From: Brucella pseudintermedia
GTDB lineage: Bacteria > Pseudomonadota > Alphaproteobacteria > Rhizobiales > Rhizobiaceae
Direction: 5' to 3'
DNA length: 64,000 bases
Assembly (NCBI RefSeq): GCF_008932435.1
Contig: NZ_WBWE01000001.1
Span: 467,237 to 531,236 of the forward strand
Below are positions 1 through 64,000 of this stretch, piece by piece (the first letter of the stretch is position 1; each line of letters starts with the position of its first letter). A model generated the notes under the pieces. The model had not been told where the DNA came from and ran no database searches. It saw only the letters and a program-made list of their open reading frames with translations. The position numbers and the translations under genes were made by a program.

Positions 1-176
1 AGCAGGGCCAGCAGTCCGCCCCGGCGAAGCGGTTCGACGATCAGCCGGTCGCCGTCGCGCGTAATCAATGCCCGATCGCCCGGCAGCTCGAATTCGACCG
101 GAATCCGGATTGCCTGATTGCGATTGTTGCGGAACAGCCGGACTTCCCGCGATTTGGGCCGAGGTTTCTGGGACAT
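1..176 (-). CDS. VapB/AbrB-type antitoxin, partial (cut by window edge)
   Basis: The first 58 codons are present and the 3' end lies beyond base 1. The product begins MSQKPRPKSREVRLFRNN and continues with NQAIRIPVEFELPG. This is the SpoVT-AbrB swapped-hairpin fold of VapB antitoxins, in which a basic strand is followed by an 'S/NQAxRxP' turn and an acidic 'EF' strand. The ATG at 176-174 has a very strong Shine-Dalgarno, GGAGGTGAGG. Such proteins neutralise a VapC PIN-domain RNase and, with it, repress their own operon. The toxin gene would be expected immediately beyond the left edge; it is not visible, so pairing is inference. Confidence 0.8.
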   Translation of the reverse strand, partial: MSQKPRPKSREVRLFRNNRNQAIRIPVEFELPGDRALITRDGDRLIVEPLRRGGLLAL

Positions 177-190
177 TTCCTCACCTCCTT

Positions 191-213
191 GACATATACC
201 AGAAACATATGCC
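191..213. promoter_or_regulatory. Inverted repeat, candidate antitoxin operator
   Basis: An imperfect palindrome G-N-CATAT, 9 bases, ATATG-N-C sits 15 bases upstream of the vapB-like start codon. AbrB-type antitoxins usually bind such repeats overlapping their promoter. The assignment to autoregulation is inference from position and symmetry. Confidence 0.5.
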
Positions 214-267
214 GGATACGGTCGCGCTTCAAGCCCCTGCGCTCCTGTCGTCATCGTGAACGGCAAC

Positions 268-286
268 AATGTAATATTATAGCATT
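268..286. promoter_or_regulatory. Zur-box-like palindrome upstream of cobW
   Basis: AATGTAATATTATAGCATT has the dyad AATGNNATANTATNNCATT. It resembles the alphaproteobacterial zinc-uptake regulator (Zur) operator, an AATGTTATANTATAACATT-like palindrome. It lies about 125 bases before the COG0523 GTPase start. COG0523 genes are known Zur targets in related bacteria, so zinc-repressed expression of the downstream gene is the likely meaning. Confidence 0.6.
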
Positions 287-410
287 GCATATGGCATTCA
301 CGCTGCCCTTCCCTTATATGAATTGTCCTATCCGGGGTTTCGGTCTGGCCGTTTCGCGCTGGCCGTTCTGACCCCCGACTTCAAAGGCCACAACTTCAAG
401 AGGCATGACC

Positions 411-1583
411 ATGAGCCAGGCTGAAGCCCAAACCGAAGCTCCGTCTGAAACCAAGACGACCACTGAAGCTGGCCGCATCCCCGTGACCGTTCTGACGGGC
501 TATCTGGGTTCGGGCAAGACCACCCTTCTCAACCGCATCCTGACCGAAAATCACGGCAAGCGTTATGCGGTCATCGTCAATGAATTCGGCGAGATCGGCA
601 TCGACAACGACCTGATCGTCGAGTCGGACGAAGAAATCTACGAAATGAACAATGGCTGCATCTGCTGCACCGTGCGCGGCGACCTGATCCGCGTGGTGGA
701 AGGGCTGATGCGCCGTCCGGGCCGTTTTGACGCCATCATCGTCGAAACGACCGGCCTTGCCGACCCGGTTCCGGTCGCGCAGACCTTCTTCATGGATGAC
801 GACGTGCGCGCAAAGACCAGCCTCGACGCCGTTGTTGCCCTTGTCGATGCCAAGCACCTGCCGCTGCGCCTGAAAGACAGCCGCGAGGCAGAAGACCAGA
901 TCGCCTTTGCCGACGTGGTGCTCATCAACAAGACCGATCTCGTCACGCCGCAGGAACTGGCCGCCATCGAGGCGACCGTGCGCGCCATCAACCCGCACGC
1001 CATCATCCACCGCACCGAGCGCGCCTCCATCCCGCTCGACCGCGTGCTGGATCGCGGCGCCTTCGACCTGAAGCGCGTTCTGGACAACGATCCGCACTTC
1101 CTCGACCATGATCATCCCGATCACGTATGCGGCCCCGACTGCGATCACGATCACCACGATCATGACCATCATGGACACCATCACCATGCGCATGATCACG
1201 ATCATCATCATCATGACCATGAATGCGGCCCTGATTGCGATCATGACCATCATCATCACCACGATCATGCCTCGCCAATCCATGACGTGACGGTGAAGTC
1301 GGTATCGCTCAGGGCGGGTGAAATCGATCCGGCCAAATTCTTCCCGTGGATCCAGAACATCACCCAGACGCAGGGTCCGAACATCCTGCGACTCAAGGGC
1401 ATCATCGCCTTCAAGGACGACCCGGACCGCTATGTGGTGCAGGGTGTGCACATGATCATCGAAGGCGATCACCAGCGCGCCTGGAAGGCAGACGAAAAGC
1501 GCGAAAGCCGCCTCGTCTTCATCGGACGCGAACTCGACCCCGCCGCCCTGAAGGCCGGTTTCGAGAACAGCCAGGCGAAATAG
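411..1583 (+). CDS. CobW/COG0523-family GTP-binding metallochaperone, His-rich
   Basis: The protein has 390 residues. A G3E-family P-loop GYLGSGKT (residues 30-37) is followed by the family metal site GCICC (82-86). A linker at about residues 232-288 is extremely rich in His and Asp and contains two CGPDCDHDH repeats, which suits zinc storage or delivery. A CobW C-terminal domain follows. Start 411 is chosen over the ATG at 405 because AAGAGG at 398-403 is correctly spaced only for 411. With the Zur-like box upstream, the likely role is zinc allocation under zinc starvation rather than cobalamin synthesis. The His-rich block generates long false reading frames on the other strand. Confidence 0.88.
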
Positions 1584-1601
1584 CGCCCTCTTTCATCTTA
1601 C

Positions 1602-1640
1602 GCATTTCCAGTAACCGCTCCAAAGCTTTGCTGGAAATGC
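1602..1640. repeat. Short palindrome of the GCATTTCCAG repeat family
   Basis: GCATTTCCAG (1602-1611) and CTGGAAATGC (1631-1640) form a perfect 10-bp stem just after the cobW stop. The arms match the ends of the longer dispersed palindromes at 16458 and 34832. It may serve as a transcription end for cobW, but there is no clear T-run. Confidence 0.6.
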
Positions 1641-1668
1641 CCTCATCAATAAACAATACCGGAAGCCA

Positions 1669-2643
1669 ATGCCTACAGTAGCTCCGCTCGACCTTGAAGG
1701 TCATTGTCTTTATGCGCGCTTTGTCGGCGGCATTCCCTTCTTCGCCATGGCCGATGGCGCGATCCATCAGCTCAACAATGCAAACAGCACCGCGACAGCC
1801 CATGACGGGCTGTTGAGCGCGGCTGTTTCCGTTGATGGAAAGTCGCTCATCACCGGCGGCGAGGACGGGCGCGTCTGCCGCACGGATATCGATGGAACGG
1901 TGACCGAACTGGCAAAGGTTCCGCGCAAATGGATGACCGCGGTTGCCGCAGGTCCGGGCGGCACGGTCGGCTTTGCGTCCGGTCGCACCGTGTGGGTGCG
2001 CACGTCTGACGGCAAGGTGCAGGAGTTTGCGCAGGAACGCAGCGTCGAGGGCATTGCCTTCGCGCCGAAGGGCCAGCGGCTGGCGATTGCCCGCTATAAT
2101 GGCGCAACGCTGATCTGGACCGGCACGGCGGCAAAGCCTGTGGAGCTGGAATGGAAAGGCGCGCATATCGGGGTGACCTTCTCGCCCGACGGACGCTTCC
2201 TCATCACCTCGATGCAGGAAAATGCTCTGCATGGCTGGCGTCTCGAAGATGCCAAGCACATGCGCATGACCGGCTATCCGGCGAAGGTCAAGGACTGGTC
2301 GTGGAGCGCCAAGGCCAAGTGGCTCGCCACCTCCGGCGCGCCTGCGGCAATCGTCTGGCCCTTCGCGGGCAAGGACGGTCCGATGGGCAAGGCCCCGCTG
2401 GAGCTTGGGCTTCGCGGCGACAGCATGGTGACATCGGTTGCCTGCCATCCGGTCGAGGACATTGCGGCCATCGGCTATAGCGACGGCATGATCCTGATCG
2501 CACGTTTTGCCGACAGCAAGGAAGTGCTGCTGCGCCGCCCCGGCAAGGGCGCCATCACCAGCATGGGCTGGGACAATGAAGGCCACCGCCTCGTCTTCGG
2601 CTCGGAGGCCGGGGATTGTGGAGTGGTTTCGATAAGGGATTAG
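1669..2643 (+). CDS. WD40 repeat protein
   Basis: The protein has 324 residues with no signal peptide. About seven degenerate WD40 blades can be followed, for example GKSLITGGEDGRV, FSPDGRFLITSMQENALHGW and EDIAAIGYSDGMILIARF, enough for one complete beta-propeller. Such propellers are scaffolds for protein contacts; no enzymatic motif is seen. GGAAG precedes the ATG. It follows cobW by 85 bases in the same direction, an arrangement I associate with rhizobial and Brucella genomes, but its partner is unknown. The stop codon TAG lies inside the first unit of the downstream octamer array, so array changes cannot alter the protein. Confidence 0.8.
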   Translation: MPTVAPLDLEGHCLYARFVGGIPFFAMADGAIHQLNNANSTATAHDGLLSAAVSVDGKSLITGGEDGRVCRTDIDGTVTELAKVPRKWMTAVAAGPGGTVGFASGRTVWVRTSDGKVQEFAQERSVEGIAFAPKGQRLAIARYNGATLIWTGTAAKPVELEWKGAHIGVTFSPDGRFLITSMQENALHGWRLEDAKHMRMTGYPAKVKDWSWSAKAKWLATSGAPAAIVWPFAGKDGPMGKAPLELGLRGDSMVTSVACHPVEDIAAIGYSDGMILIARFADSKEVLLRRPGKGAITSMGWDNEGHRLVFGSEAGDCGVVSIRD

Positions 2644-2781
2644 GGCAGTAGGGCAGTAGGGCAGTAGGGCAGTAGGGCAGTGAAAGATATGTCCGTTGCG
2701 GTTATCCGCAACCAAAACATACTCCCCTACTCCCTTAACATACTGCCTTACTGCCTTACTGCCCTATTGCCTTACTGTCTT
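2642..2781. repeat. AGGGCAGT octamer arrays (HOOF-print type VNTR), inverted pair
   Basis: Five perfect AGGGCAGT units run from 2642 to 2681. Facing them on the other strand are degenerate units (ACTGCCTT, ACTGCCCT, ATTGCCTT, ACTGTCTT) at 2742-2781, with two further units of period eight (ACTCCCCT, ACTCCCTT) at 2721-2736. The two arrays are inverted relative to each other and can pair as a hairpin between two convergent genes. The unit sequence equals the octamer used in Brucella HOOF-print strain typing. The right array includes the stop codon of the minus-strand hydrolase. Confidence 0.85.
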
Positions 2782-3650
2782 TTCATAGAAACCGCCGGCG
2801 CGCCATCCGGCCCGAGCGACGCGACCCACTGGCTGATGGCGGCAATGTCCTTTTCACCGAGCATATGGTCCGCATCGATGGTGCGGGCATCGACCTTCGC
2901 GCCGCCGGAGCGCAGAAGTGCTGAAAGCGCTGGCGCGAACGGCGAATAGAGCTTGTCGTCCTCGCCCGTGATGGTCAGAACCCGCGCCTTGCTCAAATTG
3001 GCGGCGGGCGCATTGTCCAGAACCGGCATCGAGCGCATCAGGACAGCGCGCTTCACCAGATCGGGATGCAGCATCATCGTCGCCGCCAGAAGATTGGCGC
3101 CGTTCGAATAGCCCACGAAGGTCGCATGGGTGAGGTCGAGGTCCTTGTCGTCGGCAAGGCGTGTCAGGAAAGTCACGAAGGCATTGGCTTCGAGCTTGAT
3201 GTCCTTCTGGTCGAACTTGACCGGCGTGATGCGCTTGTACCAGCGCGTGCCGCCATCCTGCATCACGCGGCCGCGAATGCCGAGCAGCGTGGCGCGCGGC
3301 CAGATCTTGGTCGCCAGCGGCACGAGGCTGGTTTCATTCCCGCCCGAACCATGCAGCAGGATCACCAGCTCGTTCGAGGCGTTTTCCGGCTTGTAGAAGC
3401 GGTGGATGAACTGCTTGCTGCGCGAAAAATTCTGTTCAGGCGTCGTGTCCGTATCCATCTTCTTCTCGCGCATTGTCACGCCTTCGCCCAGCTTGGGGGC
3501 GCCCTGCTCTTCTTTCATCGATGCGGCGATGGCGCTCAGGGCTTTGCCCTGGCCGTTCGTCGAAACGGGCTGTCCCTCGGCCAGAGCCGAGCCAGCCGCC
3601 ACCGCGAATGCTGCTGCCGCCAGAGCGGCCATAAACATCTTCTTTACCAT
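2772..3650 (-). CDS. Secreted alpha/beta hydrolase (phospholipase/carboxylesterase type)
   Basis: The protein has 292 residues with a Sec signal peptide (MVKKMFMAALAAAAFAVAAG, cleavage near SALA-E). The fold motifs are ELVILLHGSGGNE (oxyanion region), the nucleophile elbow GYSNG, GEDDKLY for the acid, and DADH for the catalytic His. This order matches the YpfH/Est-like carboxylesterase and dienelactone-hydrolase superfamily. It probably acts as an esterase in the periplasm; the substrate is unknown. The last codons and the TAA stop are built from the octamer repeat at 2742-2781, so repeat slippage could change the C-terminus. Confidence 0.8.
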   Translation of the reverse strand: MVKKMFMAALAAAAFAVAAGSALAEGQPVSTNGQGKALSAIAASMKEEQGAPKLGEGVTMREKKMDTDTTPEQNFSRSKQFIHRFYKPENASNELVILLHGSGGNETSLVPLATKIWPRATLLGIRGRVMQDGGTRWYKRITPVKFDQKDIKLEANAFVTFLTRLADDKDLDLTHATFVGYSNGANLLAATMMLHPDLVKRAVLMRSMPVLDNAPAANLSKARVLTITGEDDKLYSPFAPALSALLRSGGAKVDARTIDADHMLGEKDIAAISQWVASLGPDGAPAVSMKRQ

Positions 3651-3826
3651 GATCTCAACATAGCCAATGAGACGTTAACGAAGGTTTGAAGGCAGCTCTT
3701 CCCGGGTGCGTCCCCACCCCTGCCGGCGATAGCGAATTTCCATGTCCGAAGTCGCTCATTCGGTTGCGCTAATGTAATGCGGTTAACAGCAGAGTTTTAG
3801 CGAGATTATGGCAGAATGCACGAAAA

Positions 3827-3852
3827 GTTACATCGTGTTACAATTCTGTTAC
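3827..3852. promoter_or_regulatory. Triple GTTAC direct repeat with helical spacing
   Basis: GTTAC occurs at 3827, 3837 and 3848, giving steps of 10 and 11 bases, so all three face the same side of the helix. Response regulators of the OmpR/PhoB family bind such arrays. It lies in the 344-base gap between the divergent hydrolase and msrP, 143 bases before the msrP start. The rest of that gap holds no gene that I can support. Confidence 0.4.
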
Positions 3853-3994
3853 GCACTCACGCGGTTTCAACAATGCGTGACCAACGCCGTGTCAGCAAAT
3901 TATCCATGCTTTTGACGCGTTTACGTGGGATCGTATCTGCAACTTGAGGGTCAATAATTTTGGAAGTGGGCCAATTGTTTTAATGGGAGTGACC

Positions 3995-4954
3995 ATGAGC
4001 AGCTTCAAACCGGGGCGATTTTCATCCGCGCGCCTCACTTACGATGCGGTGACGCCCAAAAGCCTTTACCTGAACCGCCGCTCTTTCATGGTCGGTGCGG
4101 GTGCGCTTGCTGCTGCCGGGGTCGCGTCACCGGCCTTTGCCGACCCGCTCAAGGCGAAGGCCTCGGCCTATAAGGTGGACGAGAAGCTGACGCCGCAGGA
4201 AGCGGTCACCACCTACAACAATTTCTACGAGTTCGGCACGGACAAGAGCGACCCGTCCGCCAATTCCGGCAATTACAAGCCGCTGCCGTGGAAGCTGACA
4301 GTCGACGGTCTCATCAAGCAGCCGAAGGAATTCGACATTCAGGAGCTGATCGCGAAAATGCCGCTTGAAGAACGCGTCTATCGGATGCGCTGCGTCGAGG
4401 CATGGTCGATGGTCATTCCGTGGATCGGCTTTCCGCTTTCAAGCCTTCTGTCGCAGGTGGAGCCGCTTGGCTCGGCCAAATATATCGCCTTTACCGGCGT
4501 CGTGCGGCCGGAAGAAATGCCGGGCCAGACCGGTCTCTTTCAGGTTCTCGACTGGCCCTATATCGAGGGCCTGCGCCTCGATGAGGCCATGCATCCGCTG
4601 ACCATCCTTTCGGTCGGCCTTTACGGCGAGACATTGCCCAATGCCAACGGCGCGCCGATCCGGCTCGTGGTGCCGTGGAAATATGGCTTCAAGGGGATCA
4701 AGGCGATCACGAAGGTCAGCTTTGTCGAAAAACAGCCGCCGACCTCATGGCAGCAGCAGGCCGCCAATGAATACGGTTTCTACGCCAATGTGAACCCGGA
4801 GGTCGATCATCCGCGCTGGAGCCAGGCGACCGAGCGGCGCATCGGCGAAGGCGGTTTTCTGGGCTCGGGCCGTCGCCCGACATTGCCCTTCAACGGTTAT
4901 GGCGAGGAAGTCGCATCGCTTTATGCGGGCATGGACCTCAAGGTGAATTACTGA
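3995..4954 (+). CDS. msrP: Methionine sulfoxide reductase catalytic subunit MsrP (YedY)
   Basis: The protein has 319 residues. A twin-arginine signal (RRSFMVGAG, residues 28-36, then an Ala-rich h-region ending SPAFA) exports a folded molybdopterin protein. The oxidoreductase molybdopterin-binding domain contains [13 protein letters not shown], in which Cys133 should ligate molybdenum. Start 3995 has GGGAG five bases upstream; in-frame codons at 3944 (TTG) and 3983 lack this. MsrP reduces protein methionine sulfoxide in the periplasm, using electrons from the membrane cytochrome MsrQ, which is the next gene (one base after the stop). The pair is clearly an operon. Confidence 0.93.
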
Positions 4955-4955
4955 C

Positions 4956-5618
4956 ATGGAAGCCGCGACCCAGACAGGGCGGAAGAAAAAGTCCCGGCCC
5001 GGCGAATGGAAAATCTGGCTGCTCTATGCAGCCGGTTTCGTCCCGGCGGTCTGGACATTCTATCTGGGCCTCACGGACAGCCTTGGCGCCGATCCGGTCA
5101 AGACCTTTGAACACACGCTTGGCCTGTGGGCACTGCGCTTTCTGATCCTCACCCTCATGGTCACGCCGATCCGCGACCTGACCGGCATTGCGCTGCTGCG
5201 CTACCGGCGGGCGCTCGGCCTGCTCGCCTTCTATTATGCGCTGATGCACTTCGCCACCTATATGCTGCTGGATCAGGGCCTGAACATGTCCGCCATCGTC
5301 ACCGATATTGTGCGGCGGCCCTTCATCACCATCGGCATGGTGAGCCTCCTGCTGCTGGTGCCGCTGGCGCTCACCTCCAACAACTGGTCGATCCGCAAGC
5401 TCGGGCGTCGCTGGAACAGCCTGCACAAGCTGGTCTATGTGGCCATCGCCGGCGGCGCGATCCATTTCATCATGTCGGTGAAAAGCTGGCCCGCCGAGCC
5501 GGTCATCTATGCCGGGATCGTCGGCGCGCTTCTGCTGTGGCGTCTGGTGCGCCCGCACGCCCGCAATCGCAAGCCTGTTTCCCGTCCGCGCGGCCAAGCA
5601 ATCGCGGCAAAGAAATAA
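4956..5618 (+). CDS. msrQ: Haem-binding membrane subunit MsrQ (YedZ)
   Basis: The protein has 220 residues with about six membrane segments of the ferric-reductase-like domain. It includes His residues in YALMHFATYM and SLHKLVYVAIAGGAIHF that suit b-type haem ligation. The start lies directly after msrP. MsrQ passes electrons from the quinone pool or a flavin reductase to periplasmic MsrP for methionine sulfoxide repair. A 6-bp stem with a T-run closes the operon. Confidence 0.92.
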   Translation: MEAATQTGRKKKSRPGEWKIWLLYAAGFVPAVWTFYLGLTDSLGADPVKTFEHTLGLWALRFLILTLMVTPIRDLTGIALLRYRRALGLLAFYYALMHFATYMLLDQGLNMSAIVTDIVRRPFITIGMVSLLLLVPLALTSNNWSIRKLGRRWNSLHKLVYVAIAGGAIHFIMSVKSWPAEPVIYAGIVGALLLWRLVRPHARNRKPVSRPRGQAIAAKK

Positions 5619-5640
5619 GCTTCCATCGGGAGCCTTTTTT
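5619..5640 (+). terminator. Rho-independent terminator after msrPQ
   Basis: GCTTCC, loop ATC and GGGAGC form a 6-bp stem (one G-U pair) followed by CTTTTTT. It begins at the end of the msrQ stop codon. Confidence 0.7.
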
Positions 5641-5775
5641 AAAAACTTCTAATATAGAACCTAAATTTTCCGTTCCGACGCTTATCCCCATGACATGACG
5701 ATGCAAATCATGTCAGTATCGCCGCGATTTCCGCAAACGGAATAGTTCCCGGCGGCGGCAACTGACGAATACGGA

Positions 5776-6777
5776 ATGCATATGTCTTCTCTCCTGAAAT
5801 CGGCTCCCGTCCGCATCGCAGGCAAATTCGTCTTCATTTTATTCACCCTTGTCTTTGCGATCTGGGCCAGCTTCGCCATGTGGTTCCAGTTGCCCTTCGG
5901 CGATGCGGTGCGCGGATCGATCATCGCCGCCTGGCTTGTAATCGTGCTGGCAGTGATCATTGGCGAAAGACATTACAGTTGCTGGCGCAGGCGTCTTTTC
6001 TTCTGCCTGCTGGCGCTGGCGATGCTGGCCGCATGGTCCACGGTGCGCCCCTCCCTCAACCGCATCTGGGCGCCCGACGTCGCCCGCACGGTGACCGGGC
6101 AGGTCAATGGCGATCTCGTCACCCTTTCCAATGTGCGCGACTTCATCTGGCGGACGACGGAGGATTTCACACCCAACTGGAAGGAAGAAACCTACGACCT
6201 CAGCAAGATCACATCGGTCGATGTTTTTCTTTCCTACTGGTCGAGCCCGGCCATCGCCCACACGCTGCTGTCGTTTGGTTTCGAGGATGGTCGTCATGTG
6301 GTGTTTTCCGGCGAAATCCGCCGCGAGCATCACGAGGTGTTTTCCTCTATTGCCGGATTCTTCCGCGAATTCGAACTCGCGATGATCGCCGCCGAAGAAC
6401 GCGACATCATTTATCTGCGCACCAATATCCGCAAGGAAAACGTCTATCGCTATCGCGTGAACCTGCCGCCCGCGGGCGCGCGCGAACTCTTTCTCTCCTA
6501 TGTCAAAATGGGCAATGAACTGGCCGTACAGCCGAAATTCTATAATACGCTGACCGCAAACTGCACCACGATCATCTTCCACATGGCGCGGGTGCTGGAC
6601 CCGAACTTCCCTTTCGATTACCGCATTCTCCTGTCAGGCTTCCTGCCGGGCTATCTCTACGATCACGGCTGGCTTGAGAATGGCGGCACGCTGGAAGAAC
6701 TGCGCCGGCGCGCATCGATCGATGCAAGGGCGCTCGCAGGCGGACGCGACGGCTTTTCGGAACGCATACGCGAATAG
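5776..6777 (+). CDS. DUF4105 membrane protein
   Basis: The protein has 333 residues. Hydrophobic segments near residues 14-40, 46-62 and 72-90 are followed by a large soluble domain. That domain carries the DUF4105 signature region LTANCTTIIFHMARV, with a conserved Asn-Cys-Thr that recalls papain-like fold proteins. The molecular function is not established. A second possible start (ATG at 5782) is two codons in. The gene stands alone between the msrPQ terminator and a dispersed palindrome that starts in its own stop codon. Confidence 0.75.
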   Translation: MHMSSLLKSAPVRIAGKFVFILFTLVFAIWASFAMWFQLPFGDAVRGSIIAAWLVIVLAVIIGERHYSCWRRRLFFCLLALAMLAAWSTVRPSLNRIWAPDVARTVTGQVNGDLVTLSNVRDFIWRTTEDFTPNWKEETYDLSKITSVDVFLSYWSSPAIAHTLLSFGFEDGRHVVFSGEIRREHHEVFSSIAGFFREFELAMIAAEERDIIYLRTNIRKENVYRYRVNLPPAGARELFLSYVKMGNELAVQPKFYNTLTANCTTIIFHMARVLDPNFPFDYRILLSGFLPGYLYDHGWLENGGTLEELRRRASIDARALAGGRDGFSERIRE

Positions 6778-6893
6778 AGCATTTCCGGCAAAAGAGCGAA
6801 GCGGTTTTGAGCAGGATAATGCGTAAAAACATAAGAGCGGCTCTATGGAACCGCTCTAGAAAACCCCGCCGAAACCGAAACCTTGACGGGGTT
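6775..6893. repeat. Dispersed palindromic element, copy A, plus hairpin
   Basis: The stretch 6775-6859 starts TAGAGCATTTCC and ends AACCGCTCTA, with an internal AAGCGGTTTTG. It is the same family as 7385-7479 and 16458-16563. Next to it AACCCCG (6862-6868) and CGGGGTT (6887-6893) form a second stem, which may end transcription from both sides. Confidence 0.65.
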
Positions 6894-6910
6894 GGAATCG
6901 ATATGAAAAA

Positions 6911-7255
6911 TCACACCGCAGCGGTGATGATGATCTCGACCTTGTAGTCGGGCGTCGCCAGCGCTGCCTCGCCGGTGGCGCGTGCAGGCGTGTGGGCCGG
7001 ATCGACCCATGCATCCCAGACGGCGTTCATTTCGGCGAAGTCCTTCATGTCGGCAAGCCAGATGATCGCCTGCAAGACCTTGGTCTTGTCGGAGCCCGCT
7101 TCCTTGAGAAGGCGGTCAACCTCGGCCAGAACGGCCTTGGTCTGTTCCGTGACGCTGGCGCCGGGATTCCCCACCTGACCGGCGAGATAAACAGTGTTGC
7201 CGTGAATGACGGCCTGGCTCATGCGCGGGCCGACTCCGATGCGACGGATGCTCAT
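6911..7255 (-). CDS. RidA family enamine/imine deaminase-like protein
   Basis: The protein has 114 residues and begins MSIRRIGVGPRMSQAV; GAGGAG sits six bases before the ATG at 7255. The YjgF/RidA core is visible: NTVYLAGQVGNPG, then LEEVDRLL-like helix residues, then VVDPAHTPARA, which carries the usual Arg near the C-terminus (TPARATGEA). RidA proteins hydrolyse reactive enamines or imines made by PLP enzymes. The subgroup looks like the Rid members adjacent to amino-acid catabolism rather than archetypal RidA, but neighbours give no substrate hint. Confidence 0.85.
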   Translation of the reverse strand: MSIRRIGVGPRMSQAVIHGNTVYLAGQVGNPGASVTEQTKAVLAEVDRLLKEAGSDKTKVLQAIIWLADMKDFAEMNAVWDAWVDPAHTPARATGEAALATPDYKVEIIITAAV

Positions 7256-7384
7256 GGTGGACTCCTCTCGATACTGCTCTTTGCGGGAATGGTCCCGCAT
7301 GTGAAAATGTTGCGCATCCTTATTAAAGCGCTGGCCTGCTTTGGCAATGCCAATGCCGGCCCGATCGATGCTATTTCAGTGAAA

Positions 7385-7479
7385 AGAGCACTTCCGGCAG
7401 CGAAAAGCGGTTTCACGTTGGGAATGCGAAAAATGGATTATACGGTTCCGGCGACTTCGTTTGTCTGGGACCGCTCTCA
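7385..7479. repeat. Dispersed palindromic element, copy B (degenerate)
   Basis: It starts AGAGCACTTCCGGCAG, contains AAAGCGGTTTCACG and GAATGCG, and ends GGACCGCTCT. The order of blocks matches the copies at 6775 and 16458 with more mismatches. It fills most of the gap between ridA and the SnoaL gene. Confidence 0.55.
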
Positions 7480-7494
7480 AGGAGGAGGACCATC

Positions 7495-7878
7495 ATGTCG
7501 CAACCGCTCGCCGAGATTTATCGTGACTATATCGCGTGCCTGAACCGGCAGGATTGGGACAACCTCGGGCTCTACGTCCATGAAGAGGTCATTCACAATG
7601 GCAGAGCCATGGGGCTTGTCGGCTATCGCAGGATGCTGGAACAGGATTTCGAGGCGATCCCGGACCTGCGCTTCAACATTGAGCTTCTTGTCAGCGAACC
7701 GCCGCATATTGCCAGCCGCCTCCAGTTCGACTGCACGCCAAGGGCGATGCTTTTCGGGCTGCCGGTCAACGGCAGGCGGGTCCGGTTCGCGGAAAATGTT
7801 TTCTATGAATTCAAAAATACGGTGATAAGGAAAGTCTGGTCCGTCATCGACAAGGCGGCGATTGAAGCGCAGCTGTGA
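7495..7878 (+). CDS. SnoaL-like / ester cyclase family protein
   Basis: The protein has 127 residues and strong SD AAGGAGGAGG upstream. The pattern of an N-terminal helix with YIACLNRQDWDNLGLYVHEEVIHNG, then EAIPDLRFNIELLVSE and RVRFAENVFYEF, is that of the NTF2-like SnoaL polyketide-cyclase fold. Members include ring cyclases, lipid-binding proteins and many of unknown function. No polyketide genes are nearby, so catalysis of a real cyclisation is unlikely to be predictable from context. Confidence 0.75.
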   Translation: MSQPLAEIYRDYIACLNRQDWDNLGLYVHEEVIHNGRAMGLVGYRRMLEQDFEAIPDLRFNIELLVSEPPHIASRLQFDCTPRAMLFGLPVNGRRVRFAENVFYEFKNTVIRKVWSVIDKAAIEAQL

Positions 7879-7895
7879 TATGCCGCCCGCCGCCA

Positions 7896-7924
7896 TTGAC
7901 TCTTTGCCCCCCTCACCCTATAAG
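7896..7924 (+). promoter_or_regulatory. Strong sigma-70-type promoter for rpmH-rnpA-yidC
   Basis: TTGACT (7896-7901), 17 bases, TATAAG (7919-7924). It lies about 180 bases before rpmH, the first gene of the ribosomal protein/RNase P/insertase operon. The long leader carries a dispersed palindrome at 8004-8052. Confidence 0.7.
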
Positions 7925-8003
7925 CCGCGTCACGTTCGCCCGCGCGGGTTTACGGATGGTTTTGTGCTGTCCGTCGCAAAGGACAGAACCAGCTCCTGTT
8001 CAA

Positions 8004-8052
8004 TAGAGCATGATCCCGAAAGGCGAATAACGGTTTCGGGCCAGATCGTGTT
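8004..8052. repeat. Short dispersed palindrome in the rpmH leader
   Basis: AGAGCATGATCCCGAAA, a short spacer and CGGTTTCGGGCCAGATCGTG form a stem (CCCGAAA with TTTCGGG, and flanking GATC/GATC). The core matches the elements at 18665, 18720 and 55023. Confidence 0.6.
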
Positions 8053-8101
8053 CAACGGAAAAACAGAATCAAGAAGGGCCGCACACCGCGGTATTAAATA
8101 A

Positions 8102-8236
8102 ATGAAGCGCACTTACCAGCCATCCAAGATCGTCCGCAAGCGTCGTCACGGTTTCCGTGCACGCATGGCAACCACCGGCGGCCGCAAGGTTCTCGCCGCT
8201 CGCCGCGCCCGCGGCCGCAAGCGGCTTTCCGCTTAA
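8102..8236 (+). CDS. rpmH: 50S ribosomal protein L34
   Basis: The protein has 44 residues: [18 protein letters not shown], then [11 protein letters not shown] and [11 protein letters not shown]. This is the complete L34 signature (KRTYQPS, HGFRARM, GR-VL--RR-KGR). It binds 23S rRNA in the large subunit. It is the first gene after the promoter at 7896 and 34 bases ahead of rnpA, the classic order. Confidence 0.98.
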
Positions 8237-8270
8237 TCTTTTCCCGCGCTGCCGCGCGGTGACGAAAAGA

Positions 8271-8696
8271 ATGAAAAAGCCGAAACAAATACTCCGCCTT
8301 CGCAAGAGAGCGGAGTTTTTGGCTTTGAGGAATGGTGAAAAGCGACGTGGTCCACTGTTTCTTCTCGAAGTCCGGGAACGGACCGAAGAGGAATCGCAAG
8401 CCGCCAAGATCGGCGACAAACCCCGTGCAGGTTTCACCGTAACAAAGAAGAACGGCAACGCCGTGATACGAAACCGCATCCGCCGCAGGCTCAGGGAAGC
8501 GGTTCGTTGTCACGCAGGGCGTGACATGGCGCCTTCGACCGACTATGTGATCGTAGCGCGCGAGCAAGCCCTCACTGCGCCCTTTTCGCGACTGACCGAA
8601 GAACTCTCCCGCCGCATCAAGGCGAAGGGTGAACGGCGGAGCGATGGGAAACGCCGAACGGAAAGACCGGAATCAGGACCCGTCAATGGAAAATAA
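8271..8696 (+). CDS. rnpA: Ribonuclease P protein component
   Basis: The protein has 141 residues and is very basic. It carries [29 protein letters not shown], which holds the RNR motif of the RNase P protein. The ATG at 8271 gives [16 protein letters not shown], the usual start; the upstream in-frame extension overlaps rpmH. The protein assists the catalytic RNA in 5' maturation of tRNAs. Its 3' end overlaps yidC by 11 bases, so the two are translationally coupled. Confidence 0.96.
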
Positions 8697-10506
8697 CCGC
8701 AATTTCTTCATCACCATTGCCCTGTCCATCCTCGTGCTGACGCTGTGGCAAGTGTTTTATCTGGGTCCGAAGACGGAAGCCCAGCGGGAGCAGGCACGCA
8801 TTGAGGAGCAGCAGCAGAAACAACAGGCGACGCAACAGCAGGCCCAGGGCGGCGACACGCCGCAGATGCCGGCCACGTCCGGTAACATTCCCGGCCAAGG
8901 CGACGTTGCAGCCGCTGGCGGCACGCTGACCCGCGAGGCAGCCATTGCCCAGACTGAGCGCGTCGAAATCGATACGCCTTCGCTGCGCGGTTCGATCAAC
9001 CTGACCGGCGCGCGTCTCGATGATCTCTTCCTGAAGAAGTATCACGAGACCGTCGACGACAATTCTCCGAATATCGAACTCTTGGCGCCGTCCGCGCTGA
9101 AGCAGGGCTATTTCGTCGAGCTCGGCTTTACCGGCAACGACACGACCGGCCCGGTTCCGGGTCCGAACACCGTCTGGACCGTCGAAGGCAACAACAAGCT
9201 GACGCCGTCCACGCCGGTCACGCTGACCTATACCAACGAGAAGAACATCACTTTCAAGCGCGTCATCTCGGTTGACGATGCCTATATGTTCTCCGTCGAC
9301 GATACGATCACCAACAATACCGGTGCGCCGATTTCGCTGGCCTCCTATGGCCGCGTGACCCGCTTCAACCAGCCGGAACATGCCAGCGCGACCTATGTGC
9401 TGCATGAGGGCCTGATCGGCGTCATGGGTCAGGACGGCTTGCAGGAAATCAAGTATTCCAAGGTCGAAGACGACAAGGACATCTCGTTCAAGGACGTCAG
9501 CGGCGGCTGGCTCGGCATCACCGACAAGTACTGGGCGGCAACGCTCGTCCCGCCGCAGGACGAAAAGTTCACCGGTCGGTTCTCGCACTTCACCAATGAT
9601 CGCCCGCGCTACCAGACCGACTTCCTCAGCGCGCCGATGACCATTGCGCCCGGCCAGGCACAGACGCTGAAGAACCACGTCTTCGCCGGTGCGAAAGTGG
9701 TTTCCGACATCAAGAACTACGAGGAAAAGCTCGGCATCAAGCAGTTCGAACTGCTGATCGACTGGGGCTGGTTCTACTTCATCACCAAGCCGATGTTCTA
9801 TCTCATCGACTGGATCTACAAGTTCTCGGGCAATTTCGGCGTCGCCATTCTCGTCGTCACCGTTCTGCTCAAGGGCCTGTTCTTCCCGCTTGCCAACAAG
9901 TCGTACAAGTCGATGGCACGCATGAAGCTGGTGCAGCCGAAGCTGACTGAAATCCGCGAAAAATATGCGGATGACAAGATGAAGCAGCAGCAGGAAATGA
10001 TGCGGCTTTACAAGGAAGAGAAGATCAATCCTCTCGCCGGTTGCTGGCCGGTGCTGGTGCAGATTCCGGTGTTCTTCGCACTCTACAAGGTGCTCTACGT
10101 CACCATCGAAATGCGCCACGCGCCGTTCTTCGGCTGGATTCAGGATCTTGCTGCGCCCGATCCGACCTCGATCTTCAACCTGTTCGGCCTCCTGCCGTTC
10201 GGCGTTCCGGCCTTCCTGATGATCGGCGTCTGGCCGCTCCTGATGGGCATCACCATGTTCCTGCAAATGCGCATGAACCCGACGCCTCCGGATCCGACGC
10301 AGGCCGCCATCTTCACCTGGATGCCGGTGATCTTCACCTTCATGCTGGCTTCGTTCCCGGCTGGTCTGGTGATCTATTGGGCATGGAACAACCTGCTCTC
10401 CATCACCCAGCAGGGCATCATCATGAAGCGCCAGGGCGTGAAGATCGAGCTTTGGGACAACCTCAAGGGCCTCTTCAAGCGAAAGCCGAAAGAGGCGAAA
10501 AAGTAA
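8686..10506 (+). CDS. yidC: Membrane protein insertase YidC
   Basis: The protein has 606 residues. It begins [22 protein letters not shown] (first membrane anchor), continues with a Gln/Pro-rich linker, and then a periplasmic beta-supersandwich domain of about 300 residues as in Gram-negative YidC. The conserved five-helix insertase core runs from about residue 370: [20 protein letters not shown], the coiled hairpin [15 protein letters not shown] segment, and the hydrophilic-groove region. A basic tail (KRKPKEAKK) can touch ribosomes. It inserts and folds inner-membrane proteins alone or with Sec. Coupled to rnpA. Confidence 0.97.
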
Positions 10507-10525
10507 AATCTGAAAAACCCCGCTT

Positions 10526-10599
10526 CAGTGTCGTGATCCCAAAGTTCGCCAAAGCTCTATATCCGCTCACCAGCGAACTTTGGGATCAAAACGACACTG
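10526..10599. repeat. Long imperfect hairpin 1 between yidC and engB
   Basis: The left arm is 24 bases (10526-10549, starting CAGTGTCG). The right arm is 27 bases (10573-10599, ending CGACACTG). They pair fully except for one AAA bulge on the right arm. The loop is 23 bases. It starts 20 bases after the yidC stop and is too long for an ordinary terminator. Confidence 0.75.
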
Positions 10600-10613
10600 G
10601 AAAGCAACCTAGG

Positions 10614-10700
10614 GCCAGCGCCTTCCAATTCTGAAATTCGCACCAGCTCGCTATGGGCACCGTATCGAATTTCAGAATTGGGCGCTGGCTGTGGTTTTTT
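10614..10700 (+). terminator. Long imperfect hairpin 2 with T-run, yidC/engB gap
   Basis: The left arm is 27 bases (10614-10640, starting GCCAGCGC). The right arm is 24 bases (10666-10689, ending GCGCTGGC). They pair fully except for one CTT bulge on the left arm, a mirror of hairpin 1. The loop is 25 bases. T6 at 10695-10700 follows after five bases, so termination is plausible. Confidence 0.6.
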
Positions 10701-10775
10701 GTGCCGTCGTGTTGACAATGCGGCCCATAACATTGATGCGTGTACTCAATAGAATACACCACTGGGACAGAACCA

Positions 10776-11501
10776 TTGAGCGAGCAGGATAAGAAGCAGG
10801 CGGCGATCAGGGCCGCTCAGGCAGCGGCGGATGCGGTCCGGGAAGCCCAGGCGGCACTTGTCGAGGAAGGACGCCTGCTTTTCAAGAAATCATGGATTTT
10901 CATTCGCGGCGTGCCGTCGATGAAGTTCCTGCCGCCGGAAGGTCCGGTGGAAATCGCCTTTGCGGGCCGCTCCAATGTCGGCAAGTCGTCGCTGATCAAC
11001 GCGCTCGTCAACAAGAAGGGCCTTGCGCGCACCTCCAATACGCCGGGCCGCACGCAGGAACTGAACTATTTCGTGCCGGACGGCTATTCGGGCGAGAACG
11101 GCGACCTGCCGCCGCTGGCGCTGGTGGACATGCCGGGCTACGGTTTTGCCGAAGCACCGAAAGCGCAGGTCGATGCCTGGACGCGCCTTGTGTTCGATTA
11201 CTTGCGCGGACGCACCACGCTGAAGCGCGTCTATGTGCTGATCGACGCCCGCCATGGCATCAAGAAGAACGATGCGGAAGTGCTCGATCTTCTCGACAAG
11301 GCGGCGGTGTCCTACCAGATCGTGCTGACCAAGATCGACAAGATCAAGCCAGCCGGTGTGCCGCGCCTGCTGGAAGAAACGCACAAGCTCACCTACAAGC
11401 GCGCGGCCTGCTTCCCCGGCATCATCGCCACATCATCGGAAAAGGGTGTAGGTCTCGACGAGTTGCGCGCGGCAATCGCGCTGCTAATCAAGGAATCCTG
11501 A
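10776..11501 (+). CDS. engB: Ribosome biogenesis GTPase EngB/YsxC (YihA)
   Basis: The protein has 241 residues from the TTG at 10776, which has GGGACAG seven bases upstream; a GTG at 10740 (253 residues) is the alternative. TrmE-Era-EngA-EngB-type G domain: [12 protein letters not shown] (G1), [11 protein letters not shown] (switch I), DMPGYGFAE (G3), TKIDKIK (G4), SSEKG (G5). The Ala/Gln-rich N-terminal extension of about 35 residues looks coiled and is not part of the G domain. EngB is needed for late 50S subunit assembly. Downstream argB follows after about 100 bases. Confidence 0.93.
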
Positions 11502-11605
11502 TAATCAGCCGGGCAGTTTTCCATTTTTCACGGATTCCAATTGCCGCAAAACCAGTCTAGAAAAACCTGTTTCTTCCTGCCCTGTCGCCTGCCATGGAGC
11601 CCGCG

Positions 11606-12496
11606 ATGACGACACTTGAAAATCCCGAAATGCAAGCGCAACTTCTGTCCGCAGCCCTGCCCTATATGCAGCGCTACGAGAACAAGCATGTCGTCGTGAA
11701 ATATGGCGGTCACGCCATGGGCAATCCGGAACTGGGCAGGGCTTTCGCACGGGACATCGCGCTTTTGAAGCAGTCGGGCGTAAACCCGATCGTCGTGCAT
11801 GGCGGCGGCCCGCAGATTCAGGCCATGCTGACCAAGCTCGGCATCGAATCCCGCTTTGAAGGCGGCTTGCGCGTCACCGACGAAAAGACCGTCGAAGTGG
11901 TGGAAATGGTTCTGGCCGGTTCCATCAACAAGGAAATCGTCGCCCTCATCAATGCGGAAGGCGAATGGGCGATCGGGCTTTGCGGCAAGGATGGCAACAT
12001 GGTCTTCGCGCAGAAGGCGCACAAGACTGTCCTCGACCCGGATTCCAACATCGAGAAAGTGCTGGACCTCGGCTTCGTCGGCGAACCGGCGGAAGTGGAC
12101 CGCACCCTGCTCGATTTGCTGGCTCGCTCCGAAATGATCCCGGTCATTGCGCCGGTCGCGCCGGGCCGCGACGGCCACACCTACAACATCAATGCCGACA
12201 CTTTTGCAGGCGCGATTGCCGGTGCGCTCGCCGCAACGCGCCTCCTGTTCCTGACCGATGTTCCGGGCGTTCTCGACAAGGACAAGAACCTCATCAAGGA
12301 ATTGTCGGTTGCCGATGCGCAGGCGCTCATCAAGGACGGCACGATTTCCGGCGGCATGATCCCCAAGGTGGAAACCTGCATCGACGCCATCCGCCGCGGC
12401 GTGGAAGGCGTTGTCATCCTCAACGGCAAGACCCCGCATTCGGTGCTGCTGGAGCTTTTCACCGAGCATGGCGCCGGCACGTTGATCGTGCCGTAA
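11606..12496 (+). CDS. argB: Acetylglutamate kinase
   Basis: The protein has 296 residues from ATG 11606, which has GGAG six bases upstream. The ATG at 11594 would add MEPA. The amino-acid kinase fold is clear: [63 protein letters not shown] and [10 protein letters not shown]. It phosphorylates N-acetylglutamate in the second step of arginine synthesis and is usually inhibited by arginine in the hexameric form. The sequence is very close to Brucella ArgB. The next gene starts 10 bases later. Confidence 0.97.
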
Positions 12497-12506
12497 GGAA
12501 AAAACT

Positions 12507-13211
12507 ATGACCGATATTCCGGACAGAGCTGCCTTCGCCCACGTCACGGACTGGGTGTTCGACCTCGACAACACGCTCTACCCGCACGCCGCCAATCTGT
12601 TTGCGCAGATCGACGTGAAGATGACGAGCTATGTCGAGGCCCTGTTGAACCTGCCGCGCGACGAAGCGCGCAAGATTCAAAAGCAGTTCTATCTGGAATA
12701 TGGCACCACGCTGAAAGGCTTGATGGAGTGCCATCAGATCGACCCGGACGACTTTCTGCAAAAGGTCCATGATATCGACTATTCCTGGCTCACCCCAAAT
12801 CCGGCGCTCGGGGAGGCAATCAAAGCGCTGCCGGGCCGTCGCTTCATCTTCACCAACGGTGATCGCGGCCATGCCGAACGCGCGGCGCGCCAGCTCGGAA
12901 TCCTCGACGATTTCGACGATATTTTCGATATTGTCGCGGCCGGCCTGATGCCGAAGCCGGAACGGGCCACCTATGACCGTTTCCTCGGCGCTTTCGGTGT
13001 CGATGCGGGCAAGGCCGTGATGTTCGAGGACCTTGCCCGCAATCTCGTCGTGCCCAAGACCCTCGGCATGAAGACGGTTCTGGTGGTGCCGAACAATTTT
13101 GAGCCCACATTTTCCGAAATATGGGAAAGCGATCCCGAGTTCACCGATCAGGTGGACTATGTGACCGACAACCTGACCCTGTTTCTGGAAGAAATTATTG
13201 CGCGACGATAG
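12507..13211 (+). CDS. HAD-family pyrimidine 5'-nucleotidase-like phosphatase
   Basis: The protein has 234 residues and AAGGAAAA upstream. HAD motifs: FDLDNTLYP (motif I, nucleophile Asp), FTNGDRGHAERA (motif II, Thr), KPERATYDRF (motif III Lys) and VMFEDLARNL (motif IV). The all-helical cap and DxDNTLYP pattern match the SDT1/PHM8-like pyrimidine 5'-nucleotidase group. It probably dephosphorylates UMP/CMP or a similar small phosphate ester. It is coupled to argB (10 bases) and overlaps the next gene by 14 bases. Confidence 0.87.
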   Translation: MTDIPDRAAFAHVTDWVFDLDNTLYPHAANLFAQIDVKMTSYVEALLNLPRDEARKIQKQFYLEYGTTLKGLMECHQIDPDDFLQKVHDIDYSWLTPNPALGEAIKALPGRRFIFTNGDRGHAERAARQLGILDDFDDIFDIVAAGLMPKPERATYDRFLGAFGVDAGKAVMFEDLARNLVVPKTLGMKTVLVVPNNFEPTFSEIWESDPEFTDQVDYVTDNLTLFLEEIIARR

Positions 13212-14094
13212 GCATTTCACCGGTCTGGAAAAGCATATCGACGAGGCAGCCCATCGCCTGCTCGATAATCTGCCCCGTCACCGGATCAGCGATGCGCTGA
13301 TCGAATTTCTGGTTTTCGGATTGAAACAGGCATGGGCCTGCCTTTTCGGCGGCGCGATGCTGGCGCTCATCATCGTCACCCGCTGGTTCTGGCCGGATGG
13401 CGGCGCGGGGTTCATAACACGCTATGATTTCCTGTTTCTCTTCGCGCTCGCGATCCAGCTTGCCATGCTGGTTTTCAAGCTGGAAGCGTGGGAGGAAGCC
13501 AAGGTCATCCTCATCTTCCATGTCGTCGGCACGGCGATGGAAGTGTTCAAGACCCATGCCGGTTCATGGGTCTATCCGGAAGAAAACTTCTTCCGCATTG
13601 GCGGCGTGCCGCTTTTCTCTGGCTTCATGTATGCGGCTGTCGGCTCCTATATGGCGCGCATCAATCGCATCTTCGATATAAGGCTGAACCACTATCCGCC
13701 GCTTTGGATGACCGTGGTTCTGGCTGCCGCGATCTATATCAATTTCTTCGCGCACCACTTCATCTGGGACATGCGCTGGCTGCTGTTCGCCGCAACCTTT
13801 GCCCTTTTCTGGCGCACCACCATGCATTACCGCGTCTTCCGCTTCCGGCACAAAATGCCGCTGCTGGTGGCCTTCCTGCTGACCTCGCTTTTCATCTGGA
13901 TCGCCGAAAACATCGGCACATGGTCGAAAGCATGGCTTTATCCCAACCAGCGCAACGGCTTTGAACTGGTATCGATGAGCAAGCTCGGCTCGTGGTATCT
14001 CCTGATGATTATCTCCGTCGTGCTGGTGACCCTCGTTCACCGCCCACGGCCCTACATCACGAAGTCAGCTACTGATTCATCAGCTAGAAGCTAA
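13198..14094 (+). CDS. DUF817 integral membrane protein
   Basis: The protein has 298 residues and about seven to eight membrane segments. The family-typical block GTAMEVFKTHAGSWVYPEENFFRIGGVPLFSGFMYAAVGSYM is present in full. The start is a TTG inside the end of the HAD gene, with GGAAG upstream; a shorter start would cut the conserved N-terminal part. Function is unknown. Charged and aromatic residues inside the membrane segments (FFAHHFIWDMRW) hint at substrate or pigment binding, as in carotenoid-type membrane enzymes, but this is only a hint. Confidence 0.78.
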   Translation: MRDDRHFTGLEKHIDEAAHRLLDNLPRHRISDALIEFLVFGLKQAWACLFGGAMLALIIVTRWFWPDGGAGFITRYDFLFLFALAIQLAMLVFKLEAWEEAKVILIFHVVGTAMEVFKTHAGSWVYPEENFFRIGGVPLFSGFMYAAVGSYMARINRIFDIRLNHYPPLWMTVVLAAAIYINFFAHHFIWDMRWLLFAATFALFWRTTMHYRVFRFRHKMPLLVAFLLTSLFIWIAENIGTWSKAWLYPNQRNGFELVSMSKLGSWYLLMIISVVLVTLVHRPRPYITKSATDSSARS

Positions 14095-14444
14095 CTAAAT
14101 ACCCGAAGTGCAACGCTGGAAATCAAGTCCCCGATCGATACTGCAAAATATACTGCGAGATATAGAAAGACGCCGGTAACACTTAGGCTCAGTAACCAAT
14201 TTGAGTTGCGCCCTTTTTCGGTCAATCCTTCGATCTGTCTCTCAAGGAACCAAGCAACCAAATAGAGAACTCCCGTAACGAAAGCTAAGAAAGCCAAAGC
14301 AGAAGAAGACTGTGGGTTATTGTGTACGACGCCTGACACAATGGCAATGCCAAACCATCCCCATACCTTCCACATGGCATCAATAAATTTCCTAAATGAA
14401 TAACAGAAGTTCGAAAGGCTATCCCAATACTGAGTATTGCTCAT
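14091..14444 (-). CDS. AT-rich orphan small membrane protein
   Basis: I do not recognise this protein. It has 117 residues with membrane segments near 26-46, 52-68 and 83-108, and a good SD (GGAGAG). Its codons are much more AT-rich than its neighbours, and its last four bases overlap the end of the DUF817 gene on the other strand. The flanking gap up to 14556 is also AT-rich. These are signs of a recent insertion of foreign DNA between conserved genes. No enzymatic motif is visible. Confidence 0.6.
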   Translation of the reverse strand: MSNTQYWDSLSNFCYSFRKFIDAMWKVWGWFGIAIVSGVVHNNPQSSSALAFLAFVTGVLYLVAWFLERQIEGLTEKGRNSNWLLSLSVTGVFLYLAVYFAVSIGDLISSVALRVFS

Positions 14445-14518
14445 AGTTTTCTCTCCGTTTTAGAAACATTAACTGATAGCATTAGATAACAGAAAAATGA
14501 ATACGTAAATCGGTGAGT

Positions 14519-14543
14519 ATTAGGAGGCCATGTGCCTCCTAAT
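14519..14543 (-). terminator. Perfect 10-bp stem-loop after the LOG gene
   Basis: ATTAGGAGGC and GCCTCCTAAT with loop CATGT lie 13 bases beyond the stop of the minus-strand LOG gene. It has no long T-run, but the AT base of the stem gives U-rich ends on both strands. Confidence 0.6.
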
Positions 14544-14556
14544 ATAGGGCCTCCAA

Positions 14557-15396
14557 TCAGAGCTTGTAGAAATCCTTGATGAGGTCCCATGCTTCGTCGG
14601 CGGTTTCGACAAAGTTCAAGAGCTCGATATCGGCGGGCGAAATCGTGCCCTGCTCGGCCAGAAACTCGATATTGATCGCCTTGGTCCAGAACGCCTTGCC
14701 GAACAGGATCAGCGGCATACGCTCCATGCGATTGGTCTGGATCAGCGTCATCGCCTCGAAAAGTTCATCCATGGTGCCAAAGCCGCCGGGGAACACGCAG
14801 ATCGCCTTGGCCCGCATCAGGAAATGCATCTTGCGGATCGCGAAATAATGGAAGTTAAAGCAGAGATCGGGCGTGACATAGGTGTTTGGCGCCTGTTCGT
14901 GCGGCAGCACGATATTGAGGCCGATGGTCGGCGCGCCGACATCGGCGGCGCCGCGATTGCCCGCTTCCATCACGCCGGGACCGCCGCCCGTCACCACGAT
15001 GAATTCGCGATAATAGGTCGTGGCGGAATATTCGGAGCAAAGCCGCGCGAATTTGCGCGCTTCCTCGTAATATTGCGCGTTGGCTTCAAGGTTCTTTTTC
15101 TGCACCTCGTTCTTGGCTGCCCAGGCCTTGCCGCCGGGCTCTGGAATGCGCGCCCCGCCGAACATGACCACGGTGGACTTGATGCCGCGGTCGGCCAGAA
15201 TCATTTCCGGCTTCAGAAGCTCCAATTGCAGACGCACCGGGCGCAAGTCACGCCGGGTCATGAAGTCGTCGTCGGTGAATGCAAGCCGATAGGCAGGCGC
15301 TTCGGTCTGCGGCGTCTGCGGTACGGTGCGCGCCTGCTTGACCGCATCCTCGGAATTGGGGAACGGCGTCCAGCCGGACTTCTCCATCGGGTTCAT
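14557..15396 (-). CDS. LOG family protein (nucleotide phosphoribohydrolase-like)
   Basis: The protein has 279 residues from the ATG at 15396 (AGGTGAG five bases upstream); in-frame ATGs at 15417 and 15441 are alternatives. The Rossmann 'possible lysine decarboxylase' motifs are both present: GGGPGVMEAGNRGA and PGGFGTMDELFEAMTLIQTNR. LOG enzymes cleave nucleoside 5'-monophosphates to base and ribose-5-phosphate, and make cytokinins in plants and some bacteria. In bacteria without plant contact the role is probably purine or nucleotide housekeeping. It is not a lysine decarboxylase, although often so annotated. Confidence 0.88.
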   Translation of the reverse strand: MNPMEKSGWTPFPNSEDAVKQARTVPQTPQTEAPAYRLAFTDDDFMTRRDLRPVRLQLELLKPEMILADRGIKSTVVMFGGARIPEPGGKAWAAKNEVQKKNLEANAQYYEEARKFARLCSEYSATTYYREFIVVTGGGPGVMEAGNRGAADVGAPTIGLNIVLPHEQAPNTYVTPDLCFNFHYFAIRKMHFLMRAKAICVFPGGFGTMDELFEAMTLIQTNRMERMPLILFGKAFWTKAINIEFLAEQGTISPADIELLNFVETADEAWDLIKDFYKL

Positions 15397-15602
15397 GCTA
15401 CTCACCTGCTCTTTCATTCCGCCATGCAAAGAATTGAACATTCATTCTGGCGCTAAATGCTTAATCTGTCTCAAACGTGGCGCCGCAATCGGATCACGAA
15501 CGAGATTGACCCTCATGGCGCCATCGCTTAATCAATTTCCCAGCAAACGGGCTGGACCTCTCCCGCCTGCCTTCCGCCGCCCCATCATGGAGACCGCACC
15601 TT

Positions 15603-16457
15603 ATGACCAAGCCAGACCTCGCCTCCCTTGAGAAGACAATCGACAAGGCTTTCGACGAGCGCGACGGCATCAATACGGCAACGCGCGGTGAAGTGCGCGA
15701 TGCCGTCGAACAATCGCTCATTCTGCTCGACCGCGGTGAAGCCCGTGTCGCAGAAAAACAGGCGGACGGCAACTGGCATGTCAACCAATGGCTGAAGAAA
15801 GCGGTTCTGCTCTCCTTCCGCCTCAACCCGATGGAAGTCATCAAGGGTGGCCCCGGCCAGTCGTCCTGGTGGGACAAGGTTCCTTCAAAGTTCGACGGAT
15901 GGACGGCCAACGAGTTTGAAAAGGCTGGTTTCCGCGCCGTGCCGAACTGCGTCGTGCGTCACTCGGCCTATATCGCGCCGAACGCGATCCTCATGCCTTC
16001 CTTCGTCAATCTCGGCGCCTATGTCGGCGAAGGCACGATGGTCGACACCTGGGCGACGGTCGGCTCCTGCGCGCAGATCGGCAAGAATGTCCATCTTTCC
16101 GGCGGCGTGGGCATTGGCGGCGTGCTGGAGCCGATGCAGGCTGGCCCGACCATCATCGAGGACAATTGCTTCATCGGCGCGCGTTCGGAAGTCGTTGAAG
16201 GCTGCATCGTGCGCGAAGGCTCGGTCCTCGGCATGGGCGTCTTCATCGGCAAGTCCACCAAGATCGTGGACCGCGCCACTGGCGAGGTCTTCTACGGCGA
16301 AGTGCCGCCCTATTCCGTCGTCGTTGCAGGCACCATGCCGGGCAAGAACGTTCCGGGCGAAAACTGGGGCCCAAGCCTCTATTGCGCCGTCATCGTCAAG
16401 CGCGTCGATGAAAAAACCCGCTCCAAGACGTCGATCAACGAATTGCTGCGCGACTGA
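15603..16457 (+). CDS. dapD: Tetrahydrodipicolinate N-succinyltransferase
   Basis: The protein has 284 residues. A helical N-terminal domain precedes a left-handed beta-helix made of hexapeptide repeats ([19 protein letters not shown] and following). It then has a conserved [10 protein letters not shown] region. GGAGACC precedes the ATG. It transfers succinyl from succinyl-CoA to tetrahydrodipicolinate in the succinylase route to meso-diaminopimelate and lysine. dapE (18803) and dapB (38408) in this window give the later and earlier steps. Followed by a dispersed palindrome and then a terminator. Confidence 0.97.
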
Positions 16458-16563
16458 CTAGAGCATTTCCAGCAAAAGTGTGAAACGGTTTTGCGTTCGG
16501 AAATGCGGAAAAACAAATGGATAGAGCGGTTCCAACGATTCCGTCAAAATAGGAACCGCTCTA
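16458..16563. repeat. Dispersed palindromic element, copy C (best preserved)
   Basis: It runs from CTAGAGCATTTCCAGC to GGAACCGCTCTA. The blocks are GAGCATTTCC, AACGGTTTTGCG, GGAAATGCGG and TAGAGCGGTTCC, then TAGGAACCGCTCTA as the return arm. About 106 bases long, immediately after dapD. This appears to be the consensus-like member of the family in the window. Confidence 0.7.
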
Positions 16564-16583
16564 ACAATACGTCATCCGAAAAG

Positions 16584-16615
16584 AAAAAGGCGAAGCTTGC
16601 GGGCTCCGCCTTTTT
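16584..16615 (+). terminator. Rho-independent terminator downstream of dapD
   Basis: AAAAAGGCGAAGC pairs with GCTCCGCCTTTTT with one mismatch and a short loop, ending in T5. It can act in both directions. Confidence 0.75.
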
Positions 16616-16740
16616 CATTTGAACCTGGTCGCCCCTTCGGATGGCACAATGCCTCTGATCCGGGCAGTCCGGGGAGACATTGAAGCCATCCTCCGGGGAG
16701 ATTCCTGATTGCGGCCTTGACCGCCTTTCGGCATTCCCTC

Positions 16741-16780
16741 GGCCATCCCGTGCGTGAGGGGGGAAACGCAAGGGATGGCC
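16741..16780 (-). terminator. GC-rich stem-loop downstream of the first small exported gene
   Basis: GGCCATCCC (16741-16749) pairs with GGGATGGCC (16772-16780), with an inner GCGT/ACGC stem after a two-base mismatch. It lies 27 bases beyond the stop codon at 16807 on the minus strand and lacks a T-run. Together with the stem at 16790-16823 it makes a highly folded 3' end. Confidence 0.5.
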
Positions 16781-16789
16781 TGGGGATTT

Positions 16790-16823
16790 CCAGCTGTCAG
16801 AAAGAATTAGTTCTGATAGCTGG
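16790..16823 (-). promoter_or_regulatory. Stem-loop spanning a stop codon
   Basis: CCAGCTGTCAGAA (16790-16802) and TTCTGATAGCTGG (16811-16823) are inverted arms of 13 bases with one mismatch. The 8-base loop contains the TAA stop of the minus-strand small gene, so the last codons of the gene form one arm. Confidence 0.55.
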
Positions 16824-17061
16824 CCGGGGAAGCGTCGCCGAAGCGATGAGCCGAACCGTTCTGATAGACCGGCGCAGACTGGCGAATGGAAGCCGGAGCG
16901 GTGTAATCGATATTGCCAAGCGCAACGGGAGCCTGGCCAGGCTCCATGAAAGCCTTGTCCTGGGCTGCCATATTTGCAGGCTCGCCAACGTAAGGGTTTT
17001 CGGCATAGGCAGCACCGGCGCTAAGAGCGACAGCAAGGGCTGCGAGAGCAAATTTTTTCAT
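16807..17061 (-). CDS. Small exported protein, paralog 1 of a tandem pair
   Basis: The protein has 84 residues. A Sec signal peptide (MKKFALAALAVALSAGAAYA-ENP) leaves a mature peptide of about 64 residues. It ends with APVYQNGSAHRFGDASPASYQN, nearly identical to the end of the gene at 17266. AGGAA precedes the ATG. The two share NPYVGEPA/NPRVGEPA after the cleavage site and the VDYTAPASI block, so they arose by duplication. The layout resembles short periplasmic proteins of DUF680 type from rhizobia, but I am not sure of that family. Function unknown; no Cys, no enzyme motif. Confidence 0.72.
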   Translation of the reverse strand: MKKFALAALAVALSAGAAYAENPYVGEPANMAAQDKAFMEPGQAPVALGNIDYTAPASIRQSAPVYQNGSAHRFGDASPASYQN

Positions 17062-17265
17062 GTGTATATTCCTTTTCTTTATAGCGTCCCCGACATCGGT
17101 TTTGACCGATCGCACCATTTCGAGCTCATAGGGGACATTGGTTAGCTGGGCCTTCGTGGCCCTGCCCCGCAATGTCAGGCACATCTGGGAGGAAATGCAC
17201 CGACACTTCGGGACTGTTCATGCGTGACCCACCAGGGCCGGAGGACCAAAAGTCCGAAGGAACTC

Positions 17266-17496
17266 TTAGTTCTCGTATGAGGAAGGCGATGCGTCACCGA
17301 AGCGATGAGCAGAGCCGTTCTGATAGACCGGAGCCTTCTGGATCGATGCAGGAGCCGTGTAGTCAACCTTCTCGGACGCAACCGGGGTGCGGTCGTTCGC
17401 GTAAAGATCGGCGGGCTCGCCAACACGCGGGTTTTCAGCAAAGGCGGCGCCGGCGGTAAGAGCAAGGGCAGCGGCAGCAAGAACAATCTTCTTCAT
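17266..17496 (-). CDS. Small exported protein, paralog 2 of a tandem pair
   Basis: The protein has 76 residues. The signal peptide is MKKIVLAAAALALTAGAAFA. The mature part of about 56 residues shares NPRVGEPA, VDYTAPASI and APVYQNGSAHRFGDASP with the downstream paralog at 16807, but lacks about eight residues in the middle. The SD is AAGGAG. The two genes are separated by about 200 bases and point the same way; each may have its own promoter. Highly expressed-looking, uncharacterised periplasmic peptides. Confidence 0.72.
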   Translation of the reverse strand: MKKIVLAAAALALTAGAAFAENPRVGEPADLYANDRTPVASEKVDYTAPASIQKAPVYQNGSAHRFGDASPSSYEN

Positions 17497-17821
17497 TTTC
17501 CTATCTCCTTGGAAGTGGAGCGGCGTTTTGTTCGTCGTTCCGATGCAGTTGAAATGGGTGACAATGAGCAAAAGTTCCAGTCACGAAAACGTTTTCTTGA
17601 TCACACCTTCGTGCAGCCAATTTTACGGGTCATAAATTCAGATTCAAAAATAAATAAAAGGAATCAAAGATTTATAATGAGCATAGGTCTTCACAAAACC
17701 GTTGTGAAAGAGTTTTTGTTCAAAAAGCGCGAACAGTCTGTCCGAATATATTGTCCAATGGGAGTGAACAATGAGAGGATTTTCGCAACTCTCGCTTTTT
17801 GGCGGCCGAGCAACTGAAAAC
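17497..17821. other. AT-rich intergenic region, no gene seen
   Basis: This gap holds the upstream region of the 17266 gene, including an AT-rich stretch near 17640-17680 (AAAAATAAATAAAAGG). An open frame on the plus strand runs through it from within the paralog, but has no start signal and its residues look like a shadow. No structured repeat found. Confidence 0.5.
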
Positions 17822-17844
17822 AAAAAGCCGCATCGAAATGCGGC
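17822..17844 (-). terminator. Rho-independent terminator of the BTLCP gene
   Basis: GCCGCAT, loop CGAA and ATGCGGC (17827-17844) form a perfect 7-bp stem. On the minus strand it is followed by T5 (AAAAA at 17822-17826), 41 bases beyond the stop at 17885. Confidence 0.8.
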
Positions 17845-17884
17845 TTGATGAGGAGTGAACCGGCGTTGGGCGGAGCGCTATCGG

Positions 17885-18475
17885 TCAGTTCCTGGCGACG
17901 GCGACAGACCGTCCGACGATGGAAACCCATTGGCCCGAATTGGCCGGCGACTGCATCTTTATATAGCGGTACGATGTCTTCTCGACCGGCAGCACTTCGT
18001 CGCGCAGATTGTCGAGAATATAATCACCGTGATCCGTGCGGGCGGTCAGGATGACATGCGGCTCGCTGCCCTGCACCATGGTGATAAGCAGCAATGACGG
18101 GCTGATGCCGCGCGCCATGAGCTGCGCCCTCTTCATCAGCACATAGTCCTCGCAATCGCCCTTGCCGTTGACCGGAAGCGTCCAGTAATCGCGCTTGCCG
18201 TAATTGTCCTGATCGGAGACCGGCTTGATGCGGTGATTGACGGAGCTGCTGACCGATTGCAGCAGCTTCATGCGCTGCGGGGTGAGCTTCATCGGCGGCA
18301 GGACGCGATGCGCGCCGCAATCGCGCTTGTTGCGATCGCAATAATCCTTGTGTCCGTAAGGAATGCTTGTAAGCCCGCCTGCCTCACTCCATTGCGCGGC
18401 TTTGGCCGGCATCGCCGCCCCGCCGAAGAACACCATCATGCCTGCTATCGCAGAAGTGACAAAACGCATGCGCAA
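17885..18475 (-). CDS. Transglutaminase-like cysteine peptidase (BTLCP family), exported
   Basis: The protein has 196 residues. The signal peptide runs to about residue 26 (GGAAMPAKA). The papain-like triad of bacterial transglutaminase-like cysteine proteinases is visible: GDCEDYVLMK (Cys), EPHVILTARTD (His) and YILDNLRDEV (Asp). LapG, the best-known member, releases surface adhesins; Hyphomicrobiales carry several paralogs of unknown target. No LapD-type partner lies nearby. It acts in the periplasm. Confidence 0.85.
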   Translation of the reverse strand: MRMRFVTSAIAGMMVFFGGAAMPAKAAQWSEAGGLTSIPYGHKDYCDRNKRDCGAHRVLPPMKLTPQRMKLLQSVSSSVNHRIKPVSDQDNYGKRDYWTLPVNGKGDCEDYVLMKRAQLMARGISPSLLLITMVQGSEPHVILTARTDHGDYILDNLRDEVLPVEKTSYRYIKMQSPANSGQWVSIVGRSVAVARN

Positions 18476-18664
18476 TTTCCCATTTTTAAAAGAGTTCCCG
18501 TTGACCGGCCCTTTGCGGGTCTCGTTATCAACTCTTTTTTAACTAACGATGACAGTGCCCCTTCGGTCAAGGAAATTTCGTTCCCAAATTGAAACCGGGC
18601 GAGAAAAACAAGTGAAAGGCGAAACATCGCCTCCCACGCACAACCGCCGCCGTCTACGACACCA

Positions 18665-18753
18665 TGTTCCGAAAACCGCTTCGCACTTTTCGGGATGCCG
18701 GTTGCCTCCACGCGCATCTTGTTCCGAAAACCGCTTCGCACTTTTCGGGATGC
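18665..18753. repeat. Two direct 34-base copies of a short palindrome
   Basis: 18665-18698 and 18720-18753 are near-identical, both containing TTCCGAAAACCGCTTCGCAC and TTTTCGGGATG. Each is itself an inverted repeat (CCGAAAA with TTTTCGG). They fill the 327-base gap upstream of dapE; the rest of the gap has no gene that I can support. Confidence 0.75.
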
Positions 18754-18802
18754 GCGATAATCTCGCCACCAGACGATTCCCTTTTCACAAAGTCCCGATC
18801 CC

Positions 18803-20011
18803 ATGAGTTTAGCCATTAATCCCGCCGATAATCTTGCCGCCCTGATCCGCTGCCCGTCTGTCACGCCCGCCGAGGGCGGCGCCCTGACGGCGCTGGAAGC
18901 CATGCTGAAGCCGATGGGATTTTCGGTGGAGCGGCCCGTCTTCCGCGATGAAGGCACGCCCGATATCGAAAATCTCTATGCCCGCAAGTCAGGCAATGGC
19001 CCGCATCTGATGTTCGCAGGCCATACCGATGTCGTGCCGCCCGGCAATGAAGGCGACTGGAAGCACCCGCCCTTCTCCGCCGCCATCGAGGACGGCGTGA
19101 TGTACGGTCGCGGCGCGGTGGACATGAAAGGCGGCGTCGCCTGTTTCGTCGCAGCCGTTGCCCGCCACATCGAAAAGCATGGCAGCATCAAGGGCAGCGT
19201 TTCCTTCCTGATCACCGGCGACGAGGAAGGCCCGGCCATCAATGGCACGGTCAAGCTTCTCGACTGGGCAAAACAGCGCGGCGAAAGCTGGGATGCGTCC
19301 ATCGTCGGCGAGCCGACCAATCCGAACGCGCTCGGCGACATGATCAAGATCGGACGGCGCGGCTCGCTGTCAGGCACCATCACCGTCCACGGCGTGCAGG
19401 GCCATGCCGCCTATCCGCATCTGGCCGAAAATCCGGTGCGCGGAATCACAACACTGGTCGACAGCCTGCTTTACCCGGCTTTCGATGAAGGCACGGCAGA
19501 TTTTCAGGCCAGCAATCTGGAAGTCACGACCATCGATGTGGGCAACAAGGCCACCAATGTCATCGCGAACAAGGCAACCGCCTCGTTCAATATCCGCTTC
19601 AACGACACATGGACGGCAGAAACCTTGCAGGCCGAAATCGTGGCGCGCCTCGAAAAGGCCGCCCGCGACGATCGCCTGCGCCCGGGGCGCGAAACGCCGA
19701 TCAATTATGAACTGACCTGGCGCGAGCATCCGAGCCATGTGTTCCTGACCCGCGACGAGAAGCTGATCGGCACGCTGACCGCATCGGTGGAGGCAGTGAC
19801 CGGCAAGCGCCCGGAACTGTCGACCTCTGGCGGCACCTCCGACGCCCGCTTCATCAAGGATTACTGCCCGGTGGTTGAGTTTGGCCTTGTCGGGCAGACC
19901 ATGCACATGGTTGACGAGCGCGTGGCCCTTGCCGACCTTGAAGGCCTGACACAGATTTATGAGCGCTTCATCGCCGATTTCTTTGAGCCAGTTTCTTTGG
20001 ATAGAGCATAG
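18803..20011 (+). CDS. dapE: Succinyl-diaminopimelate desuccinylase
   Basis: The protein has 402 residues, M20 metallopeptidase fold. Zinc-site motifs: [12 protein letters not shown] (His, then Asp), [15 protein letters not shown] (bridging Asp), [12 protein letters not shown] (catalytic Glu and ligand) and the C-terminal SGGTSDARF plus [14 protein letters not shown] (final His). It cleaves N-succinyl-LL-diaminopimelate to LL-DAP and succinate in lysine and peptidoglycan synthesis. Start ATG at 18803 gives the expected N-terminus ([17 protein letters not shown]). The tail after residue 395 is slightly longer than usual. Confidence 0.97.
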
Positions 20012-20066
20012 CCCCGGACAGTCGCACGACCTGTCCGCCCGGATTATGCGAAAGTTTGGGAATCTC

Positions 20067-20672
20067 ATGCCAAGCCTGGACGATATTTTCAGATATTTCT
20101 GGGGCGTCTGGAAAATGATGCTCGGGCGCAAGGAAGGACTGGATCATCTCGACGTTTCTGCCGAGAGCTTCTGGTCGTCATTCTATGCGATAGCCGTTGC
20201 GCTGCCGCCAATGTTCGCAAGCTGGGTGGCCTATGCGGCGAACCTGGCGGCGGGTCGCGAGGAAGCGGGCCTGCGCTTTGCCATCGTCACCCGCGCCGCC
20301 TTCGTGGACATCGCGGCCTGGGTCATCCCGCTCGTCATCGTCGGCCTTGTCGCCAGGCAAATCGGCATCGCCAAGCGCTATGCGGCCTTCGTGATTGCCA
20401 CCAATTGGGGCAGCGCGCTCATTGCATGGATCTTCGCGCCCATCACATTGCTGCAACTGTTCTTTCCCGGACGGACCGATGTGTCGACATTGTTCGCCTT
20501 CATCATGTTCGGCATATCCATCGTTCTGAGCTACCGGCTCACATTCGTCGCGCTGCAGCGGCCTCATGCCTATGCCGCGCCGTTCTTCGCCTGCATCTTC
20601 TTCGGCTCGCTGTTCCTGACTGTCCTGCTGCAGCAATTGCTCGGGATCGGCTTTGATCCGCAGTCGTATTAG
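20067..20672 (+). CDS. Conserved hypothetical membrane protein
   Basis: The protein has 201 residues from the ATG at 20067; an ATG at 20046 is possible. About five membrane segments can be followed (near 36-56, 68-90, 104-126, 133-150 and 171-192). The N-terminal stretch PSLDDIFRYFWGVWKMMLGRKEG is amphipathic and basic. There is no recognisable catalytic motif. It lies 55 bases after dapE and points toward truA, from which it is separated by 30 bases. I cannot name a function. Confidence 0.65.
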   Translation: MPSLDDIFRYFWGVWKMMLGRKEGLDHLDVSAESFWSSFYAIAVALPPMFASWVAYAANLAAGREEAGLRFAIVTRAAFVDIAAWVIPLVIVGLVARQIGIAKRYAAFVIATNWGSALIAWIFAPITLLQLFFPGRTDVSTLFAFIMFGISIVLSYRLTFVALQRPHAYAAPFFACIFFGSLFLTVLLQQLLGIGFDPQSY

Positions 20673-20702
20673 GAAGCATGGACTCTTGAGAGACCATACT
20701 TC

Positions 20703-21458
20703 CTAAAACGGGAAGGCGTAATCGACGCCGACAAGATAAAGCCCATAGGGCGGGGCAACCTGCCCGCAAGCCTTGCGGTCTCTGGCTTCCAAGGCAGCCT
20801 GCAAATCATCCGCTGTCCAGCGCCCTACGCCCACTTCCATCAGGCTGCCCGCAAATGACCTGACCTGATTGTGCAGGAAGGACCGCGCTGAAACGCGCAT
20901 CTCAACATAATCGCCATTGCGGGTGACATCCAGCCGGTCGAGCGTCTTGACCGGGCTCTTGGCCTGGCATTGCGTGGCGCGAAACGTCGTGAAATCGTGC
21001 TCGCCCAACAGCCGCTTCGCCGCTTCATGCATTGCATCGGCGTCAAGGCGTTTCTGCACCCACCACGCGCGCTGATAATCGATGGCCAGGGGCGCACGGC
21101 GATTGTGGATGCGATAGAGATAATGCCGGGCGCGTGCCGAAAAACGGGCGTCGAATGTGTCGGTCGTCTTCTCGACATTCAGAATGCTGACGCGCTCATC
21201 CGCCATGACCAGATGCGCATTGACCGCATCGCGCACCTTGCCCGCGTCCCAGTCCTTGGCAAGGTCGACATGGGCAACCTGTGCTGTCGCATGAACGCCC
21301 GCATCGGTGCGCCCGGCGGCGCTCAATGTCAGGTCCTCGCCACAGAACTTCTTGAATGCCAGCTCGATGGCATTCTGCACCGCATGGCCGTTTTCCTGCC
21401 GCTGCCAGCCGACATAGGGCGTGCCGTCATATTCGACAGTGAGCTTGTAGCGCGGCAC
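20703..21458 (-). CDS. truA: tRNA pseudouridine synthase A
   Basis: The protein has 251 residues. [18 protein letters not shown] opens the protein, and [11 protein letters not shown] holds the catalytic Asp. Later [17 protein letters not shown] is also typical of TruA. It isomerises U38-U40 in the anticodon arm of many tRNAs. It is the last gene of the minus-strand run def-fmt-truA, starting three bases after the fmt stop. Confidence 0.97.
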
Positions 21459-21461
21459 CGC

Positions 21462-22382
21462 TTACAGAACCTTCGTGACCTGTGCGCCACGCAGAAATTC
21501 CTGCGCAGGCAATGGCTTGCCGCCGGAACGCTGCAGCGTGACGAGCCGGACGGCGCCCTCGCCGCAGGCAACCGTCAGCCGATCATCCAGCACCGCGCCC
21601 GGTTCGCCCCTGCCCTCGCCCAAGGTGGAGCGCTGCAGTTTCACGCGCTCGACAGCGCCGTTGATTTCCATCTCGCACCACGCGCCCGGAAAAGGCGACA
21701 GGCCGCGAATGGTGTTGTGCACGTCCTTTGCAGGCTTCGACCAGTCTATGCGCGCCTCGGCCTTGTCGATCTTGGCGGCATAGGTGACGCCTTCTTCCGC
21801 CTGCGGCTGCAAGGCAAGGCTTTCCCGCTCCAGCGCGCCCAGCGCGCGGATCATCAGGTCGGCCCCGATCATGCTCAGGCGATCATGCAGCTCGCCCGCC
21901 GTCATGTCCGGCGTGATGGCAATCTTTTCCGCCATGGCAACCGGCCCGGTATCGAGCCCCGCATCCATCTTCATGATCATCATGCCGGTTTCCGCATCGC
22001 CCGCCATGATGGCGCGCTGGATGGGAGCGGCACCGCGCCAGCGGGGCAAAAGCGAGGCATGGCCATTATAGCAACCAAGACGCGGCGCATCGAGAATGGC
22101 CTGCGGCAGCAGCAGGCCATAGGCCACCACAATCGCGACATCAGCTTCGAGACTTGCGAAAACCGCCTGCTCTTCCGGGCTCTTGAGGCTCTTCGGCGTG
22201 AACACCGGAATGCCGAACTGCTCGGCCTTTTCATGCACCGGCGACTTGGTCAGCTCCAGACCTCTGCGGCCCGCCGGACGCGGCGGCTGCGTATAGACCG
22301 CAACAACCTCATAACCGTGACCGATAATGGCGGTGAGGATCGGCACGGAAAATTCCGGCGTCCCCATGAAAACGACACGCAT
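21462..22382 (-). CDS. fmt: Methionyl-tRNA formyltransferase
   Basis: The protein has 306 residues. [16 protein letters not shown] is the N-terminus of the formyltransferase domain. The active site region includes [20 protein letters not shown] (catalytic Asn and His) and [17 protein letters not shown]. The C-terminal OB-fold binds the tRNA. It formylates Met-tRNAi with formyl-tetrahydrofolate. Its ATG overlaps the def stop (TAATG), so the two are coupled. Confidence 0.97.
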
Positions 22383-22909
22383 TAAAGCACTTTCCCGGAT
22401 GCGCGCTGGCTGGCTAGCTTCTTGAACTTCTTGATGACCATATCGCGCTTGAGCTTGGAAATATGGTCGATGAAGAGCACGCCGTTCAGATGGTCGATCT
22501 CATGCTGCAGGCAGGTGGCCATCAGCCCGTCGGCTTCCATGGACTGCGGCTTGCCGTCGGCATCGAAATACTCGACCTTGACCGTCGCGGGGCGCTCCAC
22601 CTCGGCATAATAATCCGGGATTGAAAGACAGCCCTCTTCATAGGTGCCGCGCTCGTCGGAAGACTGCACGATCGTCGGATTGACGAAGACATGCGGCGCC
22701 TTCGGCTCGCCTTCCTTGGCGAGATCGATGACGAGCATGCGGATCGGTTCGCCCACCTGAATGGCGGCAAGGCCAATGCCCGGCGCATCATACATGGTGT
22801 CGAACATGTCGCCGGCAAATTTGCGCAGCTGGTCGTCAAAGCGTTCCACAGGCGCGGAAACCTGACGCAGGACGGGATCGGGAAGGATGACAAGCGGTTT
22901 TACAGACAT
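22382..22909 (-). CDS. def: Peptide deformylase
   Basis: The protein has 175 residues, starting [16 protein letters not shown]. The three motifs are [26 protein letters not shown] and [15 protein letters not shown], in which HExxH binds the catalytic metal. It removes the N-formyl group from new proteins, paired with fmt in one operon. The start at 22909 is chosen over a longer frame to 22957 because it gives the normal family N-terminus. Confidence 0.97.
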
Positions 22910-23010
22910 GCGCTTCACGTAATCGCTCGCATGGGAATCGTCAATTACACTTTGCAAAATGTTCCCGTTTTGATCTCATCAAGGCGATACGAATCAGCTA
23001 AGCTCTTCCC

Positions 23011-24234
23011 ATGGAAAACCAAAATCTCTTGAATGAGCCGCTTCTGCAGCTCGGCGCCACATCCTTCACGCTCGGCAATATCCTGCTGGCGGGCATTGTC
23101 GTGCTGGTGCTGTGCCTCTGCCTTTTTCTGATCGCGGCGGCGCGTTCCGCCCGGCTTCGCGCAGTTGCGGAAGCGCAGGCCGAGGACCGCGCCCGCGACG
23201 CGGAATATCGCATGGCGGAAATCCTGAAAGCCCAAGCAGAAATGCAGGGTCGCATGCAGACCATGGCGGAAGTATTCGGCTCACGGCAGGCGGAATTGAA
23301 TCAGTCGATCCGCGAACGGCTCGACGGCATGACGCACCGCATCGGCCAGACCATGACCGAGCAGACGCGCTCGACCCACGAGAACCTTGCCAAATTGCAG
23401 GAGCGCCTCGCCGTCATCGACACGGCGCAGAACAATATCCAGTCGCTCGCCGGTCAGGTGGTACAATTGCAGGCGATCCTCGCCAACAAGCAGACGCGCG
23501 GCGCTTTCGGCCAGTCGCGGATGGAGGCGATCATTGCCGACGGCCTGCCGCAGGGCGCCTACGAATTTCAGGCAACGCTTTCCAACAGCACCCGGCCCGA
23601 TTGCCTTGTGCGTATGCCCAACAACGCGCCCTCACTGGTGATCGACGCGAAATTCCCGCTTGAAGCCTGGAATGCCATGCGCGAGACCGAACAGGCGGAG
23701 GCGCGCAAGGTGGCAGTCGCCCAGTTCCGCCGCGATATGGAAATCCATATCAAGGATGTGTCCGACAAATATCTGATCCCCGGCGAAACGCAGGACACTG
23801 CCTTCCTGTTCGTGCCGTCGGAATCGATCTTTGCGGATATTCACGAGCATTTTGAGGCGCTCATCCAGCGCGCGCACCGGGCGCGGGTGGTGATCGTCTC
23901 GCCGTCGCTGCTGATGCTCTCCATTCAGGTCATTCAGGCTATTCTGAAAGACGCCCGGATGCGCGAGCAGGCGCATGTCATTCAGGGCGAAGTGATCCGG
24001 CTGATGGAAGATGTGGGCCGCCTCGACGAGCGCGTGCGCAAGCTGCAGACGCATTTCGCGCAAGCCAACAAGGATATTGACGATATTCTGGTCTCTTCCA
24101 GCAAGGTAACGAAACGCGGCGCGAAGATCGAGGCGCTGGAGTTCGGCCCTGCGCCCACGGAGGAACCTTCACGCCCACAGGCCAGACCGACCGAACCGGG
24201 TCAGCTACGTTTGCGTGTCGTGGATGAAGACTAA
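23011..24234 (+). CDS. rmuC: DNA recombination protein RmuC homolog
   Basis: The protein has 407 residues. A membrane anchor lies near residues 19-46, a long coiled coil near 50-155, and then the RmuC domain with YEFQATLSNSTRPDCLVRMPN, VIDAKFPLEAW and QDTAFLFVPSESIFADIHEHF. That domain is related to PD-(D/E)xK nucleases. RmuC limits inversions at short inverted repeats in E. coli. It diverges from def by about 100 bases. Followed by a hairpin terminator shared with the next gene. Confidence 0.92.
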   Translation: MENQNLLNEPLLQLGATSFTLGNILLAGIVVLVLCLCLFLIAAARSARLRAVAEAQAEDRARDAEYRMAEILKAQAEMQGRMQTMAEVFGSRQAELNQSIRERLDGMTHRIGQTMTEQTRSTHENLAKLQERLAVIDTAQNNIQSLAGQVVQLQAILANKQTRGAFGQSRMEAIIADGLPQGAYEFQATLSNSTRPDCLVRMPNNAPSLVIDAKFPLEAWNAMRETEQAEARKVAVAQFRRDMEIHIKDVSDKYLIPGETQDTAFLFVPSESIFADIHEHFEALIQRAHRARVVIVSPSLLMLSIQVIQAILKDARMREQAHVIQGEVIRLMEDVGRLDERVRKLQTHFAQANKDIDDILVSSSKVTKRGAKIEALEFGPAPTEEPSRPQARPTEPGQLRLRVVDED

Positions 24235-24244
24235 CCGCATTCCA

Positions 24245-24272
24245 AGCGGGTCAGCGAATTTGCAGACCCGCT
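24245..24272. terminator. Bidirectional stem-loop between rmuC and the SelW-like gene
   Basis: AGCGGGTC (24245-24252) and GACCCGCT (24265-24272) pair perfectly with a 12-base loop. It overlaps the stop codon of the minus-strand gene. Confidence 0.6.
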
Positions 24273-24579
24273 ATTCGGACTTCGGCTTATTGTCCGAATG
24301 ACCGAGATCACGCTCCGGCCAGACCAGATCACGCACGCGCTGCTTCAACACCTTGGCTTCCGGAAAACCGCCATCGCGCTTGCGTTCCCAGATGAGTTCT
24401 TCACTGCCATCAGGCATTTGAACGCGGATTTCAAAAACCCCGCCCGTGCCCGGACGTAGAGCCACTTCCGCCAGATCCTGCCCGAAAGTTTGCAACAGTT
24501 CCTGCGCCATCCACGCCGCCCGCAACAGCCAGTTGCATTGAGTGCAATAGGTGATGGATATGCGGGGATGTTCGGACAT
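24271..24579 (-). CDS. SelT/SelW/SelH family thioredoxin-like protein
   Basis: The protein has 102 residues from ATG 24579. ISITYCTQCNWLLRAAWMAQELLQTF is the Rdx-fold start with a CxxC redox pair (CTQC), the Cys replacing the selenocysteine of animal SelW. FEIRVQMPDGSEELIWERKRDGGFPEAKVLKQRVRD completes the fold. Such proteins are thought to be thiol oxidoreductases, with unknown partners. There is no in-frame TGA at the CxxC, so it is not a selenoprotein. Confidence 0.85.
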   Translation of the reverse strand: MSEHPRISITYCTQCNWLLRAAWMAQELLQTFGQDLAEVALRPGTGGVFEIRVQMPDGSEELIWERKRDGGFPEAKVLKQRVRDLVWPERDLGHSDNKPKSE

Positions 24580-24725
24580 GTGAACTAGTACCTCGTCCAA
24601 TATTGATAGAGAACTTCAATTATATTAGCATATGCAAATATTAGAATGATATAATTTAAAGAACTGCTCTTTAAGCTCAAAAAAAATACCCTATATTATT
24701 CTAGTTATATTCGAACGGAGCCCTC

Positions 24726-25388
24726 ATGCCCAATTTCGGAATTTCCTCTTTTCTCAAAATATTACACCTAAACGAAAAGCCTCAAAAGACAGAAATTCGA
24801 GGCCGCCTTGAACCAAAGACTGGCGGCGGCTACGATTTCCATGGAAGCGTTAGAAGACTCTGTACTGAAATCGCTCTAAACGACGGCGACCCAGCATTAG
24901 TGATTGGCCATATAAAGGATATTAAGAAAGCAGCCGAGCGCAATTCGGCTCGTTTAGGCCTTCAAGCTTTTCTTGAATGGAGAAAACATAATCTTTCAGA
25001 AGTATCTACCGCAACAAATGTTACTTATCAAAGCCCTAAAGATTTATTCAAAGTAACATTCAAGCCGAATTTCAGTATGATCGACAGTAACGGCGTCACT
25101 GCAGTGCATATCTGGAATACCGCTAAACCAAAACTTGACGATCATTTTGTCCGAGCAACACTATCCATATTTCCAGAACTGTATACAGAAAATAAACCCG
25201 ATGACCTTGCTGTCCTCTGCTTGCGATCGCAGCGATTAATCCGGCTTGGCCAACCAGACGCAAAGCTGCAAGCGCTCGGAAACATTCTGATCAATAAAAT
25301 TGAACGAATTATTTCTGAGATAAACGAGGGCGGCGACCGAAAACCTCGGGACATTGGAGAACATCCAACGCCCCCCCGATTCCATTAA
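24726..25388 (+). CDS. AT-rich orphan protein of unknown function
   Basis: I do not recognise this 220-residue protein. GGAG precedes the ATG, and the reading frame is the only long one in an AT-rich patch (about 24590-25390) that stands out against its neighbours. The product is basic, without signal or membrane segments. RNSARLGLQAFLEWRKHN and LLRSQRLIRLGQPDAKLQALG-like parts look helical. The composition and the position between two conserved minus-strand genes suggest horizontal acquisition; a phage or plasmid source is possible but not shown. Confidence 0.6.
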   Translation: MPNFGISSFLKILHLNEKPQKTEIRGRLEPKTGGGYDFHGSVRRLCTEIALNDGDPALVIGHIKDIKKAAERNSARLGLQAFLEWRKHNLSEVSTATNVTYQSPKDLFKVTFKPNFSMIDSNGVTAVHIWNTAKPKLDDHFVRATLSIFPELYTENKPDDLAVLCLRSQRLIRLGQPDAKLQALGNILINKIERIISEINEGGDRKPRDIGEHPTPPRFH

Positions 25389-25395
25389 ACATAAT

Positions 25396-25420
25396 GTGCC
25401 TGCCCGAAATGGGCAGGCAC
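25396..25420 (-). terminator. Perfect 10-bp stem-loop ending lepA
   Basis: GTGCCTGCCC, loop GAAAT and GGGCAGGCAC lie directly beyond the lepA stop at 25421. It also sits just after the orphan gene at 24726-25388, so it can end both. Confidence 0.75.
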
Positions 25421-27229
<1,809 letters not shown>

Positions 27230-27392
27230 GCGCGCGATTTAACAGCAAGATGCCAAATTTCAAAGGAGTATTCGCGCCAAAAGGCGGGAAAACCGGCAGC
27301 TTTCGCAATCGTGACAACAAGTCCCCTTTGCCTTGTGGCAAAAAGGCGATAAATCACCGCTCGAATAGCGTGCTTTCATGCAGGAGTTTAGG

Positions 27393-28379
27393 ATGAAGAC
27401 CGAACCGAACGAAGTCCACAACAGGCCGAAACTGGTCACCGTTTTCGGCGGCTCCGGCTTTGTAGGGCGTGCGGTCGTCGCGGCTCTCACCAAGCGCGGC
27501 TATCGCGTGCGTGTCGCCGTGCGCAAGCCGGAAATCGCCTATTACATGGCCCCGCTCGGCAATGTCGGCCAGATCCAGATGGTGCAGGCCAATGTACGCC
27601 ATCGCGGCTCGGTGGAGCACGTGATCAAGGGGGCCGATCATGTGATCAACCTCGTCGGCATTCTGTCCGAAAGCGGCCGCCAGCGCTTCAACGCCGTTCA
27701 GGTGCTGGGCGCGAAAAACATTGCCGAAGCCGCCAAGGCCGCAGGCATCCGCATGACGCATGTGTCCTCGCTTGCAGCCGACGCCAATTCGCCGTCGGAT
27801 TATGCGCGCACCAAGGCGGAAGGCGAAAAGGCCATCCTTTCCGTCCTGCCGGATAGCGTGATCCTCCGTCCGTCGATCATTTTCGGCCCCGAAGACCGCT
27901 TCTTCAACCGCTTCGCCAATATGGCGCGCTTCTCGCCTTTCCTGCCGGCAATAGGCGGCGGCGAGACAAAACTCCAGCCGGTCTATGTCGGCGACGTGGC
28001 GGAAGCCGTGGCGCTTGCTGTCGATGGCAAGCTGGCGGCAGGCGGCATCTATGAGCTGGGCGGCCCGGATGTGCAGCCGTTCAAGAACTGGATGAAGGAC
28101 ATGCTTGGCGTCATCGGGCGCAAGCGCGCGATCCTCTCCATGCCATGGTGGGTTGCCCGTTTGCAGGCGTCGGTCCTCGGCCTGCTGCCGAACCCGATGC
28201 TCACCAACGATCAGGTGACGCTGCTGAAATTCGACAATGTGGTTTCCGAAAAGGCCATCAAGGAAGGCCGCACATTGCAGGGCATCGGCATCACGCCGGA
28301 AAGCGTCGACGCCGTGCTGCCATCCTATCTGTGGCGCTACCGCGTCGCCGGACAATACACCAAGACCGGCTTTGCGTGA
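27393..28379 (+). CDS. NDUFA9-like NAD(P)-binding protein (complex I accessory type)
   Basis: The protein has 328 residues from ATG 27393, which has AGGAG six bases upstream. It is an atypical SDR with VTVFGGSGFVGRAVVAAL (dinucleotide-binding glycine motif), then DHVINLVGIL and a C-terminal part close to mitochondrial NDUFA9. Alphaproteobacterial homologs are related to that complex I subunit and may bind NADPH and quinone biosynthesis or respiratory proteins. Catalytic YxxxK is modified (DYARTKAEGEK retains Y and K). The Tat/Sec signal is absent. Ends in a terminator. Confidence 0.85.
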   Translation: MKTEPNEVHNRPKLVTVFGGSGFVGRAVVAALTKRGYRVRVAVRKPEIAYYMAPLGNVGQIQMVQANVRHRGSVEHVIKGADHVINLVGILSESGRQRFNAVQVLGAKNIAEAAKAAGIRMTHVSSLAADANSPSDYARTKAEGEKAILSVLPDSVILRPSIIFGPEDRFFNRFANMARFSPFLPAIGGGETKLQPVYVGDVAEAVALAVDGKLAAGGIYELGGPDVQPFKNWMKDMLGVIGRKRAILSMPWWVARLQASVLGLLPNPMLTNDQVTLLKFDNVVSEKAIKEGRTLQGIGITPESVDAVLPSYLWRYRVAGQYTKTGFA

Positions 28380-28404
28380 TCCATAGCCGCAGCGGAAACG
28401 AACA

Positions 28405-28426
28405 AGGGGCCTCGCGGCCCCTTTTT
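28405..28426 (+). terminator. Rho-independent terminator after the NDUFA9-like gene
   Basis: GGGGCC, loop TCGC, GGCCCC and T5, 26 bases after the stop codon. Confidence 0.88.
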
Positions 28427-28470
28427 GCTGTCCGGCTCACAGGCTTTTTGTCCGCTACGCGGACCGCACC

Positions 28471-29379
<909 letters not shown>

Positions 29380-29533
29380 TCACGCAAACATAGCCCTTAT
29401 AGACTTTATATTCCGTTGAGGCGGCTTCGAATCGCTTGATAGCAGGAAATAGCCTGCTGCATGCGCAAACGCCAGCCGCCGTGCAAACTCCGGACGTTCA
29501 ATTCAAGCTTCAGTCGAGAGTCTCGCGTCGATC

Positions 29534-30226
29534 ATGCTTACGCTTTTTCATCATCCCATGTCTTCGGGTTCGCGCTATGTGCGGCTCATCCTCGGCGAAT
29601 ATGGCGTTGAAGCGGAACTTATCGAGGAACGGCCGTGGTCGCGCCGCAAGGAATTTCTGGCGCTGAACCCGGCGGGAACCCTGCCAGTGCTCCTGGCCGA
29701 AAACGACCTGCCGGTCGTCGGCGCGACGGTGATCGCCGAATATCTGGACGAGACGCGCGGCGCATTGAAGCGCAGCCGCCGCCTCCTGCCGGAAAGCCCG
29801 ATGGAGCGCGCCGAAGTGCGTCGTCTGGTCGACTGGTTCCTGCTGAAATTCGAGAATGAAGTGACGCGCCACATTGCCCGCGAACGTGTGTTCAAGCTGC
29901 AAATGGCGGCAGAGATGGGCGGCAGCGCGCCGGATTCGACCGCCATCCGCGCCGCCCGCACCAATATCCGCCAGCACATGAAATATATCGACTGGCTGGC
30001 GGCGACCCGCGACTGGCTTGGCGGCGCGCATCCAAGCTACGCCGACATGGCGGCGGCGGCCTCCATTTCCGTGCTCGACTATCTGGGCGAAATCGAATGG
30101 GGCGAAACCAAAGCGGCGCGTGACTGGTATGCCCGCATGAAGTCGCGCCCGGCTTTCCGCCCGTTACTCTCCGACCGCGTGCGCGGGCTTGCCCCGGTGG
30201 CCCATTATGGCGACCTCGATTTCTGA
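29534..30226 (+). CDS. Glutathione S-transferase family protein
   Basis: The protein has 230 residues. The N-terminal thioredoxin-fold domain starts LTLFHHPMSSGSRYVRLILGEY, with a Ser-rich active-site region. NPAGTLPVLL and VVGATVIAEYLDE form the glutathione site. A helical C-terminal domain carries WLGGAHPSYADMAAAASISVLDYLG. It likely conjugates or reduces small molecules with glutathione. It overlaps queG by 20 bases and is the first gene of a three-gene run (GST, queG, epimerase). Confidence 0.87.
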   Translation: MLTLFHHPMSSGSRYVRLILGEYGVEAELIEERPWSRRKEFLALNPAGTLPVLLAENDLPVVGATVIAEYLDETRGALKRSRRLLPESPMERAEVRRLVDWFLLKFENEVTRHIARERVFKLQMAAEMGGSAPDSTAIRAARTNIRQHMKYIDWLAATRDWLGGAHPSYADMAAAASISVLDYLGEIEWGETKAARDWYARMKSRPAFRPLLSDRVRGLAPVAHYGDLDF

Positions 30227-31352
30227 TAGCCGCGAACAGAAACTCAAGCGCTTCCTGATCGAAGAGGCGAAGGCGGTGGGTTTCGACGCCGTTGCCTTCA
30301 CCACGCCCGATGCAATTCCGCAAGCCCCCGAACGGCTGCGGCAATATATTGCCGACGGCCATCATGCCGACATGGAATGGATGGAGGAAACCGAAGCCCG
30401 CCGCGCCGATCCGAGCGTGCTGTGGCCGGAAGTCCGCTCCATCATGATGCTGGCCATGAATTACGGGCCGGACGCCAATCCGCTCGCCATTCTGGACAAA
30501 CGAGATCGCGCAGCCATCTCGGTCTATGCGCAGAACCGCGACTATCATGGCATTATCAAGGGCAAGCTGAAACACATCGCGAGCCGCTTCGCCGCGCGCG
30601 CCGGGCAGGACGTCAAGGTGTTTGTCGACACCGCGCCCGTCATGGAAAAGCCGCTCGCGCAAGCCGCCGGTCTCGGCTGGCAGGGCAAGCACACCAATCT
30701 GGTAAGCCGCGAGCTTGGCTCATGGCTGTTTCTCGGCTCGATTTTCACCACGGCGGAAATCCCGCCCGACGAGCCTGATCGCGACCATTGCGGCTCGTGC
30801 CGCGCCTGTCTCGACGCCTGCCCGACCAAGGCTTTTCCCTCGCCCTATCGCATCGATGCGCGGCGCTGCATTTCTTATCTCACCATCGAGAACAAGGGGC
30901 CGATCCCGCAAGAGTTCCGAAAAGCCATCGGCAACCGCATTTATGGCTGCGACGACTGCCTTTCCGTCTGCCCGTGGAACAAGTTCGCGCAGGCGACCAG
31001 CGAAATGAAGCTGAAAGCCCGTGACGACTTGAAAGAGCCGCATCTGGCCGATCTTCTGGCGCTGGATGACCCGGCTTTCCGCACGCTTTTTTCCGGCTCG
31101 CCGGTAAAGCGGATCGGGCGCGACCGCTTCATCCGCAATGTGCTGATCGCCGCTGGAAATTCCGGTGATGCCGCGCTTCTGCCGAGTGTCGAACACCTGC
31201 TGGAGGACGCAGCGCCGGTCGTGCGCGGCGCGGCGATATGGGCCTTGAAGCAACTGGCAAGCCCCGATCATGTTGCCGCCAAGCGGAAACGTCTGGCCTC
31301 ATCCGAAGAGGATGCTACGGTACAGGCCGAGTGGAATATGGAGGAAGTCTGA
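30207..31352 (+). CDS. queG: Epoxyqueuosine reductase
   Basis: The protein has 381 residues. It contains the DUF1730 N-terminal domain and two [4Fe-4S] clusters: CGSCRACLDACPTKAF and CDDCLSVCPWN. The catalytic region includes VDTAPVMEKPLAQAAGLGWQGKHTN, with Asp as the likely proton donor. A HEAT-like C-terminus ends the protein. It reduces epoxyqueuosine to queuosine in tRNA, using cobalamin. The window also has bluB, which makes the lower ligand of B12, at 40257. Start at 30207 overlaps the GST gene by 20 bases. Confidence 0.95.
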   Translation: MATSISDSREQKLKRFLIEEAKAVGFDAVAFTTPDAIPQAPERLRQYIADGHHADMEWMEETEARRADPSVLWPEVRSIMMLAMNYGPDANPLAILDKRDRAAISVYAQNRDYHGIIKGKLKHIASRFAARAGQDVKVFVDTAPVMEKPLAQAAGLGWQGKHTNLVSRELGSWLFLGSIFTTAEIPPDEPDRDHCGSCRACLDACPTKAFPSPYRIDARRCISYLTIENKGPIPQEFRKAIGNRIYGCDDCLSVCPWNKFAQATSEMKLKARDDLKEPHLADLLALDDPAFRTLFSGSPVKRIGRDRFIRNVLIAAGNSGDAALLPSVEHLLEDAAPVVRGAAIWALKQLASPDHVAAKRKRLASSEEDATVQAEWNMEEV

Positions 31353-32221
31353 TGCGCATTTTTCTGTTCGGAGCCGGTTATTCCGCCCAAGCCTTTGCTC
31401 AAAGGATGGCCGGTGAAGCTGAACGCATCGACGGAACCACACGGCACGAGCAGAAATTTCCCCTCCTTGAACAGGCAGGCATAAAGCCGCTGCTTTTCGA
31501 TGGTGAGACGCCCTCGCCGAACCTTCTGGACCGGCTTGCCCAATCGACCCATGTGGTCGTTTCAATCTCTCCCGGCGAAAGCGGCGATCCCGCCGTCGCC
31601 GTGGTTGAGGAAGCGCTTCGCCGTCCCGACAACACCATCCGCTGGATCGGCTATCTGTCGACGGTCGGCGTCTATGGCGACCATCAGGGCGCGTGGGTGG
31701 ACGAAACCACAGCCTGCAAGCCTGCCTCCCGCCGCAGCCTTGAGCGCGTCGAAGCCGAAAAGGCATGGGGGCAATTGAGCGAACGGCATGGAACACCGCT
31801 GGCGATCTTACGTCTCTCTGGCATTTTCGGGCCGGGCCGCAACGCCTTCATCAATCTGGAACGCGGCAACGCACGGCGCATCGTGAAAAAGGACCAGGTC
31901 TTCAACCGCATCCATGTCGGTGACATTGCCGGTTCCTTGCGCTTTCTGGCAGGCACCGACACAGGCGGCATCTTCAACATCACCGACAATGAACCAAGCC
32001 CGCCGCAGGATGTCGTCACCTATGCGGCGGAATTGATGGGCGCGACGCCGCCGCCGGAAGTCCCCTTCGAGGAGGCCGATCTGACGCCGATGGCGCGTTC
32101 CTTCTATGGCGAGAACAAACGCGTCTCCAACCGCCGCATCAAGGATCTCGGTTACGAATTTGCCTATCCCGACTACCGGACAGCCTTTTCGGCCATGTGG
32201 CGCGAGGATAGCTGGCGCTGA
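31352..32221 (+). CDS. NAD(P)-binding epimerase/reductase-like SDR protein (YeeZ type)
   Basis: The protein has 289 residues, beginning MRIFLFGAGYSAQAFAQRM, a dinucleotide-binding motif. WIGYLSTVGVYGDHQGAWVDE resembles the atypical SDR fold, and ILRLSGIFGPGRNAF is typical of YeeZ-like epimerases. The substrate is unknown. The start overlaps the queG stop (TGATG), so the two are coupled. It is the last gene of the GST-queG-epimerase run. Confidence 0.83.
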   Translation: MRIFLFGAGYSAQAFAQRMAGEAERIDGTTRHEQKFPLLEQAGIKPLLFDGETPSPNLLDRLAQSTHVVVSISPGESGDPAVAVVEEALRRPDNTIRWIGYLSTVGVYGDHQGAWVDETTACKPASRRSLERVEAEKAWGQLSERHGTPLAILRLSGIFGPGRNAFINLERGNARRIVKKDQVFNRIHVGDIAGSLRFLAGTDTGGIFNITDNEPSPPQDVVTYAAELMGATPPPEVPFEEADLTPMARSFYGENKRVSNRRIKDLGYEFAYPDYRTAFSAMWREDSWR

Positions 32222-32272
32222 AGCCGTGCTGCTGCTAAAAGCAAGCCTGCAACCGAACCGGGACAACACAGA

Positions 32273-32302
32273 ATGAGCAGTACCGAACTCGCAACCAGAT
32301 AA
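32273..32302 (+). CDS. Candidate 9-codon leader peptide upstream of the FloR-like gene
   Basis: ATG AGC AGT ACC GAA CTC GCA ACC AGA TAA encodes MSSTELATR. GGGA lies 8-10 bases upstream. The stop codon is followed at once by a perfect hairpin. The known cmlA phenicol exporter gene is controlled by translational attenuation through a nine-residue leader (MSTSKNADK), which is strikingly similar in size and first residues. I infer a leader peptide whose stalling opens the hairpin; there is no direct proof. Confidence 0.5.
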   Translation: MSSTELATR

Positions 32303-32400
32303 GCCGCAACAGCCTTTCCGACCTGTTGCGGCGTCTGCCCCGGACCAACTTCCCTTAAAACGCATCCCGACGATGCGCGTTTATAAAAGGCAGACAGCCG
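32303..32400 (+). promoter_or_regulatory. Candidate attenuator: overlapping alternative stem-loops
   Basis: Stem A: GCCGCAACAG (32303-32312) with CTGTTGCGGC (32323-32332), perfect, starting right after the leader stop. Stem B: CGGCGTCTGCC (32329-32339) with GGCAGACAGCCG (32389-32400), one bulged A. A and B share bases 32329-32332 and cannot fully form together. Inside B, CGCATC (32361-32366) pairs with GATGCG (32372-32377). Stem B ends 29 bases before the exporter ATG. This has the layout of an attenuator. Confidence 0.5.
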
Positions 32401-32429
32401 CCCGATTTTCCTCGAGCGGATGCTTAGTC

Positions 32430-33623
32430 ATGCCTTTTGATAACAAACAAACTCCTCAGTGGAGCTATTCCCTGCCGTTCGCGCTGGCGCTGATGGCTCC
32501 TTTCGACATTCTCGCCTCGCTGGCCATGGACATCTACCTGCCGGTGGTGCCGTCCATGCCCTCAATCCTGCAAACAACACCCGCCATGGTGCAGCTCACC
32601 CTCAGTCTCTACATGGTGATGCTGGGCGTCGGGCAATTGCTGTTCGGCCCATTGTCGGACCGTTTCGGACGCAGGCCGGTCCTCATTGGCGGCGGGCTGG
32701 TTTTCGCCCTTGCGTCTTTCGCCCTGGCGATCACCGACAATGCCACGCTATTTGTGGCGCTTCGCTTCGTGCAGGCAACGGGGGCGTCGGCGGCGCTGGT
32801 CGCCACTTTCGCAACTGTCCGCGACGTTTATGCGACGCGTCCCGAAGGGGCGACGATCTATGGCCTGTTCAGCGCCATGCTTTCCTTCGTCCCGGCGCTT
32901 GGGCCGATTGCCGGCGCACTGATTGCAAAGGGTTTCGGATGGCGGGCAATCTTCGCCACGCTCGGACTGTTCGGCCTCGCCGCAACGTGGCGCGCCTTGC
33001 GCCACTGGCACGAGACACGACCGAGCAGCACTGCGCCAGCAGCCGGAAGTCTTGGCCGGATCGTGAAGGACTTTTCGTTCTGGACCTATACGCTCGGATT
33101 CGCGACAGCCATGGGCACGTTCTTCGTTTTCTTTTCCACCGCACCGCGCATTCTGATCGAACGCGGCGGCTTTGGTGAAACCGGCTTCAGCTTCGCCTTT
33201 GCCAGCGTTGCCGTCGTCATGATCGCCGCCACGCGTATCCTGCCCCGCCATACGCAGAAATGGGGCGCGCGCATCAGCGTGGCGCTGGGCATGGCGACGC
33301 TGCTTGCAAGCGCCCTGCTTCTGGGCCTCGGCGAGACATTGCTCAAGCCCTCGTTCCTGAGCCTTATCGTCCCGATGTGGCTTGCCGCTGTCGGCATCGT
33401 TCTCACCGCATCGATGACTGCCAACGGTGCGCTTGCCGCCTTTGATGACAGTGCGGGCATGGCGGTCGCGGTCTATTTCTGCATCCAGAGCCTGATCGTC
33501 AGCCTTGCTGGAACAGCACTTGTCATCTTCCTGCCCGGTGATACCGCATGGCCCCTGATCGCCTTCTGCACGGCGATGCCATTGCTGGTTTTGACCTTGC
33601 TGGCAAGGCTGCGGCAGCGCTGA
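32430..33623 (+). CDS. FloR/CmlA-like phenicol efflux MFS transporter
   Basis: The protein has 397 residues and 12 membrane segments. From residue 20 the sequence follows FloR closely, as I remember it: LMAPFDILASLAMDIYLPVV, then TTPAMVQLTLSLYMVMLGVGQ, GPLSDRFGRRPVLIGG (MFS motif A), ATFATVRDVYATRPEG, and GTFFVFFSTAPRILIE. FloR exports chloramphenicol and florfenicol in exchange for protons. It could also move other small amphipathic compounds. Start ATG 32430 matches the family; an in-frame ATG at 32373 would add an unlikely leader. No transposon is next to it, so it looks native to the chromosome. Confidence 0.85.
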   Translation: MPFDNKQTPQWSYSLPFALALMAPFDILASLAMDIYLPVVPSMPSILQTTPAMVQLTLSLYMVMLGVGQLLFGPLSDRFGRRPVLIGGGLVFALASFALAITDNATLFVALRFVQATGASAALVATFATVRDVYATRPEGATIYGLFSAMLSFVPALGPIAGALIAKGFGWRAIFATLGLFGLAATWRALRHWHETRPSSTAPAAGSLGRIVKDFSFWTYTLGFATAMGTFFVFFSTAPRILIERGGFGETGFSFAFASVAVVMIAATRILPRHTQKWGARISVALGMATLLASALLLGLGETLLKPSFLSLIVPMWLAAVGIVLTASMTANGALAAFDDSAGMAVAVYFCIQSLIVSLAGTALVIFLPGDTAWPLIAFCTAMPLLVLTLLARLRQR

Positions 33624-33753
33624 ACGAAATGGCGGTCGGCAGCACAAACTGTCGACCGCCATTGAAGCCCCGCCGTTGACACAGCATAATGCCCGCAATC
33701 CGGCTGCCTTGATTCGCAGCCGCAGCGCCCTTTGGCAAAACTGGAATTGCCCC

Positions 33754-34704
33754 ATGATCGCAAACAGCCCCAAGATCGCAAACAGATTGAAGAAGTTCGT
33801 TCTCGCAGCTTCGCTGGCCGCAATGATCGCGCCCGACTTCGTGCCCATGGCCGCGGCGGAAGACATGCCCGCCAAACAGGCATTTGGCGCGCAAGTGCTG
33901 CCGGTGCTTACGCAAGAGCCGCAATCCATCGGCTTTTATGCGAAGGGATGCCTCACCGGTGCCGTGGCCCTGCCGACCGACGGACCAAACTGGCAGGTGA
34001 TGCGCCTTTCGCGCAATCGCCGCTGGGGCCATCCGCGCATGATCGGCCTTCTGGAAAAACTGTCCCGCGATGCGGCAAAGGACGGCTGGCCCGGCCTGCT
34101 CGTCGGCGACATTTCGCAGCCGCGCGGCGGCCCGATGCTGACCGGCCATGCCTCGCATCAGGTCGGCCTCGATGCTGATATCTGGCTGACGCCGATGCCG
34201 AAAAAACGTTTTACCGACGCCGAGCGCGAGAGCGTGTCAGCCGTATCGATGCTGCAAAAAGATTCGCTCTATGTCGATCCGAAGAAATGGACCCCTGCCC
34301 GCACGGCCCTGCTGAAACACGCCGCAAGCTATCCGGAAGTGGAGCGCATCTTCGTGCATCCCGGCATCAAGAAGCAGCTTTGCGACACGGTGACCGGCGA
34401 CAGAAGCTGGCTCGGAAAGGTTCGCCCCTATTGGGGTCATTTCTACCATTTCCATGTGCGCCTGACCTGTCAGCCCGGATCGCCCGAGTGCAAGGCACAG
34501 CCGAAGGTGCCTGCCGGTGACGGCTGCGACAAGTCTCTCGCCTGGTGGTTCACCGATGAACCGTGGAAGCCCGCCAAGCCATCGAAGGAACCGCCGAAAA
34601 AGCCGCGTCCGGTGATGGTCTCCGATCTGCCGAAGTCTTGCGCCGCCGTACTGAACGGCCCTGCGCCGAATTCGATCGCGGACGTCACCTACGGCGCGCA
34701 GTGA
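33754..34704 (+). CDS. mepA: Penicillin-insensitive murein endopeptidase
   Basis: The protein has 316 residues with an N-terminal signal segment (residues 13-36, ending AAAEDMP). The LAS-type zinc peptidase motifs are GDISQPRGGPMLTGHASHQVGLDADIW (HxxxxxxD), with a later ERIFVHPGIKKQLC and YWGHFYHFHVRL (HxH). It cleaves DD- and LD-cross-links in peptidoglycan in the periplasm. Start chosen at 33754 with GGAA upstream. Possible Pro/Lys-rich tail near residue 275 (KPAKPSKEPPKKPRP). Confidence 0.95.
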   Translation: MIANSPKIANRLKKFVLAASLAAMIAPDFVPMAAAEDMPAKQAFGAQVLPVLTQEPQSIGFYAKGCLTGAVALPTDGPNWQVMRLSRNRRWGHPRMIGLLEKLSRDAAKDGWPGLLVGDISQPRGGPMLTGHASHQVGLDADIWLTPMPKKRFTDAERESVSAVSMLQKDSLYVDPKKWTPARTALLKHAASYPEVERIFVHPGIKKQLCDTVTGDRSWLGKVRPYWGHFYHFHVRLTCQPGSPECKAQPKVPAGDGCDKSLAWWFTDEPWKPAKPSKEPPKKPRPVMVSDLPKSCAAVLNGPAPNSIADVTYGAQ

Positions 34705-34831
34705 GGCTTTTGCCACTTTTCAGGTCTTTGGCGCTTCGCTATAGACTTAAAACGATTTAGAAAGCCGGAGCGGTTCCGTTGGAACAGAACCGTTGAACCG
34801 CCCCGGCTCTGTACTCCATCGCATTTTCCCT

Positions 34832-34926
34832 ACGCAAAACCGTTTCACACTTTTGCTGGAAATGCTCTAGGTTTCATCGCATTGTCCCACGCAAAACCGT
34901 TTCACACTTCTGCTGGAAATGCTCTA
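34832..34926. repeat. Two 38-base direct copies of the dispersed palindrome arm
   Basis: 34832-34869 and 34889-34926 both read ACGCAAAACCGTTTCACAC to GCTGGAAATGCTCTA, with one difference. Each is the reverse complement of the left part of element 16458. Upstream, 34765-34800 holds GGAGCGGTTCCGTTGGAAC and GAACCGTTGAACCG as another arm. Together they occupy most of the 257-base gap before mgsA. Confidence 0.7.
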
Positions 34927-34961
34927 ATGACAAGGTTATCAGCTCACAAGGTTGCTCATTC

Positions 34962-35339
34962 ATGACGGAACGCCTGCGCATCGCATTGATCGCCCACGAC
35001 CAGAAGAAGGACGACATGGTCGCCTTCGCAAAAGCGCATGAGCAGGCGCTGTCGCGCTATGACATTGTGGCGACGGGAACGACCGGCGGCCTCATTCTGG
35101 ATGCCTGCCCTTCACTGCGCATCCAGCGCGTGAAAAGCGGGCCGCTCGGCGGCGACCAGCAGATTGGCGCGATGATCGCGGAGGGCACGGTGGAAGTGCT
35201 CATTTTCTTCATCGACCCGCTGTCGCCGCTTCCGCACGATGTCGACGTGAAGGCGCTGACGCGCCTCGGCAGCGTCTATGACATTCCGATGGCGCTCAAT
35301 CGTGCGACTGCCGAAAGGCTGATCAAGGCGCTTGATTGA
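34962..35339 (+). CDS. mgsA: Methylglyoxal synthase
   Basis: The protein has 125 residues. [20 protein letters not shown] opens the MGS fold, ATGTTGGLI and [17 protein letters not shown] bind phosphate, and [18 protein letters not shown] holds the catalytic Asp. It converts dihydroxyacetone phosphate to methylglyoxal, a bypass that relieves phosphate starvation. It lies 46 bases ahead of glk, so glycolytic overflow and glucose phosphorylation share a transcript. Confidence 0.96.
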
Positions 35340-35385
35340 TCAGGCGCGACCAACCAGCAGGCGAAAAGATGACCAGGGAGAGGAC

Positions 35386-36414
35386 ATGCTAGCGACTATC
35401 GACGCCGAACAGGGGTTCCGGTTTCCAGTGCTCGTCGGCGATATCGGTGGAACCAATGCCCGTTTTGCCATTCTCGTGGATTCCAATGCGGAACCGAAGG
35501 AGTTTCCCGTTCTCCAGACGGCGAATTACGCCACAATCGATGAGGCGATACAGAGCGCCATTCTCGACCACACCTCGATCCGTCCGCGTTCCGCCATTCT
35601 GGCTGTAGCCGGTCCCGTCGACGGGGATGAGATCGACCTCACCAATTGCGACTGGGTGGTGCGCCCGAAAAAGATGATCGCCGATCTCGGCTTCGAGGAC
35701 GTAACCGTGCTGAACGATTTCGAGGCGCAGGCGCTCGCCGTCGTGTCTCTCGGCAGCGATCATCTGGAACAGATCGGCGGCAAGCCCGACGAGGTGATCG
35801 CTACCCGCGTCGTACTTGGACCGGGAACGGGGCTTGGCGTTGCCGGGCTTGTCCGCACGCGCCATGCCTGGGTGCCGGTGCCGGGCGAAGGCGGCCATAT
35901 CGACATCGGCCCGCGCACGACACGTGACTATGAGGTCTTCCCGCATATCGAGCGCATAGAGGGCCGCGTTGCTGGCGAACAGATTCTTTGCGGGCGCGGA
36001 CTGCGCAATCTCTATCTGGCCATATGCGCCGCCGACAAGGTGACGCCGACGCTGGAAACCCCCGCCGATATTACATCAGCCGGGCTCGACGGCAGCAATG
36101 CGCAAGCCGAGGAAACCCTGCATCTGTTCGTCACCTACCTAGGACGGGTGGCAGGCGATCTGGCGCTGATCTTCATGGCGCATGGCGGCGTCTATCTTTC
36201 CGGCGGCATTCCGCAGCGCATCCTTTCCGCGCTGAAAGCCGGTGCCTTTCGCGAGGCTTTTGAGGACAAGGCCCCGCATAAGGCCATCATGCGCGACATT
36301 CCTGTCCGCGTGATCACGCACCAGCTTGCCGCCCTTACCGGGCTTTCCGCCTTTGCGCAGGCCCCTGCCCGTTTTGAAGTCGCGACCGAAGGACGCCGCT
36401 GGCGCATCGACTGA
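35386..36414 (+). CDS. glk: Glucokinase
   Basis: The protein has 342 residues. [15 protein letters not shown] (phosphate loop), [31 protein letters not shown] and [11 protein letters not shown] are the glucokinase motifs of the hexokinase-like fold. GGGAGAGG precedes the ATG. It phosphorylates glucose with ATP; in Brucella this feeds the pentose phosphate and Entner-Doudoroff routes. Very close to Brucella Glk. A perfect 17-bp inverted repeat follows. Confidence 0.97.
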
Positions 36415-36458
36415 TCGGCAAAGCTTGAGGATGGTCAAGCCGCACGGATAACGTTATA

Positions 36459-36505
36459 GAAACGCTGCACTGAAATTGTCGCTGGCTTTTTCAGTGCAGC
36501 GTTTC
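36459..36505. terminator. Perfect 17-bp inverted repeat after glk
   Basis: GAAACGCTGCACTGAAA (36459-36475) and TTTCAGTGCAGCGTTTC (36489-36505) with a 13-base loop. It lies 45 bases after glk and 77 before the ABC gene. The stem ends in A-T pairs but there is no T-run after it, so it may be a terminator-like or mRNA-stabilising structure. Confidence 0.55.
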
Positions 36506-36581
36506 CGTATGGGAAGTCGTATTTTTCAACGTTAGCCGCCGGTCCAGCCGGAGGGCAAAGAGACAAAAAGCGCTTTTGCAC

Positions 36582-38411
36582 GTGAGCCTATTCAAGAAGA
36601 AGAACAAGAAGATCGATACGGGCGAAGCCACCCGCGTAATCCGGCGCATGATGTCGGAAAATATCCGCGAATATAAGAAGAACTACGTCATCGCCATACT
36701 GGCTTCGCTCATCGTCGGCGCATCGAATGGCGCGCTGGCCTATCTGATGAAGCCGATGATCGACAAGATTTTCTACGAGCAGAATCTCGGTCTGGTCTGG
36801 GTCATTTGCGGCACATTGCTGGCCATTTTCATCCTGCGCGGCATTTCCGGCTACATACAGGCCGTGGAGCTTGCCAAGATCGGCAACAATCTGGTCGCGC
36901 GCTATCAGAAGCGCATTTTCGACCATCTAATGAAGCTCGGCCTCGATTTCTACAACGATACACGTTCCGGCCATCTGGCGGCGCAGATCAACCAGAATGT
37001 TTCCGGCATCCGCGATCTTCTCAACATGACGATTTCGTCGATCGCGCGTGACCTCATTTCGCTGATCGGTCTCGTCGGCACCATGTTCTATATGGACCCT
37101 GTCCTGTCCGTCGCGATTTTCCTGATCGGGCCGCCGCTCATTCTGGCCGTCGCCTATATTTCGCGCCGCATCCGCTCCGTCACCCGCGATCTCGTGCATC
37201 TCAATTCCCATCTGCTGGGCGCGATGCAGGAATCGATTCAGGGCATTGCCATCGTCAAGGCCTTTACGATGGAGGATCAGCTGCGCGCCAAGATCGGCAA
37301 GCTTATCGATCAGTCGGAAGGCCGCAGCAACAAGATCGCCAAAGTGTCCGAGCGCACGACGCCCATTTCCGAAATGCTGGCCGGTTTTGCCGTGGCTGGC
37401 GTGCTGGCCTATAGCGGCTATCGCGCCATTCTCGACCACCAGCCGCCGGGCGCAACCTTCGCCTTCATCACCGCGATGCTGCTTGCCTATGATCCGGCGC
37501 GCCGCCTCGCCCGCCTTCAGGTCGGACTGGAAAAGGCGCTCGTCAATGCCCGCATGATCTACGAAGTGCTGGATATAGAGCCGCGCCAGCGCGATGTTCC
37601 GCACGCAATGGAGCTGAAAGCTGGCCCCGGCGAAATCCGCTTCGAGGATATCTATTTCACCTATAACGAAACCGCGCCGGTGCTGCATGGCGTGAGCTTT
37701 GTCGCCAAGGCAGGCGAAACCACTGCGGTGGTCGGCGCTTCAGGCGCAGGCAAATCCACCCTCATCAATCTCGTCCAGCGCTTTTACGATCTCGACAAAG
37801 GCAAGATCCTGTTCGACGGGCAGGATATCGCCCAGGTCAGAAAGCGGTCGCTGCGCCATGCCATCGCCTATGTCTCGCAGCAGCCCTATCTCTTTGAAGG
37901 CACAATTGCCGACAATATCCGCTATGGCCGCCCGGACGCGACGGATGAGGAAATCATCGAGGCGGCCAAGCTTGCCCATGCGCATGATTTCATCCTGCAA
38001 CAGCCGCAGGGCTACGATACGCCGGTCGGCGAAAACGGTGTGACGCTTTCCGGCGGCCAGCGCCAGCGCGTTTCGATTGCCCGCGCCATCGTGCGCAATG
38101 CGCCGGTTCTCCTGCTCGACGAGGCGACTTCCGCCCTTGACAATGAATCGGAAAAGCGGGTCCAGCAGGCGCTGGAAGGCATCATGCAGAACCGCACTAC
38201 GATCGTGATTGCGCATCGCCTTTCCACCGTGGTCAATGCCGATCGCATCGTGGTGATGGAAGCGGGCCGCGTGGTGGAGGAAGGCCGTCACGACGATCTG
38301 ATCGCCATCCCGAACGGTGTCTATGCCCGTTTCTATCAGTTGCAGAGCGGCAACGGCGATTTCATCACTGAAAAGACGGCAGAAGAATTGCGGACAGGAG
38401 AACCACGATGA
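36582..38411 (+). CDS. MsbA-type ABC half-transporter (fused permease-ATPase)
   Basis: The protein has 609 residues from GTG 36582; a TTG at 36576 is also in frame, and neither has a good SD. Six membrane segments (about residues 31-315) precede the ATPase with [15 protein letters not shown] (Walker A), [16 protein letters not shown] (signature), [14 protein letters not shown] (Walker B) and IAHRLSTV (H-loop). MsbA-type exporters move lipid A precursors or lipophilic compounds as homodimers; the exact substrate here is inference. It is coupled to dapB by an ATGA overlap. Confidence 0.9.
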
Positions 38412-39241
38412 GCGGAGAAACCGAAAGCAGCGAAATGGGCCTTGTCGTCGTCGGCGCGGGCGGGCGCATGGGCCAGACGTTGATCCGCACCATCCAGACC
38501 ATCGAAGGCGCGAAACTGGTGGGCGCCATCGAACGCTCAAGCTCCCCGCTTCTGGGCCGGGATGCCGGCGAGGTCGCCGGCGTAGGCCCGCTCGGCGTGA
38601 CCATCACCGACGATCCGCTGCCGGTGTTCGCCAGGGCACAGGGCGTCCTCGATTTCACAAGTCCCGCGGCAAGCGTCGAATTTGCAGGCCTCGCCGCGCA
38701 GGCGCGCATCGTGCACGTCGTCGGCACCACAGGCTGCTCGGCGGAAGACGAAGAGAAAATCCGCGCCGCTGCCCGCCACGCAACCATCGTCAAATCCGGC
38801 AATATGAGCCTCGGCGTCAATCTTCTGTCCGTTCTGGTGCAGAAGGCGGCGCAAGCACTTGATCCGGCCGATTTCGACATCGAAATCCTTGAGATGCACC
38901 ACAAGCACAAGGTCGATGCGCCATCCGGCACCGCCCTGCTTCTCGGCGAAGCGGCAGCCAAGGGGCGCGACATTGCCTTGGCGGAAAACAGCGTCCGTGT
39001 GCGTGACGGCTATACGGGCCCGCGCGAACCCGGCTCCATCGGCTTCGCCACATTGCGCGGCGGTTCGGTCATTGGCGACCATTCGGTGATTCTGGCCGGT
39101 CCCGGCGAACGCATTGTTCTCTCTCACCATGCCGAAGACCGTTCGATCTTCGCGCGCGGTGCGATCAAGGCCGCACTTTGGGCCTATGGCAAAAAGCCCG
39201 GCCTCTATTCAATGCTCGATGTTCTCGGGCTGAACGACTGA
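38408..39241 (+). CDS. dapB: 4-hydroxy-tetrahydrodipicolinate reductase
   Basis: The protein has 277 residues. [13 protein letters not shown] binds NAD(P)[20 protein letters not shown] and [20 protein letters not shown] hold the catalytic His and Lys. GGAG precedes the ATG, which overlaps the ABC transporter stop. It reduces HTPA to tetrahydrodipicolinate, the substrate of DapD. Confidence 0.97.
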
Positions 39242-39267
39242 TTTTCTTCATAAACGGAGCGTTGCAT

Positions 39268-39888
39268 ATGTCTCGTACTCTCGTCCTGGTCCGCCACGGT
39301 CAAAGCGAATGGAACCTCAAGAACCTTTTCACCGGATGGCGCGATCCGGGCCTGACCGAACAGGGCCACGCCGAAGCCAAGGCCGCTGGCCAGCGCCTGA
39401 AGGCCGCCGGTCTCAAGTTCGACATCGCATACACGTCCGCGCTGTCGCGCGCCCAGGTGACCTGCCAGCACATCCTCGATGAGCTCGGCCAGTCCGATCT
39501 CGAGACGATTCGCGATCAGGCCCTGAACGAGCGCGACTATGGCGATCTGTCCGGCCTCAACAAGGACGATGCCCGCGCCAAATGGGGCGAGGAACAGGTG
39601 CATATCTGGCGCCGTTCCTATGACGTTCCGCCTCCGGGCGGCGAAAGCCTGAAGGATACCGGCGCGCGCGTATGGCCCTATTATCTGCATACCGTGCAGC
39701 CGCATGTGCTGCGCGGCGAAACGGTTCTGGTCGCCGCACACGGCAATTCGCTGCGTGCGCTCATCATGGCGCTGGACGGCCTGACGCCGGAGCAGATTCT
39801 CAAGCAGGAACTCAATACCGGCGTTCCGGTCATCTACCGGCTCAATGCTGATTCGACCGTTGCCTCGAAGGAAATTCTCGAAGCCTGA
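39268..39888 (+). CDS. gpmA: 2,3-bisphosphoglycerate-dependent phosphoglycerate mutase
   Basis: The protein has 206 residues. [19 protein letters not shown] holds the phosphohistidine of the RHG motif. [15 protein letters not shown] and [17 protein letters not shown] complete the site. GGAG lies upstream. It interconverts 3- and 2-phosphoglycerate in glycolysis. The length of 206 is that of the short Brucella-type GpmA. A GC-rich stem (39913-39930) lies downstream. Confidence 0.96.
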
Positions 39889-39995
39889 TAGCCGTTTGGC
39901 TGTGAATTCATCGGGCGCGTCCGCGCGCCCATCCCTCTTTCCAACGCGAAAAAAGCATCGGCTGAAAAAAAGCTGGCTGAATGTCGAAAACGCGA

Positions 39996-40023
39996 TTGAC
40001 AGAGGCAGGTCGACCCCTTAGAT
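39996..40023 (+). promoter_or_regulatory. Promoter of the tRNA-Leu gene
   Basis: TTGACA (39996-40001), 16 bases, TTAGAT (40018-40023). The predicted transcription start lies only a few bases before the tRNA at 40035. Confidence 0.55.
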
Positions 40024-40034
40024 GGGTCCTCGTC

Positions 40035-40121
40035 GCCCAGATGGCGGAATTGGTAGACGCACCAGCTTCAGGTGCTGGCGCTCGCAAGGGCGTGGAGGTT
40101 CGAGTCCTCTTCTGGGCACCA
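40035..40121 (+). tRNA. tRNA-Leu (anticodon CAG)
   Basis: 87 bases including an encoded CCA. The 7-bp acceptor stem GCCCAGA pairs with TCTGGGC. D-arm GCGGAATTGGTAGACGC; anticodon stem CCAGC/GCTGG with loop TTCAGGT gives anticodon CAG. The long variable arm and the T-arm GGTTCGAGTCC are typical of a class II tRNA-Leu. Confidence 0.97.
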
Positions 40122-40163
40122 TTTCCAAGTCTTCGGACCACTACCAAGGTTCTGAAGCGCCCC

Positions 40164-40190
40164 AAAAAGCCCGCGCAAGCGGGCTTTTTT
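40164..40190 (+). terminator. Rho-independent terminator after tRNA-Leu
   Basis: AAAAAGCCCGC, loop GCAA, GCGGGCTTTTTT. It ends 67 bases before bluB, leaving too little room for a cobalamin riboswitch there. Confidence 0.9.
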
Positions 40191-40256
40191 GTTTGGGATT
40201 GATGTTCACTGGCCGCAGGCTTTATGCCCCCGATTCACCCAGTATTCTGATAGACA

Positions 40257-40880
40257 ATGCAGTTTTCTCCTTCCGAACGCGCCGCTTTCTTTGAATTGCT
40301 GAAATGGCGGCGCGACGTCCGCCACTTCAGCAACAGGGCCGTGGACGATGGAATCATTGAGGCTTTGCAGAAAGCGATGGATTACGCCCCCTCCGTCGGC
40401 AATGCCCGCCCCTGGCGGGTGATTTCAGTCGAAACTGCTGCAAAACGTGCAGCGGTTCACGACATCTTTCTGGCAGCCAACCGATCAGCCGCCGAGATCT
40501 ATGACAGCGCGCGCGCAGAGCATTACCGGAACCTGAAATTGGAAGGCATCAGCGTTGCTCCGGTGCAGCTTGCCATTTTCACCGAAACCGCGCCGGTCGA
40601 AGGGCATGGTCTCGGTCGGCAGTCGATGGCCGTTACCCTTGAACACAGCACCGCCATGGCGGTCCAGAACCTCAATCTGGCGGCAAGATCGTTCGGGCTC
40701 GGCGTCGGCATGGTTTCCATTCTCGACCCCGACGCGATGGAAAAGCTTTTCGAGGCCCAGTCCAGCTGGCACTTCAGCCTCTATCTGTGCATCGGCTGGC
40801 CATTGGCCGATGACGACACCCCCCTGCTGCACAAAGACAGCTGGCAGAAAAACAAGCCGACCGTCTGGCAGCGCGCCTGA
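40257..40880 (+). CDS. bluB: 5,6-dimethylbenzimidazole synthase
   Basis: The protein has 207 residues, nitroreductase-like fold. LLKWRRDVRHF, APSVGNARPWRVISV, GRQSMAVTLEHSTAMAVQNLNLAARSFGLGVGMVSI and LCIGWPL are BluB features. It cannibalises FMN with oxygen to make DMB, the lower ligand of vitamin B12. No other cob genes are adjacent. It stands alone after the tRNA-Leu terminator, with only a weak ribosome-binding site. Confidence 0.93.
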   Translation: MQFSPSERAAFFELLKWRRDVRHFSNRAVDDGIIEALQKAMDYAPSVGNARPWRVISVETAAKRAAVHDIFLAANRSAAEIYDSARAEHYRNLKLEGISVAPVQLAIFTETAPVEGHGLGRQSMAVTLEHSTAMAVQNLNLAARSFGLGVGMVSILDPDAMEKLFEAQSSWHFSLYLCIGWPLADDDTPLLHKDSWQKNKPTVWQRA

Positions 40881-40995
40881 ACTGCCTTCACAGCGCATTG
40901 TCAACAGCGCTACAAATTCTGCCTATTGCGCTGTTCTCGCAATTGGCGGCACAATTCCGCCTGCTATGCTCAAAATATAAAAATGGGGGGCAAAC

Positions 40996-41715
40996 ATGCG
41001 CCGCAGAGGCTTGCTGGAATTCGGCAGAAACAGAACGCTCTATGGCCTGTTCCTGCTTTGCGCGATCTGCGCCATTGCGGGCAGTGTGATGAGCTACAAT
41101 GGCGAGGTTTCAGGCTGGCGCTGGCTGCATTATCTGACCAAGCCAACCGCAACTCTACTGCTGCTCGCAGCCGTCCTATGCGCCGGACGGCCCAAATCGA
41201 AAACTTACGGATTCGCCATCGCCTTCGGGCTGGTTTTCGCCGCACTTGGCGATTTCTTCCTGATGCTGTCCGGCGACTATTTCATGGCGGGCCTGATCTG
41301 CTTTCTCATTACCCATTGCGCCTATATCTATGCGCTTTGCCGCCAGACGCGCTTTGCCGCGCATAAGGGCGTTTTCGTCCTTTTCGCCATCGCCGCCCTT
41401 GCCATCATAGCTGGCCTCTGGTCGTCACTGCCGACGCCCATGAAAATCCCGGTCATTGTCTATGCCGCAGCCCTCGGCATCATGGCAGCACAGGCGATGA
41501 GCCGCGCGCTCGGCACCGAACCGGAAACGCCGCAACGCTACGCCGCCTGGCTTGCGGCCGCTGGCGGTCTTTTTTTCATGGCAAGCGACACGCTGCTGGC
41601 CTTCGGACGGTTCAGCCTCGACATTCCGCTAAGTGGCCTTTGGGTGCTTGCAACCTATTATGCCGCCCAATTCCTCTTTGCCCGCTCGACGGAGGACTTT
41701 GCCTATGGCAGTTGA
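40996..41715 (+). CDS. Lysoplasmalogenase (YhhN/TMEM86 family)
   Basis: The protein has 239 residues, about eight membrane segments and GGGGGG upstream. KPTATLLLLAAVLCAGRPKSK, FGLVFAALGDFFLMLSGDYFMAGLICFLITHCAYIYAL and FFMASDTLLAFGRF match the YhhN family, whose conserved Asp residues (GDFFL, SDTLLA) are present. The enzyme hydrolyses the vinyl ether of lysoplasmalogens, releasing a fatty aldehyde. The next gene, an aldehyde dehydrogenase, overlaps by 11 bases. Confidence 0.87.
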   Translation: MRRRGLLEFGRNRTLYGLFLLCAICAIAGSVMSYNGEVSGWRWLHYLTKPTATLLLLAAVLCAGRPKSKTYGFAIAFGLVFAALGDFFLMLSGDYFMAGLICFLITHCAYIYALCRQTRFAAHKGVFVLFAIAALAIIAGLWSSLPTPMKIPVIVYAAALGIMAAQAMSRALGTEPETPQRYAAWLAAAGGLFFMASDTLLAFGRFSLDIPLSGLWVLATYYAAQFLFARSTEDFAYGS

Positions 41716-43102
41716 AGAACAGAGACTGCAACTGTCGTTTGAGCGCCTGCGCAACGCCTGGCTTGAGAACCGTCCGGCCTATGAACAGCGTCTGGACGAT
41801 CTGAAGCGGCTGCGTCAGGCGCTCGAAAAGCGGCTTGATGAAATGGCGAAAGCCATCAGCGCGGATTTCGGCAACCGCTCGCTGCACGAAACCCTGCTCG
41901 GTGAGGCCAGCGTCGTCTTTGCCGAAATCGACGATGCGCTGCACAACCTCAAGCGCTGGATGAAACCGAAACGCCGCAAGGCCGGATGGAAAATGTGGCC
42001 CGCCAAAGCGGAAATCCGCTATGTGCCGCTCGGTGTGGTTGGGGTCATCGCGCCGTGGAACTATCCCGTCAATCTGGCGCTGGCACCGCTCGTCGCAGCA
42101 ATCGCAGCCGGAAATCATGTTTTCCTAAAGCCGTCCGAACATACGCCGCGCACGGCGCAATTCCTACAAAGCCTGCTTGCCGAAGTTTTCCCGGAGGATC
42201 GCGTTGCCGTGGCGCTTGGTGATGCATCGCTTTCCGCGCAATTCGCATCGCTGCCCTTCGACCATCTCTTTTTCACCGGCTCAACATCTGTGGGGCGCAA
42301 GATCATGGCGGCGGCAGCACCGAACCTGACGCCGGTGACGCTGGAACTTGGCGGCAAGTCACCCGCCATCGTCAGCGAGAATGCCAATCTCAAACGCGCC
42401 GCCCGCTCAATCGCGACGGGAAAATTCTTCAATGCCGGACAGACCTGCATCGCTCCTGATTATGTGCTGATCCACCAGAGCCGGCGCGACGAATTCATAG
42501 ACCTTCTGCGCGCTGAAATGCAGGCGCGCTATGGCGGCTCATCAGCGGCAAAGGACCGCACCACGATCATCAATGAAGCGCAGGAAGCACGGCTCGCGAA
42601 GCTGCTGACCGATGCCGCGAACAAGAGCGAAGCTGTCATTGAACTTCTGGCCGGTTTCGATCGGCCGCGACTGATGTCGCCCGTCCTCGTGCTCGAACCC
42701 GCCGCTGACAGCGCAATCATGCAGGAGGAGATTTTCGGCCCGCTTCTGCCGATCCTCAGCTATCGCCTGCTCGACGATGCCATCGGTTTCGTTCTGCGGC
42801 TCGACCGTCCGCTGGCGCTTTACTGTTTCAGCGACAACACCGCAGAGATCGAAATGATGCTAGGCCGCATTGTTGCTGGCGGGGTCTGCGTCAATGATAC
42901 GCTCTACCATTTCGCCTGTAGCGACCTGCCATTCGGCGGCGTGGGCGCAAGCGGCATGGGCCAGTATCATGGCCAAGACGGTTTCCTGACCTTTTCCAAG
43001 GCAATGCCGGTCCTGACCAAATTTGCCCCGGCGCCGAGCGATCTCATCAGGCCGCCTTATACCGGCCTCACCGACAGGCTTATCCGTTTCATTGCAAGAT
43101 GA
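41705..43102 (+). CDS. Coniferyl-aldehyde-type NAD(P)+ aldehyde dehydrogenase
   Basis: The protein has 465 residues. VGVIAPWNYPVNL, FTGSTSVGRKIMAAA, LELGGKSP (catalytic Glu) and FNAGQTCIAPDYVL (catalytic Cys) are present, and the C-terminal part PFGGVGASGMGQYHG is complete. It is closest to coniferyl aldehyde dehydrogenases and fatty aldehyde dehydrogenases. The overlap with the lysoplasmalogenase suggests a long-chain fatty aldehyde as substrate rather than lignin products. That is inference from context. Confidence 0.88.
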   Translation: MAVEEQRLQLSFERLRNAWLENRPAYEQRLDDLKRLRQALEKRLDEMAKAISADFGNRSLHETLLGEASVVFAEIDDALHNLKRWMKPKRRKAGWKMWPAKAEIRYVPLGVVGVIAPWNYPVNLALAPLVAAIAAGNHVFLKPSEHTPRTAQFLQSLLAEVFPEDRVAVALGDASLSAQFASLPFDHLFFTGSTSVGRKIMAAAAPNLTPVTLELGGKSPAIVSENANLKRAARSIATGKFFNAGQTCIAPDYVLIHQSRRDEFIDLLRAEMQARYGGSSAAKDRTTIINEAQEARLAKLLTDAANKSEAVIELLAGFDRPRLMSPVLVLEPAADSAIMQEEIFGPLLPILSYRLLDDAIGFVLRLDRPLALYCFSDNTAEIEMMLGRIVAGGVCVNDTLYHFACSDLPFGGVGASGMGQYHGQDGFLTFSKAMPVLTKFAPAPSDLIRPPYTGLTDRLIRFIAR

Positions 43103-43258
43103 GGCTCGGAACCTGCCGAACCAACTTTGCGTTTAGTTCCGGAAGTCGCCGAATTGTGTAGGCAACTGCTATTCAAACAGATGAACAATCCGACTATATA
43201 GAAACGGATGCGGGTTTATCATAGGCTTTCGGACCGAATACCTCACAGGTGAGAACGG

Positions 43259-44116
43259 GTGCTGAAAAAGAAAGAACCAAACCGGATATCGAAGTCCATC
43301 CTGACTGCAATCCGGAACAGGCCGGGTTACAGGCCGCTCAACGCCAATATTGCTGGCGGTGACGTCGTTATTGCATCTTACAATGTCCATAAATGCATCG
43401 GCATCGACAAGCAGTTCAATCCGCAGCGAACCGCCGAGGTCATCAGTGAGATCGACGCGGACGTGATCGCCTTGCAGGAAGCCGACAGGCGTTTCGGCGA
43501 GCGATCCGGCCTGCTCGATCTGGGGCTGCTTGAGCGCCGTCATGGACTTATCCCCGTTCCCATCACAGCAACAATGCCCAAGGGCCACGGCTGGCACGGC
43601 AACGTGCTCCTGTTCCGCGAAGGTGTGGTGCGCAATGTGCAGCAGCTCAAGCTGCCCGGCGTCGAGCCGCGCGGCGCGCTGGTCGCGGACCTGCAATTTC
43701 CGGCAGGCCCTTTGCGCGTCATCGCCGCGCATCTCGGCCTTCTGAAACGCTCCCGCGAGCAACAGGCCGAGAGCATCCTTACCGTCTTGCAGGAGGCTGA
43801 CACACTGCCGACGCTGCTGATCGGCGACCTCAACGAATGGCGCATCGGCAAGCGCTCGTCGCTGGCCGCCCTCATGCCGACATTCAACCATGTCGCAACG
43901 GCAGTACCGAGCTTTCCTTCGCGGTTCCCGGTTTTTGCACTGGATCGCGTACTGGGCGCGCCCCACAATCTGGTCACATCGGTTGAAGTGCACAACACGC
44001 CGCTGGCGCGTCTGGCGTCCGATCACCTGCCGATCAAGGCGCATCTCGACCTCAAATCGGCAACGAGCCTGCTTGAAGAACTCAGCCCGGAAATATTCAA
44101 CAGCCGAACGGGATGA
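43259..44116 (+). CDS. Endonuclease/exonuclease/phosphatase (EEP) family protein
   Basis: The protein has 285 residues from GTG 43259 with GGTGAG upstream. VVIASYNVHKCIG (Asn), VIALQEADRRF (metal Glu), GWHGNVLLFR, VIAAHLGLLKRSREQQ (His), LLIGDLNEWRI (Asp-x-Asn) and the terminal LASDHLPIKAHL (Asp-His) are the EEP motifs. It is a phosphodiesterase or phosphatase, with no signal peptide. It converges with cardiolipin synthase with only three bases between the stops, an arrangement I know from rhizobia. Confidence 0.87.
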   Translation: MLKKKEPNRISKSILTAIRNRPGYRPLNANIAGGDVVIASYNVHKCIGIDKQFNPQRTAEVISEIDADVIALQEADRRFGERSGLLDLGLLERRHGLIPVPITATMPKGHGWHGNVLLFREGVVRNVQQLKLPGVEPRGALVADLQFPAGPLRVIAAHLGLLKRSREQQAESILTVLQEADTLPTLLIGDLNEWRIGKRSSLAALMPTFNHVATAVPSFPSRFPVFALDRVLGAPHNLVTSVEVHNTPLARLASDHLPIKAHLDLKSATSLLEELSPEIFNSRTG

Positions 44117-44119
44117 TAT

Positions 44120-45580
44120 TCACAGGTAAGGCGAACCCAGCCAGATAATCCGGTCCAGAAGACGCTCCAGGAAAGGCCGATTCTTGAGCCGCGCAAGATT
44201 GACCTCGCGGCTTCCCTCTATCACCTTGCCGATACGCTCTTCCACCTGACGCGCCACGTCACGGTCGAGAATTTCCAGATCGACCTCGAAATTCAGCCGC
44301 AGCGAGCGCGGATCGATATTGGATGACCCGACATAGGACCATGCGCCGTCGATGGTCATCAGCTTGGAGTGATTGAAGGCACCCCCAGCCCGCCAGATAC
44401 GGCAGCCATCCTTCAAGAGTTGATCGAACTGCGCGCGCATGGCGCGGTCCACCAGCTTCAGGTTGTTGACGCCCGGCACGACGATATCCACCGACACGCC
44501 GCGCCGCGCCGCCGTCACCAGCGCGCTGATCAATTCGCGGTCCGGCAGAAGATAAGGCGTCATGATGAGAATATGCTGCTCGGCAATCGAGAAGGCGCCC
44601 ATCATCATGCGCTGGTTGGTTTCCACGTTCTTGTCCGGCCCCGACCCGACGACACGCACCAGCGTTCCCGTTCCCGGCGGGTTTTCCGGCGGCGCGATCT
44701 TCCATGCTTCCCCGGTCAGAAGCTCGCCGGTGGCAAAGCGCCAGTCTTCCGATGCGATATGAAAGAGATCGGCGATAGCCGGTCCTTCCAGCTTGAAGTG
44801 CGTATCGAAGGCAACGGCATCGCCCGCAATCCTTCGCACAAACCCCGCGCGGATATTCATGCCGCCGGTAAAGGCGATCTTGCCGTCGACGATGAGGATT
44901 TTGCGGTGGGTGCGAAGGTTCGCGTAAGGCAGGCGCAGCCCGATGATGATGTTGCCGTTGAACACATCCACGGCAACGCCCTTGTCCTTCAGGAGCTTGA
45001 CGATGCTTGGAAAGGAATAGCGTGCACCGACGGCATCCACCAGCACGCGCACTTCCACGCCGCGCCGGACCGCATCGCCCAGCGCATCGGCAAACACTTC
45101 GCCAATCCCGTCCCGGTCGAAAATATAGGTTTCCAGCATGATGCTGCGTTCAGCGCGGCCTATGGCGTCGAGCATTGCGGCATAAGCTTCGTCGCCCGTC
45201 TCCAGCATGTCGATATTGTTGCCGCTGGTGAAATCGTAAAGGCTGACCGCATCGCCAAGAATCTTCATGGCCCCGAACTGGCGTCCGAAGGCGGCCCGCA
45301 CCAGATCGTTCGTCGTATCGAAGTGCGACAGGTGATAGAGCGCAATCTTGCCCCGGTTGGCGCGCTGGTGGCTGAGCGTCGAACGCCGGATGCGGTTTAC
45401 GCCAGCAATCGCATAGACCACCGCTCCCACGATGGGCGAAAGCACAATCACGCCGACCCAGCCGATGGCTGTTCGGACTTCCTCTTTCGTCATGGTCGCG
45501 TGAATGGCGGCGATCGCTCCGAGAACGACCGACAGGACAAACAGGATATGCGGCCAGTAGTGGGAAACGAGATCGAACAT
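44120..45580 (-). CDS. cls: Cardiolipin synthase (ClsA type)
   Basis: The protein has 486 residues with two N-terminal membrane segments (about 10-30 and 38-58). Two PLD motifs follow: HRKILIVDGKIAFTGGMN and HSKLMTIDGAWSYVGSSN (HxKxxxxD). It joins two phosphatidylglycerols to cardiolipin in the inner membrane. The first codon is probably the ATG at 45580, with a GTG at 45583 next to it. The last codons lie against the EEP gene. Confidence 0.94.
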   Translation of the reverse strand: MFDLVSHYWPHILFVLSVVLGAIAAIHATMTKEEVRTAIGWVGVIVLSPIVGAVVYAIAGVNRIRRSTLSHQRANRGKIALYHLSHFDTTNDLVRAAFGRQFGAMKILGDAVSLYDFTSGNNIDMLETGDEAYAAMLDAIGRAERSIMLETYIFDRDGIGEVFADALGDAVRRGVEVRVLVDAVGARYSFPSIVKLLKDKGVAVDVFNGNIIIGLRLPYANLRTHRKILIVDGKIAFTGGMNIRAGFVRRIAGDAVAFDTHFKLEGPAIADLFHIASEDWRFATGELLTGEAWKIAPPENPPGTGTLVRVVGSGPDKNVETNQRMMMGAFSIAEQHILIMTPYLLPDRELISALVTAARRGVSVDIVVPGVNNLKLVDRAMRAQFDQLLKDGCRIWRAGGAFNHSKLMTIDGAWSYVGSSNIDPRSLRLNFEVDLEILDRDVARQVEERIGKVIEGSREVNLARLKNRPFLERLLDRIIWLGSPYL

Positions 45581-45749
45581 CACATGAACTTTAAACGGAA
45601 TACGATTTTAATAGCAAAGAGATATAATGGGAGATCGTCGAGACGAACAGTGGGGGGCATTGGCGTTCTCACCCGTTCATCGCAAAGCTGGCCAAATCCG
45701 GGACATGCCTTATATTGTTCTGGAGGCATGACAATTTGAGGGACGTCTC

Positions 45750-46313
45750 ATGGCAACAGCTCACAATGATTTCGACCGTCCGGCTCTTCCAAAGGAACTC
45801 TCCGGCAAGTGGGGCTGGTTCGTCGCCCTTGGGGTGGCGCTTCTGATCCTCGGAGGCATCGCCTTCGGCAATCTGGTGCTGGCCACCGTGGTCTCGGTCT
45901 ACTATGTCGGCCTGATGATGCTCATCGGCGGCGCCATGGAAATCGTTCATGCATTCGGCGTCAAAACCTGGGGCAGCTTCTTCTTCTGGCTCCTGAGCGG
46001 CCTGCTTTATACGGCGGCGGGCATCGTCGCCTTCATCAATCCCGTGCTGGCGGCCGGTGTGCTGACCTTCCTGCTGGCGGCGGCGCTTCTGGGTTCCGGT
46101 GCTTTCCGCATCTGGCTCGGCTTCAAGTCGAAACCCTCGGCTGGCTGGGGCTGGATCGTCGCAGGCGGCGTCGTCACGTTGCTCCTCGGCCTTATCATCG
46201 CCATGCAATGGCCGGTCAACAGCCTGTTCATCCTTGGCCTGTTTCTGGCGATAGACCTGATTTTCCAGGGCTGGTCTTTCATCGCCTTCGGTCTCGGCAT
46301 CAAAAGCCGATAA
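45750..46313 (+). CDS. HdeD family acid-resistance membrane protein
   Basis: The protein has 187 residues and six membrane segments in three pairs. GWFVALGVALLILGGIAFGNLVLATVVSVYYVGLMMLIGGAMEIVHAF and the later repeat of similar helices match the HdeD/DUF308 family. Such proteins have been tied to acid resistance at high cell density in E. coli, but the mechanism is unclear. SD GAGGGAC. It stands alone. Confidence 0.85.
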   Translation: MATAHNDFDRPALPKELSGKWGWFVALGVALLILGGIAFGNLVLATVVSVYYVGLMMLIGGAMEIVHAFGVKTWGSFFFWLLSGLLYTAAGIVAFINPVLAAGVLTFLLAAALLGSGAFRIWLGFKSKPSAGWGWIVAGGVVTLLLGLIIAMQWPVNSLFILGLFLAIDLIFQGWSFIAFGLGIKSR

Positions 46314-46421
46314 TATATGCAAAGCATTTAAACTCGACCTTTTGGCAAAGGACTGCTAGATGAACCGCCAATCTTTGCGGCGGTTCATGCTGCCCGTTCC
46401 TTTGCTATCACGAGTTTCTTC

Positions 46422-47999
46422 ATGCCCGCTGACCATCCCGTTTCCAAGCGCCGCACATTCGCGATCATCGCGCACCCGGACGCCGGTAAGACCACGCTGA
46501 CCGAAAAGCTGCTGCTGTTCGGCGGCGCCATCCAGCTTGCCGGTGAGGTGAAGGCCAAGAAAGACCGCATCCAGACCCGCTCCGACTGGATGAATATCGA
46601 GCGCGACCGCGGCATTTCCGTCGTCACCTCGGTGATGACCTTCGAGTACAAGGATTGCATCTTCAACCTGCTCGACACGCCGGGCCACGAAGATTTTGCC
46701 GACGACACCTATCGCACGCTGACCGCCGTTGATAGCGCCGTCATGGTCATCGACGCCGCCAAGGGTATCGAGCCACGCACGCTGAAACTCTTTGAAGTCT
46801 GCCGCATGCGCGATATTCCCATCGTCACCTTCGTCAACAAGATGGACCGCGAGGCGCGCGACCCGCTGGAAATCCTTGATGAGATCGAAGAGAAGCTGGC
46901 GCTCGACACGGCCCCCATCACCTGGCCGATCGGCTCGGGCAAGAGCTTTGCGGGCACCTTCGACCTGCATAACGACACGCTGCGCCGCCAGGACAACGAA
47001 GAACAGCCAACCAAGGTGAGCGGGCCGGAAGAAGCGGCAAAGCTTTTGCCGGAAAATGAGCGTGAAGCATGGCTGGAAGGCGTGGAACTGGCGCGCGGCG
47101 TCTGCCGCCCGTTCGACCTCGCCGCCTTCCGCGAAGGCCACATGACCCCGGTTTATTTCGGCTCGGCGCTGAAGAATTATGGTGTGCGCGACCTCATCGA
47201 AGCCTTCTGCGATTTCGGCCCCTCCCCGCGCGACCAGCAGGCCGATACTCGCATGGTGGCGGCAACCGAAGACAAGATGACCGGTTTCGTGTTCAAGATT
47301 CAGGCCAATATGGACCCGAACCACCGCGACCGCATCGCCTTCCTGCGCGTCTGCTCGGGCAAGCTGTCGCGCGGCATGAAGGCGAAGCTGGTGCGCACCG
47401 GAAAACCAATGAGCCTGTCGGCACCGCAATTCTTCTTCGCGCGCTCGCGCCAGATTGCCGACGAAGCCTTCGCGGGCGATGTGGTCGGCATTCCGAACCA
47501 CGGCACCTTGCGCATCGGTGACACGCTGACCGAGGGCGAGGACATCCTGTTCCGTGGGGTGCCGAACTTCGCGCCGGAAATCCTGCGCCGCGTGCGCCTC
47601 GACGATGCGATGAAAGCCAAGAAGCTGCGCGAAGCGCTGCAGCAGATGGCCGAGGAAGGCGTCGTGCAGCTCTTCCTGCCCGATGACGGTTCTCCAGCCA
47701 TTGTCGGCGTCGTCGGCGCGCTGCAGATCGACGTCCTGACCGAACGGCTCAAGGTCGAATATTCGCTGCCGGTCGGCTTTGAAATGTCGCGCTTCTCTGT
47801 CTGCCGGTGGATTTCCGCCGACGATCCGGCGGAAGTCGACCGCTTCATTGCCGCGCATCGCGCCGATATCGCACACGATCTTGACCGTGACCCGGTATTT
47901 CTGGCCCAGAACGGCTTCTCGCTCAATTACGAGGCTGAGCGCTGGAAAGCCATCCGCTTTGCCACCGTCAAGGATTACCAGGTCCGCGGCAAAGCCTGA
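46422..47999 (+). CDS. prfC: Peptide chain release factor 3
   Basis: The protein has 525 residues. AIIAHPDAGKTTLTEK (G1), LLDTPGHEDFADD (G3) and VTFVNKMDREARD (G4) are from RF3, and the C-terminal domains are full length. It removes RF1/RF2 from the ribosome after termination. A very long open frame on the other strand (46356-48068) is a shadow of this gene. The next gene begins 15 bases after the stop, so they are co-transcribed. Confidence 0.97.
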   Translation: MPADHPVSKRRTFAIIAHPDAGKTTLTEKLLLFGGAIQLAGEVKAKKDRIQTRSDWMNIERDRGISVVTSVMTFEYKDCIFNLLDTPGHEDFADDTYRTLTAVDSAVMVIDAAKGIEPRTLKLFEVCRMRDIPIVTFVNKMDREARDPLEILDEIEEKLALDTAPITWPIGSGKSFAGTFDLHNDTLRRQDNEEQPTKVSGPEEAAKLLPENEREAWLEGVELARGVCRPFDLAAFREGHMTPVYFGSALKNYGVRDLIEAFCDFGPSPRDQQADTRMVAATEDKMTGFVFKIQANMDPNHRDRIAFLRVCSGKLSRGMKAKLVRTGKPMSLSAPQFFFARSRQIADEAFAGDVVGIPNHGTLRIGDTLTEGEDILFRGVPNFAPEILRRVRLDDAMKAKKLREALQQMAEEGVVQLFLPDDGSPAIVGVVGALQIDVLTERLKVEYSLPVGFEMSRFSVCRWISADDPAEVDRFIAAHRADIAHDLDRDPVFLAQNGFSLNYEAERWKAIRFATVKDYQVRGKA

Positions 48000-48014
48000 T
48001 CCTTTGGAGAGAAA

Positions 48015-48815
48015 ATGAACGATCCGGTTCTGGCTGCGCTCGATCTGCCCGAGGCGCTGCGGCAGCAATTGCGGGAATATCGCAGTCGAAAGGACGAGCT
48101 TGGCCGCTCAACGGCCAATGTGCATCTGCTCGACCATCCCGAACGCGAACCTCTGGTTCTGAAAGTGGAGCCGCAAAGCCCGGTCGGCGAACTTGCCGAC
48201 GAAGCGGCCCGGCTTCGCTGGCTCAGGCAGCAAAATCTCGCCTGCCCGGAAGTTCTCGCTTTCGAAATCGCCCCGGCGCGCAGCTTTCTGCTGATGACGC
48301 GTCTGCCGGGCCAAGATCTGGCTTCGGCAGTCGGCACGCTGACGCCGGAGCGGATTGTCGATATTCTGGCGACCGCCCTGAAATCGATGCATGCCATCGA
48401 CCCGGCATCCTGTCCGTTCGATCACCGGCTGGAGTTTCGCATCGAAGACGCGCGCAAGCGTGTTGCAGCCGGTGCGGTGGACGAAGAGGATTTCGACGAG
48501 GAACGCGAAGGACGGACCGCTCAGGGCGTATTCGAAGAACTGCTTCACCTCAAACCTGAAAGCGAAGACATTGTCGTCACTCATGGCGATGCCTGCCTGC
48601 CGAATTTCATGGCTGACAACGACGCTTTTTCTGGTTTCATCGATTGCGGCAGGCTCGGCCTCGCCGACCGTCATCAGGATCTGGCGCTTGCCTGCTGGAG
48701 CATCCGCTACAATCTGGGCGAGGAATGGGTACAGCCTTTCCTTGACATCTATGGCGGGCCTGCCATCGATGAAGCAAAGATCACTTATTATCGTCTGCTG
48801 GACGAGTTCTTTTAA
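48015..48815 (+). CDS. APH(3')-like aminoglycoside phosphotransferase
   Basis: The protein has 266 residues, the normal length. [15 protein letters not shown] (catalytic HGD-x-x-x-x-N) and [20 protein letters not shown] (metal-binding DxGR) are both intact. The tail [11 protein letters not shown] is the typical APH(3') ending, which contacts the aminoglycoside. GGAGAG precedes the ATG. It could give kanamycin/neomycin resistance, but may have another small substrate. No mobile element is nearby and it follows prfC by 15 bases, so it is chromosomal and native. Confidence 0.9.
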
Positions 48816-48848
48816 AAAAAACAAATAGATAGGCGCGATCTGATTGGA

Positions 48849-49742
48849 TCAGCTCGCCGCCCCTTTACCGATCCGCACATGGCGGAGTTTTTCGGGATTG
48901 CGCACGAGATAAATCGCATGGACCTGTCCGTCGACGATCTCCAGTGCCGCAACCTGCGGCAGCCCATCCGCCTCCATGCTGATATGCCCCGGCAGGCCGT
49001 CGAATACTGCAAACTGCCGGATTGCGGGAGGCACGCCATTGGCCTTGCGGGAAATGCCCTCGTAAAAGCGCATGATCTTCGCCCGCCCGTAGATGGGATT
49101 GAGCGCCGCATTGCGAACACCGCCGCCATCTGAATACATTATCGCATCTTCCGCCAGAAGGCTCTGCAATGCAGTGAGATCGCCACTGCGCGAAGCTTGA
49201 AAGAAGGCGTCCGCGATGGTGCGTCCGCGGTCTTCCGGCAGGCTGAACCGCGGCTTTTCCTGACGCACATGCATCCGTGCCCGGCTAGCAAGCTGTCGGC
49301 AGGCCGCCGCATCGCGGTCGAGCACTTGCGCGACTTCCCGAAAATCCATGCCGAAAACATCATGTAACAGAAAAGCCGCCCGCTCCAGCGGTGACAGCCG
49401 GTCAAGCGCCAGCATGAGCGTCAGCGTGATCTCGTCGCTCCGGTCTTCCTCTTCCTCGACGAGAGGTTCGGGGAGCCACAGGCCGGGGTAGGTCTCACGG
49501 CGCACCCGTGCGGACTTCAGATGATCCAATGCGAGCCGGCTCACCACGCGCACCAGCCAGCCCTCCGGTTCGCGAACGGCATCCTGCGCTGCCCTGTTCC
49601 AGCGCAACCAGGCTTCCTGCACAATATCCTCGGCCTCCGCATGAGAGCCTATCATGCGGTAAGCGATGCGAACGAGCCGGGGCCGCAGAGCCTCGAACGC
49701 GTCCGCATCGAAAATTTTATCCGTTTCAGGCTGCTGACGCAT
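48849..49742 (-). CDS. ECF41-family RNA polymerase sigma factor with SnoaL-like tail
   Basis: The protein has 297 residues. Region sigma2 (VRIAYRMIGSHAEAEDIVQEAWLRW) and sigma4 (LSPLERAAFLLHDVFGMDFREVAQVLDRDAAACRQLASRARM) are joined by a linker with WLPEPLVEEEED. A C-terminal NTF2-like domain carries YSDGGGVRNAA and ends in VRNPEKLRHV. These three motifs (WLPEP, DGGGK-like, NPDKL-like) define ECF41, whose C-terminal domain both assists and limits activity. There is no anti-sigma gene. It overlaps its partner, CMD, by 17 bases. Confidence 0.92.
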   Translation of the reverse strand: MRQQPETDKIFDADAFEALRPRLVRIAYRMIGSHAEAEDIVQEAWLRWNRAAQDAVREPEGWLVRVVSRLALDHLKSARVRRETYPGLWLPEPLVEEEEDRSDEITLTLMLALDRLSPLERAAFLLHDVFGMDFREVAQVLDRDAAACRQLASRARMHVRQEKPRFSLPEDRGRTIADAFFQASRSGDLTALQSLLAEDAIMYSDGGGVRNAALNPIYGRAKIMRFYEGISRKANGVPPAIRQFAVFDGLPGHISMEADGLPQVAALEIVDGQVHAIYLVRNPEKLRHVRIGKGAAS

Positions 49743-50187
49743 CGGCCATGACCGGATGCACGGTGCGAAATCCGACCGCGACGCGGTTCCAGAGGTTGAT
49801 CATATTGATGGCCATGCTGAGTTTCACGATTTCCTCATCGGTGAAATGCTCCTTCAGGGCATTGAAATCCTCATCCGGCGCGCGGGTCTGCGCGATAAGC
49901 GTCAATGCCTCGGTCCATGCAAGCGCGGCACGCTCGCGCGGCGTGAATAACGGCGATTCCCGCCACGCTGCCACGAGGTAGAGGCGTTCTTCAGTCTCTC
50001 CCGCCTTGCGGGCATCGCGCGTGTGCATGTGAATGCAATAAGCGCATCCGTTGATCTGCGATGCGCGAATACGCACGAGTTCATAAAGACTATATTCCAG
50101 CCCGGCCTCCGACACGGCCTTTTCCGCCTCGACCATGACCTGCATGATCTTGGGCGCCAGCTTATACGGAACGAGTCTCGCTTCCAT
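49726..50187 (-). CDS. Carboxymuconolactone decarboxylase / AhpD-like partner of ECF41
   Basis: The protein has 153 residues. ELVRIRASQINGCAYCIHMHTRDARKAGET carries the CxxC (CAYC) and the following His of AhpD-type peroxidase/disulfide reductases; LVAAWRESPLFTPRERAALAWTEAL follows. ECF41 sigma factors are usually encoded with a COE (carboxymuconolactone decarboxylase, oxidoreductase or epimerase) gene that they transcribe. The operon order CMD then sigma fits. The physiological substrate is unknown. Confidence 0.9.
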   Translation of the reverse strand: MEARLVPYKLAPKIMQVMVEAEKAVSEAGLEYSLYELVRIRASQINGCAYCIHMHTRDARKAGETEERLYLVAAWRESPLFTPRERAALAWTEALTLIAQTRAPDEDFNALKEHFTDEEIVKLSMAINMINLWNRVAVGFRTVHPVMADASAA

Positions 50188-50232
50188 GATACGTCTCCTT
50201 GGGGCCTACGATTTGATGTCGCTCACCATCAA

Positions 50233-50259
50233 GACGAAACGGGCGCCGCAGATGTGACA
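50233..50259 (-). promoter_or_regulatory. ECF41-type promoter of the CMD-sigma operon
   Basis: On the minus strand, TGTCACA (50259-50253), 16 bases, CGTC (50236-50233). This is exactly the ECF41 target consensus TGTCACA-N16-CGTC as I remember it from the ECF literature. The CMD start codon lies 46 bases further. Confidence 0.8.
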
Positions 50260-50274
50260 TGCCTTGCAGAAAAA

Positions 50275-51660
50275 TTACTTCCCTGTTTCCAGAAGCCGTT
50301 CGGCAATCTTTGCCGCCAGTCTTTCGGCGACCTGTTCCTTGCTCATTTCCGGCCATTCCTCGATACCCGACCGGCTGAGAATACGAACATGATTGCGGTC
50401 GCCGCCCATGACGCTGCTGCCGTCAGGCCCATGCGAAACATCATTGGCAACGATCCAGTCCGCGCCCTTCTTCTCAAGCTTGGCTCTCGCATTCCCGGCC
50501 ACGTCCTGCGTTTCGGCGGCAAAGCCGACAACAAGGCCCGGCCGCTTGTCGCTATGGCCGACCCCCGCCAGAATGTCGGGGTTCTCGACCATGGCGAGTG
50601 TCGGCGCGCTTTCTCCGGGCTTCTTCTTGATCTTCTGTCCGGCTTCATTGGCCGTGCGCCAGTCGGCAACCGCCGCGACCATCACCGCCGCGTCAGCGGG
50701 CAGATACCGCTCCACAGCCGCCTGCATTTCGCGTGCCGTCTCGACATGGGTGACATCGACGCCTTCGGGATCGGGAACGTTGACCGGCCCGGACACAAGA
50801 TGCACCGTTGCACCGAGCCGCGCCAGTGCCGCCGCTATCGCATGGCCCTGCTTGCCCGACGAGCGGTTGGCGATATAGCGGACCGGATCGATCGGCTCAT
50901 GCGTCGGCCCCGACGTCATGACGATGGATTTGCCCGCAAGCGGCTTCACCTGCGGCGCAAGCAGGTTTTCAATGGCCGCGACGATTGCCAGCGGTTCGCT
51001 CATGCGGCCCGTTCCGGCCTCGCCACTTTCCGCCATCTCACCCTTCTCGGGACCTATGAAACGCACGCCGTCCTTTTCAAGCGTCGCGCGATTGCGTTTC
51101 GTGGCGGGATTGTCCCACATGGCCGGGTTCATGGCAGGCGCGATCAGCACGGGAACCTTGCGCGCCAGCAACACTGCACTCGCCAGATCGTCGGCAAGCC
51201 CGTTGGCCATCTTGGCCATCAGATCGGCGGTCGCGGGCGCAACGACGATCAGGTCCGCATCGCGGGCCAGCCGTATATGCCCTACATCCTGCTCATCTTC
51301 TCGTGAGAAAAGATCGGTAAAGACATGATCGGCGGAAACCGCGCCAATGGTCAGCGGCGTCACGAATTGCTGCGCTGCCTCCGTCATCAACGGCCGCACA
51401 TGCGCGCCGCGCTCACGCAGGCGGCGAATGAGGTCTGGCGTCTTATAGGCTGCTATGCCGCCGCCGATTATCAGAAGAACGCGTTTTCCCGTCAGTGAAG
51501 CCGCCGCCCCTGAGGATGCTGCCATAACCGGCACAGCTTCATTCAGCCCGGCCAACAGGATGCGGGCTTCCTCCTCCATGGAGCGCCCGTTCTGCGCCGC
51601 CCTGATGCGCAGCCGTTCCTTGGCGGCGTCATCGAGATTACGGATGGTAATACTGGCCAT
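50275..51660 (-). CDS. coaBC: CoaBC bifunctional enzyme with N-terminal ribbon-helix-helix domain
   Basis: The protein has 461 residues. Residues 1-40 (MASITIRNLDDAAKERLRIR, then RSMEEEARILLAGL) are a FitA-type ribbon-helix-helix antitoxin-like domain. A linker follows (41-57). CoaC (58-238) has GGGIAAYKTPDLIRRL, GHIRLARDAD (active His128) and PAMNPAMW; the Cys found in the E. coli ACGD loop is absent (MAESGE). CoaB (243-455) has TSGPTHEPIDPVRYIANRSSG and GQKIKKKPGE (Lys). It makes 4'-phosphopantetheine in coenzyme A synthesis. Start 51660 has AGGTG upstream. The next genes ubiB and ubiE lie upstream on the same strand. Confidence 0.92.
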   Translation of the reverse strand: MASITIRNLDDAAKERLRIRAAQNGRSMEEEARILLAGLNEAVPVMAASSGAAASLTGKRVLLIIGGGIAAYKTPDLIRRLRERGAHVRPLMTEAAQQFVTPLTIGAVSADHVFTDLFSREDEQDVGHIRLARDADLIVVAPATADLMAKMANGLADDLASAVLLARKVPVLIAPAMNPAMWDNPATKRNRATLEKDGVRFIGPEKGEMAESGEAGTGRMSEPLAIVAAIENLLAPQVKPLAGKSIVMTSGPTHEPIDPVRYIANRSSGKQGHAIAAALARLGATVHLVSGPVNVPDPEGVDVTHVETAREMQAAVERYLPADAAVMVAAVADWRTANEAGQKIKKKPGESAPTLAMVENPDILAGVGHSDKRPGLVVGFAAETQDVAGNARAKLEKKGADWIVANDVSHGPDGSSVMGGDRNHVRILSRSGIEEWPEMSKEQVAERLAAKIAERLLETGK

Positions 51661-51661
51661 T

Positions 51662-51692
51662 TGATTGCACCTGCTTGTTACAAGTGCAATCA
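51662..51692. promoter_or_regulatory. Inverted repeat just upstream of the coaBC start
   Basis: TGATTGCAC (51662-51670) and GTGCAATCA (51684-51692) are perfect 9-base arms around a 13-base centre that itself contains CTTGTTACAAG. The left arm touches the ATG (51660-51658). Since the protein carries a DNA-binding RHH domain, this may be its own operator. Confidence 0.5.
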
Positions 51693-51734
51693 TTGAAATC
51701 ACTTTCAAGTTGGCATGTCACGCAAAACTTGTCA

Positions 51735-53318
51735 CTACAGCCAAATATAAAGCTTGATGGCTATTGCTGCGAGAGAAATTGCAATCACGACCTGCGCAAT
51801 GCGACCCCAGCGCGAGTGGCGCGCTTCCGCCCGACCGATGGCTTCCGCCGTTGCTGCATCAAAACGCAATCCGTTCGCAGCCATATCGTCCAGCGCAACG
51901 GAAACACGCTCCACGCGCGCGACCAGTTCCGGCGTCTTGCGCGTGAAATGTAGCAGTGAATAAGCGCTGTCCTTCGCATCGAGAAGCATGCCTTGCGGCC
52001 CGAGATTTTTGCGTATCCAGTCGCCGACGACCGGTTCCGCCGCCTTCCACATGTTAAAATGCGGATCGAGCGTGCGCGACACGCCTTCCACAACCACCAT
52101 AGTCTTCTGAAGCATCAGAAGCTCGGGGCGGGTTTCCATATCGAAAAGCTCGGTTACTTCAAACAGCAAGGTCAGAAGCTTCGCCATGGAAATGGTTTCG
52201 GCAGGCTGGCCGTGGATCGGCTCGCCAATGGCGCGAATGGCCTGCGCAAAACTTGCCACGTCATGCGTATGCGGCACGTAGCCTGCTTCAAAATGCACTT
52301 CCGCCACGCGCATATAGTCCCGCGTGATGAAACCATAGAGGATTTCGGCAAGGAACCGCCGCTGCTGCTTGTTGAGCCGCCCGGTAATGCCGAAATCGAC
52401 CGCAACGATCAGCCCCTGATGATCCACAAACAGATTGCCGGGATGCATGTCGGCATGGAAAAAGCCGTCGCGCAGCGTATGGCGCAGGAAGGACTGGATG
52501 AGCGTTTCGGCAAGTTTTTTAAGATCGAAACCCGCCGCCTCAAGCGCGGAAATATCCGACATCTTGATACCGTCGATCCATTCGAGCGTCAGCACGTCAC
52601 GACCGGTGCGTTCCCAGTCCACCTTGGGAACGCGGAAACCCGCATCGTCCTTGATGTTTTCCGCGATCTCGGAAAGCGCCGCCGCTTCAAGACGCAGATC
52701 CATCTCAATGCGGGTGGTCTGCTGCAACGTCTCCACAACCTGCACGGGGCGCAGGCGGCGCGTAAAGGGCACGTGGCGTTCCTGCATGCGCGCGACCATG
52801 TAGAAGCCTTCAAGGTCGCGGGCAAAACGCTGGCGAACGCCCGGACGAATGACCTTGACGGCAACCTTTTGGCGCGCACCGTCCTTCATGACTTCCGCCG
52901 GATGCACCTGCGCCATCGAAGCGGCGGCTATCGGCGCATCGAATTGCAGGTAAAGATCATCGATCTTGCGGCCAAGCGAACCTTCGACGGCGGCAACAGC
53001 ATCGACCTGCGGGAAGAAGTCGAGCCTGTCCTGTAAAAGTTCCAGATCGGCAGCGACATCGCGTCCGACAATATCGGGCCGCGTCGCCAGAAACTGGCCG
53101 AGCTTGACATAGGACGGGCCGAGCTTGTTCATGGCTCGCGACATGCGCTCGGAACGCTGCATGTGGCGTGCGCGCGGACGCGCCAGAATGCCCGCAATCT
53201 TGTGCCCAAAAGCGGGAAGACCGGAAAGCCCCTCAACAGGCAGCGCACTGATCACGCCTTCGCGTGTCAATATCCATCCGGCCCGCATCAGCCGGAAAGC
53301 AGCGGAAAAATTGCTCAT
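51735..53318 (-). CDS. ubiB: Ubiquinone biosynthesis protein UbiB (ABC1/ADCK kinase-like)
   Basis: The protein has 527 residues from ATG 53318 (GTGAGG upstream). LGPSYVKLGQFLATRPDIVG is the KxGQ motif of the ADCK family. VAVKVIRPGVRQRF (Lys), FFHADMHPGNLFV (catalytic Asp/Asn) and VAVDFGITGRL (metal Asp) complete the atypical kinase. One or two C-terminal membrane helices (IAISLAAIAIKLYIWL). It supports coenzyme Q synthesis. It follows ubiE by 31 bases. Confidence 0.96.
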   Translation of the reverse strand: MSNFSAAFRLMRAGWILTREGVISALPVEGLSGLPAFGHKIAGILARPRARHMQRSERMSRAMNKLGPSYVKLGQFLATRPDIVGRDVAADLELLQDRLDFFPQVDAVAAVEGSLGRKIDDLYLQFDAPIAAASMAQVHPAEVMKDGARQKVAVKVIRPGVRQRFARDLEGFYMVARMQERHVPFTRRLRPVQVVETLQQTTRIEMDLRLEAAALSEIAENIKDDAGFRVPKVDWERTGRDVLTLEWIDGIKMSDISALEAAGFDLKKLAETLIQSFLRHTLRDGFFHADMHPGNLFVDHQGLIVAVDFGITGRLNKQQRRFLAEILYGFITRDYMRVAEVHFEAGYVPHTHDVASFAQAIRAIGEPIHGQPAETISMAKLLTLLFEVTELFDMETRPELLMLQKTMVVVEGVSRTLDPHFNMWKAAEPVVGDWIRKNLGPQGMLLDAKDSAYSLLHFTRKTPELVARVERVSVALDDMAANGLRFDAATAEAIGRAEARHSRWGRIAQVVIAISLAAIAIKLYIWL

Positions 53319-53349
53319 GCCCTCACGCCCAAAACCGACCGATGCACGA

Positions 53350-54141
53350 TCAAAGCTTCCAGCCGGAATGAAGCGCGGCGATGCCGCCGGTGAAATTGCG
53401 ATAGCTGACGCGCTCGAATCCGGCCTTCTCAATCATAGTGGCAAAATCCTGCTGCTTGGGGAATTTGCGGATCGACTCGACCAGATAGCTGTAGGAATCC
53501 GCATCGCCGGTAATCAACTTGCCGATACGCGGAATGGCATGGAACGACCACTGGTCATAAACCTTGTCGAGAACCGGCAGTTCGACCTCGGAAAACTCGA
53601 GACACAGGAACCGCCCGCCTGGCTTCAGAACGCGATAGGCTTCAGACAGCGCCTTGTCGATATGCGGCACATTGCGAATACCGAAGGCAATCGTATAGGC
53701 GTCGAAGCTGTTGTCCTCAAACGGCAGTTCCTCGGCATTGGCCTCCACGAATTCGAGATTGTCGGCAAGGCCCTTCTTGATTGCCCGCTCACGACCGACA
53801 CCCAGCATCGAGCCGTTGATATCCAGAATGGTGACATGCGCCTGACGGCCCGAAGCCTCAACAATGCGGAAGGCGATATCGCCGGTGCCGCCAGCAACGT
53901 CGAGCGAAGTCCAGCCCGGGCGCTTCGACGGCGCCAGCCATGCGATCATCGCATCTTTCCAGACGCGGTGCATGCCTGCCGACATGAGATCGTTCATCAC
54001 GTCGTACTTGCTGGCGACCTTATGGAAAACGTCGTTGACCAGACCCTGCTTTTCGTTTTCGTCAACCGCCTTGAAGCCGAATGAACGCTCCATGCCGCCC
54101 TGTGCGCCCACGCGGTCCGCATTGCCGTTTTGCTGGCTCAT
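53350..54141 (-). CDS. ubiE: Demethylmenaquinone/ubiquinone C-methyltransferase UbiE
   Basis: The protein has 263 residues. [19 protein letters not shown] is SAM motif [23 protein letters not shown] and [23 protein letters not shown] are the UbiE signatures. It methylates the ring in ubiquinone synthesis. AGGATGAG precedes the ATG. First gene of the minus run ubiE-ubiB-coaBC. Confidence 0.97.
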
Positions 54142-54389
54142 AGCTCATCCTGCTTCTGATTATTAAGACGAAAACGATTTCCGTAATGCATATAAAGCTT
54201 GTGCCGGACGATACAAGCAGAGACCGCCCTCCACTACCCCTTTTGTGAAGGGACCTTGCGAACCGTCTTGCGTTAGCGTTTAAAAATGGCCAAAGAGACA
54301 TAAAACTGTGCGTGCGCGCTTGGCCCGGCGTTTTCTCCGGCGCAAACTGCCGCTAAAGTCAAAAAGATAACAAGAAAAGTGGAAAGATC

Positions 54390-55016
54390 ATGGGCGTTAC
54401 AGTCGTCAGCCATCCGCTTGTCCAGCACAAGCTCACCATCATGCGCAAGAAGGAAACGTCCACGGCCAGCTTCCGGCGGTTGCTAAAGGAAATCTCGCTG
54501 TTGCTCTGCTACGAAGTGACGCGCGATCTCGAACTGACCACCATGCCGATCGAAACGCCATTGATGCCGATGGAAGCGCCGGTGCTGGAAGGCAAGAAGC
54601 TCGTCTTCGCGTCGATCCTGCGCGCCGGTAACGGCCTTCTGGAAGGCATGCTCGATCTGGTGCCCGCCGCACGCGTCGCCCATATCGGCCTTTATCGCGA
54701 CCATGACACGCTGCAGCCGGTCGAATATTACTTCAAGGCGCCCGAAGACATCGTAAACCGCCTCATCATCGTGGTGGACCCGATGCTGGCCACTGGACAT
54801 TCGGCAATCGCAGCCATCGACAAGCTGAAGGAACGCGGCGCAACCAATATCCGCTTCCTCTGCCTGCTGGCGGCGCCAGAGGGCATTAAGCGCTTTACCG
54901 AGGCCCATCCGGATGTCGACGTGTTTACTGCTTCCATCGATGAGCGCCTCGATGAAAAGGGTTATATCGTTCCCGGCCTCGGCGATGCTGGCGACCGCAT
55001 GTACGGCACCAAGTAA
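54390..55016 (+). CDS. upp: Uracil phosphoribosyltransferase
   Basis: The protein has 208 residues. [36 protein letters not shown] opens the family; [18 protein letters not shown] is the PRPP-binding motif and [17 protein letters not shown] the C-terminal uracil site. It salvages uracil to UMP. GGAAAG lies upstream. Ends in a perfect 15-bp stem-loop. Confidence 0.97.
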
Positions 55017-55022
55017 GCACCA

Positions 55023-55064
55023 GCGCGCATCCCGAAAAGTGTGAAGCGGTTTCGGGATGCGCGC
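55023..55064. repeat. Perfect 15-bp stem-loop, member of a dispersed palindrome family
   Basis: GCGCGCATCCCGAAA (55023-55037) and TTTCGGGATGCGCGC (55050-55064) with a 12-base loop AGTGTGAAGCGG. It shares the core with 8004 and 18665. Six bases after the upp stop, it may end that transcript. Confidence 0.75.
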
Positions 55065-55122
55065 TAAAATAAACAACGCAGAGCGGCCCGCGCCTGCTAT
55101 CGTGCCTCCAAACGGGGGCAGC

Positions 55123-55647
55123 ATGGCGCGGGCTTTTACAATCCTTCTGGTATTCGCGGGACTGGCAATCGCCTTCCCGCTCCTGTTTGAAAAATTCGGC
55201 CAGCAGCCGAAAGCCGGCTCAAGCACCGCCGCGACAGCTTCGACTACTCCCCCCTCGCCCGCTGCCGCCTATAGCGGTCGTCGCGCGCAGATCGCGCCGG
55301 ACAGTCGCGGCCATTTCATCACGGACGTCAGGATCGCCGGTCAAACCTTTCGCGCCATGGTGGACACGGGTGCAAGTGTCGTCGCGATCAATTCCAGCGC
55401 CGCGCGGCGCATCGGCCTGTCGCTCAAATCCGATGATTTCAAATATCGCATTTCTACCGCCAACGGCGAAACACTCGCCGCAATTGCCATCCTGCCCGGC
55501 ATCGAAATCGGACGCGTCCGGATGGAAAATGTGGAAGCCATGGTCCTGCGGGACGACGCGCTTTCGGGCACACTTCTCGGCATGAGCTTTCTGAAGCGCC
55601 TGCGTCACTATGAAGTATCGAATGGCACGCTCATGTTGACGCAATGA
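55123..55647 (+). CDS. Retropepsin-like aspartic protease (TIGR02281 type)
   Basis: The protein has 174 residues with an N-terminal membrane anchor (residues 3-21). The single catalytic motif AMVDTGASVVAINSSAARRIGL and the later LLGMSFLKRL are of the clan AA type, so it works as a dimer. It faces the periplasm. Start at ATG 55123 follows GGGGGCAGC. Substrate unknown. The next genes are slyX and an acetyltransferase in the same direction. Confidence 0.86.
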   Translation: MARAFTILLVFAGLAIAFPLLFEKFGQQPKAGSSTAATASTTPPSPAAAYSGRRAQIAPDSRGHFITDVRIAGQTFRAMVDTGASVVAINSSAARRIGLSLKSDDFKYRISTANGETLAAIAILPGIEIGRVRMENVEAMVLRDDALSGTLLGMSFLKRLRHYEVSNGTLMLTQ

Positions 55648-55726
55648 TGTGATAGCGTACTTCCGACAGAGGTCAAAAGCGGTTACATCCAATGACCACA
55701 AAGCCCATTATCGATGGAAGCCAGCC

Positions 55727-55933
55727 ATGACACCGGACCAACGCCTGACCGAGCTCGAAATTCGCGTAGCCGAACAGGAAAAGACAATCGATGAATTGTC
55801 ATCCGTTCTGGCCGCACAATGGAAAACCATCGACCAGCTTTCCAAAAAGCTCGGCGCATTGACCGACCGCTTTCTGGAACTGGAAGAGCAAACCGCGCCG
55901 GAAGTACCTGTCACCAAACCGCCGCACTGGTAG
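55727..55933 (+). CDS. slyX: SlyX family protein
   Basis: The protein has 68 residues, mostly one coiled coil (LTELEIRVAEQEKTIDELSSVLAAQWKTIDQLSKKLGAL) and the typical end EVPVTKPPHW. Its function is unknown in all bacteria. The GNAT gene starts seven bases later. An upstream in-frame extension starting at 55649 has no similarity and is ignored. Confidence 0.9.
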   Translation: MTPDQRLTELEIRVAEQEKTIDELSSVLAAQWKTIDQLSKKLGALTDRFLELEEQTAPEVPVTKPPHW

Positions 55934-55939
55934 AACGCT

Positions 55940-56401
55940 ATGCTCCGGATCATCCCTCTTGCCGACCGCCCCGATCTCGTATCCGTCTGTGCTGCATGGA
56001 ACCATGCGGAATGGGGCGAGTTTACCGGCTCCACCGTCGAACAGACCGCCACGGCTTTTCGCGACATCTCCCGTGAAAACGATGGACAGGCTGCGCGGGT
56101 CGCGCTCTGGAACGGGGAACCTGCCGGGCTTGCGCTCCTGATCCATAGCGACCTGGAAACGCATCCGCATCTGAAGCCTTGGGTGGCGAGCGTGTTCGTC
56201 GCGCCCGACCATCGCGGCAAGGGTATTGCCAAGAGTCTTGTCGGCGCCGTTGAGGATGCTGCCCGGCAACATGGCTATGAAGAAGCCTATCTCTATACCA
56301 ACAAGCCCGACCTCTACCGGCAGATCGGCTGGAGCGATTTCGAGTTGCTCAATGGCGACTATGCCGGAATGCTGATCATGCAAAAGAAAATCGCGCAGTA
56401 A
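55940..56401 (+). CDS. GNAT family N-acetyltransferase
   Basis: The protein has 153 residues. LKPWVASVFVAPDHRGKGIAKSLVGAVEDAARQ is motif A for acetyl-CoA binding (Q/RxxGxG/A as HRGKGIA). LYTNKPDLYRQIGWSDF is the C-terminal part. The substrate is unknown. It sits seven bases after slyX, without a clear SD. Confidence 0.85.
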   Translation: MLRIIPLADRPDLVSVCAAWNHAEWGEFTGSTVEQTATAFRDISRENDGQAARVALWNGEPAGLALLIHSDLETHPHLKPWVASVFVAPDHRGKGIAKSLVGAVEDAARQHGYEEAYLYTNKPDLYRQIGWSDFELLNGDYAGMLIMQKKIAQ

Positions 56402-56431
56402 GAACCGCGCGATCTCTTTATTACAGCCCGC

Positions 56432-57088
56432 TTATTGTGCCAGCGGGATCGGGCAGCTCACACCGGTGCCGCGCAAACCGCAATAACCGTTCGGGTTCTT
56501 CGCCAGATATTGCTGGTGATAGTCCTCGGCATAATAGAAGTCCGGCGCATCCTCGATCTCGGTCGTGATCGGTCCGATACCGCGAGCGGCGAGCGCCTGC
56601 GCATAGGCTTCGCGGCTCTTTTCCGCCATGTCACGATCAGCCTTGTCGAAAGTATAAATGACCGAACGGTAGGTCGTGCCGATATCGTTGCCCTGCCGCA
56701 TGCCTTGGGTCGGATCGTGCTCCTCCCAGAAAAGCGTCAGCAGCTCGTCAAGGCTCACGACCTTCGGATCATAGACTACAAGCACAACCTCCGCATGACC
56801 GGTGAGGCCCGTGCAAGTTTCCTCATAGGTCGGGTTGGGCGTAACGCCGCCTGCATAACCGACCGCCGTCACATATACGCCCGGCACCTGCCAGAACAGG
56901 CGCTCGGCTCCCCAGAAGCAGCCCATCCCGAACAGAACCTGCTTGTAGCCATCAGGCCACGGTCCTTTCAGCGGGCGACCGTTCACGAAATGGGTTGCGG
57001 ATGTGGGAATCGGTGCCGTACGTCCGGGCAAAGCCTCATCCGCCGAAGGCATCTGCATCTTCTTGCGATAGCTGTCCAAGAAACTCAT
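56432..57088 (-). CDS. msrA: Peptide methionine-S-sulfoxide reductase MsrA
   Basis: The protein has 218 residues starting [15 protein letters not shown], the Brucella-type N-terminus. [21 protein letters not shown] holds the catalytic Cys; [35 protein letters not shown], and [15 protein letters not shown] hold resolving Cys. GGAGATGGAGACC precedes the ATG. It repairs S-methionine sulfoxide in the cytoplasm with thioredoxin. Confidence 0.97.
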
Positions 57089-57104
57089 GGTCTCCATCTC
57101 CTGA

Positions 57105-57428
57105 TTAGCGGGCGGTGAAGCGTCCCAGTGGGCGTTCACGACGATGACCGACTACATAGAATAACAGGGCGAGAATGCCGAAAAGCAGCCAGCCGGGCTG
57201 CTCAAGCAGCGGAATGCAAACCGCATCCCAGGCTCCTGCCCCTATATAGTGCGCCACGAAGCTTTCTGCATCGGCCAATGTTTCAGGCGCGTTGCGTGAC
57301 CACATGGACAAAAGGGGCTTGGCGATAAACTGCGACGCGCCAACAGAGCGCGCGCCATCAAGGACGGCGAAAATCACCGCGAACGCCAGAAAAACAACCG
57401 CAAAACTACGCAATACAAATCGGATCAC
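57105..57428 (-). CDS. Small conserved hypothetical membrane protein
   Basis: The protein has 107 residues from GTG 57428. Membrane segments lie at about 4-24 and 79-95. The middle ([39 protein letters not shown]) is probably in the periplasm. The tail is basic. It lies 16 bases upstream of msrA on the same strand, so the two may share a transcript. No function known to me. Confidence 0.65.
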
Positions 57429-57800
57429 GATTCTTTGCCCCGGATTCCTACCCTGCTCACGGCACCGGTTTTGAACCCGATCTGCCGAAGATTTATCTTT
57501 TTGACGTTGCTAAAGCATAGCACACCGAACCCATCAGGCTCAAAGGCAAGCTGGATGACAATTCTATGATCAAAATAAACCAATAAATTTCAGTGTGTTA
57601 GATCATAGGAGGCATTCTTTGCACAGGTTCTGCGATTTAGACGCAAAAACTTGCAAATAGCTGTTGAACATATGCATTTTCTGGCTATATTCGCGCCGCA
57701 CCCGCTCGTTGGCGATAAACCAGCGCCTGTTTCGAAGAGCGGTGTCACGTTTGCAGTCAGATTTCACCGTGAGACACGGTTTCCCGACAGCAAGGCAGAC
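57429..57800. other. Intergenic region upstream of tRNA-Ser, no gene seen
   Basis: AT-rich in its middle part (57520-57680). No convincing open frame with a ribosome-binding site was found. No strong -35/-10 pair for the tRNA was found near 57780. Confidence 0.5.
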
Positions 57801-57890
57801 GGAGAGGTGGCCGAGTGGTTGAAGGCGCACGCCTGGAACGCGTGTATACGGGAAACCGTATCGAGGGTTCGAATCCCTCTCTCTCCGCCA
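57801..57890 (+). tRNA. tRNA-Ser (anticodon GGA)
   Basis: 90 bases with encoded CCA. Acceptor GGAGAGG pairs with CTCTCCG-type 3' end. Anticodon stem CACGC/GCGTG with loop CTGGAAC gives GGA. The long variable arm (TATACGGGAAACCGTAT) and T-arm GGTTCGAATCC are typical of class II. tRNA-Ser genes are frequent integration sites; the DNA to its right is accessory. Confidence 0.97.
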
Positions 57891-58332
57891 CTATCAGATT
57901 GCAAACTCCCTACATCTCGTTTTGAGCGCCGAAATTCCTTTTGATTTCAAAGGGGGTTAGCGGTTTCGACCGAACCTCTGAGACTGTCACAACGCCGATT
58001 TCTTGTCTCTGAATGGCTTTCGTCTCAAACCATGCGAACCTCTGCCGATTTGGTTCGGTCGTGAAAGATAAAGATATTTCAATGCGTTATCGTTTCAGCA
58101 GTACATCCGAATTGTAACGGGCTTCTCCGCCAAACAGCTTGAACAGAGACACCCGAGGTAGGCGTTTTGGGGCGGTTTCATGCGAGGCAGAGCGCAGCGC
58201 ACGGGCTCAATGAATCGCCTAGATGTGCTGCGATAGGAAACGACGGAGAAACCGGCGGCTCAAACCCCAAATGCTCCAAGCCGTCAAAGAGGCTTTGCCA
58301 GGCGGCTCTAGCTTGAAGTTATGAAGAGCCTG
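57891..58332. other. Junction region between tRNA-Ser and accessory genes
   Basis: No gene seen. It contains an inverted pair CGACCGAACC (57967-57976) and GGTTCGGTCG (58052-58061), and a shared CGAACCTCTG at 57971 and 58035. The only echo of the tRNA 3' end is TCTCCGCCA at 58122-58131, too short to call an attachment site. Confidence 0.5.
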
Positions 58333-59523
58333 TCATCCTGCTTTTCCTGTCCGGACTACTCTGCCCAATCGGGAAAGCCGTTCGGCTATAATTTCTGTGT
58401 TAAACGGCTCGGAGGAGCTAGCTGCGTGTTGAGGCTTCGGACTAGCCGATTTCCGTCGCTCCTCGTCCTTCCGATCGCCATCTCCACTCCAGGAAGTAGG
58501 AGTGTCGTTGAACATTAATGCCAACAGGAAATAGACGAGTCGGGGAGTCCATTTTTCACCGAGGGCGGTCCGATGACCATCAATGTTAAGTCGCGCTGCA
58601 ACATCCCTCGGCTTTCGGGTACCCGTCCGCGCATAGGATTTCACTATAGGTTCGAGTCTTCCAAAGAGCTCGGCAAACGGCACTTTTTTGCTGTCAAAAT
58701 GAACCATCTCCGCTTTTGTCATGTCGTATTTTGGAGCGCCGGTTTTGCTTGCGGGCTTCATTTTTCGGATCAATTGCCCTTGGATCTTTCTGCTAGCCAA
58801 TATAGCGGGAGCCTTAGGCGTGGCGACGGGAGGCGAAGTAACAGCTTGCTGAATCGGCTCCGCGGCTCGTTCGACCCACGCCCCGGAAACGAAAACCACT
58901 GGCTGCAAAGTGTCGCGATCTACAAATGAAATCTCACTGCCGCGAACACTAACAAAGTCTCCGGCCTCGAAAAGAGGCATTGCCGATCTGCACGTGAAGC
59001 GAAACTGCTCAGTTGTATCAGAGTCGAGAAACTCGCCCTCAACCCTGTTCTCGTCGCCTCGCCTTTCAACGGATTGCACGACTATAAGGGTCCATTCTTC
59101 AGGCCGTCTGCGCCCGAAAACCTTGTAGCGGGAGAGACCTGCGGTGTACGCGGCGCTGAGCAACTCGATAACCTGCCCTCGTGAGCGTCTGGTGGGAGCG
59201 CCGAAAGCCGCAATCGACGGGCGTGACTTGTAGCGTGGGCGATCAGTACAAGGATGCTTCGGCCATGGCGGCCCCAGGTCATCAAAGTAAACTTTACTGC
59301 CGGACGCGTTCGCATAGAAAAACACAGGAGCCCCGCACTCTGGGCACCGGGCATTTGAATTAACGAAGCATCCGGAGACAGAATTCGCGTTATTTTGCTT
59401 CAATAAAACTCTTGCATCTCGGTACCGAAAGCTTTCGGTAAGCTGGAGCCTATTGATCCTAGAACGACCGTAGTTTACGCACCATCCGCATGAACAATCA
59501 GGGTAATGATTATAACCTGCCAT
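58333..59523 (-). CDS. Zinc-ribbon protein of unknown function
   Basis: I do not recognise a characterised family. The 396-residue protein starts MAGYNHYPDCSCGWCVNYGR (C10, C12, C15), then CPECGAPVFFY (C60, C63) and DDLGPPWPKHPC (H90, C92), which can form one or two zinc sites. A central Pro/Ala/Lys-rich part follows. Near residues 300-330, RDVAARLNIDGHRTALGEKW then TPRLV resembles the small DNA-binding helix pair seen after the catalytic domain of serine recombinases. A ribosome-binding GAGG lies 9 bases before the ATG. It may bind nucleic acid. It is in the accessory segment. Confidence 0.6.
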   Translation of the reverse strand: MAGYNHYPDCSCGWCVNYGRSRINRLQLTESFRYRDARVLLKQNNANSVSGCFVNSNARCPECGAPVFFYANASGSKVYFDDLGPPWPKHPCTDRPRYKSRPSIAAFGAPTRRSRGQVIELLSAAYTAGLSRYKVFGRRRPEEWTLIVVQSVERRGDENRVEGEFLDSDTTEQFRFTCRSAMPLFEAGDFVSVRGSEISFVDRDTLQPVVFVSGAWVERAAEPIQQAVTSPPVATPKAPAILASRKIQGQLIRKMKPASKTGAPKYDMTKAEMVHFDSKKVPFAELFGRLEPIVKSYARTGTRKPRDVAARLNIDGHRTALGEKWTPRLVYFLLALMFNDTPTSWSGDGDRKDEERRKSASPKPQHAASSSEPFNTEIIAERLSRLGRVVRTGKAG

Positions 59524-59665
59524 TTCGACACGCCTCGATCGGACGAAAATATCAGTCTGCCTTTCTTATTCTATGCAACGAAATTTAGAATGCATCATCT
59601 TGGGGAAAGGACGCCTCAATTGCCGCCGCCTTTCAATTCCTACCGTGACGGTCGACAATAAGCCC

Positions 59666-60406
59666 ATGATCACTCGCCCCGCCCTGATTCCCCTGATTGC
59701 TCCCATACTGCTTGCATTCCCGACGACGGAGGGAAGCGCCACGACGATAGCAGGAACGGCGAAAATTTCCGATGGCGACACCATAACGGTGAAGGGCACG
59801 AAGGTCCGGTTGAACGGCATTGATGCGCCGGAGACCGACCAGATCTGCATCGACACCGCCGAAAAGACATACCCTTGCGGGATCGCCGCACGTGACGAAT
59901 TGGTCCGGCTGGTTCATGACCGCACCGTTTCCTGCACGGGTAGCGAGGTTGACCGCTATGGCCGGCACATCATGACCTGCTTTGTAGGCAAGAAAGACCT
60001 CAACGCCGCAATGGTAGCTGGCGGCTGGGCGCTGGCATTCAGGCGCTACTCGGACATCTATGTTGGCCTGGAGAAAGCTGCGCGAGCGAGCCAAGCTGGT
60101 ATGTGGTCTGGGGCATTCATCGCACCATGGGATTGGCGTGGTCGTAGCCCACAAACCAAGATTCTTGGTGCCTCGTCGGTACCGATTAATGCGCAGCAGC
60201 ACCTGCTGCCGAAACCAGTAGCATCAGCAATTCCGACAACTGGTTGCCGGATCAAGGGCAACATCAGCCGAAACGGCAAACGCATCTATCATGTGCCAGG
60301 TCAGAAGGACTACGACAAGACCAAGATCACAGAGAGCCAGGGCGAGCGCTGGTTCTGTACGGAGAAGGAAGCGCAGGCGGCTGGCTGGCGCCGCGCTCGA
60401 AATTGA
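59666..60406 (+). CDS. Exported thermonuclease (SNase-like) with C-terminal Cys-rich tail
   Basis: The protein has 246 residues with an N-terminal signal segment (residues 5-24). The staphylococcal-nuclease domain has KVRLNGIDAPE (Arg and Glu) and SEVDRYGRHIM (second Arg), all three catalytic residues. The C-terminal part GCRIKGNISRNGKRIYHVPG and the later RWFCTEKEAQAAGWRRARN is the calcium-binding-like excalibur-type tail found on many secreted nucleases. It likely degrades extracellular DNA. The start at 59666 has no strong SD. Confidence 0.85.
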   Translation: MITRPALIPLIAPILLAFPTTEGSATTIAGTAKISDGDTITVKGTKVRLNGIDAPETDQICIDTAEKTYPCGIAARDELVRLVHDRTVSCTGSEVDRYGRHIMTCFVGKKDLNAAMVAGGWALAFRRYSDIYVGLEKAARASQAGMWSGAFIAPWDWRGRSPQTKILGASSVPINAQQHLLPKPVASAIPTTGCRIKGNISRNGKRIYHVPGQKDYDKTKITESQGERWFCTEKEAQAAGWRRARN

Positions 60407-60424
60407 TCACAGGTAATTCCCGCG

Positions 60425-61075
60425 TCAATGCAATGTCGCAGGCAGAAATCCGCCACCGCCTTTCATCATCTGTCGACGTGCACGGGTGCAATCAAGCACA
60501 ACGACGTTGATTTCCTTTTCCATAATCAGAGTCAGCTCGCGAACATGGTTGAACGTCTTGCCGAGATCGTCAGCTTCGACTGGCTTGGTATCGTCTAAGG
60601 CCAATTCACAAATCCCAGCCATCATCGCTCGGACATCACCGAGTACACCAAGTGCGGCATTAGCCTTCTCGGGAAGATCGATCGCGTCCAGATTGTTGAA
60701 CAGCCCCTCGACGAAGCCGTCCAACTCCTGACGGCGTAAAAGAGCAAGGCTGCCGAGCTCCAGCAGCGTCGAACCGGCCGGGACACGTGTCAGACGAAAC
60801 GGGTCAACGCGCTTTTGATGACGGGTCAGGGAGTTCCACAATTCGTTGATCAAGGCGCCGATCAACTCATTGACCGCATCCATGCTCTCCAACTCTGGCA
60901 GCTCACCACCCCACAGGTCCTTGACAATCTGCAATGGCTGTACAGACACGGGCGTCGCGATGCTGCCAAGAAACCGAGTGCGGATCTCATGATATGGCAC
61001 CGGGCAGGAATATTTCTCGAGCAGTCGCTGGATATGCTTTTCGTCCGCTGCTGGCGGCTTCGGCTTTTGTGCCAT
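60425..61075 (-). CDS. Hypothetical protein of the recombinase module
   Basis: The protein has 216 residues, soluble, mostly helical, without known motifs. GAGG six bases before ATG 61075 supports this start. Parts such as NELIGALINELWNSLTRHQKRVDPFRLTR look structured. It lies 85 bases downstream of the HTH gene on the same strand and is probably part of the same accessory unit. Function unknown. Confidence 0.6.
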   Translation of the reverse strand: MAQKPKPPAADEKHIQRLLEKYSCPVPYHEIRTRFLGSIATPVSVQPLQIVKDLWGGELPELESMDAVNELIGALINELWNSLTRHQKRVDPFRLTRVPAGSTLLELGSLALLRRQELDGFVEGLFNNLDAIDLPEKANAALGVLGDVRAMMAGICELALDDTKPVEADDLGKTFNHVRELTLIMEKEINVVVLDCTRARRQMMKGGGGFLPATLH

Positions 61076-61159
61076 CCATGACCTCACCAATATTCTGACC
61101 GCCGCGCCTATGCACTACAGTCAATTATTCTGTTTCAGTGAAGGCAAGACGGAAAGTAG

Positions 61160-61564
61160 TCAATCCCTCGGGGCAAACGGTTGCGAAATACCGAACACCG
61201 CTGCCATCTGCTGTGACCACGGCCGCTCTACGACAACCATCAGATCATTGAGCGACAACGCCGGCGGAATGCGGTGGAGGAGCAGTTTCTCGAGCACGTC
61301 CGGTGCGAGATAGGCCAGCCGAACCATGCGGCTGACGTAACGATCGGAGAGGTTTTCGGCCTTGGCAATATCGGCAATGGTTGAGGCCTCGCCGCGTTCG
61401 ATCCTGCGCCGCCAGTTCCAGGCGCGGGCGATGGCGCGCAACACATGCGCGTCCTGCATCCGAGCCTCGGTGGGCGTGTGCTCTGCTGGCGGCAGGATTT
61501 TCGGACGACCGTTCTTCTTGCGAATGGTCAGCGGAATGACCACGCGGATAGTATTCTCCGTCAT
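61160..61564 (-). CDS. Helix-turn-helix protein associated with the serine recombinase
   Basis: The protein has 134 residues. RGEASTIADIAKAENLSDRYVSRMVRLAYLAPDVLEKLL is a ParB/KorB-like helix-turn-helix. The start overlaps the recombinase stop by four bases (ATGA), so it is coupled to it. Small HTH proteins often accompany this type of recombinase in alphaproteobacteria and may be directionality or regulatory factors. That role is inference. Confidence 0.72.
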   Translation of the reverse strand: MTENTIRVVIPLTIRKKNGRPKILPPAEHTPTEARMQDAHVLRAIARAWNWRRRIERGEASTIADIAKAENLSDRYVSRMVRLAYLAPDVLEKLLLHRIPPALSLNDLMVVVERPWSQQMAAVFGISQPFAPRD

Positions 61565-62880
61565 GCCGCATCCTTTTCCATCGGCGGCGCCATCATCTGC
61601 CGCGCCAGCGTGCTGATGCCGTCATGACGCAGATCGATGGCAAGACCTGATGCACCCACGGTGACGCGGGCCACCAGAAGCTGGACGATGCGCGCCTGTT
61701 CGGCCGGAAACAGCGAAGCCCAGAGCTTGTCGAAATCGTGAAGCGCGGCAATCACCGCCTTGTCGTCGATGTCCGGCATGTCAGATTTCAGGGCGGCAAG
61801 TGCCCGCGCCCTCACTTCAGGCGTGGCGATCATGCGACGGATTTCCCCGACAACCGCATCCTCGACCATGGCAGCAGGAAGCCGCTGCGGTCCTTCCGCA
61901 TCGGTGGGTCGGTTTCGGATCAGGTCCATCGAGGTGTAGTAACGATAGAGCTTGCTGCCCTTCTTCGTGGCTGTCGGCGTCATGGCAGCGCCAGTGTCGG
62001 TAAAGATCAGCCCCCTCAGCATCGCCGGTGTCTGATCTCTTGATGCGGCAGCACGCAGCCGAGGACCGGTCTTAAGCACAGATTGGACCGCGTCCCACAG
62101 CTCGCGATCGATGATGGCCTCATGCTCGCCCGGATAACTGGTCCCCTTGTGAACGGCCTCGCCGATATAGACGCGATTGTTGATCAGCTTGTAGAGAAAG
62201 CCCTTGTCGATCAGCTTGCCACGCTTGTTGACGACACCCTCGGCAGCCAGCGCCTTCGCCAGCCTGGTGGCCGATCCGGTGGCCACAAAGCGCTCGAAGA
62301 TCATCCTGACCGTTTTGGCCTCTTCTTCATTGATCACCAGTTTCCGGTCGCGGACATCATAGCCAAGCGGGACATAGCCACCCATCCACATGCCCTTCCT
62401 GCGAGAAGCTGCGAATTTGTCGCGGATACGCTCGCCAATTACCTCGCGCTCGAATTGCGCGAACGACAGCAGGATGTTCAGCGTCAGCCGTCCCATGGAC
62501 GTCGTGGTGTTGAAGGACTGGGTGACGGAGACGAACGTCACCTGATTGCGTTCAAAAATCTCGACCAGCTTGGAAAAGTCCATCAGCGATCGCGACAGGC
62601 GGTCGATCTTGTAGACGACGATGACATCGATCAGTCCTGCTTCGACATCGGCCAGCAGTCGCTGCAATGCGGGTCGCTCCAGCGTGCCGCCGGAGTGGCC
62701 GCCATCGTCATAGCGTTCACGAATGGCAGCGAACCCTTCCGAGCGCTGGCTGGCGATATAGGCCTCGCAGGACTCACGCTGGGCATCGAGCGAATTGAAC
62801 TCCATCTCGAGCCCTTCCTCGCTCGATTTGCGCGTATAGATGGCGCAGCGCAAACGGCGCTGGGGCTGTCGAATATTCAT
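61561..62880 (-). CDS. Serine site-specific recombinase (resolvase/integrase type)
   Basis: The protein has 439 residues. CAIYTRKSSEEG (nucleophile Ser19), EFNSLDAQRESCEAYI, YKIDRLSRSLMDF and SVTQSFNTTTSMGRLTLNILLSFAQFEREVIGERIR are the resolvase domain. The Recombinase domain with HTH region includes NKRGKLIDKGFLYKLINNRVYIGEA. The zinc ribbon is replaced by LRGLIFTDTGAAMTPT without Cys, common in this alphaproteobacterial subfamily. It is a complete frame with strong SD GGAGTG. It may mobilise the surrounding element or be a relic. Confidence 0.9.
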   Translation of the reverse strand: MNIRQPQRRLRCAIYTRKSSEEGLEMEFNSLDAQRESCEAYIASQRSEGFAAIRERYDDGGHSGGTLERPALQRLLADVEAGLIDVIVVYKIDRLSRSLMDFSKLVEIFERNQVTFVSVTQSFNTTTSMGRLTLNILLSFAQFEREVIGERIRDKFAASRRKGMWMGGYVPLGYDVRDRKLVINEEEAKTVRMIFERFVATGSATRLAKALAAEGVVNKRGKLIDKGFLYKLINNRVYIGEAVHKGTSYPGEHEAIIDRELWDAVQSVLKTGPRLRAAASRDQTPAMLRGLIFTDTGAAMTPTATKKGSKLYRYYTSMDLIRNRPTDAEGPQRLPAAMVEDAVVGEIRRMIATPEVRARALAALKSDMPDIDDKAVIAALHDFDKLWASLFPAEQARIVQLLVARVTVGASGLAIDLRHDGISTLARQMMAPPMEKDAA

Positions 62881-63385
62881 CGTTCACTCCTGCGCGCATC
62901 GCCAAGGCCAAAGAAGCGATAGCCATTCCAGTTGCTGCCGGTGATCGCGCGCGCAGCAGCAGATAGCGATTTGAACCGTCGTCCCTGCCACTCGAAGCCA
63001 TCGCGCAGCACGGTGACGGTGTGTTCGACGCCGTCCCATTCTCGGACCAACCTCGTGCCAACAACCGGATTGCGAGGATCGGCGATGATCGCCTTACTGC
63101 CGGACTTGCCGTCGATCTCGTCGGCGAGCAGCTCCAGCGTCCGCCGCGTCTCGCGGGACAGGCCGCCGAGGGTCAGTTCCTGGACCCGGTAGCTGAGCCT
63201 CAGCTCGAGGTAACTGCGGCTGTTGTTCGGAGCGGGGGTCCGAAGAGGCTTTCCCACTTCGCCTTCAGCTCGACCACCGTCATTCGCTTCAGCGCTGCAA
63301 GCTGCGTGACCACGCTCGCGTCCGCCGCATCGCCGTTGCCCGGTTGCCATGGCGCAGCGTCAGTCTTTCTCTTTATTCCTGGCAT
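62877..63385 (-). pseudogene. DUF2924 gene, frameshifted in a G5 tract
   Basis: The N-terminal part (63385 to about 63240) reads VTQLAALKRMTVVELKAKWESLFGPP, the start of DUF2924. In another frame the rest, APNNSRSYLELRLSYRVQ then ELTLGGLSRETRRTLELLADEIDG and GTRLVREWDGVEHTVTVL, continues to 62877. One extra base in the GGGGG at 63234-63238 would join both. GGAGGG precedes the ATG at 63385. DUF2924 genes usually precede this recombinase. It could be a true mutation or a sequencing error. Confidence 0.78.
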
Positions 63386-63609
63386 TATTGCCCTCCAACT
63401 CGGTTGCTCGGTTTGCGACGACCAACACGGCGTTTGAGGGCGAGAATGTCCAATGAACTGTCTCGGCCGGCGGCAGATAAATGATTGGACTGTTCGGCCA
63501 GGATGCGCCTCAGCCCGGCGGCGAGGATCGCTCCGACTTCACCAAGCCGCTCATCGGCCGTCATGCGGTCGGGTGACAAGGGGTTCGGGGCGGAGGAAAT
63601 GTTGTGCAT
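63385..63609 (-). CDS. Small hypothetical protein of the recombinase module
   Basis: The protein has 74 residues from ATG 63609; a TTG at 63627 is possible. PLSPDRMTADERLGEVGAILAAGLRRI is a recurring small protein found before DUF2924 and recombinase in alphaproteobacteria. It is basic at the end. Its stop overlaps the DUF2924 start. Function unknown. Confidence 0.68.
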   Translation of the reverse strand: MHNISSAPNPLSPDRMTADERLGEVGAILAAGLRRILAEQSNHLSAAGRDSSLDILALKRRVGRRKPSNRVGGQ

Positions 63610-63664
63610 GAAACCGTTCGCAATCAATCCTGATCAGAGAACGGTAGATGCAAAACCTATAAAT

Positions 63665-63686
63665 ACAAGCGATTTCAATCGCTTGT
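63665..63686. repeat. Perfect 22-base palindrome upstream of the recombinase module
   Basis: ACAAGCGATT (63665-63674), TC, AATCGCTTGT (63677-63686). It sits between the small gene start (63609) and the stop of the S24 protein (63770). It may be an operator or a terminator stem. Confidence 0.6.
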
Positions 63687-63769
63687 CTGGTTGTCGCGAA
63701 ATCATGCGCATTGGATCGAAGTGCGCACCGGTGGAAAAGCGTCGACCAATGGGCAAGACCATGGCCGAC

Positions 63770-64000
63770 TCAGATCTCCCGACCAAACCAGCGGATTCGC
63801 CCGATGATCCTGATTTCTTCGGCGGTGCGCTCATAGGGGCTGTAGAAGGTGTTGTCGGAAATGATCCGCACCTGCGGCGGCTCCGAATTCGGGATGTGCT
63901 CGAGGCGTTTGGCGACGAGCCCCATGCCGTCGAACAGCACGAAGATGCCCGGCGGGGTCGGCATGCAGCGGGCAAGGTCGACGAGCACGACGTCGCCGTC
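63770..64000 (-). CDS. S24-type phage repressor/regulator, partial (cut by window edge)
   Basis: Only the last 76 residues are in the window (frame continuous to base 64000). The sequence DGDVVLVDLARCMPTPPGIFVLFDGMGLVAKRLEHIPNSE followed by VRIISDNTFYSPYERTAEEIRIIGRIRWFGREI is the C-terminal peptidase S24/LexA-like domain of CI-type repressors. The Lys in VAKRLE matches the catalytic Lys. It likely controls the accessory element. The N-terminal HTH would be beyond the edge. Confidence 0.8.
   Translation of the reverse strand, partial: DGDVVLVDLARCMPTPPGIFVLFDGMGLVAKRLEHIPNSEPPQVRIISDNTFYSPYERTAEEIRIIGRIRWFGREI

What the first reader, a model, noticed from the sequence alone, without database searches (positions are those of the whole stretch)
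32273..32430. Leader peptide and mutually exclusive hairpins before a FloR-like phenicol exporter
Seen: a 9-codon ORF (MSSTELATR) with stop TAA directly followed by a perfect 10-bp stem (A). A second stem (B) shares four bases with A and ends 29 bases before the exporter ATG, with a third stem inside B. Known: the cmlA exporter is controlled by translational attenuation through a 9-residue leader, MSTSKNADK. Inference: a ribosome stalled by a phenicol in this leader would open A and change folding around the exporter start. Neither stem covers the exporter's own ribosome-binding region, so the exact mechanism may differ.
Basis: partly seen in the sequence, partly recalled or inferred. Interest (0 to 1): 0.75.

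Follow-up and report, generated by a model that had tools for sequence, protein, structure and literature searches.

The report
Chloramphenicol-sensing leader switch before drug exporter
Before a gene for a predicted chloramphenicol exporter lie a nine-codon reading frame and competing RNA hairpins, conserved before related exporters, that would likely switch the exporter on when the drug stalls a ribosome; this is a new member of a known kind of switch, with the predicted start-hiding hairpin now located.

Summary
A hairpin at 32384-32439 is predicted to bury the exporter's Shine-Dalgarno and ATG, and its 5' arm contains the 3' arm of stem B. That gives a classic switch: 1:2 + 3:4 (off) against 2:3 (on). 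Covering arm 1, as a ribosome stalled near the end of the leader would, lowers the predicted cost of opening the start region from 15.8 to 8.2 kcal/mol; 0 of 300 shuffles fell as far. All 106 non-redundant regions upstream of CmlA/FloR-family exporters that I examined carry a leader and stem. The residue expected to be penultimate at the stall is Ala, Ser or Thr in each, the published chloramphenicol-stalling context; conserved codons explain part of this. The floR leader and first stem are already in print (PMC5890775), which notes that the stem does not overlap the ribosome-binding site; the 3:4 hairpin is a candidate for the missing part. Stalling and induction are untested here, and helix 2:3 lacks covariation support. 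Verdict: a new member of a known kind, cmlA/floR-type translational attenuation.

The parts
32260..32263 (+). SD-like GGGA of the leader, 9 nt before its ATG
   Evidence: read in the sequence; an SD-like tetramer, by a lenient list, lies 4-17 nt upstream of 77 of 99 leaders
32273..32302 (+). leader ORF MSSTELATR + TAA; predicted stall with Thr8 in the P site, Ala7 penultimate, Arg9 codon in the A site
   Evidence: comparative tally
32296..32300 (+). tail of the leader, predicted to pair weakly with 32333-32337 (extension of arm 2), so a possible decoy of arm 3
   Evidence: folds (at least 3 expected pairs in 56 of 94 regions)
32303..32312 (+). arm 1 (5' arm of stem A), predicted to be mostly covered by the stalled ribosome
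32323..32339 (+). arm 2: pairs with arm 1 (off) or arm 3 (on)
32361..32377 (+). third stem-loop in the spacer between arms 2 and 3; not conserved
   Evidence: spacer absent in L028-L033
32389..32401 (+). arm 3: pairs with arm 2 (on) or with the SD region (off)
32384..32439 (+). hairpin 3:4, predicted to sequester SD and start codon
32414..32419 (+). SD-like GAGCGG of the exporter, inside arm 4
   Evidence: sequence
32430..33623 (+). CmlA/FloR-family chloramphenicol efflux MFS transporter gene, 397 codons + stop
   Evidence: NF033134 613.5 bits, cut-off 450; ORF

Best explanation
The stretch 32273-32439 is predicted to be a cmlA/floR-type translational attenuator that would switch on the downstream CmlA/FloR-family exporter when chloramphenicol stalls a ribosome in its nine-codon leader. 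Without drug (predicted): the leader is translated and released, arm 1 pairs with arm 2, arm 3 is left to pair with arm 4, and the exporter's SD and ATG are buried. With drug (inferred): the ribosome stalls with Thr8 in the P site, Ala7 penultimate and the Arg9 codon in the A site, and its front edge covers most of arm 1. Arm 2 is then free to pair with arm 3, and the start region is released. Shown directly: the leader, the arms, their complementarity, and their conservation before related exporters. Predicted by folding: the two states. Inferred from published stalling rules: the drug, the stall codon and the induction.
For: Anatomy. Flip: free MFE -59.6 (1:2 + 3:4) against -45.8 with 2:3 forced; with arm 1 covered, 2:3 is the MFE at -39.5 against -37.7 with 3:4 forced (front edge 32308), or -38.5 against -37.7 (front edge 32311). 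Cost of opening SD-to-start: window 15.8 free, 14.6 with only the 5' end cut, 8.2 with arm 1 covered; means over 94 regions 13.7, 12.4 and 7.9; it falls by more than 2 kcal/mol in 89 of 94. Window drop 7.6, 0 of 300 dinucleotide shuffles as large; three other loci 2, 6 and 11 of 300. Local fold: SD hexamer unpaired 0.18 on average over 94 regions against 0.46 in shuffles, under 0.25 in 84 of 94. Conservation: 99 of 106 regions have leader, stop and stem by a rule blind to the residues; the other 7 have a leader and stem with the stop moved downstream. Third-from-last residue A 69, S 25, T 5 of 99; last residue R 53, K 41, other 5. In the 7, the matching residue is A in 6 and S in 1. Covariation in 3:4: 0 of 500 shuffles reach the score and every slid version scores lower. 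1:2 is paired in 99.8% of cells. RNA model: 27 hits in 26 of 199 genomes; by coordinates 25 lie upstream of the family exporter, and one precedes an exporter remnant. Published: stalling is strongest with penultimate Ala, less with Ser or Thr (PMC8987054, passages); the cmlA mechanism (PMC8876359, passages); floR RNA rises with chloramphenicol, and eightfold with florfenicol as that paper cites Lang et al. (PMC5890775, passages).
Against: No stall, structure or induction was measured. Helix 2:3 has no covariation support: 73.2% of cells paired, 311 of 500 shuffles as high, in an alignment with visible slips; own partners beat the mean of swapped ones in only 62 of 94. With arm 1 covered, P(2:3) rises by more than 0.5 in 65 of 94 but stays below 0.5 in 27, including L021 and L034 of the same genus. 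Mean SD pairing at equilibrium hardly changes (unpaired 0.17 to 0.24). For stem 1:2 the number of pairs changed on both sides (3) is no more than shuffles often give (121 of 500). The Ala/Ser/Thr pattern is partly a nucleotide pattern: 89 of 99 codons are NCA, and all 69 Ala codons are GCA. The published floR induction was measured as RNA, which does not prove a translational switch.
Confidence: 0.87

Rival explanations
1. Transcription attenuation: stem A or 3:4 ends transcription, and leader stalling prevents that.
For: A leader ORF followed by alternative stems is also the layout of transcription attenuators (PMC5418344, passages).
Against: No terminator-like site on the + strand of 31900-33800; the two found are on the - strand, against 1.9 expected in shuffles. 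No U run follows stem A or 3:4. The 3:4 hairpin holds SD and ATG.
Confidence: 0.06
2. The leader is not drug-specific: any slowing of ribosomes near its end (release, Arg codon, other ribosome inhibitors) opens stem A, so it reports translation stress in general.
For: The last codon is K/R in 94 of 99, and the switch on paper needs only arm 1 covered.
Against: In 7 of 106 regions the stop codon lies elsewhere while the [A/S]-T-R site stays 11 or 12 nt from the stem; the chloramphenicol-context position shows the fewest residue types (3) of the last five.
Confidence: 0.05
3. Chance small ORF plus an ordinary intergenic palindrome with no regulation.
For: Short ORFs are common (one search lists several per locus), and the spacer of this locus holds non-conserved palindromes.
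Against: Leader, stop and stem recur in 99 of 106 regions, with compensatory change in 3:4.
Confidence: 0.02

Closest known systems
cmlA translational attenuator of the Tn1696/class 1 integron cassette (Stokes and Hall 1991, as described in PMC8876359, passages)
   Same: Nine-codon leader (MSTSKNADK in L132, L133), GCA codon at position 7, GCCGCA stem right after the stop, SD-to-start region predicted costly to open until arm 1 is covered, same exporter family.
   Different: Here chromosomal, leader MSSTELATR, a different SD context, a longer spacer with an extra stem-loop, and a different arm-2 extension.
Putative floR attenuator (PMC5890775, passages; Acinetobacter plasmid copy L129)
   Same: Nine-codon leader (MGNSKSADK in L129) followed by an inverted repeat before a FloR exporter.
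   Different: In the passages I read only leader and first stem are described, and the stem is said not to overlap the RBS; the 3:4 hairpin and the 2:3 alternative proposed here are not in them.
cat and ermC translational attenuators (PMC8876359, PMC5418344, passages)
   Same: Same logic: drug-stalled leader, start sequestered until the stem is disrupted.
   Different: Different resistance genes; homology of leaders and hairpins was not tested.

Membership tests
cmlA/floR-type translational attenuator | short leader ORF of about nine codons just before the stem | tested here: met
   32273-32302, 9 codons; of 99 leaders 79 have 9, 14 have 8, 3 have 11, 2 have 6, 1 has 10
cmlA/floR-type translational attenuator | chloramphenicol stall context (penultimate Ala, Ser or Thr) | tested here: met
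   Ala7 in the window; A/S/T in 99 of 99 by the residue-blind rule. Sequence only; the stall itself is not testable here
cmlA/floR-type translational attenuator | stem directly after the leader that a stalled ribosome would open | tested here: met
cmlA/floR-type translational attenuator | hairpin that sequesters the exporter SD and start | tested here: met
   predicted only; covariation
cmlA/floR-type translational attenuator | alternative helix 2:3 that frees the start | tested here: inconclusive
   energetics in favour; no covariation; 27 of 94 regions stay below 0.5 probability
cmlA/floR-type translational attenuator | controls a CmlA/FloR-family exporter | tested here: met
   the gene behind it matches NF033134 at 613.5 bits, cut-off 450; control itself not tested
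cmlA/floR-type translational attenuator | phenicol-inducible expression | not testable with these tools
   no expression data for this organism
FloR proper (NF000219) | curated FloR cut-off of 700 bits | tested here: not met
   515 bits: FloR-like, not FloR

The most novel reading that the evidence does not exclude
The attenuator is the ancestral, built-in sensor of the whole CmlA/FloR exporter family, long resident in chromosomes of Hyphomicrobiales and carried with the gene onto resistance plasmids. What is conserved is a stall codon at a fixed distance from the stem rather than the stop codon, and the leader's tail (usually GCA-GAC) does double duty: it encodes the stall residues and it mimics arm 3 by pairing with arm 2.
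Probability: 0.4. Interest if true: 0.65.

Novelty: new member of a known kind. Interest (0 to 1): 0.5.

Why it matters
Relatives of this exporter are widespread on plasmids: 2,952 of 72,556 plasmid records match it at E up to 1e-80, 2,248 of them at 60-80% identity, the band of the floR copies listed. Induction of floR has been reported, but in print the described stem does not reach the ribosome-binding site (PMC5890775, passages). The 3:4 hairpin and the 2:3 alternative give that gap a testable answer, and the chromosomal relatives give a natural set of variants for reading which leader residues and distances selection keeps. The Ala/Ser/Thr pattern agrees with the stalling context published from ribosome studies.

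Tried and rejected
Transcription terminator: no + strand site. Rfam: no match up to E = 1 in 32000-32700. Third stem as a repeat copy: in the window's own genome only 11 short secondary matches of 14-24 bases, E 0.25 to 3, so not established. Attenuator before other genes: of 27 model hits in 199 family genomes, 25 lie before the exporter, one before a remnant (L177) and one is an unresolved partial hit near a contig start (L176). That search used strict filters, and most genomes without a match are not listed, so its misses cannot be counted. A second significant copy in the own genome: none; the other five matches have E 0.087 to 0.82, the best being the other strand of the same stem. RNAalifold on the arm-3/arm-4 block gave no consensus structure, so that hairpin was folded row by row. 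In the plasmid copies L129, L130, L132, L133 and in L134, L142 the short-stretch fold picks a different local helix. Equilibrium SD pairing was a poor readout, so opening cost was added; both are reported. For the 7 divergent loci a first run used a wrong start in 6 of 7, corrected. The first leader lists were filtered on A/S/T, so the tally was redone residue-blind. That rule takes a stop followed within 0-1 nt by a stem-like pentamer and, where several fit, prefers an ATG start and the place nearest to -168. Papers PMC11489765 (passages) gave nothing used.

Rows dropped: 17 duplicates of 81 regions, then 1 of 107, leaving 106. Folding used 94 of 99 after removal of duplicates. Alignment A1 used 61 of 99 (one per distinct leader; L082, L139, L141, L142 left out). 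Alignment A2 used 30 that I chose. The tree used 71 rows with long loci and flags several long branches. Plasmid copies: 7 read, of 60 listed, of 2,952 records.

Full report
What is there. The gene behind them starts at ATG 32430 and matches the NCBI family model of CmlA/FloR chloramphenicol exporters (613.5 bits, cut-off 450). Of 12 named relatives found, 7 are called Brucella or Ochrobactrum. 17 of 35 genomes of the genus have a match to the exporter at E up to 1e-60.

Minimum-energy folding of 32260-32440 puts 32384-32439 into one hairpin that contains the exporter's GAGCGG (32414-32419) and ATG. All pairs tested are standard.

Does it behave as a switch on paper? For the full transcript, 1:2 + 3:4 is favoured over 2:3 by about 14 kcal/mol. 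With arm 1 covered up to 32308 or 32311, 2:3 becomes the minimum, by 1.8 or 0.8 kcal/mol. The cost of opening the SD-to-start region falls from 15.8 to 8.2 kcal/mol in the window. In 94 non-redundant regions it falls from a mean of 13.7 to 7.9, while cutting the 5' end but leaving arm 1 gives 12.4. Dinucleotide shuffles matched the window's drop in 0 of 300, and those of L085, L133 and L028 in 2, 6 and 11 of 300. Against this, SD pairing at equilibrium barely changes (unpaired 0.17 to 0.24), and 27 of 94 regions keep P(2:3) under 0.5 with arm 1 covered. The switch may depend on the order of synthesis, arm 3 before arm 4; that step is inference.

Relatives. I collected upstream regions of the family matches that searches reported at their E-value limits, plus the named loci and 7 plasmid copies. 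After removal of duplicates 106 remained. A rule that looks only for a stop codon followed by a stem-like sequence, blind to the residues, finds a leader in 99 of 106: 65 distinct leaders, 79 of 9 codons. The third residue from the end is Ala 69, Ser 25, Thr 5; the last is Arg 53, Lys 41, other 5. The first base of that codon lies 12 nt before the stem in 99 of 99, but the rule allows only 12 or 13, so this count adds little by itself. On a tree of 71 exporters the residue needs nine changes among Ala, Ser and Thr, at least seven of them forced by well-supported branches (Ala against the rest). Chloramphenicol stalls most strongly with Ala, and less with Ser or Thr, as the penultimate residue (PMC8987054, passages).

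The seven exceptions. All seven belong to one genus (g230) and do have leaders, located by the covariance model (10 to 25 bits, E 4e-5 to 0.5) and read. Their words end ...SATRQP...SSTRQP, or run on as ...SATRSAVNFII and ...SATRTAAMFII. The stop starts 4 or 18 nt after the first base of the stem, but the [A/S]-T-R site is still 11 or 12 nt before it. Opening cost falls by 3.1 to 10.1 kcal/mol when arm 1 is covered. This suggests that the stall site, not the stop codon, is the fixed point.

A caution on the residues. All 69 Ala codons are GCA, though only 24 of 219 Ala codons in four window genes are. 89 of the 99 codons are NCA, so part of the pattern is conservation of nucleotides. One reason may be that the leader's tail pairs with the extension of arm 2, as arm 3 does: at least three expected pairs in 56 of 94 regions. 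The cmlA copies show almost no such pairing (1.0 expected pair or fewer) and still use GCA, so this is not the whole explanation. CCA (Pro) does not occur among the 89, and ten Ser codons are TCG or TCC, which speaks for selection on the residue as well.

Covariation. Stem 1:2: 99.8% of 610 cells paired, 13 cells changed on both sides (0 of 500 shuffles as high), in three pairs (121 of 500 as high). Hairpin 3:4: five pairs with changes on both sides (4 of 500), score reached by 0 of 500, 43 distinct arm pairs among 94 rows. Helix 2:3: not supported. Its core hardly varies, and the rest is slipped in the automatic alignment. Duplex energies average -21.4 against -14.1 kcal/mol for shuffled arm 3, with 68 of 94 at or below the 5% level, but own partners beat the mean of swapped ones in only 62 of 94.

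Specificity. A covariance model of leader + stem A (R1, built from 61 rows that include the window and a cmlA copy, so their scores are by construction) gave 27 hits in 26 of 199 family genomes. By coordinates 25 lie just upstream of an exporter of the family, one (L177) precedes an exporter remnant, and one partial hit is unresolved. The search was run with strict filters.

What is known. cmlA attenuation is described in reviews (PMC8876359, passages; PMC5418344, passages). For floR, PMC5890775 (passages) reports a nine-residue ORF and an 11-bp inverted repeat, states that the stem does not overlap the RBS, and reports higher floR RNA with chloramphenicol. The window is therefore a chromosomal relative of a known kind, and the added point is the candidate sequestering hairpin and its alternative. 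Ten text searches showed me no description of this attenuator in Hyphomicrobiales chromosomes. I saw listings and the named passages only, the library holds open-licence papers only, and absence there is weak evidence.

Noticed in passing
L177 (G530:C9), about 1501-1720: A second attenuator copy followed by only about 20 codons of an exporter before the reading frame becomes unrelated: a remnant that kept its leader and stem.
   Followed up: partly
L137 (G1239:C1): A floR-type exporter preceded by the cmlA-type leader MSTSKNADK but a floR-type stem; looks like a natural exchange within the stretch shared by the two leaders.
   Followed up: no
window 32291-32293 and relatives: The Ala codon at the stall position is GCA in 69 of 69, a minority Ala codon in four window genes (24 of 219). 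Unexplained where almost no pairing with arm 2 is predicted (cmlA).
   Followed up: partly
window 32340-32388; L022, L025 and others: The spacer between arms 2 and 3 varies in length and holds different palindromes in the genus; the switch seems to tolerate inserts there.
   Followed up: partly
L121, L123-L128: One genus with leaders whose stop codon has moved into or past the 5' arm of the stem while the stall site keeps its spacing.
   Followed up: yes
G021:C22 and G021:C24 (L032, L036): One genome of the genus carries two exporters of the family with different leaders (MGNAKSAEK and MGTAKSADK).
   Followed up: no
window 32420-32440: A six-codon ORF (MLSHAF) starts right after the exporter SD and overlaps the exporter start; GCGGATG is frequent in relatives, probably incidental.
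   Followed up: no
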